Shown piece after piece: positions 1 to 36,963 of a stretch of DNA of 36,963 nucleotides. The stretch covers positions 1 through 36,963 of IMG/VR virus record IMGVR_UViG_3300021182_000130. One strand, 5' to 3'. Source of the DNA: a virus. Every line of letters begins with the position of its first letter. The stretch's first letter is position 1. A model generated the notes under the pieces. That model made no database searches. It saw only the letters and a list, made by a program, of their open reading frames with translations, and had not been told where the DNA came from. The position numbers and the translations under genes were made by a program.

Positions 1-55
1 GAAGAGAGAATATTCCAAATATTGGATATGATCGTTGAAGATGGAAAATATACGC
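1..55. repeat. 55-bp terminal direct repeat, left copy
   Basis: These bases are identical to 36909-36963. The portal reading frame continues through the joint without a shift (1620 bases from the portal start to the repeat). This is the usual overlap left when a circular or circularly permuted genome is assembled, not a biological terminal repeat. Confidence 0.95.
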
Positions 56-309
56 TACCAGATCCATATTTAGATCTTCAGTTGGCAACTACTTTGACGG
101 TTCAGTATATCAATCTTTATTTGGCAGCGAAATTGGAAGAAGAAAAGGCAGATATGTTGCGCAAGTTCTTCGTTCAAGTTCAAGCCTTGATACAAGGGTC
201 TCAACCAGTGGCGCCTCCTGTTCCAGTTACGCCTCCTCCGGCTAGTCCGGAAGCGGCTCCGACATCGCCACTTGTTCCAAATACTAATGCGCCGCCGGTA
301 GCGGCCTAA
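1..309 (+). CDS. Portal protein, C-terminal part
   Basis: These are the last 102 codons of the portal gene that starts at 35289; the reading frame at base 1 is already open. An in-frame TTG at 22 is an internal codon, not a start. The tail ends in a Pro/Ala-rich segment with PVPVTPPPAS, likely flexible. The scaffold gene follows 11 bases after the stop. Confidence 0.9.
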   Translation, partial: EERIFQILDMIVEDGKYTLPDPYLDLQLATTLTVQYINLYLAAKLEEEKADMLRKFFVQVQALIQGSQPVAPPVPVTPPPASPEAAPTSPLVPNTNAPPVAA

Positions 310-320
310 CTAGGATATTT

Positions 321-1205
321 ATGAAGATAAGCCCGATGCCATCAGGCGCCAATATGGCGCCCTCCCCAGTAGGGGAAATGCCTGCTCAGCCACTCAGAAG
401 CTTTAGGATGAACACTAATGCCAATCCTAGCTATATGGAGCAGACACAAGCGCAGGTCCAGGAATTGCCGGGAATTCAAAGATCTGCGAATATAGAATCA
501 GAGAATAACCAAGCTAATCCGTCGGAAGAAACCGCACCGATTAGTCCTCAGTTTGCCGCTATTGCTAAGCAAAGGCGGGCCCTCCAGGTTAAAGAGAGGG
601 AGCTATTAGAAAGAGAGAAGGCTTTATCCACCCAATCTGCAGATGGGGGTGCGATACCGTTAGCCCGATTGACGTCTGAGCCGCTGAAGGTGTTATTGGA
701 AAACGGTGTCACTTATGAGCAACTTACTAATGAGATTCTCGCGAATCAGGGCAACTCTGAGATTAATGATCTTAAGGCTAAGATTAATGCTCTCGAACAG
801 GGTGTAGATCAAAAGCTTTCGGATAGAGATGCTCAGGCAGAACGGCAAGTCTTATCAGAAATGAAAAGAGAAGCTGAACAGCTAGCTGCCCAAGGCGAAG
901 ATTTTGAATTAGTAAGAGGCATGGGTAAAATACCCGAAGTGATGCAGCTTATAGAGAAGACCTATCGAGCATCAGGAGAAGTCCTAGATGTAAAAGAGGC
1001 GCTTAAGCTGGTCGAAGATGAACTCTTCGCCGATATCCAGAAGATAACTGGTTACAATAAAGTGCGGAGCCAATTTATTCCACAAGCTCCGCAGATGCAG
1101 CGACATCAGGGAATGCGTACTTTAACAAATAGAGATACTGCTTCCATGCCGATGTCAGCCAAGCAAAGGGCTTTAGCTGCCTTCCATGGGACCTTAAAAA
1201 GGTAA
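321..1205 (+). CDS. Scaffold-like capsid assembly protein
   Basis: A 294-residue protein between portal and major capsid, the standard place of the scaffold that directs procapsid assembly and is then lost. Residues 1-75 are Pro/Met/Asn-rich and probably disordered. Residues about 85-110 (KQRRALQVKERELLEREKAL) and 150-195 (INDLKAKINALEQ and EMKREAEQLAAQ) are highly charged heptad-like helices, as expected for scaffolds. The C-terminus is basic (residues KQRALAAFHGTLKR), the kind of end that contacts capsid protein in P22-type scaffolds. AGGA lies 5 bases before the ATG. The function is inferred from position and coiled coils. Confidence 0.7.
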   Translation: MKISPMPSGANMAPSPVGEMPAQPLRSFRMNTNANPSYMEQTQAQVQELPGIQRSANIESENNQANPSEETAPISPQFAAIAKQRRALQVKERELLEREKALSTQSADGGAIPLARLTSEPLKVLLENGVTYEQLTNEILANQGNSEINDLKAKINALEQGVDQKLSDRDAQAERQVLSEMKREAEQLAAQGEDFELVRGMGKIPEVMQLIEKTYRASGEVLDVKEALKLVEDELFADIQKITGYNKVRSQFIPQAPQMQRHQGMRTLTNRDTASMPMSAKQRALAAFHGTLKR

Positions 1206-1211
1206 CATAAA

Positions 1212-2519
1212 ATGGCCATTTCTCCGATTTATGCCAATAGCTCTAACCAGCTCGCGGCTCTTAAAGAATTGTATGCTGATGACAAAGACTATATGAAAAA
1301 TATTGTCTATGCCAAAAATCCAGCGCTTGCTTTAGTTCCAAAAAATGAGTCTCCAGATGGCTTTGCCGGTAAGTATATCCCCGTTCCTTTAGAACACGGG
1401 AATCCACAGGGCCGTGCTCATACATTTGCTAACGCTCAAAATCAGCAAACAGCATCTGACGTGGTTTCTTACTTCGTCTATGCCGTTCAAGATTACCAAT
1501 TGGTCACCATCACTAACCTATTGATGGAACAAACCAAGAGCAATGCCGGTGCATTCGTTGATGAAGCCTCTCGTACTCTCGATAACGGCTTCCGCAACAT
1601 CTCTAACAACATGGCATTTGAGCTATTTTACGGCGGTACAGCCTCTAGGGGCTCTATTAGCGCTGCTGGCGTAAGCTATTCGGCTCCTACTCTTAGCTTT
1701 ACGTTGAACAATCCTCAGACAGTTGTTCAATTCGAAGTAGGGATGACTCTTCAGGCATCGGCTACTGATGGCGGCGCTGCTCTACAGAACACCCCGGGTA
1801 CCATTGATGCTATCCAGGTTACAGCTGTAAACCGTGGTACTGGCGCGATCAGCGGTACAGTTGTTCAAGGTGCTCCCCAATCGTCTTGGGTTGCTGCTAG
1901 CTATCTACAGGTACTTGGTGATATCGGTATCGGCGGATCTTCTACCATCGCTGGTATGCTCGGTCTTTCAGGCTTCGCGGCTTGGGTCCCGGCATCTGAT
2001 CCTCCGAGTAATGATAACTTCTGGGGTGTAAACCGTTCTGCAGATCCTACCCGTTTGGGCGGTTTGCGCTACAATGCATCACTTCAGTCAATCTCTGAAG
2101 GTCTTACCAATGCTTTGGCTTTTGGAAACCGTGAAGGCGCGGCCTTTGACCTTATCATCATCGACTTTGTCAGCTACTCGACGCTGATCAACGAACTCGG
2201 TGCTAAGGTTCAATATGTACAACTTGAGCACGATGAAGTCGAAGTAGCTTTCGAAGCTATTCACTTTCATTCGGCTTATGGGAAAATCCCGGTTTTAGCG
2301 GATAGAAGCTGCCAGGCTCAAACAGCGTGGTGTCTAACGATGGATACGTGGAAACTACGTACCCTTGGGAAAGCACCGCACATCCTGACATATGGGATGG
2401 AAGGCTTGGAAGGTTTGCGTGTAGGTAATGCGGATGCACTTGAAATTCGTATCGCATATTATGGCAACCTAATCTGCTCAGCTCCAGGTTACAATATGCA
2501 AGTAGCACTATCTGCGTAG
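1212..2519 (+). CDS. Major capsid protein
   Basis: A 435-residue protein directly after portal and scaffold. The N-terminal region (residues 10-60, with LKELYADDKDYMKNIVYAKN and then PLVPK-like wording) and the segment GKYIPVPLEHGNPQGRAHTF resemble major capsid proteins of short-tailed phages with large HK97-fold subunits. Residues about 150-235 are Gly/Ala/Thr-rich and may be an inserted surface domain. The C-terminal part (GLEGLRVGNADALEIRIAYYGNLICSAPGYNMQVAL) has the look of the capsid A domain ending. It stops at TAG, showing that TAG is a normal stop in this phage. Confidence 0.82.
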   Translation: MAISPIYANSSNQLAALKELYADDKDYMKNIVYAKNPALALVPKNESPDGFAGKYIPVPLEHGNPQGRAHTFANAQNQQTASDVVSYFVYAVQDYQLVTITNLLMEQTKSNAGAFVDEASRTLDNGFRNISNNMAFELFYGGTASRGSISAAGVSYSAPTLSFTLNNPQTVVQFEVGMTLQASATDGGAALQNTPGTIDAIQVTAVNRGTGAISGTVVQGAPQSSWVAASYLQVLGDIGIGGSSTIAGMLGLSGFAAWVPASDPPSNDNFWGVNRSADPTRLGGLRYNASLQSISEGLTNALAFGNREGAAFDLIIIDFVSYSTLINELGAKVQYVQLEHDEVEVAFEAIHFHSAYGKIPVLADRSCQAQTAWCLTMDTWKLRTLGKAPHILTYGMEGLEGLRVGNADALEIRIAYYGNLICSAPGYNMQVALSA

Positions 2520-2532
2520 ATTTTTATTTAGA

Positions 2533-2560
2533 TTGCATACATCGCTTATTAGGTTATAAA
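2533..2560 (+). promoter_or_regulatory. Sigma70-like promoter before the zinc-ribbon gene
   Basis: TTGCAT at 2533-2538, a 16-base spacer and TATAAA at 2555-2560. It gives the small gene inside the virion operon its own transcription start, as in moron genes. Prediction from sequence only. Confidence 0.5.
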
Positions 2561-2578
2561 CACCAAATAGGAGGATGT

Positions 2579-2737
2579 ATGCAAACTAAAATTTGTTCAA
2601 AATGTAAAATTGAAAAACCGCATTCTCAGTATTTCAAAGACAATAGACGATCCATTGGCATTCGATGTCGGTGTAAAGCTTGTTGTAAAAGCGACACGGC
2701 CGATTATCGGGCCAAAAACAAAATCCAGAATTCCTAA
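2579..2737 (+). CDS. Small zinc-ribbon protein, possible remnant of an HNH endonuclease
   Basis: A 52-codon ORF with a strong AGGAGG-type site (AGGAGG at 2569-2574) before ATG 2579. It carries CSKC at residues 6-9 and CRCKACC at 30-36, the paired-Cys knuckle seen at the N-terminus of many phage HNH homing endonucleases. The HNH part itself is absent. In the +2 frame just downstream of an A-rich run an open stretch continues with QNPEFLKKAIVYLNQY to a TAG near 2782, so the gene may be a frameshifted remnant. Its own promoter and its position between capsid and the next structural gene mark it as an insertion. Function unknown. Confidence 0.55.
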   Translation: MQTKICSKCKIEKPHSQYFKDNRRSIGIRCRCKACCKSDTADYRAKNKIQNS

Positions 2738-2771
2738 AAAAAGCAATCGTCTATCTAAATCAATATTCGTC

Positions 2772-2780
2772 TGCTATAAT
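2772..2780 (+). promoter_or_regulatory. Extended -10 promoter upstream of the pseudoknot leader
   Basis: TGCTATAAT is a perfect extended -10 element. The -35 position (2752-2757) is weak. Transcription would start near 2787 and give a leader of about 87 nt before ATG 2874 that contains the 14-bp palindrome CAAAGACGTCTTTG and the predicted pseudoknot. Confidence 0.5.
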
Positions 2781-2813
2781 ATAGGCGAAGGCAAAGACGT
2801 CTTTGTCATACTG

Positions 2814-2855
2814 CCGCGTAAGTGAATAGGGGCTACGCGGAGAGAAATCCCCTAT
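2814..2855 (+). promoter_or_regulatory. H-type RNA pseudoknot in the leader of the 2874 gene
   Basis: Stem 1 pairs CCGCGTA (2814-2820) with TACGCGG (2834-2840). Its loop holds ATAGGGG (2826-2832), which pairs with CCCCTAT (2849-2855). Both stems are 7 perfect pairs; the connecting loops are 5, 1 and 8 nt, the last A-rich. That geometry is the textbook H-type pseudoknot. The ribosome site GGAG (2863-2866) begins 8 bases after stem 2. No known riboswitch or ribozyme class was recognised. Confidence 0.6.
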
Positions 2856-2873
2856 CATCTTTGGAGATAGCCA

Positions 2874-3764
2874 ATGTCTGTAGCTCGCGGCTTCGGCCTA
2901 AACGGTAAATCCTATTATACAAACGTAGCAGGTCCAAGAGATGTGAATTTGCAATTCACGGTTACCCCAACAAATGGCTTGGGTGTTACATCGGTAAAGA
3001 GCAATGGCTATGTGCGCAACGTTTTCATGCATACATCAACCACCCCTACCGCCAATGATGGATATACCAACCCAAATCCATTAGCTGGTTATGCGATAGT
3101 GCAATTTAAAAACAATTTTAACTATTATTTGAACGGTATAGCGCAATTTCAAGCGCCTAATACTACTTCAACGAGTATCGACAATAGCGCATTAACCGTC
3201 GGTCAGGTTTATGTGATTACTACTCTTGGCAATGCGTCGGCAGCAGTATGGACCGCAATCGGTGTGCCGGATGGCATCACTCCAGCCGTTGGTGTTTCTT
3301 TTGTAGCTTTAACAGTGGGCGCTGGTAGCAATACTCTAACATCTCGCGTAATGCTCCCAAGCACATCAGGTATCTATGGAGTGGAAGTAATTGGAACACC
3401 TAGCACGATGCTTGGCACAAGCAATATCGCATCCAATGGCGGTGCTTGGTTGAGTCTCCAGTTCCTAGTTCCAACATTTACCGGCTCAGCATTGGGAACT
3501 CATACTCATAACTTACTTCTAAAGAATGCTGCTGTAGCGGACGGAGCCACGACAAGGGTAAATGCCGGTGCTAACCTTTTAGGCGCCAATACAGGCAGTG
3601 ATATAACTGTTACAGGTAGTGGTGCAAATGGCGGGATTGTAGCAGTAAGTGCTGGCACACCAGCTGGTACCTTGGCTTTAGGTGTTGCGGCTCCAGCAAC
3701 AGGTACAGTTATCAATATGAAATTCAGCTTTGACGGATCAAGTGTAACAATCGACGGCATCTAG
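2874..3764 (+). CDS. Structural protein, probably head decoration or fibre-type
   Basis: A 296-residue Gly/Ala/Thr/Asn-rich protein without charged helices, downstream of the capsid gene. Residues about 100-160 (NSALTVGQVYVITTLGNAS...WTAIGVPDGITPAVGVSFVA) match a beta-rich module I know from many phage structural and fibre proteins. The C-terminal 100 residues are low-complexity Ala/Gly/Thr. GGAG precedes ATG by 7 bases. The leader contains a predicted pseudoknot, so translation of this gene may be controlled. The exact place in the virion cannot be read from sequence. Confidence 0.6.
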   Translation: MSVARGFGLNGKSYYTNVAGPRDVNLQFTVTPTNGLGVTSVKSNGYVRNVFMHTSTTPTANDGYTNPNPLAGYAIVQFKNNFNYYLNGIAQFQAPNTTSTSIDNSALTVGQVYVITTLGNASAAVWTAIGVPDGITPAVGVSFVALTVGAGSNTLTSRVMLPSTSGIYGVEVIGTPSTMLGTSNIASNGGAWLSLQFLVPTFTGSALGTHTHNLLLKNAAVADGATTRVNAGANLLGANTGSDITVTGSGANGGIVAVSAGTPAGTLALGVAAPATGTVINMKFSFDGSSVTIDGI

Positions 3765-3774
3765 GGGGTAATAG

Positions 3775-4821
3775 ATGGCCGTTCCATATCAGCCGCAGAA
3801 TTTAAGCTCTGAGCAAAGCGACGGTAATATTTTGCTGACGTGGAACGGGGCTTTAAATGCTACTGGATACTTGGTTCAAAGATCGACGGATGGTGTGAAT
3901 TTCAACACTGTCGCTACTTTGGGACTTGTTTCCAGCTATATAGATTCGCTGCCTGGTGTGGGTATTATGTACTACTACCAGGTAGCGGGAACAAATTCCG
4001 ACGGGACATCTGTTTATTCGTCGGTAACTCAGATGGTAGCGGCCCCGCCATCTGAGATGTCCCTATTTGAACTAAGACTTAGAGCCCAACAGACAGCCGA
4101 CCGCGTCAATTCCCAGTTTGTTTTGACAACTGAATGGAATTCGATGATCCGCTTATCCATGTATGAGCTTTACGATATTCTGATTACAGCATATGAAGAC
4201 TATTTTGCTCAGCAGTATGTCTTTATCAATACTAACGGAACGACGCAAAACTATCCGGTGCCAAATGGCTATGACAACTATCTCGGTGGTACTTATCCTA
4301 ATAGCACTGGTGCACCTTCTCAGGCGTTCTATAAGCTAGCCGGGATGGATTTGGGTATAAATACAAGCAATAACGCTTGGGTAACTCTTTTGAAATTTGA
4401 TTTCATTGAGAGAAACAAATATGTCTATCCCAACTCCACATCGACTATCTACGGCGTCTATAATATGCGTTATCGGCTTATGGGTAATAATATTAATATT
4501 ATCCCTACACCAGCCGGCAACCAACAGATTAGAATGTGGTATTCACCACGCTTGCCCGGCCTTTTATCCGATACAGATCTCACAACCTTGGGATATTCAG
4601 GTTGGCTTCGTTATCCAATCGTTAGAGCTGCAAAATATGCACTCGATAAAGAAGAAGGATCAGATACATCTAAATTAGATGCTGAATTAGTCTTTTTGAA
4701 GGAAAGAATTGAAGAAGCTGCTAGCAATAGAGATGCTGGTATAGCTGATACAATATCCCAGACGCGACAAGATGGTATCTATGGATCGGGTTGGGGCGGC
4801 GGGTCACAAGGGGGCTGGTAA
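3775..4821 (+). CDS. Head-tail adaptor with an N-terminal fibronectin type III domain
   Basis: A 348-residue protein in two parts. Residues 5-95 form a fibronectin type III-like domain (PQNLSSEQSDGNILLTWNG, then GYLVQRSTDG, YYYQVAGTNSDG and a linker ending in VAAPP). Residues 97-348 start with LFELRLRAQQTADRVNS and continue with EWNSMIRLSMYELYDILITAY, the beginning typical of gp4-type adaptors that bind the portal and close the head. The C-terminus is Gly-rich (GSGWGGGSQGGW). The FN3 domain probably sits outside on the neck. The stop overlaps the next start (TAATG). Confidence 0.65.
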   Translation: MAVPYQPQNLSSEQSDGNILLTWNGALNATGYLVQRSTDGVNFNTVATLGLVSSYIDSLPGVGIMYYYQVAGTNSDGTSVYSSVTQMVAAPPSEMSLFELRLRAQQTADRVNSQFVLTTEWNSMIRLSMYELYDILITAYEDYFAQQYVFINTNGTTQNYPVPNGYDNYLGGTYPNSTGAPSQAFYKLAGMDLGINTSNNAWVTLLKFDFIERNKYVYPNSTSTIYGVYNMRYRLMGNNINIIPTPAGNQQIRMWYSPRLPGLLSDTDLTTLGYSGWLRYPIVRAAKYALDKEEGSDTSKLDAELVFLKERIEEAASNRDAGIADTISQTRQDGIYGSGWGGGSQGGW

Positions 4822-5111
4822 TGGCTCAGCTCAGCACAAAATTACCTCTTGAGCTGATGCAAACCAAATGGGCATCAACCCTCAATCCGCTTCTTTCGAT
4901 GCCTATATTAAACGGAAATCTAATCAGCAACATCACTCTTGCTGCCACAACGCCTCTAGCAATCAACCATCTGCTTGGCCGTAGTCCTATAGGTTGGTTT
5001 CTCACAGATAACACAGCAGCGGCATCGGTTTGGCGCTCGGTAGCATTCAATCAATATACGTTGACTCTAGAAGCAAGTGCCGCAACAACAATTTCCTTTT
5101 GGGTATTCTAA
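4821..5111 (+). CDS. Small structural protein of the neck or tail
   Basis: A 96-residue protein whose ATG overlaps the adaptor stop (TAATG); its own stop overlaps the next gene the same way. The start at 4821 is preferred to an upstream in-frame codon because of this coupling. Residues NPLLSMPILNGNLISNITLAATTPLAINHLLGR form a short beta-rich module found in short-tailed and T7-like fibre-region proteins. It lies between adaptor and fibre, so a neck or tail part is likely. No catalytic motif. Confidence 0.55.
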   Translation: MAQLSTKLPLELMQTKWASTLNPLLSMPILNGNLISNITLAATTPLAINHLLGRSPIGWFLTDNTAAASVWRSVAFNQYTLTLEASAATTISFWVF

Positions 5112-6268
5112 TGGCAAATACAACTCTTAGCCCTTATATGAGCATGCCAATTCCCACAGTGGGTACAGATCCAGGTCCGGATTGGGCAACTAATATAAAT
5201 GCATCGCTTTCAATTGTAGATCAGCATTCTCACATTCCAGGAGCTGGTGTTGCAGTAACTCCAGCTGGTCTTAATATCAATATAGATCTGCCATTTGGCG
5301 GAAATAATGCCACTAATCTGAGAACAACAAGATTTACATCTCAAACGGCCGCCCTATCAGCATCAGCGGATGTGGGATGCCTTTATGAAGTATTAAACGA
5401 TCTATATTTCAATGATGGTGTAGGTAATCAAATCAGGATTACTCAAGGCGGTGCGGTTTCCGGTGCCTCGGGAACGATTACCGGTCTACCGAGTGGTACA
5501 GCATCAGCATCCTATTCAGCATCTACATTCACATTCCAATCAGCAACCAGCACCCCTGCCACAATGGCAGTAGGACCTCTAGTTGTAGGTAACTCGGTAG
5601 CTAATAGCAAGAATGTAACGATAGCGCCCAATGCTTCTATAGCAGCCAATTATGCATTCACGCTACCGGCGGCGCTTCCAGCATCAGCAAATTATACTAC
5701 TTTAGACGCGTCGGGTAATTTCGGATACAACACATCTGGAAGCACAGGATCCGGCGCTGTAGTTCTTGGAACATCTCCGACTATTGCAACACCTACAGTC
5801 TCAGGTGGTACATTCTCATCGCCATCGATATCATCGCCTACTATTTCGGCGCCTACGATGACGGGACTTACAACAGTAAGCGCGAGTGGCATTGCTTTTA
5901 CATCAGGTACATTACTTGACTTTGTGGAAGGAACTTGGACGCCGACGTTTGCAAACATTTCTAATACTAGTGGTTGGTCAACGACATCGAAATTTTATCA
6001 AAGAATTAGCAATACGATTTATGGAAGTATACAAGTAGCGTTTACATGCTCGTCGACAACAGGTTCCTTCTCAATATCGTTACCAGTAACCCCTGATAAT
6101 AACTTTGCTGGAGTTCAGTTTCTATCATATGGCGGCAATTTGGGAACAGCTTCTGGTAGCACCTTTTCAACCGCAACAAGTGCTAAGTTGCTGACTGTCT
6201 CTGCTACGGTTCCAGGATCAGGACCGTTTACAGTGCGATTTGGATTTCAATATATAAAAAATAACTAG
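5111..6268 (+). CDS. Tail fibre-like protein
   Basis: 385 residues from ATG 5111, coupled to the previous stop (TAATG). The N-terminal 60 residues (PIPTVGTDPGPDWATNINASLSIVDQHSHIPGAG) are the conserved start of many phage fibre proteins. Low-complexity Ser/Thr/Ala/Gly repeats follow, including the PTISSPTISAPTM-type stretch near 235-260 seen in trimeric fibre shafts, then a C-terminal beta domain (EGTWTPTFAN ... FGFQYIKNN) that resembles a receptor-binding or trimerisation tip. It likely recognises the host surface. Confidence 0.7.
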   Translation: MANTTLSPYMSMPIPTVGTDPGPDWATNINASLSIVDQHSHIPGAGVAVTPAGLNINIDLPFGGNNATNLRTTRFTSQTAALSASADVGCLYEVLNDLYFNDGVGNQIRITQGGAVSGASGTITGLPSGTASASYSASTFTFQSATSTPATMAVGPLVVGNSVANSKNVTIAPNASIAANYAFTLPAALPASANYTTLDASGNFGYNTSGSTGSGAVVLGTSPTIATPTVSGGTFSSPSISSPTISAPTMTGLTTVSASGIAFTSGTLLDFVEGTWTPTFANISNTSGWSTTSKFYQRISNTIYGSIQVAFTCSSTTGSFSISLPVTPDNNFAGVQFLSYGGNLGTASGSTFSTATSAKLLTVSATVPGSGPFTVRFGFQYIKNN

Positions 6269-6275
6269 AGTATAT

Positions 6276-9200
6276 ATGTTAGTCAAAGAAGCCATTGATA
6301 TCAGTTTCGCTCAGGGTCTTGATACAAAGACAGATCCTAAGCGCGTCGCCATGGGTAACTTCGTCAATCTAGAGAACTCCGTTTTCACCAAAAGCGGTCT
6401 TCTTCAGAAGCGAAACGGGTATGAGCAACTCGTATCTTTACCAGATACATCAAGCACTTATGTAACGACATTCAATGAAAATCTCACGGCAGTGGGAACG
6501 AGCATAGCGGCCTATAATGCAACAAATGATAGTTGGGTGACAAAAGGCTCAATTCAGCCTTTGAGCTTAAATACCTTAGCTTTGCTTAGAAATAATCTAA
6601 ATCAGACGGCTTGTGATTCAGCCATTTCCCCAAATGGTCTAGTATGTACTGCTTATCTGGAACAAAACGGTGGATCGACAGTCAATAAATATGTGGTAGC
6701 AGACGCAACAACGGGCCAAAATATAACCGCACCTGCTCTTATTCCCGTAGCATCAGGGACCGTATCGGGTGGAATGCGTGTTTTTATCCTCGGCAATAAT
6801 TTTGTAATTTTATTTACAAATACAATAACGGGAACTGCGCATCTTCAATATATCACCATCAATACTGCTAATCCCGCCACGGTTGGCGCAAATACCGATA
6901 TAGCATCAGCCTATATAACTGCTACGACATTGTCATGGGATGCCTATGTCGTAAATGATTTACTTTTTATTGCATACAACACAACTACCGGTGGCCAAAG
7001 TATCAAAGTAACGAGCTTAACAAATACATTAGCCTTGAACGCCGCTAAGACATTTAGTGGTTATAAAGCAACGATGATGAGTGTCACCGCTGATATGACC
7101 AACTCATCTAGTCCCGTGATCTATGTGAGCTTTTATAGATTAGATACCACGGTAGGATTTACTCTAGCTGTGGATCAGAATTTAAATACTTTAATGAATC
7201 CAGTGAAGATCATAGCTTCCGGAACAATCTTAAACATAACCTCAGTCGCCCAAAGCGGGACTTGCAAAATATTCTATGAAGTATCGAATGCCTATTCATT
7301 TGATTCTGGGATTCCAACCAATTTCATCAACTCAGTAAGTGTCACCCCTCTTTTAACGAGCTTTAGTTCCGTTTTTAGCTCTGGTGCTGGCACAATTACG
7401 GCTAGTAGTGCGACAGGTTTAGTAAATGGTATGTATCTAATCGATAATACCAACACAGCAAATATTGCAGCAGGTACTACATTTACTATTTCAGGCACTA
7501 CTTTGACACTGTCGGCCAATACAACGGGGAATTCGGCTAGTAGCCCCGGTGATTCAATGACAGCGGCGACACTTTCGGCAGTTACTACAATAATTAGAAG
7601 CGTAGGTTTAGCATCCAAGGCTTTCATAATAGATCGCGTAATCTATTTTCTTTCGGCCTTTTCAAGCCCGTACCAACCAACATACTTTTTGATTAACGGC
7701 TCAAGAAGCTTGTCATCAGCTCCGGTCATAACGGCTAAATTAGCATATGAAAATGGCGGCGGTTATTTAACAACTGGATTGCCAGGCATTACAATTACTA
7801 ATAGCACGATTGCTCAAATACCCTATCTCTATAAAGATCTGATTCAGGCAGTAAACAAAAATACTGCTGTACCAGCTGGCACCCAAGTAAACGGCATCTA
7901 TTCCCAAACCGGAGTCAACCTAGCTACTTTTACCTTCGGTACAGCAGGTCTTAATAGTGCGGAAATCGGTCTTGATTTACACCTCACCGGTGGATTCCTT
8001 TGGATGTATGATGGCTATCTACCTGTGGAGCACAATTTCTTTCTTTGGGCGGATACTGACCAAGCCACCCCAGCCAATACGGCGACCTGGTCGGCCACCG
8101 GTGGAAGTATCGCGGCAAAACCCGATGGCGCAACAAATACGAATGCCTACTACGTAGTTTTTACGTATGAATGGACGGACAACAGCGGAAATGCTTTTAG
8201 ATCAGCTCCTTCCATTCCAATTCCGATTACGACTACAGGCGCTTTAAGCACTGGAAGCATAACCTATAATGTACCTACCCTACGGCTAACGTATAAGACA
8301 GCTAACCCTGTTAAGATCGTGGCCTATAGATGGTCGGTAGCCCAGCAAATCTATTATCAGACAACGAGTATTACAGCTCCAAGTCTTAATGATACTACGG
8401 TTGATTCAATTCAAATCGTCGATACTAATTCTGATGCAACGATCCTTGGAAACAATATCCTCTATACTACAGGTGGAGTTGTTGAAGATGTGAATGCACC
8501 GGCATCGGATCTAATCACTCTATTCGATACGAGACTTTGGTTAGTAGATTCCGAAGATAGAAATCTTCTCTGGTTTTCAAAGCAGGTTATCGAAAATACT
8601 CCTGTAGAGATGTCGGACCTATTCACTAAATTCATAGCACCTACGACAGCTGCCCAAGGCTCAACGGGTCCTATAACCGCGCTCTCGGTAATGGATGACA
8701 AGCTAATAATCTTTAAGAGAAATGCGATTTATTACATCAATGGTACGGGACCGGATAATACAGGGGCCAATGACCAATATAGCCAACCCATTTTTGTGAC
8801 CTCTACAGTAGGATGTGCCAATCAGAAGAGTATCGTCTTTATGCCTATGGGGCTCATGTTCCAGAGTGATAAAGGCATCTGGCTTCTTGGTAGGGATCTT
8901 CAGACAAGCTATATAGGTGCCCCAGTAGAACGATATAATGATGGACTGGTAGAATCGGCTCAGAATATACCTCGTACTAATCAAGTGCGGTTTATTCTTA
9001 ATACCGGCGTTACGCTAATGTTTGACTATTTCTACAGCCAATGGGGCACGTTCAAAGGTGTACCGGCTATCAGTTCTTGTATCTTTGATGAGCTACACAC
9101 ATTCATCAATACCTATGGTCAGGTATTTAGAGAATTGCCAGGAAGCTATCTTGATGGATCTAGCCCCGTTTTAATGTCCTTTACCACGGGTCCATTGAGA

Positions 9201-9602
9201 CTAGGCGCTCTACAAAACTACCAAAGAGCTTATTTCTTCTATATTTTGGGAACATATAAATCCCCCCATAAGCTTTTGTGCAGTATCTCCTACGACTATA
9301 GCGATTCGCCAAGTCAAAATGTGTTGCTCTTACCTGATAACTATTCAACTCCATACGGCTCAGGCCTTTCACAGAGTCCATATGGCCAGGGTAATCCTTA
9401 TGGAGGACCTGGTAATCTAGAAAATTTTAGAGTTTTCTTTGAAAAGCAAAGATGCCAAGCATTTGCGATAACAGTTCGAGAAGTATTTGATAGCACTTTT
9501 GGAGTAGCGGCCGGCGAAGGGTTATCTATGAGTGGTTTGAATGTTGTATGCGGTTTCAAACAGAAATTTGCGCCGATATCATCAGCGAAGAGTTTTGGTT
9601 AG
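6276..9602 (+). CDS. Tail nozzle / stabilisation protein (gp10/gp12-type)
   Basis: At 1108 residues this is the longest protein of the genome. The N-terminus has the pattern FAQGLDTKTDPKRVAMG and NFVNLENSVFTKSGLLQKRNGY (residues 10-50), characteristic of tail nozzle proteins of short-tailed phages (P22 gp10 and T7 gp12 types). Residues 330-440 contain a Ser/Thr-rich insert resembling a surface domain. The second half (residues 740-960) keeps the beta-propeller-like wording LITLFDTRLWLVDSEDRNLLWFSK and LSVMDDKLIIFKRNAIYYINGTG. P22 gp10 is about half this size, so this is an enlarged version. It would form the hexameric tail tip. Confidence 0.65.
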   Translation: MLVKEAIDISFAQGLDTKTDPKRVAMGNFVNLENSVFTKSGLLQKRNGYEQLVSLPDTSSTYVTTFNENLTAVGTSIAAYNATNDSWVTKGSIQPLSLNTLALLRNNLNQTACDSAISPNGLVCTAYLEQNGGSTVNKYVVADATTGQNITAPALIPVASGTVSGGMRVFILGNNFVILFTNTITGTAHLQYITINTANPATVGANTDIASAYITATTLSWDAYVVNDLLFIAYNTTTGGQSIKVTSLTNTLALNAAKTFSGYKATMMSVTADMTNSSSPVIYVSFYRLDTTVGFTLAVDQNLNTLMNPVKIIASGTILNITSVAQSGTCKIFYEVSNAYSFDSGIPTNFINSVSVTPLLTSFSSVFSSGAGTITASSATGLVNGMYLIDNTNTANIAAGTTFTISGTTLTLSANTTGNSASSPGDSMTAATLSAVTTIIRSVGLASKAFIIDRVIYFLSAFSSPYQPTYFLINGSRSLSSAPVITAKLAYENGGGYLTTGLPGITITNSTIAQIPYLYKDLIQAVNKNTAVPAGTQVNGIYSQTGVNLATFTFGTAGLNSAEIGLDLHLTGGFLWMYDGYLPVEHNFFLWADTDQATPANTATWSATGGSIAAKPDGATNTNAYYVVFTYEWTDNSGNAFRSAPSIPIPITTTGALSTGSITYNVPTLRLTYKTANPVKIVAYRWSVAQQIYYQTTSITAPSLNDTTVDSIQIVDTNSDATILGNNILYTTGGVVEDVNAPASDLITLFDTRLWLVDSEDRNLLWFSKQVIENTPVEMSDLFTKFIAPTTAAQGSTGPITALSVMDDKLIIFKRNAIYYINGTGPDNTGANDQYSQPIFVTSTVGCANQKSIVFMPMGLMFQSDKGIWLLGRDLQTSYIGAPVERYNDGLVESAQNIPRTNQVRFILNTGVTLMFDYFYSQWGTFKGVPAISSCIFDELHTFINTYGQVFRELPGSYLDGSSPVLMSFTTGPLRLGALQNYQRAYFFYILGTYKSPHKLLCSISYDYSDSPSQNVLLLPDNYSTPYGSGLSQSPYGQGNPYGGPGNLENFRVFFEKQRCQAFAITVREVFDSTFGVAAGEGLSMSGLNVVCGFKQKFAPISSAKSFG

Positions 9603-9610
9603 GGGAATAC

Positions 9611-9940
9611 GTGAGTCTTTATGCATCTTATTTACGAGAACGTACGAACGATGAAATCATAGAGAAAGAATTCGGCTTTGCTAGTTACCGATTTCTTAAT
9701 GATAAGCAAGTCTATATCATTGACCTCTATGTGAGACCAGCTCATAGAAAAGAAGGATTAGCCGCCCAAATGGCAGACGATATAGCAGCATTTGCCAAGG
9801 CCAAAGGATGTACTGAAATGTTGGGAACAGTCGTACCCTCGACAAAACATGCAACATCTTCGCTCAAGGTTCTTCTTGCTTATGGGATGATCTTACAGAG
9901 TGCGAGCAATGATCTTATTATCTTTAAAAAGGACATCTAA
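9611..9940 (+). CDS. GNAT-family acetyltransferase
   Basis: From GTG 9611 the protein has 109 residues; AGGGGA lies 4 bases upstream and the previous gene stops at 9602. An upstream in-frame ATG at 9548 inside the nozzle gene is less likely. Residues QVYIIDLYVRPAHRKEGLAAQMADDIAAFAKAKGC match GNAT motif A (beta4 followed by the acetyl-CoA loop R/Q-x-x-G-x-A), and ML...SLKVLLAYGM matches motif B. The substrate is unknown. Small GNAT proteins sit at this place next to nozzle or ejection genes in many short-tailed phages. Confidence 0.65.
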   Translation: MSLYASYLRERTNDEIIEKEFGFASYRFLNDKQVYIIDLYVRPAHRKEGLAAQMADDIAAFAKAKGCTEMLGTVVPSTKHATSSLKVLLAYGMILQSASNDLIIFKKDI

Positions 9941-11893
9941 ATGGGTGCTCTTAGCGGACTTATCGGCACAGCTGGCGGTGCAAATGGCACGGGATTTTCT
10001 GGACCTGGTGGCGCCAATATTCAAAATGGTGTAACAGCCGACCAAGCGCAACAGGCAAATGCTAATACCTCTGGAACAATAGGCCAGCAGCAGGCATTAC
10101 TTAGCGCTCTTCAGTCTCAAGGCGGTTTAAATAACCAATCGTCGGCAATCGCAAATCAACAAAATTTAGCGTATCAACTGGCAAATAATCAAGCAGCTCA
10201 AAACCAAAACGGTGTTTTTGGCCAAAGTCAGCAATTAGCAAATGATTTAGCGAATAATAATGGTGCAGGTAATCAGGCATCGACGATCAGAGCCCAGGAA
10301 GGTTTGACAAATCAATTAAACCAAGCTGGTGGAATTAATGCTCAACAGAATGCGCTGGCGTCGCAAAATGGCCTTAATAGCCAATTGACGCAAGCCAATG
10401 GTGTTGGGACGCAGACGTCAGCTATTAAGGGCCTTCAAGGCCTTACAACCCAACAGCAACAGTTAATGGCCCAACAGGCAGGAACAGCCGCTCAATATCA
10501 AAATATAGCCAATGGAACCGGCCCAAATCCCGCTCAAGCAGCTTTAAATCAATCGACGGGTCAGAATGTAGCCAATCAAGCGGCTTTAATGGCAGGTCAA
10601 CGCGGTGCGGGCTCAAATGTTGGGCTTATAGCTCGTCAAGCGGCGCAACAAGGTGCAGCAACTCAGCAACAAGCGGTCGGCCAGAGCGCAACAATGCAGG
10701 CTCAACAGCAATTATCTGGCCTAGCAGGACTACAAGGTGCCCAAGCCGCTATTGGAAATACCCAGCAGAATATAGCTGGCACCCAGCAAGCAATTGGCGG
10801 TCTGGGGACAACTCAGGCAGGAATGCAGCAAACAGGCGTCAGCAATTTGGCTCAGCAAGGTGCGCAACTCACATCAGCCCAGCAAGCAGCGTTGGCGCAA
10901 CAGGCTCAACAGTCTCAAGCGCAAGTGGCGGCGCAACAGGCTCAACAGAATGCATTGGCATCCCAAGCGGCCAATCAGGTATCTCAACAGCAGGCGGCTA
11001 ATCAGCAAGTGGCAGGGCAGGCAAATGCAATGGCAGGACAGCAAATTGGCCAAACAAATGCGGTCAATGCTTCGGCACAAGCTAATCAAAATGCATTGCA
11101 AGGGGCTCTTGGCAATCTAAATACGGTTAATACTTCTTCTCAGGGAAATGTAAATCAAGCTAATACGAGTTTAGCATCTCAGAATATGCAAGGTCAGCAA
11201 GCTATGATCGGCGGCGTTATGAATGCCATTGGCGGCGGCAGCGCTCTCGCAAAAGCCGAAGGCGGCTATATTCAGGCACCTCAACGGTTTGCTGATGGTG
11301 GCATTTCAGAACCAAATTTTATGCCTGATATAGCCCCCAAACCATCGGGAGTAGCAGTTCCTCTAGCACCAGCCCCAGAAGCCCCGACCCCGCCACCGAT
11401 GGCAGCACCGGCTGCACAAATAGCAGATCAGCCAACGAATGCCGCCCCACAATCTACCCAGAACGCTGCCAATGCACCACAACCGGTGAATGCTCCTCAA
11501 AGTTCATATGGGCAATTTATTAGCAATCCGACGATGGGATACGGCAGCCAAGCTTTGATGGCAGGTATGACTAAAATTGGTCAAGCCGGTAAGTCTATAG
11601 CAACGGATTTAATGGGATCAATGGGAGGCGGCGGAGGTGCTGCTGCTCTAATGGCCGCCGCTAAAGGTGGGATGGCTACCCATGATCTTAAAAGCGGCGG
11701 TAAGGTAGTGGCAAAAAACGAGAAGGAAAAGGCGAAAGCCAAAGGTAATGACTATGCTAACGATACAGTTCCAGCCTTATTAAGTGAGGGGGAAATAGTC
11801 ATTCCTAGGAGTGTTACTCAGTCTAAAGATCCAGTAAAAGGTGCCGCTGATTTCGTGGCAAAAGTGTTGGCAAAAAGAAGGGCTGGTAAATGA
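9941..11893 (+). CDS. Gln/Asn/Ala-rich internal virion (DNA ejection) protein
   Basis: A 650-residue protein with very high Gln, Ala and Asn content. Residues about 50-175 contain five degenerate 22-24-residue repeats built on N/GQxSxIxxQQxLxxQLxxx. The block GPNPAQAALNQSTGQNVANQAALMAGQRGAG (near 190-220) is a conserved segment of internal virion proteins of short-tailed phages. Residues 440-640 carry several xGG motifs (RFADGGIS, AKGGMATHD, LKSGGKVV) and end with DTVPALLSEGEIVIPRSVTQSKDP. It probably leaves the capsid with DNA and helps form a channel across the envelope. Its last 4 bases overlap the next start (ATGA). Confidence 0.6.
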   Translation: MGALSGLIGTAGGANGTGFSGPGGANIQNGVTADQAQQANANTSGTIGQQQALLSALQSQGGLNNQSSAIANQQNLAYQLANNQAAQNQNGVFGQSQQLANDLANNNGAGNQASTIRAQEGLTNQLNQAGGINAQQNALASQNGLNSQLTQANGVGTQTSAIKGLQGLTTQQQQLMAQQAGTAAQYQNIANGTGPNPAQAALNQSTGQNVANQAALMAGQRGAGSNVGLIARQAAQQGAATQQQAVGQSATMQAQQQLSGLAGLQGAQAAIGNTQQNIAGTQQAIGGLGTTQAGMQQTGVSNLAQQGAQLTSAQQAALAQQAQQSQAQVAAQQAQQNALASQAANQVSQQQAANQQVAGQANAMAGQQIGQTNAVNASAQANQNALQGALGNLNTVNTSSQGNVNQANTSLASQNMQGQQAMIGGVMNAIGGGSALAKAEGGYIQAPQRFADGGISEPNFMPDIAPKPSGVAVPLAPAPEAPTPPPMAAPAAQIADQPTNAAPQSTQNAANAPQPVNAPQSSYGQFISNPTMGYGSQALMAGMTKIGQAGKSIATDLMGSMGGGGGAAALMAAAKGGMATHDLKSGGKVVAKNEKEKAKAKGNDYANDTVPALLSEGEIVIPRSVTQSKDPVKGAADFVAKVLAKRRAGK

Positions 11894-13500
11894 AAGATAA
11901 AATGGGTGTGGATGATAGGCCTGAATTTGATACCGATGTTGGCATAGCAGACAATGCTGTGGCTCAGCCAACGCCAGAAACGCAACCAGCGGATAGCGCT
12001 CTAGATGATTCATCAGCGCAACCGGTTGCGCAACCAGCCTCGCAACCAGTTGCGCAACCGGTTGCAGAAGCAATGGATCAGCCAGAAGCACCAGAAGAAG
12101 TGGCACACCAACCGCAACCAGAAGAGCCGGCAAAACAAATGCCGCAACCAAGCTTAGGCATGCCAGCCTCGCAGGCTATTAGCTTAATTACAAATCCAAC
12201 CGCACAGCAGCTGGACCAACAACATATAGCTCAGGCTCAAGATCTAGCAAGTGGTGCAATTCATCCACAGACATATGCAGATATGTTCGAGAAGAAATCG
12301 ACGCTAGGGAAAATAGGCACAATCTTTGGTCTGTTGGTCGGTGGTGCTGGTGCCGGCCTCAGCCATCAGCCGAATGCTTTGCTCGGGATGATGCAGAAAG
12401 AAATAGATAACGAGTTTCAAGCCCAGCTAGCGAGCAAAACGGGCGCCAATAATTTCTTGAACACATCTTACAACCATGAATTGCAGCAAACTCAGCAGAA
12501 ATTGACAAATGCTCAAGCTGCATTAATACCCTTAACTGCTAAAGAAGTAGCGGCTAATACACAGAACATTCAAGCGGATGCCCAATTGAAGGCAACCAAT
12601 AATGCGAAAGCTTCAATAGTTTTGGGGATAATGAACAATCTTGAAGGAACAATCGCCAAAGCTCCACCGGCTCAGCAACCGGCGATGCAAAGTATTTATG
12701 ATGGGCAGGTTAAACCAATGCTCATTCAGACCATTCAACAGGGGAATGCCCAAACAGCCGGCCAGTTAGGCGCCCGCGCTGCATTAAGAGGTCAGCAGGA
12801 GCAGCAACAATCGCCACAGCAAAATCCACAGGCCTCAATGGATCCTGATCAGGTCAACGCTGATTTTAAAAAGCGTCAGGACGCGATGAGAATGTCGGCA
12901 GAACCTGGACTACTAAATGTAGCGGATGCCGAATTAGCTCGTTTTGTTCCAAATGTAGGAAGTGCCACTGTTCCGGTAGATCCACAAGCTCGCATGAAAC
13001 TGGCTGCCGCTAAATTATTTGATGATAGGCTTCAAAAATATATCAACTTTGTTGGTAATCTTAGTAACGAAGATAGATTAAATCCTAAATTCACTGGGCA
13101 AGCCGCTGTTATGCAGCAGGAATTGGGATCAGCATACAACCAAGCAATCGGGGGTGGTGTGTTTGATCCAAGCCAGAAGAAAGCTATGGATGACATTGTG
13201 CCTAGTGCTACCAAAGTTCTTCCAAGCTTCACTGTGCTACCTAAGCTAAAAGCGCTAGCTCAAGATAATCAGATGAGAACAGCGGCTCTTTTGAACCAAT
13301 ACGGATTCCCGTCATCTACGATGGGATCGTTTAATCAAGCAAAGACGGAGCCAAAGAAACCAGGATCAGGACCTAAAGAAGGTGCAACGGGTACTTATAA
13401 GGGTCAACCTGTAGTCTACAAAGGCGGTAATTGGGTCTTAGCACCGCAAGCTGGCCCACAAACTAGCACACCTCCAATGGCATTGACGAGAGGTCCATAA
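11890..13500 (+). CDS. Second internal virion / ejection protein
   Basis: A 536-residue protein, ATGA-coupled to the gene before it. Residues 25-85 are Pro/Gln/Ala-rich and include four copies of a 12-bp tandem repeat coding for AQPV-type units. Residues 130-165 (STLGKIGTIFGLLVGGAGAGLSHQPNALLGMM) form a Gly-rich hydrophobic segment that could insert in a membrane. Then follow long Gln/Ala helices (residues 170-320). The C-terminus has TYKGQPVVYKGGNWVLA, a small beta motif. Position and composition suggest DNA ejection; no enzyme motif seen. Confidence 0.55.
   Translation: MKDKMGVDDRPEFDTDVGIADNAVAQPTPETQPADSALDDSSAQPVAQPASQPVAQPVAEAMDQPEAPEEVAHQPQPEEPAKQMPQPSLGMPASQAISLITNPTAQQLDQQHIAQAQDLASGAIHPQTYADMFEKKSTLGKIGTIFGLLVGGAGAGLSHQPNALLGMMQKEIDNEFQAQLASKTGANNFLNTSYNHELQQTQQKLTNAQAALIPLTAKEVAANTQNIQADAQLKATNNAKASIVLGIMNNLEGTIAKAPPAQQPAMQSIYDGQVKPMLIQTIQQGNAQTAGQLGARAALRGQQEQQQSPQQNPQASMDPDQVNADFKKRQDAMRMSAEPGLLNVADAELARFVPNVGSATVPVDPQARMKLAAAKLFDDRLQKYINFVGNLSNEDRLNPKFTGQAAVMQQELGSAYNQAIGGGVFDPSQKKAMDDIVPSATKVLPSFTVLPKLKALAQDNQMRTAALLNQYGFPSSTMGSFNQAKTEPKKPGSGPKEGATGTYKGQPVVYKGGNWVLAPQAGPQTSTPPMALTRGP
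12016..12063 (+). repeat. Four tandem 12-bp repeats inside the ejection gene
   Basis: Units are GCGCAACCGGTT, GCGCAACCAGCC, TCGCAACCAGTT and GCGCAACCGGTT. The first unit with the next four bases forms a 16-bp perfect palindrome. In frame it encodes repeated AQPV/SQPV steps, so copy-number change would keep the reading frame. Confidence 0.85.
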
Positions 13501-15437
13501 TGTCTTATTTGCCATGTAAAAATCCAAATTGCGCTAGTCATGGCAAACCTCATCCTCATTGTAAATGCTATGGTCCAGGCATGGCAGATGGCGGGGAAGT
13601 AATTGATCAGCAACAAGTGATACCTGATGCTATTCCCGAGCCTGAAGTAAATCAAAATGAAGTAGTTCCCGATCTATCTACTGGTTCGATAGTTCCGGAC
13701 GATCAAGTTACTCCCGATTCAAAACATGGAACAGCTCCTCAGCAAGCTTTAACCGCACTTGAAGGATTAGGCCAAGGAATAGCTGGCCCAGTTCCAGCGG
13801 CTATCGAATATGGGTTATCTAAACTAGCTCCTGAAACAGCTCAAAATCTAAGTCTTACCCCTGAGGATATGGCCGCTCGTCAGGCGGAGAATCCAAAGAT
13901 CCATGCCGCCACAGAAGCAACAGGCCTAATTGGTGGTTTACTTACTGGAACTGGCGAAGCGGCTTTAGTCGGCAAAGCCATGGAACGGTTTGCTCCCGCC
14001 GGTATATCAGCATTGGGGAAAGTTGGATCAGCCGCTCTTCAAGGAGCACTGACTAACGCAACTGTTCAAGGTGGGGATGAGGCGACCGGCTGGATTCTTG
14101 GTCAAGGTGATCCAGGCCATGCTGTTGGTTCGGCCTTAGCCAATATAGGCGCCGCTGGCCTTTTTGGCCTCGCAGGCGGCGCTATGGGACAAGTAGCAGG
14201 ATCTAAATTACAGGACATTATCAACAAGAATGTTGGTTCTAAAATATCGCCATTTCTTGAAGGTGTCGAGCAAGCGGCTAGGGGGAAAAGTCTCAATGCT
14301 CTTTCTGAAGAAGCCAATATTACAGAAAAGATGGCTGGATCCAAACTCTATCACCAATTGACGTCTAGTCTTTTTCCCCAAATTGGGGGGAGCATTGGTG
14401 CGGTCGAAGGAGCTAGATCTGGATATGAAGAAGATGGATTATCAGGCGCTGGTGTCGGTCTTCTTAAAGGAGCTGCAGAAGGCGCTGTTACTGGTTGGGC
14501 AATCAATGCGGGGCTAAAACCAATTGTTAGTACATTTGGTAAAAAATTTACCGCACCCATTTTAGCTAAGATCCTAAGCTCCGGCACTGCCGATGGCCTA
14601 GGGGATGCGATAAATTACGCAACCACGGTTAAAGGTGGATACGATAAACTAGATAGATCCGTAGGTAATTTATTCAAAATAGGTACATTTGTTCCACAAC
14701 AAGCAGCAAATCTTGTAAATATTAACGAAAATAGAGATAAATTAGATGCTTTTCTTGAAAACGGCGGTGTAACAAACGCTGTTAAAGATGACATGCTAGC
14801 GAATACGCCGCCTATGTTTGCCGAAGGCGGCGATGTTGAGAAGAAAAAGCCAAATATCTTAGATCGCAATAGCAACATATCGATACATTTCCCAGAGCAA
14901 GGGATGTTAATGGCGGCGGCTAAGAGCAGAATTAGTAACTATCTCAATGGTCTTAGACCCGTAAAAGATAGTCCTAAGCTTGCTTTCGATGATGCTCCAG
15001 ACAATACGGAACAAAAGCGGTCATATAATAAGGCTCTGGATTTAGCAAATGACCCAATGGAAGTTCTAAATCATGTCCAGGCTGGCACTCTGGAGCCCGA
15101 TCATGTCAAGCATCTCACTAGCATGTATCCAGAAGTCTATAACCTGATGGGTAAGACTATTACAGATCATATTAGCAAAGCTCAGCTAGATGGTACGAAG
15201 CCGACCTATAAAGTAAGACAATCCCTTTCCTTGCTTTTGGGTACTGCCCTATCGGGGGATTTAGTACCCCAGAATATTCAAGCAGCCCAAAACGTCTTTA
15301 GTGCACAACAACCGCCAGCAAGTGGCCAGCAAGCGCCAGTGAAAAATAAGAAAAACACGAGTACACTGTCTAAAGTAGATGATCAATTTCTAACACCTAC
15401 TCAGGCTGCCCAGAGAGACCAACAAAATAGAGGTTAA
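13500..15437 (+). CDS. Third internal virion / ejection protein with N-terminal Cys motif
   Basis: A 645-residue protein whose ATG overlaps the previous stop (TAATG). Residues 5-25 have the pattern PCKNPNCASHGKPHPHCKCY, a short Cys/His cluster (C6, C11, C22, C24) that could bind a metal; it occurs at the start of ejection proteins in related phages. A GMADGGEV motif follows. Residues 130-230 are Gly/Ala-rich (GLIGGLLTGTGEAALVGKAMER and AAGLFGLAGGAMGQVAGSKL) and could span membranes. MFAEGGDVEKK occurs near residue 440. The C-terminal 200 residues are polar and helical. Role inferred from position and composition. Confidence 0.58.
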   Translation: MSYLPCKNPNCASHGKPHPHCKCYGPGMADGGEVIDQQQVIPDAIPEPEVNQNEVVPDLSTGSIVPDDQVTPDSKHGTAPQQALTALEGLGQGIAGPVPAAIEYGLSKLAPETAQNLSLTPEDMAARQAENPKIHAATEATGLIGGLLTGTGEAALVGKAMERFAPAGISALGKVGSAALQGALTNATVQGGDEATGWILGQGDPGHAVGSALANIGAAGLFGLAGGAMGQVAGSKLQDIINKNVGSKISPFLEGVEQAARGKSLNALSEEANITEKMAGSKLYHQLTSSLFPQIGGSIGAVEGARSGYEEDGLSGAGVGLLKGAAEGAVTGWAINAGLKPIVSTFGKKFTAPILAKILSSGTADGLGDAINYATTVKGGYDKLDRSVGNLFKIGTFVPQQAANLVNINENRDKLDAFLENGGVTNAVKDDMLANTPPMFAEGGDVEKKKPNILDRNSNISIHFPEQGMLMAAAKSRISNYLNGLRPVKDSPKLAFDDAPDNTEQKRSYNKALDLANDPMEVLNHVQAGTLEPDHVKHLTSMYPEVYNLMGKTITDHISKAQLDGTKPTYKVRQSLSLLLGTALSGDLVPQNIQAAQNVFSAQQPPASGQQAPVKNKKNTSTLSKVDDQFLTPTQAAQRDQQNRG

Positions 15438-15470
15438 CCGGGAGACACCCGTAAAGAAAAGGAGACCCCT

Positions 15471-15863
15471 TTGAGTACTAGAACCAGAATAGCGCCGGTA
15501 TCTTTAACCGATATCAATATGGCCTCAAGCGCCAATTCATCGGCAACTCTGCTAGCATCGAATACAGCTTTTAGCTATGCGGTCAAATGGACAGGGAGCA
15601 CACCGGTTGGGACGTTATCCCTGCAGATGAGCAATGACTATGCTCTTGGGTCAAACGGACAAGTAGCAAACTCAGGGACATGGAATACCGCGCCGATGGA
15701 TGTCAATGGCGCATATGCTACATCGGTAGCTATTTCCGGAAATACTGGAAATGGAATGATTGATGGGACAGCCCCGACTGGTGTTAATGCAGTTAGATTG
15801 GCTTACACCGCCGGAAGCGGCACAGGCACACTTAGCCTAATCATTACCGCAAAGGTGGCATAA
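15471..15863 (+). CDS. Small fibre-associated structural protein
   Basis: A 130-residue beta-rich protein starting at TTG 15471 (AAGGAG about 6 bases upstream). Two small stem-loops (CGGG-AGACA-CCCG and AAAGG-AGACC-CCTTT) lie just before the start, the second covering the ribosome site. Ser/Thr/Ala/Gly-rich content with FSYAVKWTGSTPVGTLSLQMSNDY and AVRLAYTAGSGTGTLSLIITAKVA resembles small structural proteins found next to fibre genes. Exact role unknown. Confidence 0.5.
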   Translation: MSTRTRIAPVSLTDINMASSANSSATLLASNTAFSYAVKWTGSTPVGTLSLQMSNDYALGSNGQVANSGTWNTAPMDVNGAYATSVAISGNTGNGMIDGTAPTGVNAVRLAYTAGSGTGTLSLIITAKVA

Positions 15864-15864
15864 C

Positions 15865-17355
15865 ATGGCAAACTTTTACGCAACATATCCCGCTAGTCGT
15901 CCTAGCTCGACATCAATATCGACGGTACAGGGGGAAGGTACAGCGGGAAGCCCCACGGGTGGAGTCTTGACCGTCCAGGGTGATCCAGCTGGCACGCCGG
16001 TACCTATTTCAGGAAATATCACCGCTTCTTCGGCATCCGTTGGCGTAACAGGCGCCGCGGTTCCTGGTTCCGCTGACTATGCTGGTATGAATGTTGGGGG
16101 CAACTTAACGGGCCTAGTCGGGACGGCTAACGGTCTGAAAGTAGACGGGTCGGCAGTCACCCAACCAACTAGTTTTGTAGATACAACAGCAACGGGGAAT
16201 ATCACATCAACCCAAAGCGTGACGATTGCAACCGCGGGATATGCGACGGTTGGTATTCAAGTTACGGGGACATTCACGGGGACACTTTTCACTGAATGGA
16301 GTCCTGATAATTCGACTTGGTACAATACGACTTGGGCATCGATCCAAAACGGTACTCTTGCTTTAACGTTTACCGCTGCCGGTGCTGGTACACTTCAATG
16401 CTCCGGCGCCGCGGCTGTGAGGGTGCGTGGTAATACCGTAGGCTCAGGAACAGCTGTAGTTTACCTACGAGCTAATCAGACCACTGCCCAAATCATGATA
16501 GATAACCCACTGCCGGCGGGGTCCAATACAATTGGGTCTGTTACCCAGGCAAGTGGACCGTGGACGGTGACCGGATCAGGAACGGCAGGAACTGCAGCCG
16601 CTGGTGTCGTCACAGTTCAGGGTATTGCTAGCATGACTCCGATTAAAGTCGACCCTTCGGGCGGTACAGGTGCGGTTAATGTCGCCCAATTTGGCGGTAG
16701 CAATGTAGTTACAGGAACAGGGGCTGGTGGAAGCGGTATTCCGCGTGTAACTGTATCCAATGATTCCACTGTCGGCCTCGTTGCCGGTAGCGCCATTGTC
16801 GGAAAAGTGGGCATAGATCAGACTACTCCAGGCACAACCAATGGCGTACAGATAAATGCCGCATTGCCAGCCGGCGCTAATTCAATCGGCAACATTGGTA
16901 CAGTGAGCACTGTAACAACAGTTAGTACAGTTACAGCTGTTACAGCTGTTACAGCGATTACTAATGCTCTTCCCGCTGGTTCAAATCTATTGGGAAAAGT
17001 GGGGATAGACCAGACGACACCAGGCACGACCAATGCTGTACAGGTTACCAGCGGAACGACAGCAGCATGGCAAGCCGAAGGTGTTACAGCCTTTGGATCC
17101 ATAACGGCGAGTTATGTAACTATTTTTACACCAAGTGCATCTACTAAAATTCTTTTTATGCGCAACAACACGAATGCGGCAATCTCTGTTTCGATGGATG
17201 CCGGATCTACGACAAACTTTACATTTGATTCGGGTGACCAAATCGCAATCGATTTTGTCGGCAATGGTCTAATATCTACCACTACAGCGATACAAATCAA
17301 ATATGCTGTTGGAGCACCCACATCGGGCTCGTTTAGAGTAAATGGAGTCCATTAA
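15865..17355 (+). CDS. Repetitive fibre-like structural protein
   Basis: A 496-residue protein of almost pure Gly/Thr/Val/Ala/Ser composition, typical of beta-structured phage fibres. Repeated units include LPAGSNTIGSV, LPAGANSIGNI and LPAGSNLLGKV, and two copies of GKVGIDQTTPGTTN. The middle (residues 110-215) has a domain with TGNITSTQSVTIATAGYATVGIQVTGTF...FTEWSPDNSTWYNTTW, known from many virion surface proteins. The last 100 residues (AFGSITASYVTIFTPSASTKILFMRNNTNA) form a compact beta domain. Likely a host-contact fibre; receptor unknown. Confidence 0.6.
   Translation: MANFYATYPASRPSSTSISTVQGEGTAGSPTGGVLTVQGDPAGTPVPISGNITASSASVGVTGAAVPGSADYAGMNVGGNLTGLVGTANGLKVDGSAVTQPTSFVDTTATGNITSTQSVTIATAGYATVGIQVTGTFTGTLFTEWSPDNSTWYNTTWASIQNGTLALTFTAAGAGTLQCSGAAAVRVRGNTVGSGTAVVYLRANQTTAQIMIDNPLPAGSNTIGSVTQASGPWTVTGSGTAGTAAAGVVTVQGIASMTPIKVDPSGGTGAVNVAQFGGSNVVTGTGAGGSGIPRVTVSNDSTVGLVAGSAIVGKVGIDQTTPGTTNGVQINAALPAGANSIGNIGTVSTVTTVSTVTAVTAVTAITNALPAGSNLLGKVGIDQTTPGTTNAVQVTSGTTAAWQAEGVTAFGSITASYVTIFTPSASTKILFMRNNTNAAISVSMDAGSTTNFTFDSGDQIAIDFVGNGLISTTTAIQIKYAVGAPTSGSFRVNGVH
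16801..16851 (+). repeat. 51-bp direct repeat in the fibre gene, copy 1
   Basis: It encodes GKVGIDQTTPGTTNGVQ and is nearly repeated at 16993-17043, 192 bases (64 codons) downstream. Differences are mainly synonymous, so the protein repeat is maintained by selection rather than recent duplication. Confidence 0.8.
16993..17043 (+). repeat. 51-bp direct repeat in the fibre gene, copy 2
   Basis: Second copy, encoding GKVGIDQTTPGTTNAVQ. Between the copies lies a 9-bp tandem repeat (TTACAGCTG units, 16931-16957) encoding repeated TAV. Recombination between the copies would delete 64 codons in frame. Confidence 0.8.
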
Positions 17356-17963
17356 TGAGTAGCATAATATCAAAACTTATCAATCTAGCGGGAAATATCA
17401 CCGGCGTCTTACCCGTAGTTAACGGGGGAACAGGGGTAACGACAAGCACGGGCTCAACAAATGTTGTTCTATCAAATTCACCAACTTTAGTAACCCCGAC
17501 ACTTGGTGCAGCGACTGCGACATCTTTAGCATTGAGTAATACAGCCGATTCTTCGACTTTTGCTTATTATGCGAGAGCAACGACAGCTAGCACTTTTAAA
17601 TTCAATGGGGCAAGCGGCGGTACTACCGGGTCTCTAACAATTGTTACAGAGAGAATAGGGGATTATGTTCAAGTATTTATACCAACAGCAACAGTTAATG
17701 TTGGTACTGGTACAAATACGGCGCTAATCTCACAAACAGCAGTACCAGCAGCATATCGACCCGCAACAGTTACGCAAACCATTGGATTTGTGCCGATAAC
17801 TAATAATGGAGCGGCGCTAGCAACTCCGGGGCAAATAGAAGTAAATACATCAGGATTTTTTATTATTTCGCGAGATGCAGCAGGCACAGCATATACCAAT
17901 TCGGCTGTTGGTGGCATGAATGAGAGCTGTACTCTTACATATTACGTCGGAACCGGAAGCTAA
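17355..17963 (+). CDS. Tail fibre-like protein
   Basis: 202 residues, start overlapping the previous stop (TAATG). Residues 12-55 (AGNITGVLPVVNGGTGVTTSTGS, VLSNSPTLVTPTLGAATATSL) are the shaft motif found in many phage fibres, and a similar motif occurs in the 5111-6268 fibre. The C-terminal 120 residues (GDYVQVFIPTATVNVG ... NESCTLTYYVGTGS) form a beta domain that could be a receptor-binding tip. Confidence 0.65.
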   Translation: MSSIISKLINLAGNITGVLPVVNGGTGVTTSTGSTNVVLSNSPTLVTPTLGAATATSLALSNTADSSTFAYYARATTASTFKFNGASGGTTGSLTIVTERIGDYVQVFIPTATVNVGTGTNTALISQTAVPAAYRPATVTQTIGFVPITNNGAALATPGQIEVNTSGFFIISRDAAGTAYTNSAVGGMNESCTLTYYVGTGS

Positions 17964-17989
17964 TTACTCATTAAAAATAGGTAAATACT

Positions 17990-18505
17990 ATGACTACACC
18001 GTTCCCATCGCATTTTAATAATCAAGTAGCAGAGAAAAGCATTCTCGATGCTTTCAATAAGCAAGTCTATTTGGGAAATACTTTTTCTTTAATAACAAGT
18101 TTAAGTCTGGGTGATACGTCCGAGCATTTGGAATTTCTTTTAACAAACCCCGCCACAAGTCAGAAGGCTCTATTTCTTCTTAGAAGAAAAATCAGCAGCT
18201 CGGCAGGTGTTTATGTAAAAATGTATCTCAATCCAACAATATCCGGCAATGGTACACCGGTAACGCCTATCAATTTAAGACCAGCTTACACAGCAACATC
18301 GGCAGCTTCGTGCTATATAGCTCCTTCAGCTAGCGCCAATGGCACACTAATAACAGCCGACGGCACATTAAATTTCACCCAGGTTATCGATAACCTTATC
18401 GTCATTGATCCAGGATCATCGGTGCTAATCTCCGCTCAATCTTTGACAGGAAGTGGTGGCACGCCCACAACAGCCATAATTGAAAATATTTGGTATGAGC
18501 TTTAA
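17990..18505 (+). CDS. Fibre- or tail-tip-associated structural protein
   Basis: 171 residues, last gene of the virion block. A conserved-looking polar N-terminus (HFNNQVAEKSILDAFNKQVYLGNTFSL) is followed by a beta-rich body (SLSLGDTSEHLEFLLTNPATSQKALFLLRRKISSS) and a C-terminus ending in IIENIWYEL. Proteins of this kind often close fibre cassettes. No enzymatic motif; function inferred from position. Confidence 0.5.
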   Translation: MTTPFPSHFNNQVAEKSILDAFNKQVYLGNTFSLITSLSLGDTSEHLEFLLTNPATSQKALFLLRRKISSSAGVYVKMYLNPTISGNGTPVTPINLRPAYTATSAASCYIAPSASANGTLITADGTLNFTQVIDNLIVIDPGSSVLISAQSLTGSGGTPTTAIIENIWYEL

Positions 18506-18526
18506 ATCAATGCGCGGTGCCAATAT

Positions 18527-18673
18527 TGATTCTATTCTTTCAATTAATTGACCATTGAGGACTGGGCCTAGTAAAATAGAATCATTCCTATCTCCTTTCT
18601 TGGTCGCAGGATCATTCTATGGGTCCGCTTTCCCATGGGATGATTCTGTTACCGCTTCGCTAAAAAGGGTAAC
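18527..18673 (+). promoter_or_regulatory. Leader with mutually exclusive hairpins before the lysis cassette
   Basis: Three pairings compete. TGATTCTATT (18527-18536) pairs with AATAGAATCA (18575-18584), 10 pairs. The second strand extended to 18585 can instead pair with ATGATTCTGTT (18640-18650), 11 pairs with one G-U. That partner also belongs to a 16-pair hairpin, 18608-18623 with 18632-18647, loop TCCGCTTT, with three G-U pairs. A fourth stem, GTTACC (18648-18653) with GGTAAC (18668-18673), covers the GGG before ATG 18676. The G-U pairs would be A-C mismatches on the other strand, so the RNA is the plus strand. Confidence 0.6.
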
Positions 18674-18675
18674 AA

Positions 18676-18936
18676 ATGGTTGGTATCGATAAGACTCTAG
18701 AAGTTATTAATGATATTGGTGATTTTGCTGTTGCAGCCATCGCGATAGTAAAAAGTGGCGTTGGTTTTGGTTCACTGCCGAAGCTGATTGATATGGCTCG
18801 CGCTGTCAATGAGTGCATTAAAGACGTGCCGGCTGCCCTCCCAGAGCTAAAAGATATAGACCCTAAAGAATCCGGTGTCTTGGCAGAGAAAAGCTATGAA
18901 ATGGTCCTTAAAATAATCATTGCTGTAAAGGGCTAA
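18676..18936 (+). CDS. Small protein of the lysis region
   Basis: 86 residues directly upstream of two further lysis-region genes. The first half has a moderately hydrophobic stretch (DFAVAAIAIVKSGVGFGSLPKLIDMA), the second half ALPELKDIDPKESGVL. Similar small proteins occur next to endolysin genes in short-tailed phages. A holin role is possible but the stretch is short for a membrane span. The ribosome site lies in a stem (18648-18673), so expression may be delayed. Confidence 0.45.
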   Translation: MVGIDKTLEVINDIGDFAVAAIAIVKSGVGFGSLPKLIDMARAVNECIKDVPAALPELKDIDPKESGVLAEKSYEMVLKIIIAVKG

Positions 18937-18939
18937 TCT

Positions 18940-19224
18940 ATGGATAGTAGCCAGATTCTAGGCGCTATAGGTGCCGCTGCGGGTGGTTCTGTCAGCGGTG
19001 GCGGCTTAACAGCGATGGTTGCTAGATGGCTAATCAAAAAGGCTTTCGAGCAGGCTTTTAGTGATGTCGATGAGCTAAAAGAAAAGGTTGATGATGTTCG
19101 CCTAGCCATCGCAAAAATGAACGCTCCCCTGGAAATGGTTGCTAAACACGATGCTATTATACGTGATCATGCTGAGGCCATAGCATATTTTGAAGGACAG
19201 CATGACAGACGCCAAACTCATTGA
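18940..19224 (+). CDS. Candidate holin or spanin-like membrane protein
   Basis: 94 residues. Residues 6-32 are Gly/Ala-rich and hydrophobic (LGAIGAAAGGSVSGGGLTAMVARWLI), followed by a charged region with coiled-coil character (FSDVDELKEKVDDVRLAIAKMNAPLEMV). One membrane segment plus a charged helical tail, just before the endolysin and overlapping it by 23 bases, is the layout of many small holins. No signal peptide cleavage site seen. Assignment rests on context. Confidence 0.45.
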   Translation: MDSSQILGAIGAAAGGSVSGGGLTAMVARWLIKKAFEQAFSDVDELKEKVDDVRLAIAKMNAPLEMVAKHDAIIRDHAEAIAYFEGQHDRRQTH

Positions 19225-19657
19225 TTTAGCACATGGAATAGCGGATAAGTTCGATATTGATCCACAGCTTGTTAGTGCCATAATTGAAGTAGAATCTAGC
19301 TGGAAACCAGCCGCTACAAGATTCGAGCCAGCGTTTTACTATTTAGTTCGCCTTCCGCATTTTGCAACGGCTTGTAAGATCCCGTTTAAAGACGAAGAAA
19401 CGGCCCAGAAGACATCCTGGGGCTTGATGCAGATAATGGGAGCCACAGCTAGAGGATTAGGATTCCAGGGCCTCTTGCCTACGCTAGTCGATCCTGCGTT
19501 GGGGATAGAATATGGCTGTAGATATCTCGCTGCTTTAGTACGGAGATATCCCAAACTCGAAGACCACATCTCAGCCTATAATGCGGGACATCCTAACTGG
19601 GAGCATCCAGGGGGGAATGCTAAATATGTGGATAAGGTCCTAGCGGCATATATTTAA
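19202..19657 (+). CDS. Endolysin, lytic transglycosylase (SLT) type
   Basis: 151 residues from ATG 19202, with AAGGA 6 bases before; an upstream in-frame TTG at 19190 is less likely. The soluble lytic transglycosylase pattern is clear: catalytic Glu in EVESSW (Glu31), SWGLMQIM near residues 72-79, GIEYGCRYLAALVRRY, and YNAG near 129. It cleaves the glycan strand of peptidoglycan. There is no signal peptide, so it needs a holin or other export. The last four bases overlap the end of a small convergent gene. Confidence 0.85.
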   Translation: MTDAKLIDLAHGIADKFDIDPQLVSAIIEVESSWKPAATRFEPAFYYLVRLPHFATACKIPFKDEETAQKTSWGLMQIMGATARGLGFQGLLPTLVDPALGIEYGCRYLAALVRRYPKLEDHISAYNAGHPNWEHPGGNAKYVDKVLAAYI

Positions 19658-19743
19658 TCTAAAAATAGATCAACTAGCATTACAAAGGGAAATAGCATCC
19701 AATAGACTATAGTGCCGATAAAGGTTTTGATTCGTGAAATCAT
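19654..19743 (-). CDS. 29-residue single-span membrane peptide
   Basis: ATG at 19743 overlaps the stop of the preceding early gene (ATGA), and the ORF ends inside the tail of the convergent endolysin. The peptide is MISRIKTFIGTIVYWMLFPF followed by VMLVDLFLD: one basic residue pair, then about 20 hydrophobic residues, a plausible membrane anchor. It is the last gene of the left early operon. Function unknown; an antiholin or membrane-acting early peptide are possibilities only. Confidence 0.5.
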   Translation of the reverse strand: MISRIKTFIGTIVYWMLFPFVMLVDLFLD

Positions 19744-20084
19744 TTTGGAAGTACCTCGACGATAACTAAATTGCCATTGCCGCTTTGAGGCCTTCCATCT
19801 TTTTTATATCGAGATATCGTAGTTTCATAATTGAAACCATCTGATTCATTTGGGTCATAACATTCTAAAATTCTAATGACTCCATTCCTCAACCTAACTT
19901 TCCTACCCACCATTTCGGGAGTTAGCTTGATCTCGGGCTTTGGCTCTTCGTATAGTTCCCATTCGATGTCATCGCGGAAAAGAGTAACATAGGTATCGAT
20001 TTCACCATCCAGTTTAAAAGTATCACCACCTGATTTATAGGCTGATTTAACTTTCGCTACGGACGTTACTGTATGATTAATCAA
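19740..20084 (-). CDS. Early protein of unknown function, open part downstream of an amber codon
   Basis: The open frame from TTG 20084 gives 114 residues, but no ribosome site precedes this TTG and the frame is open, apart from one TAG, back to ATG 20168. The N-terminal part (continuing from LDGKKIRQPHWPPNAFWELI upstream, through DIEWELYEEP) resembles the small DUF2829-type domain that includes the Thoeris inhibitor Tad2; this is a tentative resemblance. The C-terminal 55 residues (MVGRKVRLRNGVIRILECYDP ... DGRPQ ... VIVEVL) form a second small beta domain common in phage hypothetical proteins. It lies in the left early operon. Confidence 0.5.
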   Translation of the reverse strand: MINHTVTSVAKVKSAYKSGGDTFKLDGEIDTYVTLFRDDIEWELYEEPKPEIKLTPEMVGRKVRLRNGVIRILECYDPNESDGFNYETTISRYKKDGRPQSGNGNLVIVEVLPK

Positions 20085-20168
20085 TTCCCAAAACGCGTTA
20101 GGTGGCCAATGTGGCTGCCTAATCTTCTTCCCATCAAGCTATGCCTGGAATCTCTCAATTGGTTTCAT
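20085..20168 (-). pseudogene. Severed 5' end of the 19740 gene, in-frame TAG at codon 10
   Basis: From ATG 20168, which overlaps the end of the gene before it, the frame reads MKPIERFQA, TAG (20139-20141), LDGKKIRQPHWPPNAFWEL, then the open part. The residues after the stop still look like coding sequence, so the gene was one 142-codon unit. The related pattern F-x-x-A-L-L-D-G-K-K-I suggests the stop replaced a Leu codon (TTG to TAG). Other genes here end normally at TAG, so general TAG recoding is excluded. Confidence 0.6.
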
Positions 20169-20343
20169 TTTTAAGTTCATCCTTCAACTTGGACAATAAG
20201 CCTCTCACGAATCCACAGCGATATAGGATATTATTCACGTCGATCTTTGCTAATTCAGATCTATTAAAATTCATCGTCATTAAATAGATTTCATCTAAAT
20301 GGGCTTTCATCTCTTCGAGAATTTGTTCAATCGGTTTCATCAT
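20155..20343 (-). CDS. Small helical early protein
   Basis: 62 residues, helical and charged (IEQILEEMKAHLDEIYLMTMNFNRSELAKIDVNNILYRCGFVRGLLSKLKDELKN). Its double ATG lies inside the end of the preceding gene (17-base overlap), and its own end overlaps the next start by 14 bases. The two junctions have almost the same sequence (AAAAATGATGAAACCGATTG and AAAAATGAAACCAATTGA), so the junction was duplicated. Function unknown. Confidence 0.6.
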   Translation of the reverse strand: MMKPIEQILEEMKAHLDEIYLMTMNFNRSELAKIDVNNILYRCGFVRGLLSKLKDELKNETN

Positions 20344-20689
20344 TTTTCTCCAAATCCTTCAAAGCCTGCTCAATCGCTTCTAGCATCTCCGCCTCTTCAC
20401 CTAGCTTGAATCTAGCGGTATCTTCATTCCATGGAAAAATTTCCCAGTAAGAACCACCCATCATCCCAAGATTGTTGTAGCCGTCAAAGTAAATTGAGAT
20501 GTCCTGATTAGCAGGAGTAGTGGCTTTTTTAACTCGGAATCTGATAACAGCACCTACAAAGGGTGGGACTATTTTGATAAGCCAATCGGCTGGAAAAGAA
20601 AGATAGGGCAATGAATTGACCCATTTTAGCGTTTCAAATTCCTCATCATAACGAGCACTAACCATCATGTCACCTTTTCGCTTTCTCAA
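20327..20689 (-). CDS. Early protein of unknown function
   Basis: 120 residues from TTG 20689 with AGGAG 6 bases upstream; a shorter form from the ATG at 20668, with AAAGGTG before it, is equally possible. The middle has LSFPADWLIKIVPPFVGAVIRFRVKK and ISIYFDGYNNLGMMGGSYWEIFPW, a beta-rich pattern; the end is an acidic helix. I know similar short phage proteins only as hypothetical. Part of the left early operon. Confidence 0.65.
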   Translation of the reverse strand: MRKRKGDMMVSARYDEEFETLKWVNSLPYLSFPADWLIKIVPPFVGAVIRFRVKKATTPANQDISIYFDGYNNLGMMGGSYWEIFPWNEDTARFKLGEEAEMLEAIEQALKDLEKNDETD

Positions 20690-20702
20690 AACGTACTCCT
20701 AC

Positions 20703-21080
20703 TCAACCGCTTCTATTATTAAACCAGCGTTCTATTGCTCGCAGCCAACTGCCACGACAATCTTTGCATACCCTTAACAAATAGAAATTTAGAAAGTCAG
20801 CATTTGTATCCTTGACTATTTTATATTTGGTTTCTTTGAAAAATCCTTCTCTTACCTCATCAGATTCTCCTAATCTGGAAGAGACAGAACGATAAGGTAC
20901 TTCCTCTATTTCTGTTATTACATCGGGGTCGTTAACACGGAATATTTGCTTTCTCTGAAAGCCGACATTTAGTTCATTCATTTCATACATGCAGGCATGC
21001 CATAAAGTCCGTCTATCTTGGCCACGATCGCCGCATCGAACACATAGCTCGCCCAATTCGTCTTTGTCTTCCTGATTCAT
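20703..21080 (-). CDS. Cys-rich early protein, probable zinc binder
   Basis: 125 residues. Two Cys pairs, CVRC at residues 13-16 and CKDC near 107-110, frame a polar body with HACMYEMNEL and FYLLRV between. The arrangement suggests one zinc site built from both ends. Its ATG overlaps the SSB stop (TAATG). Similar proteins with both knuckles are common in phage early regions, function unknown. Confidence 0.65.
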   Translation of the reverse strand: MNQEDKDELGELCVRCGDRGQDRRTLWHACMYEMNELNVGFQRKQIFRVNDPDVITEIEEVPYRSVSSRLGESDEVREGFFKETKYKIVKDTNADFLNFYLLRVCKDCRGSWLRAIERWFNNRSG

Positions 21081-21493
21081 TAGAATGGCACCTCCATATC
21101 ATCGAGATCAAATGTTTGTACATCAGCGTTCTTACTTGGGAACTGCATTGCTTTAGGAACCGTCTCCCTAGTCATTCCACCATCATCGCTCTTAGCGCTT
21201 AGAAACAGTACCTGATTAGCGATGATCTCCGTCGTATACCTTTCCACTCCATTCTTATCCGTCCACTTCCTAGTAGCGATTCTACCCTCGACAGACGCTA
21301 GCTTTCCTTTGGATAGGAATTTGGCACAGTTCTCAGCTAGAGCCTCCCACACAACAATATTGTGCCACTCTGTAGGCTTGTCTTTACCCATTGAAGTAGC
21401 AAGGGAGAATTTACAGACAGCTTTCTGCCCAGGGGTATAAGCGAGTTCTGGATCTTTTCCAACTCGACCAATAAGTGAACAAGAATTTTTCAT
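21080..21493 (-). CDS. ssb: Single-stranded DNA-binding protein
   Basis: 137 residues. The OB-fold pattern is clear: NSCSLIGRVGKDPELAYTPG, FSLATS, EWHNIVVWEALAENCAKFLSKGKLASVEGRI, the 'TDKNGVERYTTEIIANQVLFL' strand, then a Ser/Asp-rich linker and the acidic tip DDMEVPF, which binds host replication proteins in bacterial SSB. It protects single-stranded DNA and works with the ERF annealing protein encoded two genes upstream. An internal TTG microORF overlaps its start. Confidence 0.92.
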   Translation of the reverse strand: MKNSCSLIGRVGKDPELAYTPGQKAVCKFSLATSMGKDKPTEWHNIVVWEALAENCAKFLSKGKLASVEGRIATRKWTDKNGVERYTTEIIANQVLFLSAKSDDGGMTRETVPKAMQFPSKNADVQTFDLDDMEVPF

Positions 21494-21549
21494 ATTTCTT
21501 TCTCCATTAATTTCATAACCTCCTCAACTACTTCACACAAGGATTTCAA
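21490..21549 (-). CDS. Possible 19-codon coupling ORF before ssb
   Basis: TTG at 21549 overlaps the stop of the gene before it (TTGA), and the ORF ends in ATGA with the ssb start. It would encode MKSLCEVVEEVMKLMEKEI. It may carry ribosomes from one gene to the next rather than make a useful peptide. The weak start codon keeps confidence low. Confidence 0.3.
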   Translation of the reverse strand: MKSLCEVVEEVMKLMEKEI

Positions 21550-21728
21550 TCCCATTCCCCCCATTCGTGGAATCCCATCGGGTCCCGTAATTGCTCTTTA
21601 CCGCACCTTACACATTTGAACCAGTACCATATTTGACCCCATGAGAAAGGATCTTCATCATCTTTCACTATAACTTTTCGATACTGTTTCAAGCTGTGAA
21701 AGCCGAGAATACAGCGGATATCTTTCAT
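21546..21728 (-). CDS. Small zinc-ribbon-like early protein
   Basis: 60 residues, ATGA-coupled to the ERF gene. It starts with CILGFHSLKQYRK and has a CVRCGKEQ knuckle at residues 39-46 followed by GFHEWGEW. This layout (short GFH...W start, then CxRCGK) is common in small phage and bacterial proteins thought to bind zinc. Only one Cys pair plus His is visible. Function unknown. Confidence 0.65.
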   Translation of the reverse strand: MKDIRCILGFHSLKQYRKVIVKDDEDPFSWGQIWYWFKCVRCGKEQLRDPMGFHEWGEWD

Positions 21729-22336
21729 TTCCCCACCACTGCTTTAATAGCATCGTCAACAGCTGCTTTGGTAAAAGGCTTACCGTCGAGAAGACATGCT
21801 ATTTGGCCACGGTGATCTTGAATATCTTGATCATGGATACCTAGATTCATTAAGCCACTTATCAGTTTATTTAGATGATCTTCATTATTTTTCGAAAATA
21901 AACCAACATTTTGGGTCTTTTTAATTACTTGTTGTTGAGGAGCTGGGGGAGATGCAGCATTCCCATCATCATCCGGCTCTCCAGTAATCCCCACAATCGC
22001 TTGCCAGCTATATCGTTGCCCGTATGTCATTGTCGATCCAACTCCCTGAGCATCATCTTTAGCAGGCTTGAGAGACAATAGGGATTCTATCCACTGCCCG
22101 CTCTTATGAGCTAAGAGGGTAGTCACTACGACTCTACTGTCTTTGACTTCCCCACCTTGGATGATTACTATGCCATTCTTTGCGAGAGCGCCTTCTGTAG
22201 CTTCGATGACGTCCGAGAGGTCGGCATATTGGCTTTTGAAGAATGGATTGAATTTACTTTTCTTGAGAGGTAGATAATCGGATTTAGCTAGAGCAAGAGC
22301 GGCTACTAAGTCACCTATCTGTTCAGATCTATTCAT
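21725..22336 (-). CDS. erf: ERF-family single-strand annealing protein
   Basis: 203 residues. Residues 1-120 carry the ERF-family pattern: LVAALALAKSDYLPLKKSKFNPFFKSQYADLSDVIEATEGALAKNGIVIIQG, then TTLLAHKSGQWIESLLSL and the characteristic QGVGSTMTYGQRYSWQAIVGI with EPDDDGN. After a Pro/Gln linker, residues 145-203 form a helical C-terminal domain. It anneals complementary single strands for recombination and possibly for circularisation. SSB and RuvC are in the same operon, as in P22-like phages. Confidence 0.9.
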   Translation of the reverse strand: MNRSEQIGDLVAALALAKSDYLPLKKSKFNPFFKSQYADLSDVIEATEGALAKNGIVIIQGGEVKDSRVVVTTLLAHKSGQWIESLLSLKPAKDDAQGVGSTMTYGQRYSWQAIVGITGEPDDDGNAASPPAPQQQVIKKTQNVGLFSKNNEDHLNKLISGLMNLGIHDQDIQDHRGQIACLLDGKPFTKAAVDDAIKAVVGK

Positions 22337-22416
22337 ATTTCCATCATCTCCACAGCGTTATCGATCTCGGCAAGATACCACTCCCGATATGTGATATCAA
22401 ATACATTGTCATTCAT
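22333..22416 (-). CDS. 27-residue early microprotein
   Basis: ATG 22416 lies in the last codons of the preceding gene (ATGAATGA), and the stop overlaps the ERF start (ATGA). The product is MNDNVFDITYREWYLAEIDN plus AVEMMEI, with mixed, protein-like composition. Overlaps on both sides fill an otherwise unusual gap in the operon and support it as a real translated unit. Function unknown. Confidence 0.5.
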   Translation of the reverse strand: MNDNVFDITYREWYLAEIDNAVEMMEI

Positions 22417-22597
22417 CAGGGACATCCCATATCAAAAGTGCTGAGAAATAAGTAGAGCCGCAATCGTGATCATAATAAGCGGAATATTGAATCTCGCAAT
22501 CAACTTTAAAGTCACTTTTTATCTCGCCAATCATCATATTAAGTCTCTTTATCAAGAGATCAGATTCTTTCGCCTCAATTAAAGTAGTTCTCTTCAC
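22409..22597 (-). CDS. Small early protein of unknown function
   Basis: 62 residues from GTG 22597, immediately after the TAG of the previous gene, with GGAG 7 bases upstream. A polar helix (IEAKESDLLIKRLNMMIGEIKSDF) is followed by a beta-looking end (CEIQYSAYYDHDCGSTYFSALLIWDVPDE). The junction GGAGATTTAGGTGA is the same as at the start of the gene before it. No known family. Confidence 0.6.
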   Translation of the reverse strand: MKRTTLIEAKESDLLIKRLNMMIGEIKSDFKVDCEIQYSAYYDHDCGSTYFSALLIWDVPDE

Positions 22598-22780
22598 CTA
22601 AATCTCCCTTTGATTTTTCTTTCGAAAATTTGCCAGGGGGTCCATAAAGCTTAAAGATGGATATTCTTTAAGAGCTTCTACCCAAAGGACATTTGCTCGC
22701 TTAAATCCATGACACAAACCACCTGCATAACCCAGCGTAAATGCCGCCATCGGTATAACGATATATAATATTTCACTCAC
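22598..22780 (-). CDS. Small membrane-anchored early protein
   Basis: 60 residues from GTG 22780, which overlaps the RuvC stop (GTGA). Residues 3-25 (EILYIVIPMAAFTLGYAGGLCHG) form one hydrophobic segment with a Gly-rich end, then a basic polar tail (KRANVLWVEALKEYPSLSFMDPLANFRKKNQREI). Likely a single-span inner membrane protein with the tail in the cytoplasm. Function unknown. Confidence 0.6.
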   Translation of the reverse strand: MSEILYIVIPMAAFTLGYAGGLCHGFKRANVLWVEALKEYPSLSFMDPLANFRKKNQREI

Positions 22781-23247
22781 CTAAATCTCCTTCTCCCATA
22801 TTCGGCTATCAATAATGCGTCAATCAACCCATCGTGTAGCGTCACACATCTGGGTGTTGCTCTAAAGTCTTGTCCGGGGAAGAGCTGTAGTGCTGCCTGC
22901 TTTGATCGTTGCTTGGGATCTGTTCCAGAGCATCCTTTGTGCATTTCTTTCGTCCACGCTTGGGGGGTAACGAGTTCGAATCTAAGGTCGAAAGCTTCAC
23001 AGTTTCCAATAATGCGACCATATCCGGCCCCATAGTTGAACATAGATGCAACTCCTTGTTTCGGCCTCGCTTGCGCTTTCTCGATATAAGCATGAACTAC
23101 CTTATACTGCTTGATAATGTCTTTGAATGGAGTATCACGCCTCTCTTGAACCGCACTGAGTAGCCAGAAGTACACCTTTTGGGTTTGAATATTAATGACA
23201 GCTATCGCACCACGCTTGCCTGGATCGATCCCCATCACAGAAGTCAT
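22777..23247 (-). CDS. RuvC-like Holliday junction resolvase
   Basis: 156 residues, close to the RuvC family length. The RNase H-fold acidic residues are in place: GIDPGKRGAIAV (Asp8), YIEKAQARPKQGV (Glu56) and HDGLIDALLIAEYG (Asp139, Asp143). Motif spacing matches RuvC-type phage resolvases. It would cut branched DNA before packaging or during ERF-driven recombination. AGGGG precedes the ATG by 6 bases. Confidence 0.88.
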   Translation of the reverse strand: MTSVMGIDPGKRGAIAVINIQTQKVYFWLLSAVQERRDTPFKDIIKQYKVVHAYIEKAQARPKQGVASMFNYGAGYGRIIGNCEAFDLRFELVTPQAWTKEMHKGCSGTDPKQRSKQAALQLFPGQDFRATPRCVTLHDGLIDALLIAEYGRRRFR

Positions 23248-23265
23248 TGAGGCCCCTAAGCTTAA

Positions 23266-23436
23266 TTATTTCGTATTTAATCCAGTCATATAGTTCAGCA
23301 ACAACTGTTTTGCTAAAGAGGCAGCATAGGTGAATCCTTCTTTTGAAGCAATTGAAGTGAACTTCTTATATTGAACGGGAGTTAGTCGGACTTGAATCAG
23401 ATGGGTTTTTATTTTCTTTTTCGGAACTATGTTCAT
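23266..23436 (-). CDS. Ribbon-helix-helix DNA-binding protein, probable operon repressor
   Basis: From ATG 23436, with AAGGAG about 9 bases upstream, the protein has 56 residues; an upstream in-frame start at 23499 would run through the promoter. Residues 10-50 (KTHLIQVRLTPVQYKKFTSIASKEGFTYAASLAKQLLLNYM) have the ribbon strand (LIQVRLT) and two helices of the Arc/CopG fold. It is the first gene of the left early operon, and an inverted repeat overlaps the promoter just upstream, so autoregulation is likely. Confidence 0.7.
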   Translation of the reverse strand: MNIVPKKKIKTHLIQVRLTPVQYKKFTSIASKEGFTYAASLAKQLLLNYMTGLNTK

Positions 23437-23460
23437 GTTACAGCACTCCTTAGATAGAGG

Positions 23461-23476
23461 TATGTAATATAACATA
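23461..23476 (-). promoter_or_regulatory. Early left promoter with overlapping operator
   Basis: On the minus strand TGTTATATT (23466-23474) is an extended -10 element. The same bases are part of the inverted repeat TATGT-6-ACATA (23461-23476), a plausible site for the RHH protein encoded 25 bases downstream. The 12 bases TATAACATATAT (plus strand 23468-23479) recur exactly at 28817-28828 before the other minus-strand regulator gene. Confidence 0.55.
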
Positions 23477-23497
23477 TATGAAGGGAAAACAAGACGC

Positions 23498-23538
23498 AAA
23501 AAAAGCCTCTATTAGAACCACCAAAATAGAGACTTTTT
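23498..23538 (-). terminator. Rho-independent terminator, minus strand
   Basis: On the minus strand GTCTCTATT (23533-23525) pairs with AATAGAGGC (23513-23505), nine pairs including one G-U, followed by seven Ts (23504-23498). On the plus strand the G-U becomes a C-A mismatch and only five Ts follow, so the minus direction is favoured. It ends a leftward transcript coming from the non-coding region 23539-24000, just before the early left promoter. Confidence 0.75.
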
Positions 23539-24000
23539 CCGACGTATGATCACTAACTATCGAACAGGAAGGGAGCCGAAGGAATATTTACAATAAGGGG
23601 AGTTAGGGAGCAAGGGGAAACGTGATGAGGTAGGTCGCGACTCCTACCTACAGCCATATCTTGCATCTATCCGGCTTTACGGCCTGTCTGCTTCACTGTC
23701 ACGTTGACCGGGCACGTCTCTAGGGCTATCGGCTTGCTAATTCCGACAAAGTTTATTGCTCGCAGGCAACCCTGCTTCCCGTGCTGCTCATCACGTTTAC
23801 CAACTTTTATATTATTTCACATCTTTTTACAATCAGTTCAAATATCTAATTTTGGTAGAGTTTCTATTCCGGGTGCGGTAGAAGGGGGTATTAAATATCG
23901 AGCCCCTTAAGTGACGCTAACCACTGTAAGAGGCTCTACCGAACGACCACTAGTACTGGTGTCCGATGTGCTTTAGATACACTACATCCCCCGAAAAAGT
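23539..24000 (-). ncRNA. Candidate large structured non-coding RNA
   Basis: This stretch has no gene. A 12-pair helix, AAACGTGATGAG (23618-23629) with CTCATCACGTTT (23787-23798), closes a domain of about 180 nt. Inside are hairpins GGTAGG/CCTACC (loop with TCGCGA), GCAGG/CCTGC (23762-23775), and on the minus strand TTGTCGG/CCGATAG (23749-23743 with 23732-23726), the last with two G-U pairs that are mismatches on the plus strand; GCACG/CGTGC closes a subdomain. Upstream lies a four-way junction (23854-23940) and downstream a minus-strand terminator. No known RNA class was recognised. Confidence 0.6.
23854..23940 (-). other. Cloverleaf-like four-way junction, part of the ncRNA region
   Basis: GGTAGAG (23854-23860) pairs with CTCTACC (23934-23940). 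Between them are three arms: TCTA-tt-CC with GG-TAGA (23863-23882), AGGGG with CCCCT (23883-23907), and AGTG with CACT (23910-23925). The layout recalls a tRNA cloverleaf, but no T-loop, D-loop or anticodon arm fits on either strand. Confidence 0.5.
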
Positions 24001-24034
24001 CAATAAATCAGTCAACTATTTCAATCAATATTGG
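23998..24034. repeat. Iteron-like TTGA repeats upstream of the replication genes
   Basis: Read on the minus strand, three copies of TTGAYT follow at steps of 12-13 bases (TTGATTGAAATAG, TTGACTGATTTA, TTGACTTTTTCG). They lie directly before the initiator-like gene and at the 5' side of the leftward RNA, so they could be initiator iterons, operators or -35 elements. Confidence 0.4.
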
Positions 24035-24041
24035 AGATTTT

Positions 24042-24917
24042 ATGCCTATTAATCTTAAAGGCGCAAAGGGATTTAGCGGTCTTAGAAGTGAAGCATTTTT
24101 CTTAGGAGGTAGCGATAAAGCCATAATATTGGAATATATCCGATATTCAATAGGAGAGAAGGAAGGGAAATACAACTATGAGAAGAGCAAATATTGCTTC
24201 GATGGCTATTGGTGGATGCAGGATAGTTACGAGCAATGGCAGGATCGGCTACCTTGGCTAAGTCTGATTACGATAAAGCGATATGTAAAAGATTTGTGCG
24301 ACCTTGGGGTTTTAGTGAAGAAACGAAAAAGTGAGTTTGGCGGTGGCAATCAACCAAACTTTTATCGGATCGACGAAGATACGCTAAATATCAAAATGGC
24401 ACTATATAAGGTAGATAACAAATCGATACCTACCGAGTGCCAAAATGATACTCAGGTAAGTATCAAGCAGACACCTACGCTTCTCTATACTCATAGTCTT
24501 ACTCATAGTCACTCAAACCTCATTTCTTCTTTTTCTCCTGAACTCCTTGAATTCGCCAAGACTTGGTATGACTTCGCACTGAGAGAAATGAAGTGGACAA
24601 AACCGCCAAAATCCTGGAGCGTGGAATCGTTTGCAGTAGAGCTTGATAAGGTCATGAAGCTTGAGAACATCAACCTAGAAGGCATGAAAGCGCTCTTGAA
24701 ATTCATTGAGGCGGGATTCTGGGCTACAGTTATCTCAACTCCAAAGGGGCTTTTGAAGCTAAACGAGGAGAAACAAAGGAGAATCACAACCATTTTAAGG
24801 CAGATGAAGCCAAAAGCTGAGCGCCAGAAGGACAAGCATGAAGCAATGAGCGAGGAAGAGAAGCAGAGAATTGATAATGAAACGATGCAAATGTTTGGAT
24901 TTGGAGGGAAAAAATGA
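24042..24917 (+). CDS. Replication initiator-like protein with N-terminal winged helix
   Basis: 291 residues, first gene of the rightward early operon. Residues 20-120 look like the winged-helix start of phage replication organisers: FFLGGSDKAIILEYIRYSI, then WWMQDSYEQWQDRLPWLSLITIKRYVKDLCDLGVLVKKRK, then NFYRIDEDTL. A polar linker (120-165) leads to a helical C-terminal region with WTKPPKSWSVESFAVELDKVMKLENIN and basic QRRITTILRQMKPKAERQKDKHE. It would bind the origin and recruit the next protein, a helicase loader candidate. GGAG lies 5 bases before ATG; the end overlaps the next start. Confidence 0.65.
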   Translation: MPINLKGAKGFSGLRSEAFFLGGSDKAIILEYIRYSIGEKEGKYNYEKSKYCFDGYWWMQDSYEQWQDRLPWLSLITIKRYVKDLCDLGVLVKKRKSEFGGGNQPNFYRIDEDTLNIKMALYKVDNKSIPTECQNDTQVSIKQTPTLLYTHSLTHSHSNLISSFSPELLEFAKTWYDFALREMKWTKPPKSWSVESFAVELDKVMKLENINLEGMKALLKFIEAGFWATVISTPKGLLKLNEEKQRRITTILRQMKPKAERQKDKHEAMSEEEKQRIDNETMQMFGFGGKK

Positions 24918-25474
24918 ATTTAGATCAAATGATTGGGATCTTGAGGACAACCAAGGAGGTTTTGCCTCAATGGTCGCCCCCTGAGATAACAAGGAGCCTA
25001 GCAAACGTCTTCGTGCAAGTTTTAGCGGACCACACGGACGACGAAATACAAAAGGCTTTTGGATTAGCTGTCGGCACTTTAACAGAATGGCCCGCTCCCG
25101 CAACAATAAAGCGGCTTTGCCTTGGAACAGACCAAAATGACGAGGAATTAGCGGCGGATATCGCAGGCAGGATTTGGGGGGCAATTGTAGATTGCGGTCG
25201 GCCCAATGCGATAGCTGCCCAGAAAAGAATTGGCGAACTTGGCTGGGAAGTGGTCAAGCAAAATGGGGGTTGGTTTTCGATATGTGAGGGTGCAACTTTC
25301 AAAAATCAGCCCTCTTTGATGAAGCAATGGCGAGAGACGGCCATGAGCCTATCTAAACGCTTCCACAATCGAGGATATGATCTCCCCCCAGCATTGCCCT
25401 TCGGAGATAGATCGGACGCTTTAAAACGAGCCCTATCCATCGCAAGGGGTGATGAGGATGCCAAAGCAGTTTGA
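24914..25474 (+). CDS. Helicase-loader-like replication protein
   Basis: 186 residues, ATGA-coupled to the initiator-like gene, the O-P arrangement of lambdoid phages. The N-terminal helices (LDQMIGILRTTKEVLPQWSPPEITRSLANVFVQVLADHTDDEIQKAFGLAVGT...EWPAPATIKRL) and the C-terminal block (IWGAIVDCGRPNAIAAQKRIGELGWEVVKQNGGW ... MKQWRETAMSLSKRF) resemble phage proteins placed next to initiators. There is no P-loop, so it would act like lambda P rather than DnaC. Function inferred. Confidence 0.5.
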   Translation: MNLDQMIGILRTTKEVLPQWSPPEITRSLANVFVQVLADHTDDEIQKAFGLAVGTLTEWPAPATIKRLCLGTDQNDEELAADIAGRIWGAIVDCGRPNAIAAQKRIGELGWEVVKQNGGWFSICEGATFKNQPSLMKQWRETAMSLSKRFHNRGYDLPPALPFGDRSDALKRALSIARGDEDAKAV

Positions 25475-25649
25475 AGATGAATTGCAGCACCCTTTTACCA
25501 AAGAAATGGAGGAAGCTTTCGAGGAGGAATGTGATAGAGAATTGGCTCGATATTTCAGCACCAGGCCCGTTATGAAGGATAAAGATGGAAACATTCTCCA
25601 TGTGGTAACGGTTAAGGGCAAAAGATTGACAAGGAGTTTTGGATTTTGA
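25458..25649 (+). CDS. Small charged early protein
   Basis: 63 residues from ATG 25458, with AAGGGG 8 bases upstream; earlier in-frame starts at 25449 and 25452 are too close to that site. It overlaps the end of the previous gene by 17 bases. The first half is strongly acidic (EDELQHPFTKEMEEAFEEECDRELARYF), the second has NILHVVTVKGKRLTRSFGF. Function unknown. Confidence 0.55.
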   Translation: MPKQFEDELQHPFTKEMEEAFEEECDRELARYFSTRPVMKDKDGNILHVVTVKGKRLTRSFGF

Positions 25650-25894
25650 GAGAAGACCTAATCACAATCGGAGATCACAGCCTCACGAAGAAGCAAAAGC
25701 ACCGCCTTCTTGTAGAGAGGATGGTGCAGAATATGAAATCTCTGGAGAAGACTGCACATGATGTAGCTCCTGAGGAAAAGCAATGGATGCGCAGTGTTAG
25801 GAGAAAGCAGTGGGTGAATAGCTCTAGTAACTTTCTCAGTAATAGTGAAGTGGGGAAATTGAATTATGATAGGGAAACCCATGAGATCATTTGA
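25646..25894 (+). CDS. Small basic early protein
   Basis: 82 residues from TTG 25646 with AGGAG 9 bases upstream; the TTG overlaps the previous stop (TTGA). Basic and helical (LTKKQKHRLLVERMVQNMKSLEKTAHDVAPEEKQWMRSVRRKQWVNSSSNFL). Could bind nucleic acid or a host factor; no family recognised. A terminator follows directly. Confidence 0.55.
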   Translation: MREDLITIGDHSLTKKQKHRLLVERMVQNMKSLEKTAHDVAPEEKQWMRSVRRKQWVNSSSNFLSNSEVGKLNYDRETHEII

Positions 25895-25902
25895 GCAAAA
25901 GA

Positions 25903-25936
25903 AAAAGGGAGTCAAGATTGAACCTAACTCCCTTTT
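25903..25936 (+). terminator. Rho-independent terminator after the replication genes
   Basis: AAAAGGGAGT (25903-25912) pairs perfectly with ACTCCCTTTT (25927-25936), loop 14 nt. The T run is inside the stem, so it can work in both directions. It ends the rightward early operon. Confidence 0.75.
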
Positions 25937-25979
25937 CCCAACTGTTCAGGAAGGGTTCCATAATAGGAGATAATTAGAG

Positions 25980-26186
25980 ATGACACTAGCGGAAATATTA
26001 GAGAAGTTTTACGCAATGGACCGGCCAGTCTCAATAGAGAGCGTATGGGAAGACGGTTGGCATTTTGCTATCGGCCACAATCGCAACGGCTGGCCACATA
26101 AGTACTATTGCGATACGGTAGCTCAAGGCACTAAATGGCTTTGTGCCCGGTTCGACGAGATGTATCCGGAGCCAGAGGGAAAATGA
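25980..26186 (+). CDS. Small accessory protein of unknown function
   Basis: 68 residues, AGGAG about 10 bases before ATG. Rich in Trp, Tyr and His (SIESVWEDGWHFAIGHNRNGWPHKYYCDTVAQGTKWLCARFDEMYPE), with a compact beta-alpha look. It stands alone after the terminator. No family recognised. Confidence 0.55.
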   Translation: MTLAEILEKFYAMDRPVSIESVWEDGWHFAIGHNRNGWPHKYYCDTVAQGTKWLCARFDEMYPEPEGK

Positions 26187-26194
26187 CGGATAGT

Positions 26195-26374
26195 CTATTT
26201 AAAAATGCGAAGTTTGGTTAAGTACCAGCCTAGAAAAACACCTAGTATCCCAAATATTATCCATTGATTATTGGATACTACGTTATAAATACGAATATAT
26301 CCGTCAGCGAAGAGGGCCCAGAATTCATCAAGGGGGGTAATATCATTTGCCATTAAGTTAGGGAATTGTTTCAC
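26195..26374 (-). CDS. Small membrane protein on the opposite strand
   Basis: 59 residues from GTG 26374 with AGGA 5 bases upstream (an in-frame TTG at 26386 is an alternative). A polar first half (KQFPNLMANDITPLDEFWALFADGYIRIYNVVSNN) precedes one membrane span, QWIIFGILGVFLGWYLTKL, and a short basic end. It is convergent with the gene before it and isolated from other minus-strand genes. Function unknown; the real existence of the gene is likely but unproven. Confidence 0.45.
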   Translation of the reverse strand: MKQFPNLMANDITPLDEFWALFADGYIRIYNVVSNNQWIIFGILGVFLGWYLTKLRIFK

Positions 26375-26463
26375 ATGTATCCTCAATCAAAGGGGAAATA
26401 GCCGCCATTAAAGATTTTACGCCTCCAGGCCGTAGAGCTTATTATGAAAGGGAGGTATGTGAG

Positions 26464-26703
26464 ATGACAATACATAAAAACCCAAATAATTTAATGATTT
26501 TAGTAAGATTTCCTGAATGCGATATCGCTTGTGGAGAGAATCTAGAAAAGATCAATGATTCTATAGATGTGGTCGACCTGTTAGGGGTGAAGAGAAAACT
26601 CTGGTTTGAGGATACGCTTGTAATTCAAACGCATAACGAGAGTCAATATGCTAGGATTCTAGGGAGTTTGGAATATATCCTAACTAGAAAGCCCGCTGCT
26701 TAG
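26464..26703 (+). CDS. Small accessory protein of unknown function
   Basis: 79 residues, strong GGGAGG 8 bases before ATG. Beta-alpha pattern (NLMILVRFPECDIACGENLEKINDSIDVVDLLGVKRKLWFEDTLVIQTHNESQYARILGSLEYIL). Its end overlaps the convergent next gene by 20 bases, an uncommon tail-to-tail overlap. No family recognised. Confidence 0.5.
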   Translation: MTIHKNPNNLMILVRFPECDIACGENLEKINDSIDVVDLLGVKRKLWFEDTLVIQTHNESQYARILGSLEYILTRKPAA

Positions 26704-26953
26704 ACTTCTTTAGCCAGTCGGTAATAATAATCTGTAGCCCCTTGGATAAACCATCATAATCCTTGGGGGTTATCTCTTTACCATCGAAACGGGCTATAAA
26801 TCGATTTAGAAGCTTCCATTCCTCACGAGACAGGGAAACATAGTCATCCCTCCCCCCGCCGATTTGAACCCCTATTCTGTTCCATTCCTCGCCTTCCCAG
26901 TGTGACTTCCTATCTCCCGATGGTTGCTTACTGTCGAGATAATCCCATCCCAT
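26684..26953 (-). CDS. Accessory protein of unknown function
   Basis: 89 residues, hydrophilic and Trp-rich (MGWDYLDSKQPSGDRKSHWE ... DYVSLSREEWKLLNRFIARFDGKEITPKDYDGL ... IIITDWLKKSKQRAF). The helix EEWKLLNRFIARF is well formed. The ribosome site AGGGA is one arm of a 7-pair hairpin just upstream of ATG, so translation may be controlled. No family recognised. Confidence 0.5.
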   Translation of the reverse strand: MGWDYLDSKQPSGDRKSHWEGEEWNRIGVQIGGGRDDYVSLSREEWKLLNRFIARFDGKEITPKDYDGLSKGLQIIITDWLKKSKQRAF

Positions 26954-26956
26954 GGT

Positions 26957-26974
26957 TTTCCCTTTTTAGGGAAA
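26957..26974 (-). promoter_or_regulatory. Hairpin covering the ribosome site of the 26684 gene
   Basis: On the minus strand TTTCCCT pairs with AGGGAAA around an AAAA loop, three bases before ATG 26953. The AGGGA arm is the only ribosome site, so the stem would hide it unless opened by a protein or translation. Confidence 0.5.
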
Positions 26975-26990
26975 TTATCCCATATAACCC

Positions 26991-27019
26991 TTGAAGGACA
27001 TCAGAGGATTTTCTATAAA
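26991..27019 (+). promoter_or_regulatory. Sigma70-like promoter upstream of the sigma gene
   Basis: TTGAAG (26991-26996), a 17-base spacer and TATAAA (27014-27019) form one of the best host-type promoters in the window. Transcription would start near 27026, nine bases before a possible small ORF at 27035 and about 170 before the sigma gene. Confidence 0.6.
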
Positions 27020-27034
27020 AGGGATGAAGGCGTC

Positions 27035-27175
27035 ATGTACTTCAATGATGCGAGGCTGGGAAATGCTAGGGTAGTTTTCGGACCTTCCCTTGGGAGACTA
27101 GTTGGCTTTCTAAGAGTGGATATCTTGGGGTTAGTCAGAGCAGCGTCGCGCACTGCCGCATCATCAAATTCCTAA
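27035..27175 (+). CDS. Possible small ORF upstream of the sigma gene
   Basis: 46 residues from ATG 27035, AAGG five bases upstream and a predicted transcription start just before it. Sequence MYFNDARLGNARVVFGPSLG then RLVGFLRVDILGLVRAASRTAASSNS. It fits the promoter but has no recognised relatives and could be chance. Confidence 0.3.
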   Translation: MYFNDARLGNARVVFGPSLGRLVGFLRVDILGLVRAASRTAASSNS

Positions 27176-27196
27176 ATCCCATGCTAAACTCTTTGC

Positions 27197-27721
27197 ATGG
27201 ACCCCAAAAAAGCAAAAGCAATTCATCTGAGCGCTTATCTCTATGCGCTAAAACGTGGCTCTTGGCCAGGTAGTCAAGTCGATGCTGACGACTTTGCCCA
27301 AGAGGTAGTCCTCTATGCTCTAGAGAATGACGAGATGGTCGGTCATCTGAGGCACCGCTATTCAGATTTTCTAAGATCCCAATATGGGAGAGTCTCGCCA
27401 ACCGGGGTAGGAACAAAGAGTCAAAAAGGGAAAAAAGCGATGACGCTAAAAGCTCTTGACCTCAGTGAGAAAGTGGTAAGGTGTAACCGTCCTAATCCTG
27501 AGAATCTAGCTGACATGCTGTTCATCGATAAATACTTTAGGACAATCCCGCCGGTTAACAGAATCGCATTTGTACTGCATCACAAGTATGGATATAACTT
27601 GGTTGAAATAGCGGAGATGTGTGGCTTAACTGAGGCACGCATTAGTCAGATAGTGACTGAGACGAAGAGAAGAGTGCTGAATAACGTTAACGGGATACGG
27701 CGGGTACCCACACGTAAATAG
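27197..27721 (+). CDS. Phage RNA polymerase sigma factor
   Basis: 174 residues. Residues 25-65 fit sigma region 2 (SQVDADDFAQEVVLYALEND ... LRHRYSDFLRSQYG), though shorter than usual. Residues 115-165 fit region 4 (IPPVNRIAFVLHHKYGYNLVEIAEMCGLTEARISQIVTETKRRVL), with a clear helix-turn-helix (VEIAEMCGLTEARISQIV). Region 3 is missing and the linker (65-110) is basic, as in ECF-type or phage late sigma factors. It would direct host polymerase to late genes. No ribosome site is visible before ATG 27197. A 41-bp repeat covers its last codons. Confidence 0.7.
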   Translation: MDPKKAKAIHLSAYLYALKRGSWPGSQVDADDFAQEVVLYALENDEMVGHLRHRYSDFLRSQYGRVSPTGVGTKSQKGKKAMTLKALDLSEKVVRCNRPNPENLADMLFIDKYFRTIPPVNRIAFVLHHKYGYNLVEIAEMCGLTEARISQIVTETKRRVLNNVNGIRRVPTRK

Positions 27722-27743
27722 CATGCCCATTATCGATAACAAG
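27703..27743. repeat. 41-bp direct repeat, copy 1
   Basis: Begins with GGTACCCACACGTAAATAGC and ends with TTATCGATAACAAG; 40 of 41 bases equal 28446-28486. It covers the stop of the sigma gene. Its minus strand reads LVIDNGHAIYVWVP, the C-terminal residues of the 28433 gene, so it looks like a copied end of that gene. Confidence 0.9.
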
Positions 27744-27846
27744 ATATTCCCCAAAAAATCCCCTAAAAAATATCCCAAAGATATCGCTAACCTACCCAAA
27801 AAAGCCTAAATAGTCCTAAAGGTTCCCAATAATAAGACGATAAGTA

Positions 27847-27875
27847 TGTTATAAAGGCGAATCATATAATCCGCC
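27847..27875 (+). promoter_or_regulatory. Tandem -10 elements with imperfect operator
   Basis: TGTTATAAA (27847-27855) is an extended -10 element; TATAAT (27865-27870) lies in an imperfect 20-bp dyad starting GGCG and ending CGCC (27856-27875). A-tracts upstream (27754-27815) could act as UP elements. It would drive the 27902 gene. Confidence 0.45.
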
Positions 27876-27901
27876 TAAGAACAAGTTAAGGAATGAAACA
27901 A

Positions 27902-28201
27902 ATGCGTAAAATAACGAATGTGGTGGCATTTAAAAAAGCGTACCAATTGGCGGCTGTAATAAACTTGCGCCGTGAGTTGGAAAAACAAGAGGCGGAGCTT
28001 AAAGAATATTTCAAAGCTCTTCTTGGTGATGATTTAATAGCTATGATTGGAACGATGAAGGATGGTTTTATAGTTAGTTTAACCGAAAGAGCGAGGAATA
28101 GCCTTGATATAGATCTTCTTAAAGAAGAGTTAGGGGATAGCTTTATAAAATATCAATATCAGGTTGATTATAAAGTTTTTGATATTAAGGCGACTAAATA
28201 G
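27902..28201 (+). CDS. Early protein of unknown function
   Basis: 99 residues from ATG 27902 with AAGGA nine bases upstream; an ATG at 27893 touches that site and is less likely. Strongly helical start (VVAFKKAYQLAAVINLRRELEKQEAELKEYFKALLGDDLIAMIG), then a beta part (DGFIVSLTERARNSLDIDLLKEELGDSFIKYQYQVDYKVFDIK). Similar layouts occur in phage proteins of unknown role. It sits between the two copies of the 41-bp repeat. Confidence 0.6.
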   Translation: MRKITNVVAFKKAYQLAAVINLRRELEKQEAELKEYFKALLGDDLIAMIGTMKDGFIVSLTERARNSLDIDLLKEELGDSFIKYQYQVDYKVFDIKATK

Positions 28202-28239
28202 AAAAATGATCAGATGCGCATATTTAGAGAGGCGAGAGA

Positions 28240-28416
28240 ATGGAAAAAGATGATGTTTTAACAGAGAAAGAAGTGGCGGCTCTCCTACATATGGCACCAA
28301 AGACCCTAGGGAACTGGCGTCGTGCTAATAAAGGACCTCCCTACTTTCTAGCGGGGAAGAGGGTTAGGTATAGTAGAGAGAGTTTGGAAAAGTGGAAGAA
28401 AGAGAATGAGAGATGA
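28240..28416 (+). CDS. Excisionase/AlpA-like HTH protein
   Basis: 58 residues, GAGG seven bases before ATG. It has the full MerR-type excisionase pattern: LTEKEVAALLHMAPKTLGNWRRANKGPPYFLAGKRVRYSRESLEKWKKEN (helix-turn-helix, then the GP(P)-wing, then the closing helix). It binds DNA as a small regulator or recombination directionality factor; since no integrase is present, a transcription role is more likely. A 15-codon ORF starting at ATG 28413 overlaps its stop and ends inside the 41-bp repeat. Confidence 0.75.
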   Translation: MEKDDVLTEKEVAALLHMAPKTLGNWRRANKGPPYFLAGKRVRYSRESLEKWKKENER

Positions 28417-28432
28417 ATATGATAGAAGCCAA

Positions 28433-28783
28433 CTATGATAGCTTTGGTACCCACACGTAAATAGCATGCCCGTTATCGATAACAAGGCGACCTTTATGTG
28501 TTTTCTTATTGATATCGACTCCTTGGAGTCCATGCATATTGATCAGATCTTCTCTACTTATCCCAAGGATTTCAGCAGCATCCCCGGCAGTAATCAGGCA
28601 TTTACGGATCTTCATCCATCGGCGTAGGTCTCGAATAGAATATGTATAAAGGGGCTCGCCATTGCGTCCCATCTTCTTACAGAACGGCGGACCGCTCTTA
28701 ATCGAGGTAGTTTCCCTTGCTCGCATACGGACTAATAGGAATTCAGGAATACCAGTAAATTCAGCTGCTTGTATTGTGTTCAT
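28433..28783 (-). CDS. Double-HTH regulatory protein
   Basis: 116 residues. Residues 1-60 (MNTIQAAEFTGIPEFLLVRM ... GPPFCKKM ... PLYTYSIRDLRRWMKIRK) follow the excisionase-like pattern with HTH, the GPPF wing and a closing helix. Residues 60-95 (CLITAGDAAEILGISREDLINMHGL) add a second HTH. The end (RLVIDNGHAIYVWVP) is the part duplicated at 27703-27743. It is transcribed toward the small HTH gene 28240 from a divergent control region and is a good candidate for the genetic switch. Confidence 0.7.
   Translation of the reverse strand: MNTIQAAEFTGIPEFLLVRMRARETTSIKSGPPFCKKMGRNGEPLYTYSIRDLRRWMKIRKCLITAGDAAEILGISREDLINMHGLQGVDINKKTHKGRLVIDNGHAIYVWVPKLS
28446..28486. repeat. 41-bp direct repeat, copy 2
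   Basis: Copy 2 lies in the 3' end of the minus-strand HTH gene and contains the 12-bp palindrome GTTATCGATAAC. The two copies bracket 702 bases with the 27902 and 28240 genes. Confidence 0.9.
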
Positions 28784-28814
28784 CTAACTACCTTTGGGGG
28801 GCGATATTGCCTCT

Positions 28815-28823
28815 CTTATAACA
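28815..28823 (-). promoter_or_regulatory. Extended -10 promoter of the double-HTH gene
   Basis: On the minus strand TGTTATAAG gives a TGn-TATAAG element. It shares 12 identical bases (28817-28828) with the early left promoter at 23468-23479. No good -35 is seen, as expected for extended -10 promoters. Confidence 0.55.
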
Positions 28824-28836
28824 TATATATCGGTAC

Positions 28837-28870
28837 TTTTTTGCGAAAAATGAGCATTAAATGCAAAAAA
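28837..28870. promoter_or_regulatory. 34-bp dyad operator between divergent promoters
   Basis: TTTTTTGC (28837-28844) and GCAAAAAA (28863-28870) are perfect inverted arms; at equal 5-base distance inside lies ATG-AG-CAT. This symmetric two-level dyad sits between the -10 of the minus-strand HTH gene and the plus promoter at 28883, a typical place for a switch operator. Confidence 0.6.
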
Positions 28871-28882
28871 GCTTTGAAATAG

Positions 28883-28911
28883 TTGATATATTTGATAATT
28901 TTTAGCTTAAT
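28883..28911 (+). promoter_or_regulatory. Promoter of the 28926 gene
   Basis: TTGATA (28883-28888), a 17-base spacer, CTTAAT (28906-28911). The start would lie about 8 bases before ATG 28926. It is divergent from the 28815 promoter across the dyad operator. Confidence 0.45.
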
Positions 28912-28925
28912 TTGAGAGATAGGGA

Positions 28926-29189
28926 ATGACTAGATATTGTTACAACTGTTTCGGTGGTAAGCAAGCTATGTTGGATCCAGATCAGATTTGCGAGCAATGT
29001 CGGCAGAGAGATATTGATGAGGAGAAGGAGCGAAAAGCACAGAGAGAGATGGGATGGGAATGCCCCAGATGCTTAGCTGTGATGGCTCCGTCGATGCTTA
29101 CATGCTGTAGATGTGTTGGAGAATTTGGATTAAAACCGGGATATGTGAATCCATTTATCCATGGTCGTGCGGTTGTCTCAGACGAATAA
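28926..29189 (+). CDS. Double zinc-ribbon small protein
   Basis: 87 residues with four Cys pairs: CYNC (5-8), CEQC (22-25), CPRC (46-49) and CCRC (60-63). Pairs 1-2 and 3-4 would make two zinc ribbons joined by a charged helix (DIDEEKERKAQREMGW). It is the first gene right of the switch region, so it may act on transcription or host proteins. No known family. Confidence 0.6.
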   Translation: MTRYCYNCFGGKQAMLDPDQICEQCRQRDIDEEKERKAQREMGWECPRCLAVMAPSMLTCCRCVGEFGLKPGYVNPFIHGRAVVSDE

Positions 29190-29219
29190 TTGAAGATAAG
29201 ATAATAGCAGGAGAGTTAA

Positions 29220-29666
29220 TTGGCTAAAGCATCAGTAGGACGTATCAATAAAATAATAGAAAAGAAAACCCCTGGCGCTAGAGTGGACATAACAATAGGT
29301 CAGCTACTTGATGGCCAGTTTGGCGCAGCTCTTACCTCACTAGCGAGTAAAGAACCTGATGGAAAGACCGCCCTCTTAATTGCTCGGGTTATGCAGGAGA
29401 GAAAAGACCATCTCGTACCATTTGGCGAAGCAAGAACGATGCTACTTAAAAGGTTTGCGGATAAAGACGAAGCCGGCGAACCGATGTTGAATGAAGCAAA
29501 AACAGAATTTCTTTTCACAGAAGAGAATAGAAAAGAATATGATAAAGCATGGGATGATTTGACTAAAGAGACCGTCTCCATTCTCTCTATCCCGGTTTCA
29601 GTTATTGAAAAGATGTCGGCGATCAAGCCGCTCGAAGTTTTTGCACTTCAATCTATTCTAGAGTGA
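29220..29666 (+). CDS. Protein of unknown function before the terminase genes
   Basis: 148 residues from TTG 29220 with AGGAG six bases upstream. Helical, charged, no Cys (GRINKIIEKKTPGARVDITIGQLLDGQFGAALTSLASKEPDGKTALLIARVMQERKDHLVPFGEARTML). The pattern is common in phage proteins placed before the small terminase but has no agreed function. Ends four bases before the next ATG. Confidence 0.6.
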   Translation: MAKASVGRINKIIEKKTPGARVDITIGQLLDGQFGAALTSLASKEPDGKTALLIARVMQERKDHLVPFGEARTMLLKRFADKDEAGEPMLNEAKTEFLFTEENRKEYDKAWDDLTKETVSILSIPVSVIEKMSAIKPLEVFALQSILE

Positions 29667-29670
29667 GGCC

Positions 29671-30081
29671 ATGGCTAACCCAAAGCCGACACATCAATGG
29701 AAAAAGGGCGCGCCCACTGCGAATCCGAAGGGTCGTCCCCGCTTAAGCCCTGATATCGCAAAGCTCAAAGAAACCTCATATTCGGAATTTATCACACAGC
29801 TTCACGACTATGGGTCTATGACGCCATTGGAGCTACGTGAAGAGCACAATAAGAAAGACATTAAGGTCTTCCAAAAGATTTTCTCTCGTCTATTGCTGGA
29901 CGCTATGGAAGGCGAGGAAGACGTATGTAATAAAGCACGTCAGCTCCTCTTTGAGAGGCTATGGGGTAAGGTAAGGGATCAGACAAAGATACCTGTAGAT
30001 CCCCAACGGGAATACATCCAGAATCTCACTACTCTTGAATTAGTTGATATGGCTAAAGACACAATAGGAATAGAGAAATGA
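29671..30081 (+). CDS. DUF5681-type protein, candidate small terminase subunit
   Basis: 136 residues. Residues 8-24 (HQWKKGAPTANPKGRPR) are the DUF5681 signature (W/FKxG..NPxGRP), a basic DNA-binding start found in many phage proteins near terminase genes. The rest is helical (DIAKLKETSYSEFITQLHDYG ... DAMEGEEDVCNKARQLLFERLWGKV). Size and position suggest the small terminase that selects DNA for packaging. The large subunit lies 2 kb downstream. ATGA overlap with the next gene. Confidence 0.5.
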   Translation: MANPKPTHQWKKGAPTANPKGRPRLSPDIAKLKETSYSEFITQLHDYGSMTPLELREEHNKKDIKVFQKIFSRLLLDAMEGEEDVCNKARQLLFERLWGKVRDQTKIPVDPQREYIQNLTTLELVDMAKDTIGIEK

Positions 30082-30467
30082 AGATAAAGAATGATGATGT
30101 AACTCCAGTTGGCGACATTATAGGGCAGATGCTGGAGCCTAGACCACTACCTTTAGGAAGATCAGAATTTGAAGAGTGGTCGGACCGGCTTATAGCGGGG
30201 GCATGCATTCCATGCGAGCCTGGACAAGAAGAAGAATTAATCGCTGCCCAAAAATATGCAGTAGCCAATATGGTGATGCATCTAGGGCCAACGGAATCCC
30301 ACAAGCCTGATGCCCATTTCATTCATTCACTCCGGAAAGTGGCTAGTAATCAGATTTGCCATTCTGTAATCCAAGAGTTCTTAGCTGAGAAAGCTGCAAA
30401 AGCAGAAGAGCAAAAAGCTGATCTCAAGCTTGTACCCAAGGAGGTAGAAGCTAGTGACATTTCTTGA
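30078..30467 (+). CDS. Protein of unknown function in the packaging block
   Basis: 129 residues, ATGA-coupled. Helical (GRSEFEEWSDRLIAGACIPCEPGQEEELIAAQKYAVANMVMHLGPTESHKPDAHFIHSLRKVASNQICHSVIQEFLAEKA) with a Lys/Glu-rich end. Its tail overlaps the next start by 14 bases and contains that gene's AAGGAGG ribosome site. No family recognised. Confidence 0.55.
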   Translation: MKIKNDDVTPVGDIIGQMLEPRPLPLGRSEFEEWSDRLIAGACIPCEPGQEEELIAAQKYAVANMVMHLGPTESHKPDAHFIHSLRKVASNQICHSVIQEFLAEKAAKAEEQKADLKLVPKEVEASDIS

Positions 30468-30762
30468 TTTTGTAGACAAATGGCTTAGACCTCAACATAT
30501 CGAAGAGAGACAAATTAGACCGGAGATCTCTGTTCAATATGTGACACATAATCAGATTATAGCCAAAATGACTCTCGAAGAGCTGCTTGAACGTAATAAG
30601 GATTATAAGCCGGCAGCATTACCGAATGAAGAAACACTCGTAGCAATCAGGAAAAGTCGAGCTAAAGATATCTTATCAAGGAAAATATGCCCGACAAAGG
30701 ATACTAGTAGTGGGCCCACATATAAGGTTGTCGAATGTCCGAAACAACCTACACAGTCATAA
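30454..30762 (+). CDS. Small protein of unknown function in the packaging block
   Basis: 102 residues from GTG 30454 with AAGGAGG nine bases upstream. Mostly polar (MTFLDFVDKWLRPQHIEERQ, then RPEISVQYVTHNQIIAKMTLEELLERNKDYKPAALPNEETLVAIRKSRAKDILSRK). Overlaps the next start by 28 bases. Function unknown. Confidence 0.55.
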   Translation: MTFLDFVDKWLRPQHIEERQIRPEISVQYVTHNQIIAKMTLEELLERNKDYKPAALPNEETLVAIRKSRAKDILSRKICPTKDTSSGPTYKVVECPKQPTQS

Positions 30763-31154
30763 CGGTCCAGGGTGCTCATATCCCCTCTACTTACAAGGGA
30801 TTGATCTACTCAAAATGGCTAAGATCCCATCGCTATGGCAACGAACTCATCAAAGTCATGGATTCGAATGCATATTATGACAAATACAGTACCTATATCT
30901 CATCGCTATTAGCTCAGCCAGAATCTATGGTGCGGTTGGCTGTACTTACAGATGATCACGATGTGGTTCTAGGGTTTGCAGTTCACAGGGGCCCGATTCT
31001 AGACTACATCTATGTACATAGGGATCACCGCACCCTTGGTATAGGTAAGAAGCTTCTACCTCCAGGGATTAAGACTGTGACTCATTTGACTAAAGATGGT
31101 GATAAGATCTGGAAGAAGAAATATAAAGATTGGACATTTAACCCGTTCGCCTAG
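30735..31154 (+). CDS. GNAT-like acetyltransferase
   Basis: 139 residues. The segment VVLGFAVHRGPILDYIYVHRDHRTLGIGKKLL (residues 75-106) matches GNAT motif A: strand, then R-x-x-G-I-G-K for acetyl-CoA. The N-terminal half (LIYSKWLRSHRYG ... YYDKYSTYISSLLAQPESMVRLAV) fits the GNAT start. Similar proteins lie next to packaging genes in short-tailed phages. Substrate unknown. Confidence 0.65.
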   Translation: MSETTYTVITVQGAHIPSTYKGLIYSKWLRSHRYGNELIKVMDSNAYYDKYSTYISSLLAQPESMVRLAVLTDDHDVVLGFAVHRGPILDYIYVHRDHRTLGIGKKLLPPGIKTVTHLTKDGDKIWKKKYKDWTFNPFA

Positions 31155-31163
31155 GATCCATTG

Positions 31164-31493
31164 ATGATTGATATAGAATTCGCTGAACTCCATAATCCAT
31201 TGTTTCTAGCTGGTACTAATCTACAGATGAAACTGGATCCAAATAAAAGAACTGGCCTCAAATTACAATATTCACGTGAATATAAAGAACTCCATGTAAC
31301 TTGGCTGGAGAGGACAGCTATTGTCCCTACAACTAACGTCTCATCGATGACACCGTATGAGAAGCAAGGTGCGGTTGAACCTGTTGCCGTTCCTGCTCGT
31401 AGTATGTTCAAGAAGATTACCGCACAAGTGGATACACCAATGTCACATGTATTTGCTGGGCCAGGAGCCGGTAAGACAGGTAAAGATAAATGA
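31164..31493 (+). CDS. Protein of unknown function in the packaging block
   Basis: 109 residues from ATG 31164; the TTG just before it is less likely. Beta-rich start (DIEFAELHNPLFLAGTNLQMKLDPNKRTGLKLQYSREYKELHVTWLERTAIVPTTNVSSM) and a flexible end (SHVFAGPGAGKTGKDK). The last part looks like a P-loop (GPGAGKTGK) but lies at the C-terminus without a domain around it, so NTP binding is not claimed. Confidence 0.5.
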   Translation: MIDIEFAELHNPLFLAGTNLQMKLDPNKRTGLKLQYSREYKELHVTWLERTAIVPTTNVSSMTPYEKQGAVEPVAVPARSMFKKITAQVDTPMSHVFAGPGAGKTGKDK

Positions 31494-31846
31494 CTGAGCT
31501 GTCATTCCTACTAGATCTACTAATGAATCATAAGCTTCAAAAGGCTACCAAGGATCTTATAGCTGCTAGGATCAAAGAGGTGGAGTTACGGTATACAGCT
31601 CGGGCTGCCCCAAGTCCGGCACAATATCAATCTGCGGGTAGTACTCAGTTACCTTTCGCATCTCTACAAACTCCATCTACTCTGGCCGCTATGGCACGAA
31701 ATGGCTTTCAAGAGACTACTGTCCCAGTAGAGGCAATAGCTCAGACACCGGCGGCAGCAGCTGCCCTAGCATCACGTAAGCAAGCAATCCAGATAGCAAT
31801 GTCTGATGTCCCAGAAAAAGGTAGAACCAGTCCCAGGAAGTTCTAA
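31490..31846 (+). CDS. Protein of unknown function in the packaging block
   Basis: 118 residues, ATGA-coupled. A helix at residues 1-35 (ELSFLLDLLMNHKLQKATKDLIAARIKEVELRY) is followed by an Ala/Pro/Ser/Thr-rich flexible tail. Such short helix-plus-tail proteins often sit before the large terminase. Function unknown. Confidence 0.5.
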   Translation: MTELSFLLDLLMNHKLQKATKDLIAARIKEVELRYTARAAPSPAQYQSAGSTQLPFASLQTPSTLAAMARNGFQETTVPVEAIAQTPAAAAALASRKQAIQIAMSDVPEKGRTSPRKF

Positions 31847-31855
31847 GGATATTTA

Positions 31856-32068
31856 ATGTGTGAAAGCTTAATAGAGATTTCATCTCTGGATGAAAAGAAT
31901 AACGAAGATTTTTTTGATCCCATAATCATTGAAGCAATAACCATCAAATGGGATAAATGGGATATATTTTTAAAAAAAATAAATCGTGCATCTTCATGCG
32001 AAGAAGATATTTATCTGTATACAGCTTTTGGAAAAATAAAGATTAATCGGGGGGTCCCGACTAAATAA
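31856..32068 (+). CDS. Small protein of unknown function before terL
   Basis: 70 residues, AGGA before ATG, stop overlapping the terL start (TAATG). Acidic and more AT-rich than its neighbours (ISSLDEKNNEDFFDPIIIEAITIKWDKWDIFLKKINRASSCEEDIYLYTAFGKIKINRG), which suggests a later insertion. No family recognised. Confidence 0.5.
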   Translation: MCESLIEISSLDEKNNEDFFDPIIIEAITIKWDKWDIFLKKINRASSCEEDIYLYTAFGKIKINRGVPTK

Positions 32069-33555
32069 TGGAAATAGAGCCACGACTCGTCCTAGAGGAG
32101 TTAGCCCGCCGAAAACTAGCGCGGTTGAATATTCCCAACGTTCTAGCGCATGCCTTTTCTAATCAAGTGGACTTTATTCGTGATCCATCTACGCAAAAGG
32201 TTCTGTTCTGCACACGGCGAAGTGCCAAGTCATTCACGGCTGGTCTATATCTGGTCCAACAAGCTCTTCAAAATCCAGGATGCAACTGTCTCTTTCTAGG
32301 TCTTACTCGCGCGTCTGCTAAGGCGATCATCTGGAAAGACATCCTTAACATCATCAACACCAAGTATTCATTGGGTGCCAGCTTCAATCAGACTGAACTG
32401 ACAATGACATTCCCCAATGGTTCAGTTATCGCGGTTACTGGGGTGGATGTCGATGAATCAGAGATGAACAAGCTGTTGGGTAGGAAATACCGCCTTGTCT
32501 GTATCGATGAAGCTTCCATGTATACGATCAATGTCAGCAATCTAGTCTATGGGGTCCTCGGTCCGGCGATGGTCGATCCTAATGATGGAGCTGAGTCAGG
32601 TACAATATGTTTAATGGGGACTGCTTCCAACTTTCCTAGGGGTCTATTCTACGATATTACGACAGGGAGAGAACGTGGGTGGAAGCTATTTGAGTGGACG
32701 GCGCATGATAACCCATTTGTGGCTAAGCAATGGGCTATGGCACTTGAGAAGATCAAGGCGGAACGTCCCTTATATATGCAGACGCCGCAATATAAGCAAT
32801 GGTATCTCAATCAGTGGGTGGTAGATGAAGAGAAGCTAGTCTATAAGTTCGATACCGCCAAGAATCTGACAAAGACTGTACCGCACCTACCACATGACGG
32901 ATGGACATATACTCTAGGTGTAGATACTGGCTGGGAAGATGATTCAGCTTTCGTCCTTACTGCCTATCATGTGAATAATCCCTATCTCTATATTCTTAAG
33001 AGCTTTTCCAAACCTAAGATGACTTTTGACGAAGTAGCCGGGAAGATCCAAGAATTTATGAGGGATTCTAGCTGTGCTCCGCACCGAGTCATAATCGATG
33101 GCGCTAACAAGCAAGGCGTGGAGTCGATGCGCTTTAGATCCGCTATTCCTTTCGAATATGCTGACAAACAAGACAAGGTAACATTCATCGAGCTATGCAA
33201 TTCGGATCTTATCCAGGGCAGAATCCTAGTCGTCGATTCGGAGGATAATAGGCCTCTATGGGAAGAGATGGCATCGCTGATCTGGGTGACCGATGGTGAT
33301 GTGATAAAATATCCAAAAAAGGAAAATCCATCTCTCTCCAATCACCTTTGTGATGCTTTCCTCTATGCTTGGCGGTGCGGTTATCACTATGCCTCAGTCA
33401 AAGCCGAGAAAAAGATAGCAGTAGGATCTAGGGAGTGGCATCAGAAGCAATCCGAAGATACTCAAGCTCTTTGGGAATCTGAAAGGGATAGACTCCTGGA
33501 GATGCATGACGGTAGTCAATGGCCGTCTGAAGGCACTCTAGGGGATTTGGGATAG
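32068..33555 (+). CDS. terL: Large terminase subunit (packaging ATPase and nuclease)
   Basis: 495 residues. ATPase: Walker A-like CTRRSAKSFT (residues 48-57), Walker B LVCIDEAS (143-150, Asp147 and Glu148), coupling motif MGTAS (183-187). Nuclease: GVDTGWEDDSAF (Asp286), VIIDGAN (Asp344) and HLCDAFLYAWR (Asp429), the three acids of the RNase H-like fold. The size is normal for short-tailed phages. It drives DNA into the procapsid through the portal encoded about 1.7 kb downstream and cuts the concatemer. The start overlaps the previous stop. Confidence 0.92.
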   Translation: MEIEPRLVLEELARRKLARLNIPNVLAHAFSNQVDFIRDPSTQKVLFCTRRSAKSFTAGLYLVQQALQNPGCNCLFLGLTRASAKAIIWKDILNIINTKYSLGASFNQTELTMTFPNGSVIAVTGVDVDESEMNKLLGRKYRLVCIDEASMYTINVSNLVYGVLGPAMVDPNDGAESGTICLMGTASNFPRGLFYDITTGRERGWKLFEWTAHDNPFVAKQWAMALEKIKAERPLYMQTPQYKQWYLNQWVVDEEKLVYKFDTAKNLTKTVPHLPHDGWTYTLGVDTGWEDDSAFVLTAYHVNNPYLYILKSFSKPKMTFDEVAGKIQEFMRDSSCAPHRVIIDGANKQGVESMRFRSAIPFEYADKQDKVTFIELCNSDLIQGRILVVDSEDNRPLWEEMASLIWVTDGDVIKYPKKENPSLSNHLCDAFLYAWRCGYHYASVKAEKKIAVGSREWHQKQSEDTQALWESERDRLLEMHDGSQWPSEGTLGDLG

Positions 33556-33581
33556 CTCTAGGTTTTTTATTAGTTTTAGTC

Positions 33582-33587
33582 TAAAAT
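33582..33587 (+). promoter_or_regulatory. Possible late promoter before the virion genes
   Basis: TAAAAT in a T-rich gap of 61 bases between terL and the next gene; no consensus -35. It could be read by the phage sigma factor. Weak evidence. Confidence 0.3.
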
Positions 33588-33616
33588 ATATGCATCTTAA
33601 GACAAAAGGATAAACA

Positions 33617-33844
33617 ATGTTGCCTTTTTTAAAAAATAAAGACGATGCCTCCATGGGCTCCGAAGACGAGCCGACAAAAAAAAGAAAACCTGACAACGAA
33701 GAAGAATTTGGGATGCTTGATGCAATAGCCGAAGATCTTTTGTCTGCTTTTGAAAAGAAAGATAAAGGGATGCTAAAGTCAGCATTGGAAGCTTTGTGCG
33801 AATATGTGCGTGAAGAAGATGAAGAACAAGATCTGGGAATGTAA
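33617..33844 (+). CDS. Small acidic phage protein before the structural genes
   Basis: 75 residues, AAGGA before ATG. Strongly charged (MLPFLKNKDDASMGSEDEPT, then KKRKPDNEEEFGMLDAIAEDLLSAFEKKDKGMLKSALEALCEYVREEDEEQDL). The pattern of a short basic start and a DLLSAFEKKD helix is common in small proteins between terminase and portal genes of short-tailed phages. Function unknown. Confidence 0.6.
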   Translation: MLPFLKNKDDASMGSEDEPTKKRKPDNEEEFGMLDAIAEDLLSAFEKKDKGMLKSALEALCEYVREEDEEQDLGM

Positions 33845-33867
33845 CAAATAAACCAAAGGAAACAGTA

Positions 33868-34614
33868 ATGACGATCAATTCTTTGCAGGTAAATCAGAGT
33901 ACTGTGGTTGGCGGCCTTGGCACTCAGACATTCAATGTCGTGACAGCAGGTCTCTATACGCTAGAGTTTAAATCGTTTATTCCATATCTAGCCGCTGGTA
34001 GCCCTGCGGTTACGACAAATCCAAGCCCAAATGTTACTGATGTAACATGCGCAGCGGATTCCTCAGGCAGCAGAAATAGCACATATTGGACATTCCATAC
34101 CGCTGGCGATCTCTATGGTTATTATGTTTGGTATAATATCAACAGCGCGGGCGTTGACCCAGCTCCGGCTGGCTTGATTGGCATTGCGGTAGCGGGCGCA
34201 ACGGATGCAAGTGCTAACACTTTAGCAGGCGCTACTAGAACAGCAGTGGCTGCCGCTGTTACTGGAGTTACCGTTACCGGTGCTACCTCTCATGTAATTC
34301 TTACCCAGAACTCCCCAGGTACATTAACCGCCGCCGCCAATGGTACAGCATCAGCCGGCGCTTCTTTTTCTGTTACGGCAGCAGGTAGCTATGGCGCTCC
34401 TGCTATCTCCGGCCTTGATGTTGTAATCAGCCAAGGAAGCACAGTACTAGCAAGATTTGGCTGGCCATCTCCTACTCAACCTATCGTGGGTGGAAGTGTA
34501 AGAATCCAGGCCGCCGCTGCTGATGTGCTTACTATCGTATTTAGCTCACTTTCCACGGCAGATGCCGGTCTAAATGCCGTCAAGTCGATTGTTAACCTGT
34601 ATCAGGGAGAGTAA
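33868..34614 (+). CDS. Structural protein, probable capsid decoration or fibre-type
   Basis: 248 residues, Ala/Thr/Gly/Val-rich and beta-structured. Residues 65-125 (RNSTYWTFHTAGDLYGYYVWYNINSAGVDPAPAGLIGIAVAGATDASANTLAGATRTAVAAAV) form a module found in many phage virion proteins. The end (SIVNLYQGE) is short. It lies between terminase and portal, so a head or neck role is likely. Confidence 0.55.
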   Translation: MTINSLQVNQSTVVGGLGTQTFNVVTAGLYTLEFKSFIPYLAAGSPAVTTNPSPNVTDVTCAADSSGSRNSTYWTFHTAGDLYGYYVWYNINSAGVDPAPAGLIGIAVAGATDASANTLAGATRTAVAAAVTGVTVTGATSHVILTQNSPGTLTAAANGTASAGASFSVTAAGSYGAPAISGLDVVISQGSTVLARFGWPSPTQPIVGGSVRIQAAAADVLTIVFSSLSTADAGLNAVKSIVNLYQGE

Positions 34615-34616
34615 GC

Positions 34617-35069
34617 ATGTCTAATATGGCGATTGCCTACAATATGAAGAAGCGAAAGATGGCTGAAGGCGGCATGGCTATGGATTGCCCCGACTGCTCA
34701 TCTGGTTCATGTATGAAGCACAGTCAATCAAAGATGGCTGACGGTGGAATGGCTCGAGACGATGGCGATCTCGTCGAACGAATCATGAAGAAGCGCGGCA
34801 TGTATTCCGAAGGTGGCCGAGTTGCCAACGAAGATCATGGTCCAGATGATGATCGTTTAGCCGATTTCTCTCCAAATGAGTTTGATGATCTATCCTTAAA
34901 GGATGATCTAGAATCCAGTTATACGGGAAAGAACAGCGGCGACCTGATTGGCGATGAGCAAGAGGATGAAGACCGAGACGATATTGTCTCTAGAATCATG
35001 AAGAGTAGGAAGCTTAAGGATAGAATGCCTATAGCTGGCTATGGCTCAAGCTATGGACGAGATAAATAA
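34617..35069 (+). CDS. Protein with repeated GG motifs, unknown role in the head block
   Basis: 150 residues. Three copies of a (K/M)M/Y-A/S-E/D-G-G motif occur: KMAEGGMAM, KMADGGMAR and MYSEGGRVA. A CPDCSSGSC cluster (residues 24-32) lies between the first two. Two EIMKKRG/RIMKSRK-type repeats (near 60 and 130) frame an acidic middle. The same GG motif occurs in the ejection proteins at 9941 and 13500, which suggests a shared partner. Function unknown. Confidence 0.55.
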   Translation: MSNMAIAYNMKKRKMAEGGMAMDCPDCSSGSCMKHSQSKMADGGMARDDGDLVERIMKKRGMYSEGGRVANEDHGPDDDRLADFSPNEFDDLSLKDDLESSYTGKNSGDLIGDEQEDEDRDDIVSRIMKSRKLKDRMPIAGYGSSYGRDK

Positions 35070-35085
35070 ATAGGTGATGATACTA

Positions 35086-35289
35086 ATGGAACTTAAGGAA
35101 CTGGATAAATTCCTAAAATTATGCCGCAAACAGGGTGTGACGGAGATTGTTTATGAAGAACTGTCTGTCAAGTTTGGAGATATGCCAAAAAAGGGTTCGT
35201 CCTCAATAGAGGAAATAGAAGAGAGCCAGTTAGAAGGTGGCATATCTGACGAGCAACTGATGTTCGCCCATATAGTAGAAGGCAGATAA
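35086..35289 (+). CDS. Small protein before the portal gene
   Basis: 67 residues from ATG 35086 with AGGTG nine bases upstream; in-frame starts at 35074 and 35077 are alternatives. The start ELKELDKFLKLCRKQGVTEIVYEELSVKFGDMP is a short helix-strand motif seen in small phage proteins beside portal genes. The end is acidic. Its stop overlaps the portal start (TAATG). Confidence 0.6.
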   Translation: MELKELDKFLKLCRKQGVTEIVYEELSVKFGDMPKKGSSSIEEIEESQLEGGISDEQLMFAHIVEGR

Positions 35290-36963
35290 TGAAGATAACC
35301 AAGGCCAAAACAACTCCAGCGAAGATCAAATTCAAAACGAAAGCGGCTTCGGATGGTACTAATGGCTCTGAAATGCTTGCCGAGTGGTGGAAAGCTGACT
35401 CAGATGAGCAGTTGGCCGCCGAGTTGTGCGGTACTGGGGCTTATCTTAAGACCAATCAGACCTATAGGATGAGACAGCTAGCGGTAGATATCAGACTTTA
35501 CTGTGGCCTTTCTATCTATTCCTATGCTGGCAGCAACGTTTCTAAGATGGACCGCACTAGGGCGCTCCCCGATGATCGCCCGACATTCAATTTGATCCAA
35601 GCCTGTACGGATACCTTGGTATCTCGTCTTACACAGGCTCAGCCCCAGCCAAGGTTTCTTACAGATGGCGCGGATTATAAGCAGAGGCATTTAGCCCAAG
35701 AGCTGAATAAATTCGTCCTCGGGGAATTCTATCAGACCAAGGCCTATGCCAAGGGTGCCAAAATGCTACGAGATGGGATCGTGATGGGCGCTGGTGCCCT
35801 CAAGGTCTATCGCGGCGACGACGACAAGGTTTGTGTTGATAGAGTCATGATCACGGACCTGTTTGTGGATGATAATGACAGCCTCAACGGCGATCCTCAG
35901 CAGATGATTCAGCTGAAGCTCGTGGATAGAGATAAGCTCCTCTCTCAAAATCCAGAATCCAAGAAGGTAATCGGAGAAGCTCCGCAGTCCTATCCAGATA
36001 ATTCCCCAGATTCGGGCCGCACAACAGCTGATCAAGTGATGGTGGTTGAAGGTTGGAAATTAGCATCAGGCCCAGATCCAGATGCTCCAGGCTATATTCC
36101 GGGGCGCCACACGTTAGCCACTCAAGCTGGGGTGATTTTCGATGAAGAATATCATAAAACAAAATTCCCGTTTGTATTCTTCAATTATTCGGATTCCTTT
36201 CTTGGCTATTGGGGCAACGGTCTTGGAACTCAGCTTTTTGGTACTCAGTTGTCTATTAATCGAATCATGTACACCATTACTCGCGCAATCACTCTGGTTG
36301 GGGTACCTCGCGTATTTGTTGATCAGTCCTCGAAAGTAGTAAAAGCGCATAACAATAATGAAATTGGCGTGATTATTACATATCATGGGACGAAGCCTAG
36401 TTATGAAGTAGCCCCATGTAATGCGCCGGAGCTTTATGCAGAGCGTGACAAACTTATCGATTATGGATTCAGGCAGTGCGGTGTCTCGAATATGCAAGCG
36501 ACTGGCCAAAAGGCGGTTGGCCTCAATTCGGGCGAAGCGATCCGCACAGCAGACGATATCTTCAGCGATAGATTCACTTCCGTCGCTAAGAAATATGAAA
36601 ACATGTACATCGAATTGGCTTATTTGATTACAGAAACAGCCATGGACATCGCTGAGGAAACTGGCAAGTATCAGACCGTCTATCCTAATAAGGATGGTAC
36701 AAAAGAGATTAGTCTCCCTCAAATGGGATTTCTAAAAAATCCATTCGTCATTCAATGCTTCTCTGAGTCATCGCTACCCAGAGAGCCAGGTGGACGCATT
36801 GCAACTGTTACAGAACAAGTACAAGCGGGGATGTTGTCGCTCAAAGAAGGCCGTCGACTGATGAAATTCCCTGATCTTGAACAGAATGAAAAGCTTGACA
36901 ATGCTTCTGAAGAGAGAATATTCCAAATATTGGATATGATCGTTGAAGATGGAAAATATACGC
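35289..36963 (+). CDS. Portal protein, N-terminal part (runs off the right end)
   Basis: The portal is the dodecameric ring at the unique capsid vertex through which DNA is packaged and ejected. The ORF opens at ATG 35289, which overlaps the stop of the preceding gene (TAATG), and has no stop before the window ends. It continues in frame at base 1 for a total of about 642 residues. N-terminal residues 29-75 (EMLAEWWKADSDEQLAA...) and a middle containing the stretch VGLNSGEAIRTADD are typical of portals of unclassified short-tailed phages, which are of similar size. The order terminase, portal, scaffold, capsid supports the call. The name rests on general resemblance and synteny. Confidence 0.85.
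   Translation, partial: MKITKAKTTPAKIKFKTKAASDGTNGSEMLAEWWKADSDEQLAAELCGTGAYLKTNQTYRMRQLAVDIRLYCGLSIYSYAGSNVSKMDRTRALPDDRPTFNLIQACTDTLVSRLTQAQPQPRFLTDGADYKQRHLAQELNKFVLGEFYQTKAYAKGAKMLRDGIVMGAGALKVYRGDDDKVCVDRVMITDLFVDDNDSLNGDPQQMIQLKLVDRDKLLSQNPESKKVIGEAPQSYPDNSPDSGRTTADQVMVVEGWKLASGPDPDAPGYIPGRHTLATQAGVIFDEEYHKTKFPFVFFNYSDSFLGYWGNGLGTQLFGTQLSINRIMYTITRAITLVGVPRVFVDQSSKVVKAHNNNEIGVIITYHGTKPSYEVAPCNAPELYAERDKLIDYGFRQCGVSNMQATGQKAVGLNSGEAIRTADDIFSDRFTSVAKKYENMYIELAYLITETAMDIAEETGKYQTVYPNKDGTKEISLPQMGFLKNPFVIQCFSESSLPREPGGRIATVTEQVQAGMLSLKEGRRLMKFPDLEQNEKLDNASEERIFQILDMIVEDGKYT
36909..36963. repeat. 55-bp terminal direct repeat, right copy
   Basis: Exact copy of bases 1-55. Joining the two copies closes the molecule at 36,908 bp and restores one uninterrupted portal gene. 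Confidence 0.95.

Follow-up and report, generated by a model that had tools for sequence, protein, structure and literature searches.

We describe a Tad2-like accessory gene of an uncultured phage that is interrupted once, by an in-frame amber codon close to its start. The window, the whole stretch of 36,963 nucleotides that was analysed, corresponds to the complete virus record IMGVR_UViG_3300021182_000130. On its minus strand, the frame running from 20168 to 19740 comprises 142 codons and contains a single in-frame TAG as codon 10 (20139-20141). The explanation that we favour, although it carries only about half of our belief, is that this stop is a real and very young nonsense allele.

The interrupted frame and its start signals

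The initial annotation had reported a gene cut by one amber codon at 19740-20168, and we confirmed both the coordinates and the 132 open codons behind the TAG. The ATG and codons 1-9 occupy 20142-20168, and the open remainder, closed by a TGA at 19742-19740, occupies 19740-20138. Over the same stretch, stops number 7 and 17 in the other two sense frames and 7, 6 and 13 in those of the antisense strand. Among 20,000 mononucleotide shuffles a frame as long stayed open once, and among 20,000 dinucleotide-Markov sequences four times. Moreover, the codon score of the frame (0.157) groups with the genes of the window (0.197 +/- 0.116 in frame) and not with off-frame readings (-0.114 +/- 0.107). The 18 codons from the TAG to the TTG at 20084 scored 0.074, which is uninformative by itself, and another frame scores above them.

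As had been claimed, the ATG at 20168 is placed and coupled like a real start. It overlaps an upstream minus-strand ORF of 62 aa (20155-20343) by 14 nt and is preceded, at a spacing of 10 nt, by a Shine-Dalgarno-like stretch on the same strand (20179-20186; energy -6.2). This energy is equalled or bettered by 14 of 37 genes and is thus of ordinary strength. The upstream ORF starts with (M)MKPIE, and the neighbouring ORFs from 20343 and 20168 both open with MKPIE, encoded by similar DNA; this shared start may reflect chance or a copied start region. At its other end the interrupted gene is joined by an ATGA overlap to a hydrophobic minus-strand ORF of 29 aa (19657-19743).

The open part behind the TAG lacks a proper start, again in agreement with the first description. 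The first standard in-frame start past the TAG is the TTG of codon 29 (20082-20084, minus strand), which has no Shine-Dalgarno sequence (energy -0.9, with 35 of 37 genes equal or better), and none was found for the ATG at 19913 either. The TTG of codon 93 has a Shine-Dalgarno match of -6.4, but is located far into the C-terminal part. The only conceivable restart path is an out-of-frame minus-strand mini-ORF of 17 codons that begins with a weak start signal at ATG 20134 and whose TGA overlaps the TTG at 20084 (20081-20134).

Resemblance of the encoded protein to Tad2

The read-through protein gave nothing at the usual limits in Pfam, NCBIfam and PHROGs, and the Pfam Tad2-like model PF11195 matched neither this protein nor the window at E values up to 10. 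When E values up to 10 were allowed, the read-through protein matched only one plasmid and five phage records, which belong to three phages. A protein of Lactobacillus phage Semele matched residues 1-29 (E 3), and phrog_6670 matched residues 1-45 onto its own residues 1-45 (E 0.13), a match that was gone once codons 1-10 were dropped. Semele-type proteins are members of phrog_6670. Their own N-terminal Tad2-like matches are weak to borderline, the Semele proteins scoring 18.3-25.1 bits against PF11195 at a cut-off of 25. A match of the second domain to gp51 of Synechococcus phage S-CBWM1 was followed as well and gave no lead.

Residues 1-30 are similar to the Tad2-like N-terminus of the Lactobacillus phage proteins. 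With six of these, the frame aligns without gaps from Met1 across the TAG to residue 22, and M1, E5, L11 and G13 are invariant across all seven sequences. The Tad2-like N-terminal motif, consisting of these four residues and a following basic/aromatic stretch, is thereby present at a fixed spacing from Met1, and codons 1-9 fall on Met1 and helix 1 of the Tad2-like phage proteins. This alignment supports the earlier proposal that codons 1-9 and the remainder belong to one protein.

In searches with a home-made profile of 19 phage proteins, which excluded the window's own, the frame ranked first of 1076 six-frame segments with an E value of 0.0018 (next segment 1.1), and a profile of the seven Semele-type Lactobacillus phage proteins alone gave 4.7e-5; since the profile family was picked after the first weak match, these E values are flattering. 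The frame came second with a profile of eight proteins whose phages infect Enterobacterales (E 0.32, about tied with an unrelated segment) and with one of twelve non-Semele-type proteins (E 0.52), and it was not among the best with four Tybeckvirinae proteins. Profiles without the Lactobacillus family thus fail to single out the frame. When codons 1-9 were masked, the score fell by 1.4-6.1 bits for four of the five home-made profiles and stayed the same for the remaining one, to which the frame gives no match. Starting at the TTG at 20084, and thereby dropping residues 1-28, abolished the Tad2-like match.

An alignment-free fold prediction was useless (pLDDT 32.9). The model built from the seven sequences reached a pLDDT of 61 overall and of about 80 for residues 1-30, and its predicted first helix (residues 3-11) holds the stop. 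With this model, Tad2 structures were the best six of ten listed by VIA-align (Z 3.0-3.4 over residues 1-74; next Z 2.6), whereby the input alignment already held Tad2-like sequences. Foldseek found nothing significant with the same model (E 3.3 or worse), and the best BFVD entries were Lactobacillus phage proteins of the kind already in the model's alignment. A profile of alignment A2 against the PDB ranked SPO1 Tad2 second and third (E 0.14-0.16). Residues 11-74 of the open remainder would accordingly form the Tad2-like part, and residues from about 79 to 142 a second small, beta-rich domain with a weak Tudor/SH3-like resemblance (Z 2.2-2.6, faint, against Tudor-type barrels).

Taken by resemblance, the protein appears weakly Tad2-like; it is not filed in PF11195, and membership is not proven. 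Similar to Tad2 (SPO1 gp34.65, ModTad2; PF11195), its N-terminal 74 residues align from Met1 in the predicted model. In contrast to Tad2, it has 142 instead of about 90 residues, an extra C-terminal domain and no Pfam match, and it is interrupted. With the two-part Tad2-like proteins of Lactobacillus phages Semele and Iacchus it shares the N-terminal motif, the Met-to-GK spacing and a second small domain. However, identity to these proteins is 17-29%, and they occur uninterrupted as several tandem paralogues per genome in a different phage type.

The phage and the distribution of the gene

The record carries a 55-base direct repeat at both ends and therefore is probably a circularly closed assembly. 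Its recognisable proteins comprise a terminase, a portal-like protein, ERF, SSB, a RuvC-like protein and a replication-initiation protein, and the interrupted gene is located at the end of the minus-strand recombination-gene cluster (ERF, SSB, RuvC). The terminase (32068-33555) is 43-76% identical to 36 of the 37 uncultured virus loci found, 100% identical to that of a sibling record and only about 24-25% identical to the annotated phages that ranked best. Judged from these terminase identities, the phage belongs to an uncultured phage group. Between the RuvC-side genes and the replication gene lies a non-coding stretch of about 500 bases, in which a 15-base inverted repeat encloses 157 nt (23615-23801, minus strand); no Rfam match was obtained there and the folding energy is not unusual (z -0.42). 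A 41-base direct repeat (27703-27743 and 28446-28486) is 98% identical at a spacing of 743 bases.

An intact copy of the gene in relatives, for which the initial annotation had proposed a search, was not found. The read-through protein gave no match in viral_contigs, in phages at E 0.01 or in genome_contigs, an exact 27-mer from behind the TAG gave nothing in viral_contigs, and the gene was found in none of 39 related virus records (21 and 18); the only intact relatives are distant. Across 34 stretches of 22 related records, tblastn and the home-made profiles reached at best 8.7 bits among 10,562 segments, compared with 19.3 for this frame under the same profile, and the Pfam Tad2-like model found nothing in 21 related records. 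The ERF gene was visible, and the recombination cluster thus surely reached, in only 7 of the 22 fetched records, so that absence is well tested in few. In the best-matching record, G003, this gene is absent, RuvC coming immediately after the homologue of the ORF located two upstream. Since it was not found in the 39 related records, the gene looks accessory. Relatives sharing the stop together with a conserved downstream start, which would have spoken against an interrupted gene, were also looked for and not found, because no gene-carrying relative was found at all.

Origin and consequences of the amber codon

According to the explanation that we favour, the recombination-gene cluster of this podovirus-like phage would end with an accessory gene encoding a two-part protein, the first half of which resembles Tad2, a phage sponge binding immune signal nucleotides. 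The TAG at residue 10, inside the predicted first helix, would halt translation after nine residues. Because a good start just downstream is absent as well, the sequenced haplotype would yield no functional protein. The nonsense change would be real and very young, and its loss of function tolerated, either since the phage can do without the gene in its current host or since loss of the sponge may help where the host guards against sponges. In Tad2, helix 1 is where the homotetramer that sequesters gcADPR is interlocked (PMC12043709), and the stop described here falls within the first helix of the predicted model.

Ranked close behind is an artefact of sequencing, amplification or assembly, to which we assign about a one-in-three chance; the natural phage would then carry an intact gene. 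The sibling record comprises 22,804 bases, of which 19,581 were aligned with 5 mismatches (99.97% identical), and it ends inside ERF, so that the gene is not covered. The two records differ only at 56, 4601, 32836, 33063 and 35371. All five differences change an amino acid, which has a probability of 0.26 under random substitution, as for unselected changes, and would be rare under ordinary strain variation with purifying selection. Three of these sites have a clear consensus among the relatives. The window is the deviant record at position 56, where the residue of the sibling is shared by 18 of 21 aligned stretches; at 32836 and 4601 it is the sibling that deviates, the window residue being found in 21 of 22 and 18 of 18 stretches, respectively. 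Since all differences change an amino acid and each record departs from the consensus, unselected single-base deviations, be they artefacts or newborn mutations, are present in the records of this phage. A random coding substitution creates a nonsense codon in about 3.9% of cases. However, the sole deviation of the window is found beside the terminal overlap of 55 bases, where end errors are likely, and is therefore a weak guide to the amber codon, which is located mid-contig. When the window was scanned for further broken genes by tblastn with ORFs of the relatives, the result was swamped by shadow frames, and no count was drawn from it. Of the options raised initially, a recent pseudogene and a base error thus both stand and are not separable.

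A natural premature stop has been described in acb2 (orf24) of the podophage PaMx41, which a no-stop mutation removes in a CBASS-resistant mutant (PMC10419184, PMC12657218). As in PaMx41, we found in a podovirus-like phage a small putative anti-defence gene of the nucleotide-sponge type, as far as the resemblance to Tad2 holds, that is intact apart from one in-frame stop. In contrast to this Pseudomonas phage, the gene described here would belong to another sponge family; CBASS resistance of the no-stop mutant is described for PaMx41 only. For the Panoptes system, T4 escape mutants were reported to have lost Acb2, the mutations of 14 of 15 escapers lying in acb2 only, and slight activation was seen with one Tad2 protein among four (PMC12657218). 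The amber codon could be a real, standing loss-of-function allele of a nucleotide-sponge gene, a reversible off state kept in the wild population because the sponge is of use on hosts with Thoeris or CBASS but is punished by decoys such as Panoptes. We regard this as rather unlikely.

Still less probable is that the host or the phage reads the amber codon through, by a suppressor tRNA, a leaky context or programmed readthrough, yielding the full 142-residue protein, perhaps at a low level. The part downstream of the TAG is intact, and widespread in-frame stops were reported for bacterial genes that evolve under purifying selection, among which those of phages and transposons are over-represented (PMC7918605). 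However, TAG is a true stop elsewhere in this phage, as had been noted at the outset. In a set of 48 genes, 10 end in TAG, 21 in TAA and 17 in TGA, and for the TAG-ended terminase and the genes at 1212-2519, 2874-3764, 5030-6268 and 6276-9602 the orthologue ends at the same residue or within six. At least 50 open codons follow the stop at 2 of 10 TAG, 6 of 21 TAA and none of 17 TGA ends, so that open sequence is no commoner behind TAG than behind TAA. The window contains no tRNA gene and thus encodes no suppressor tRNA, and none was detected in 34 stretches of related records, where the tRNAs were Asn, Gln and Met only. A tRNA-Asn(GTT) gene is carried by 9 of these stretches (L035, L037, L038, L100, L101, L104, L106, L107 and L110), some of them also with Gln or Met tRNAs. 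A host search through the terminase in genome_contigs gave no relative, and the RNA fold around the TAG is not unusual (z 0.48). With amber-recoded phages, in which TAG encodes an amino acid, this phage shares an in-frame TAG in a phage gene, but here one gene is concerned and TAG is a working terminator elsewhere; neither TAG inside several conserved genes nor an own suppressor tRNA was found. A changed genetic code is therefore not indicated, and host suppression, the third option of the initial annotation, is unsupported. At 22595-22600, a same-frame GTG start with a strong Shine-Dalgarno sequence (-9.0) follows immediately after a TAG; this junction of stop and start is ordinary, although it might be taken for readthrough.

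That a shorter product begins past the TAG, at TTG 20084 or, for the second domain alone, at ATG 19913, with codons 1-9 being incidental, is the least probable reading of all. The mini-ORF offers a possible restart chain and the second domain could stand alone, but both starts lack a Shine-Dalgarno sequence and the Tad2-like match runs unbroken across the TAG and needs residues 1-28.

If the stop is an artefact, it illustrates how a deviation of one base may pass for a pseudogene in phage records from metagenomes. In either case, the frame points to a putative two-part Tad2-like protein in uncultured podovirus-like phages, none being detected in the relatives examined. A standing off-state allele, if true, would add to the natural example of PaMx41 acb2 one from another sponge family. 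Should the stop be real, it would give another instance of a wild phage whose anti-defence-like gene is switched off by one codon, with a bearing on the frequency of trade-offs in phages between counter-defence genes and the systems that sense them.
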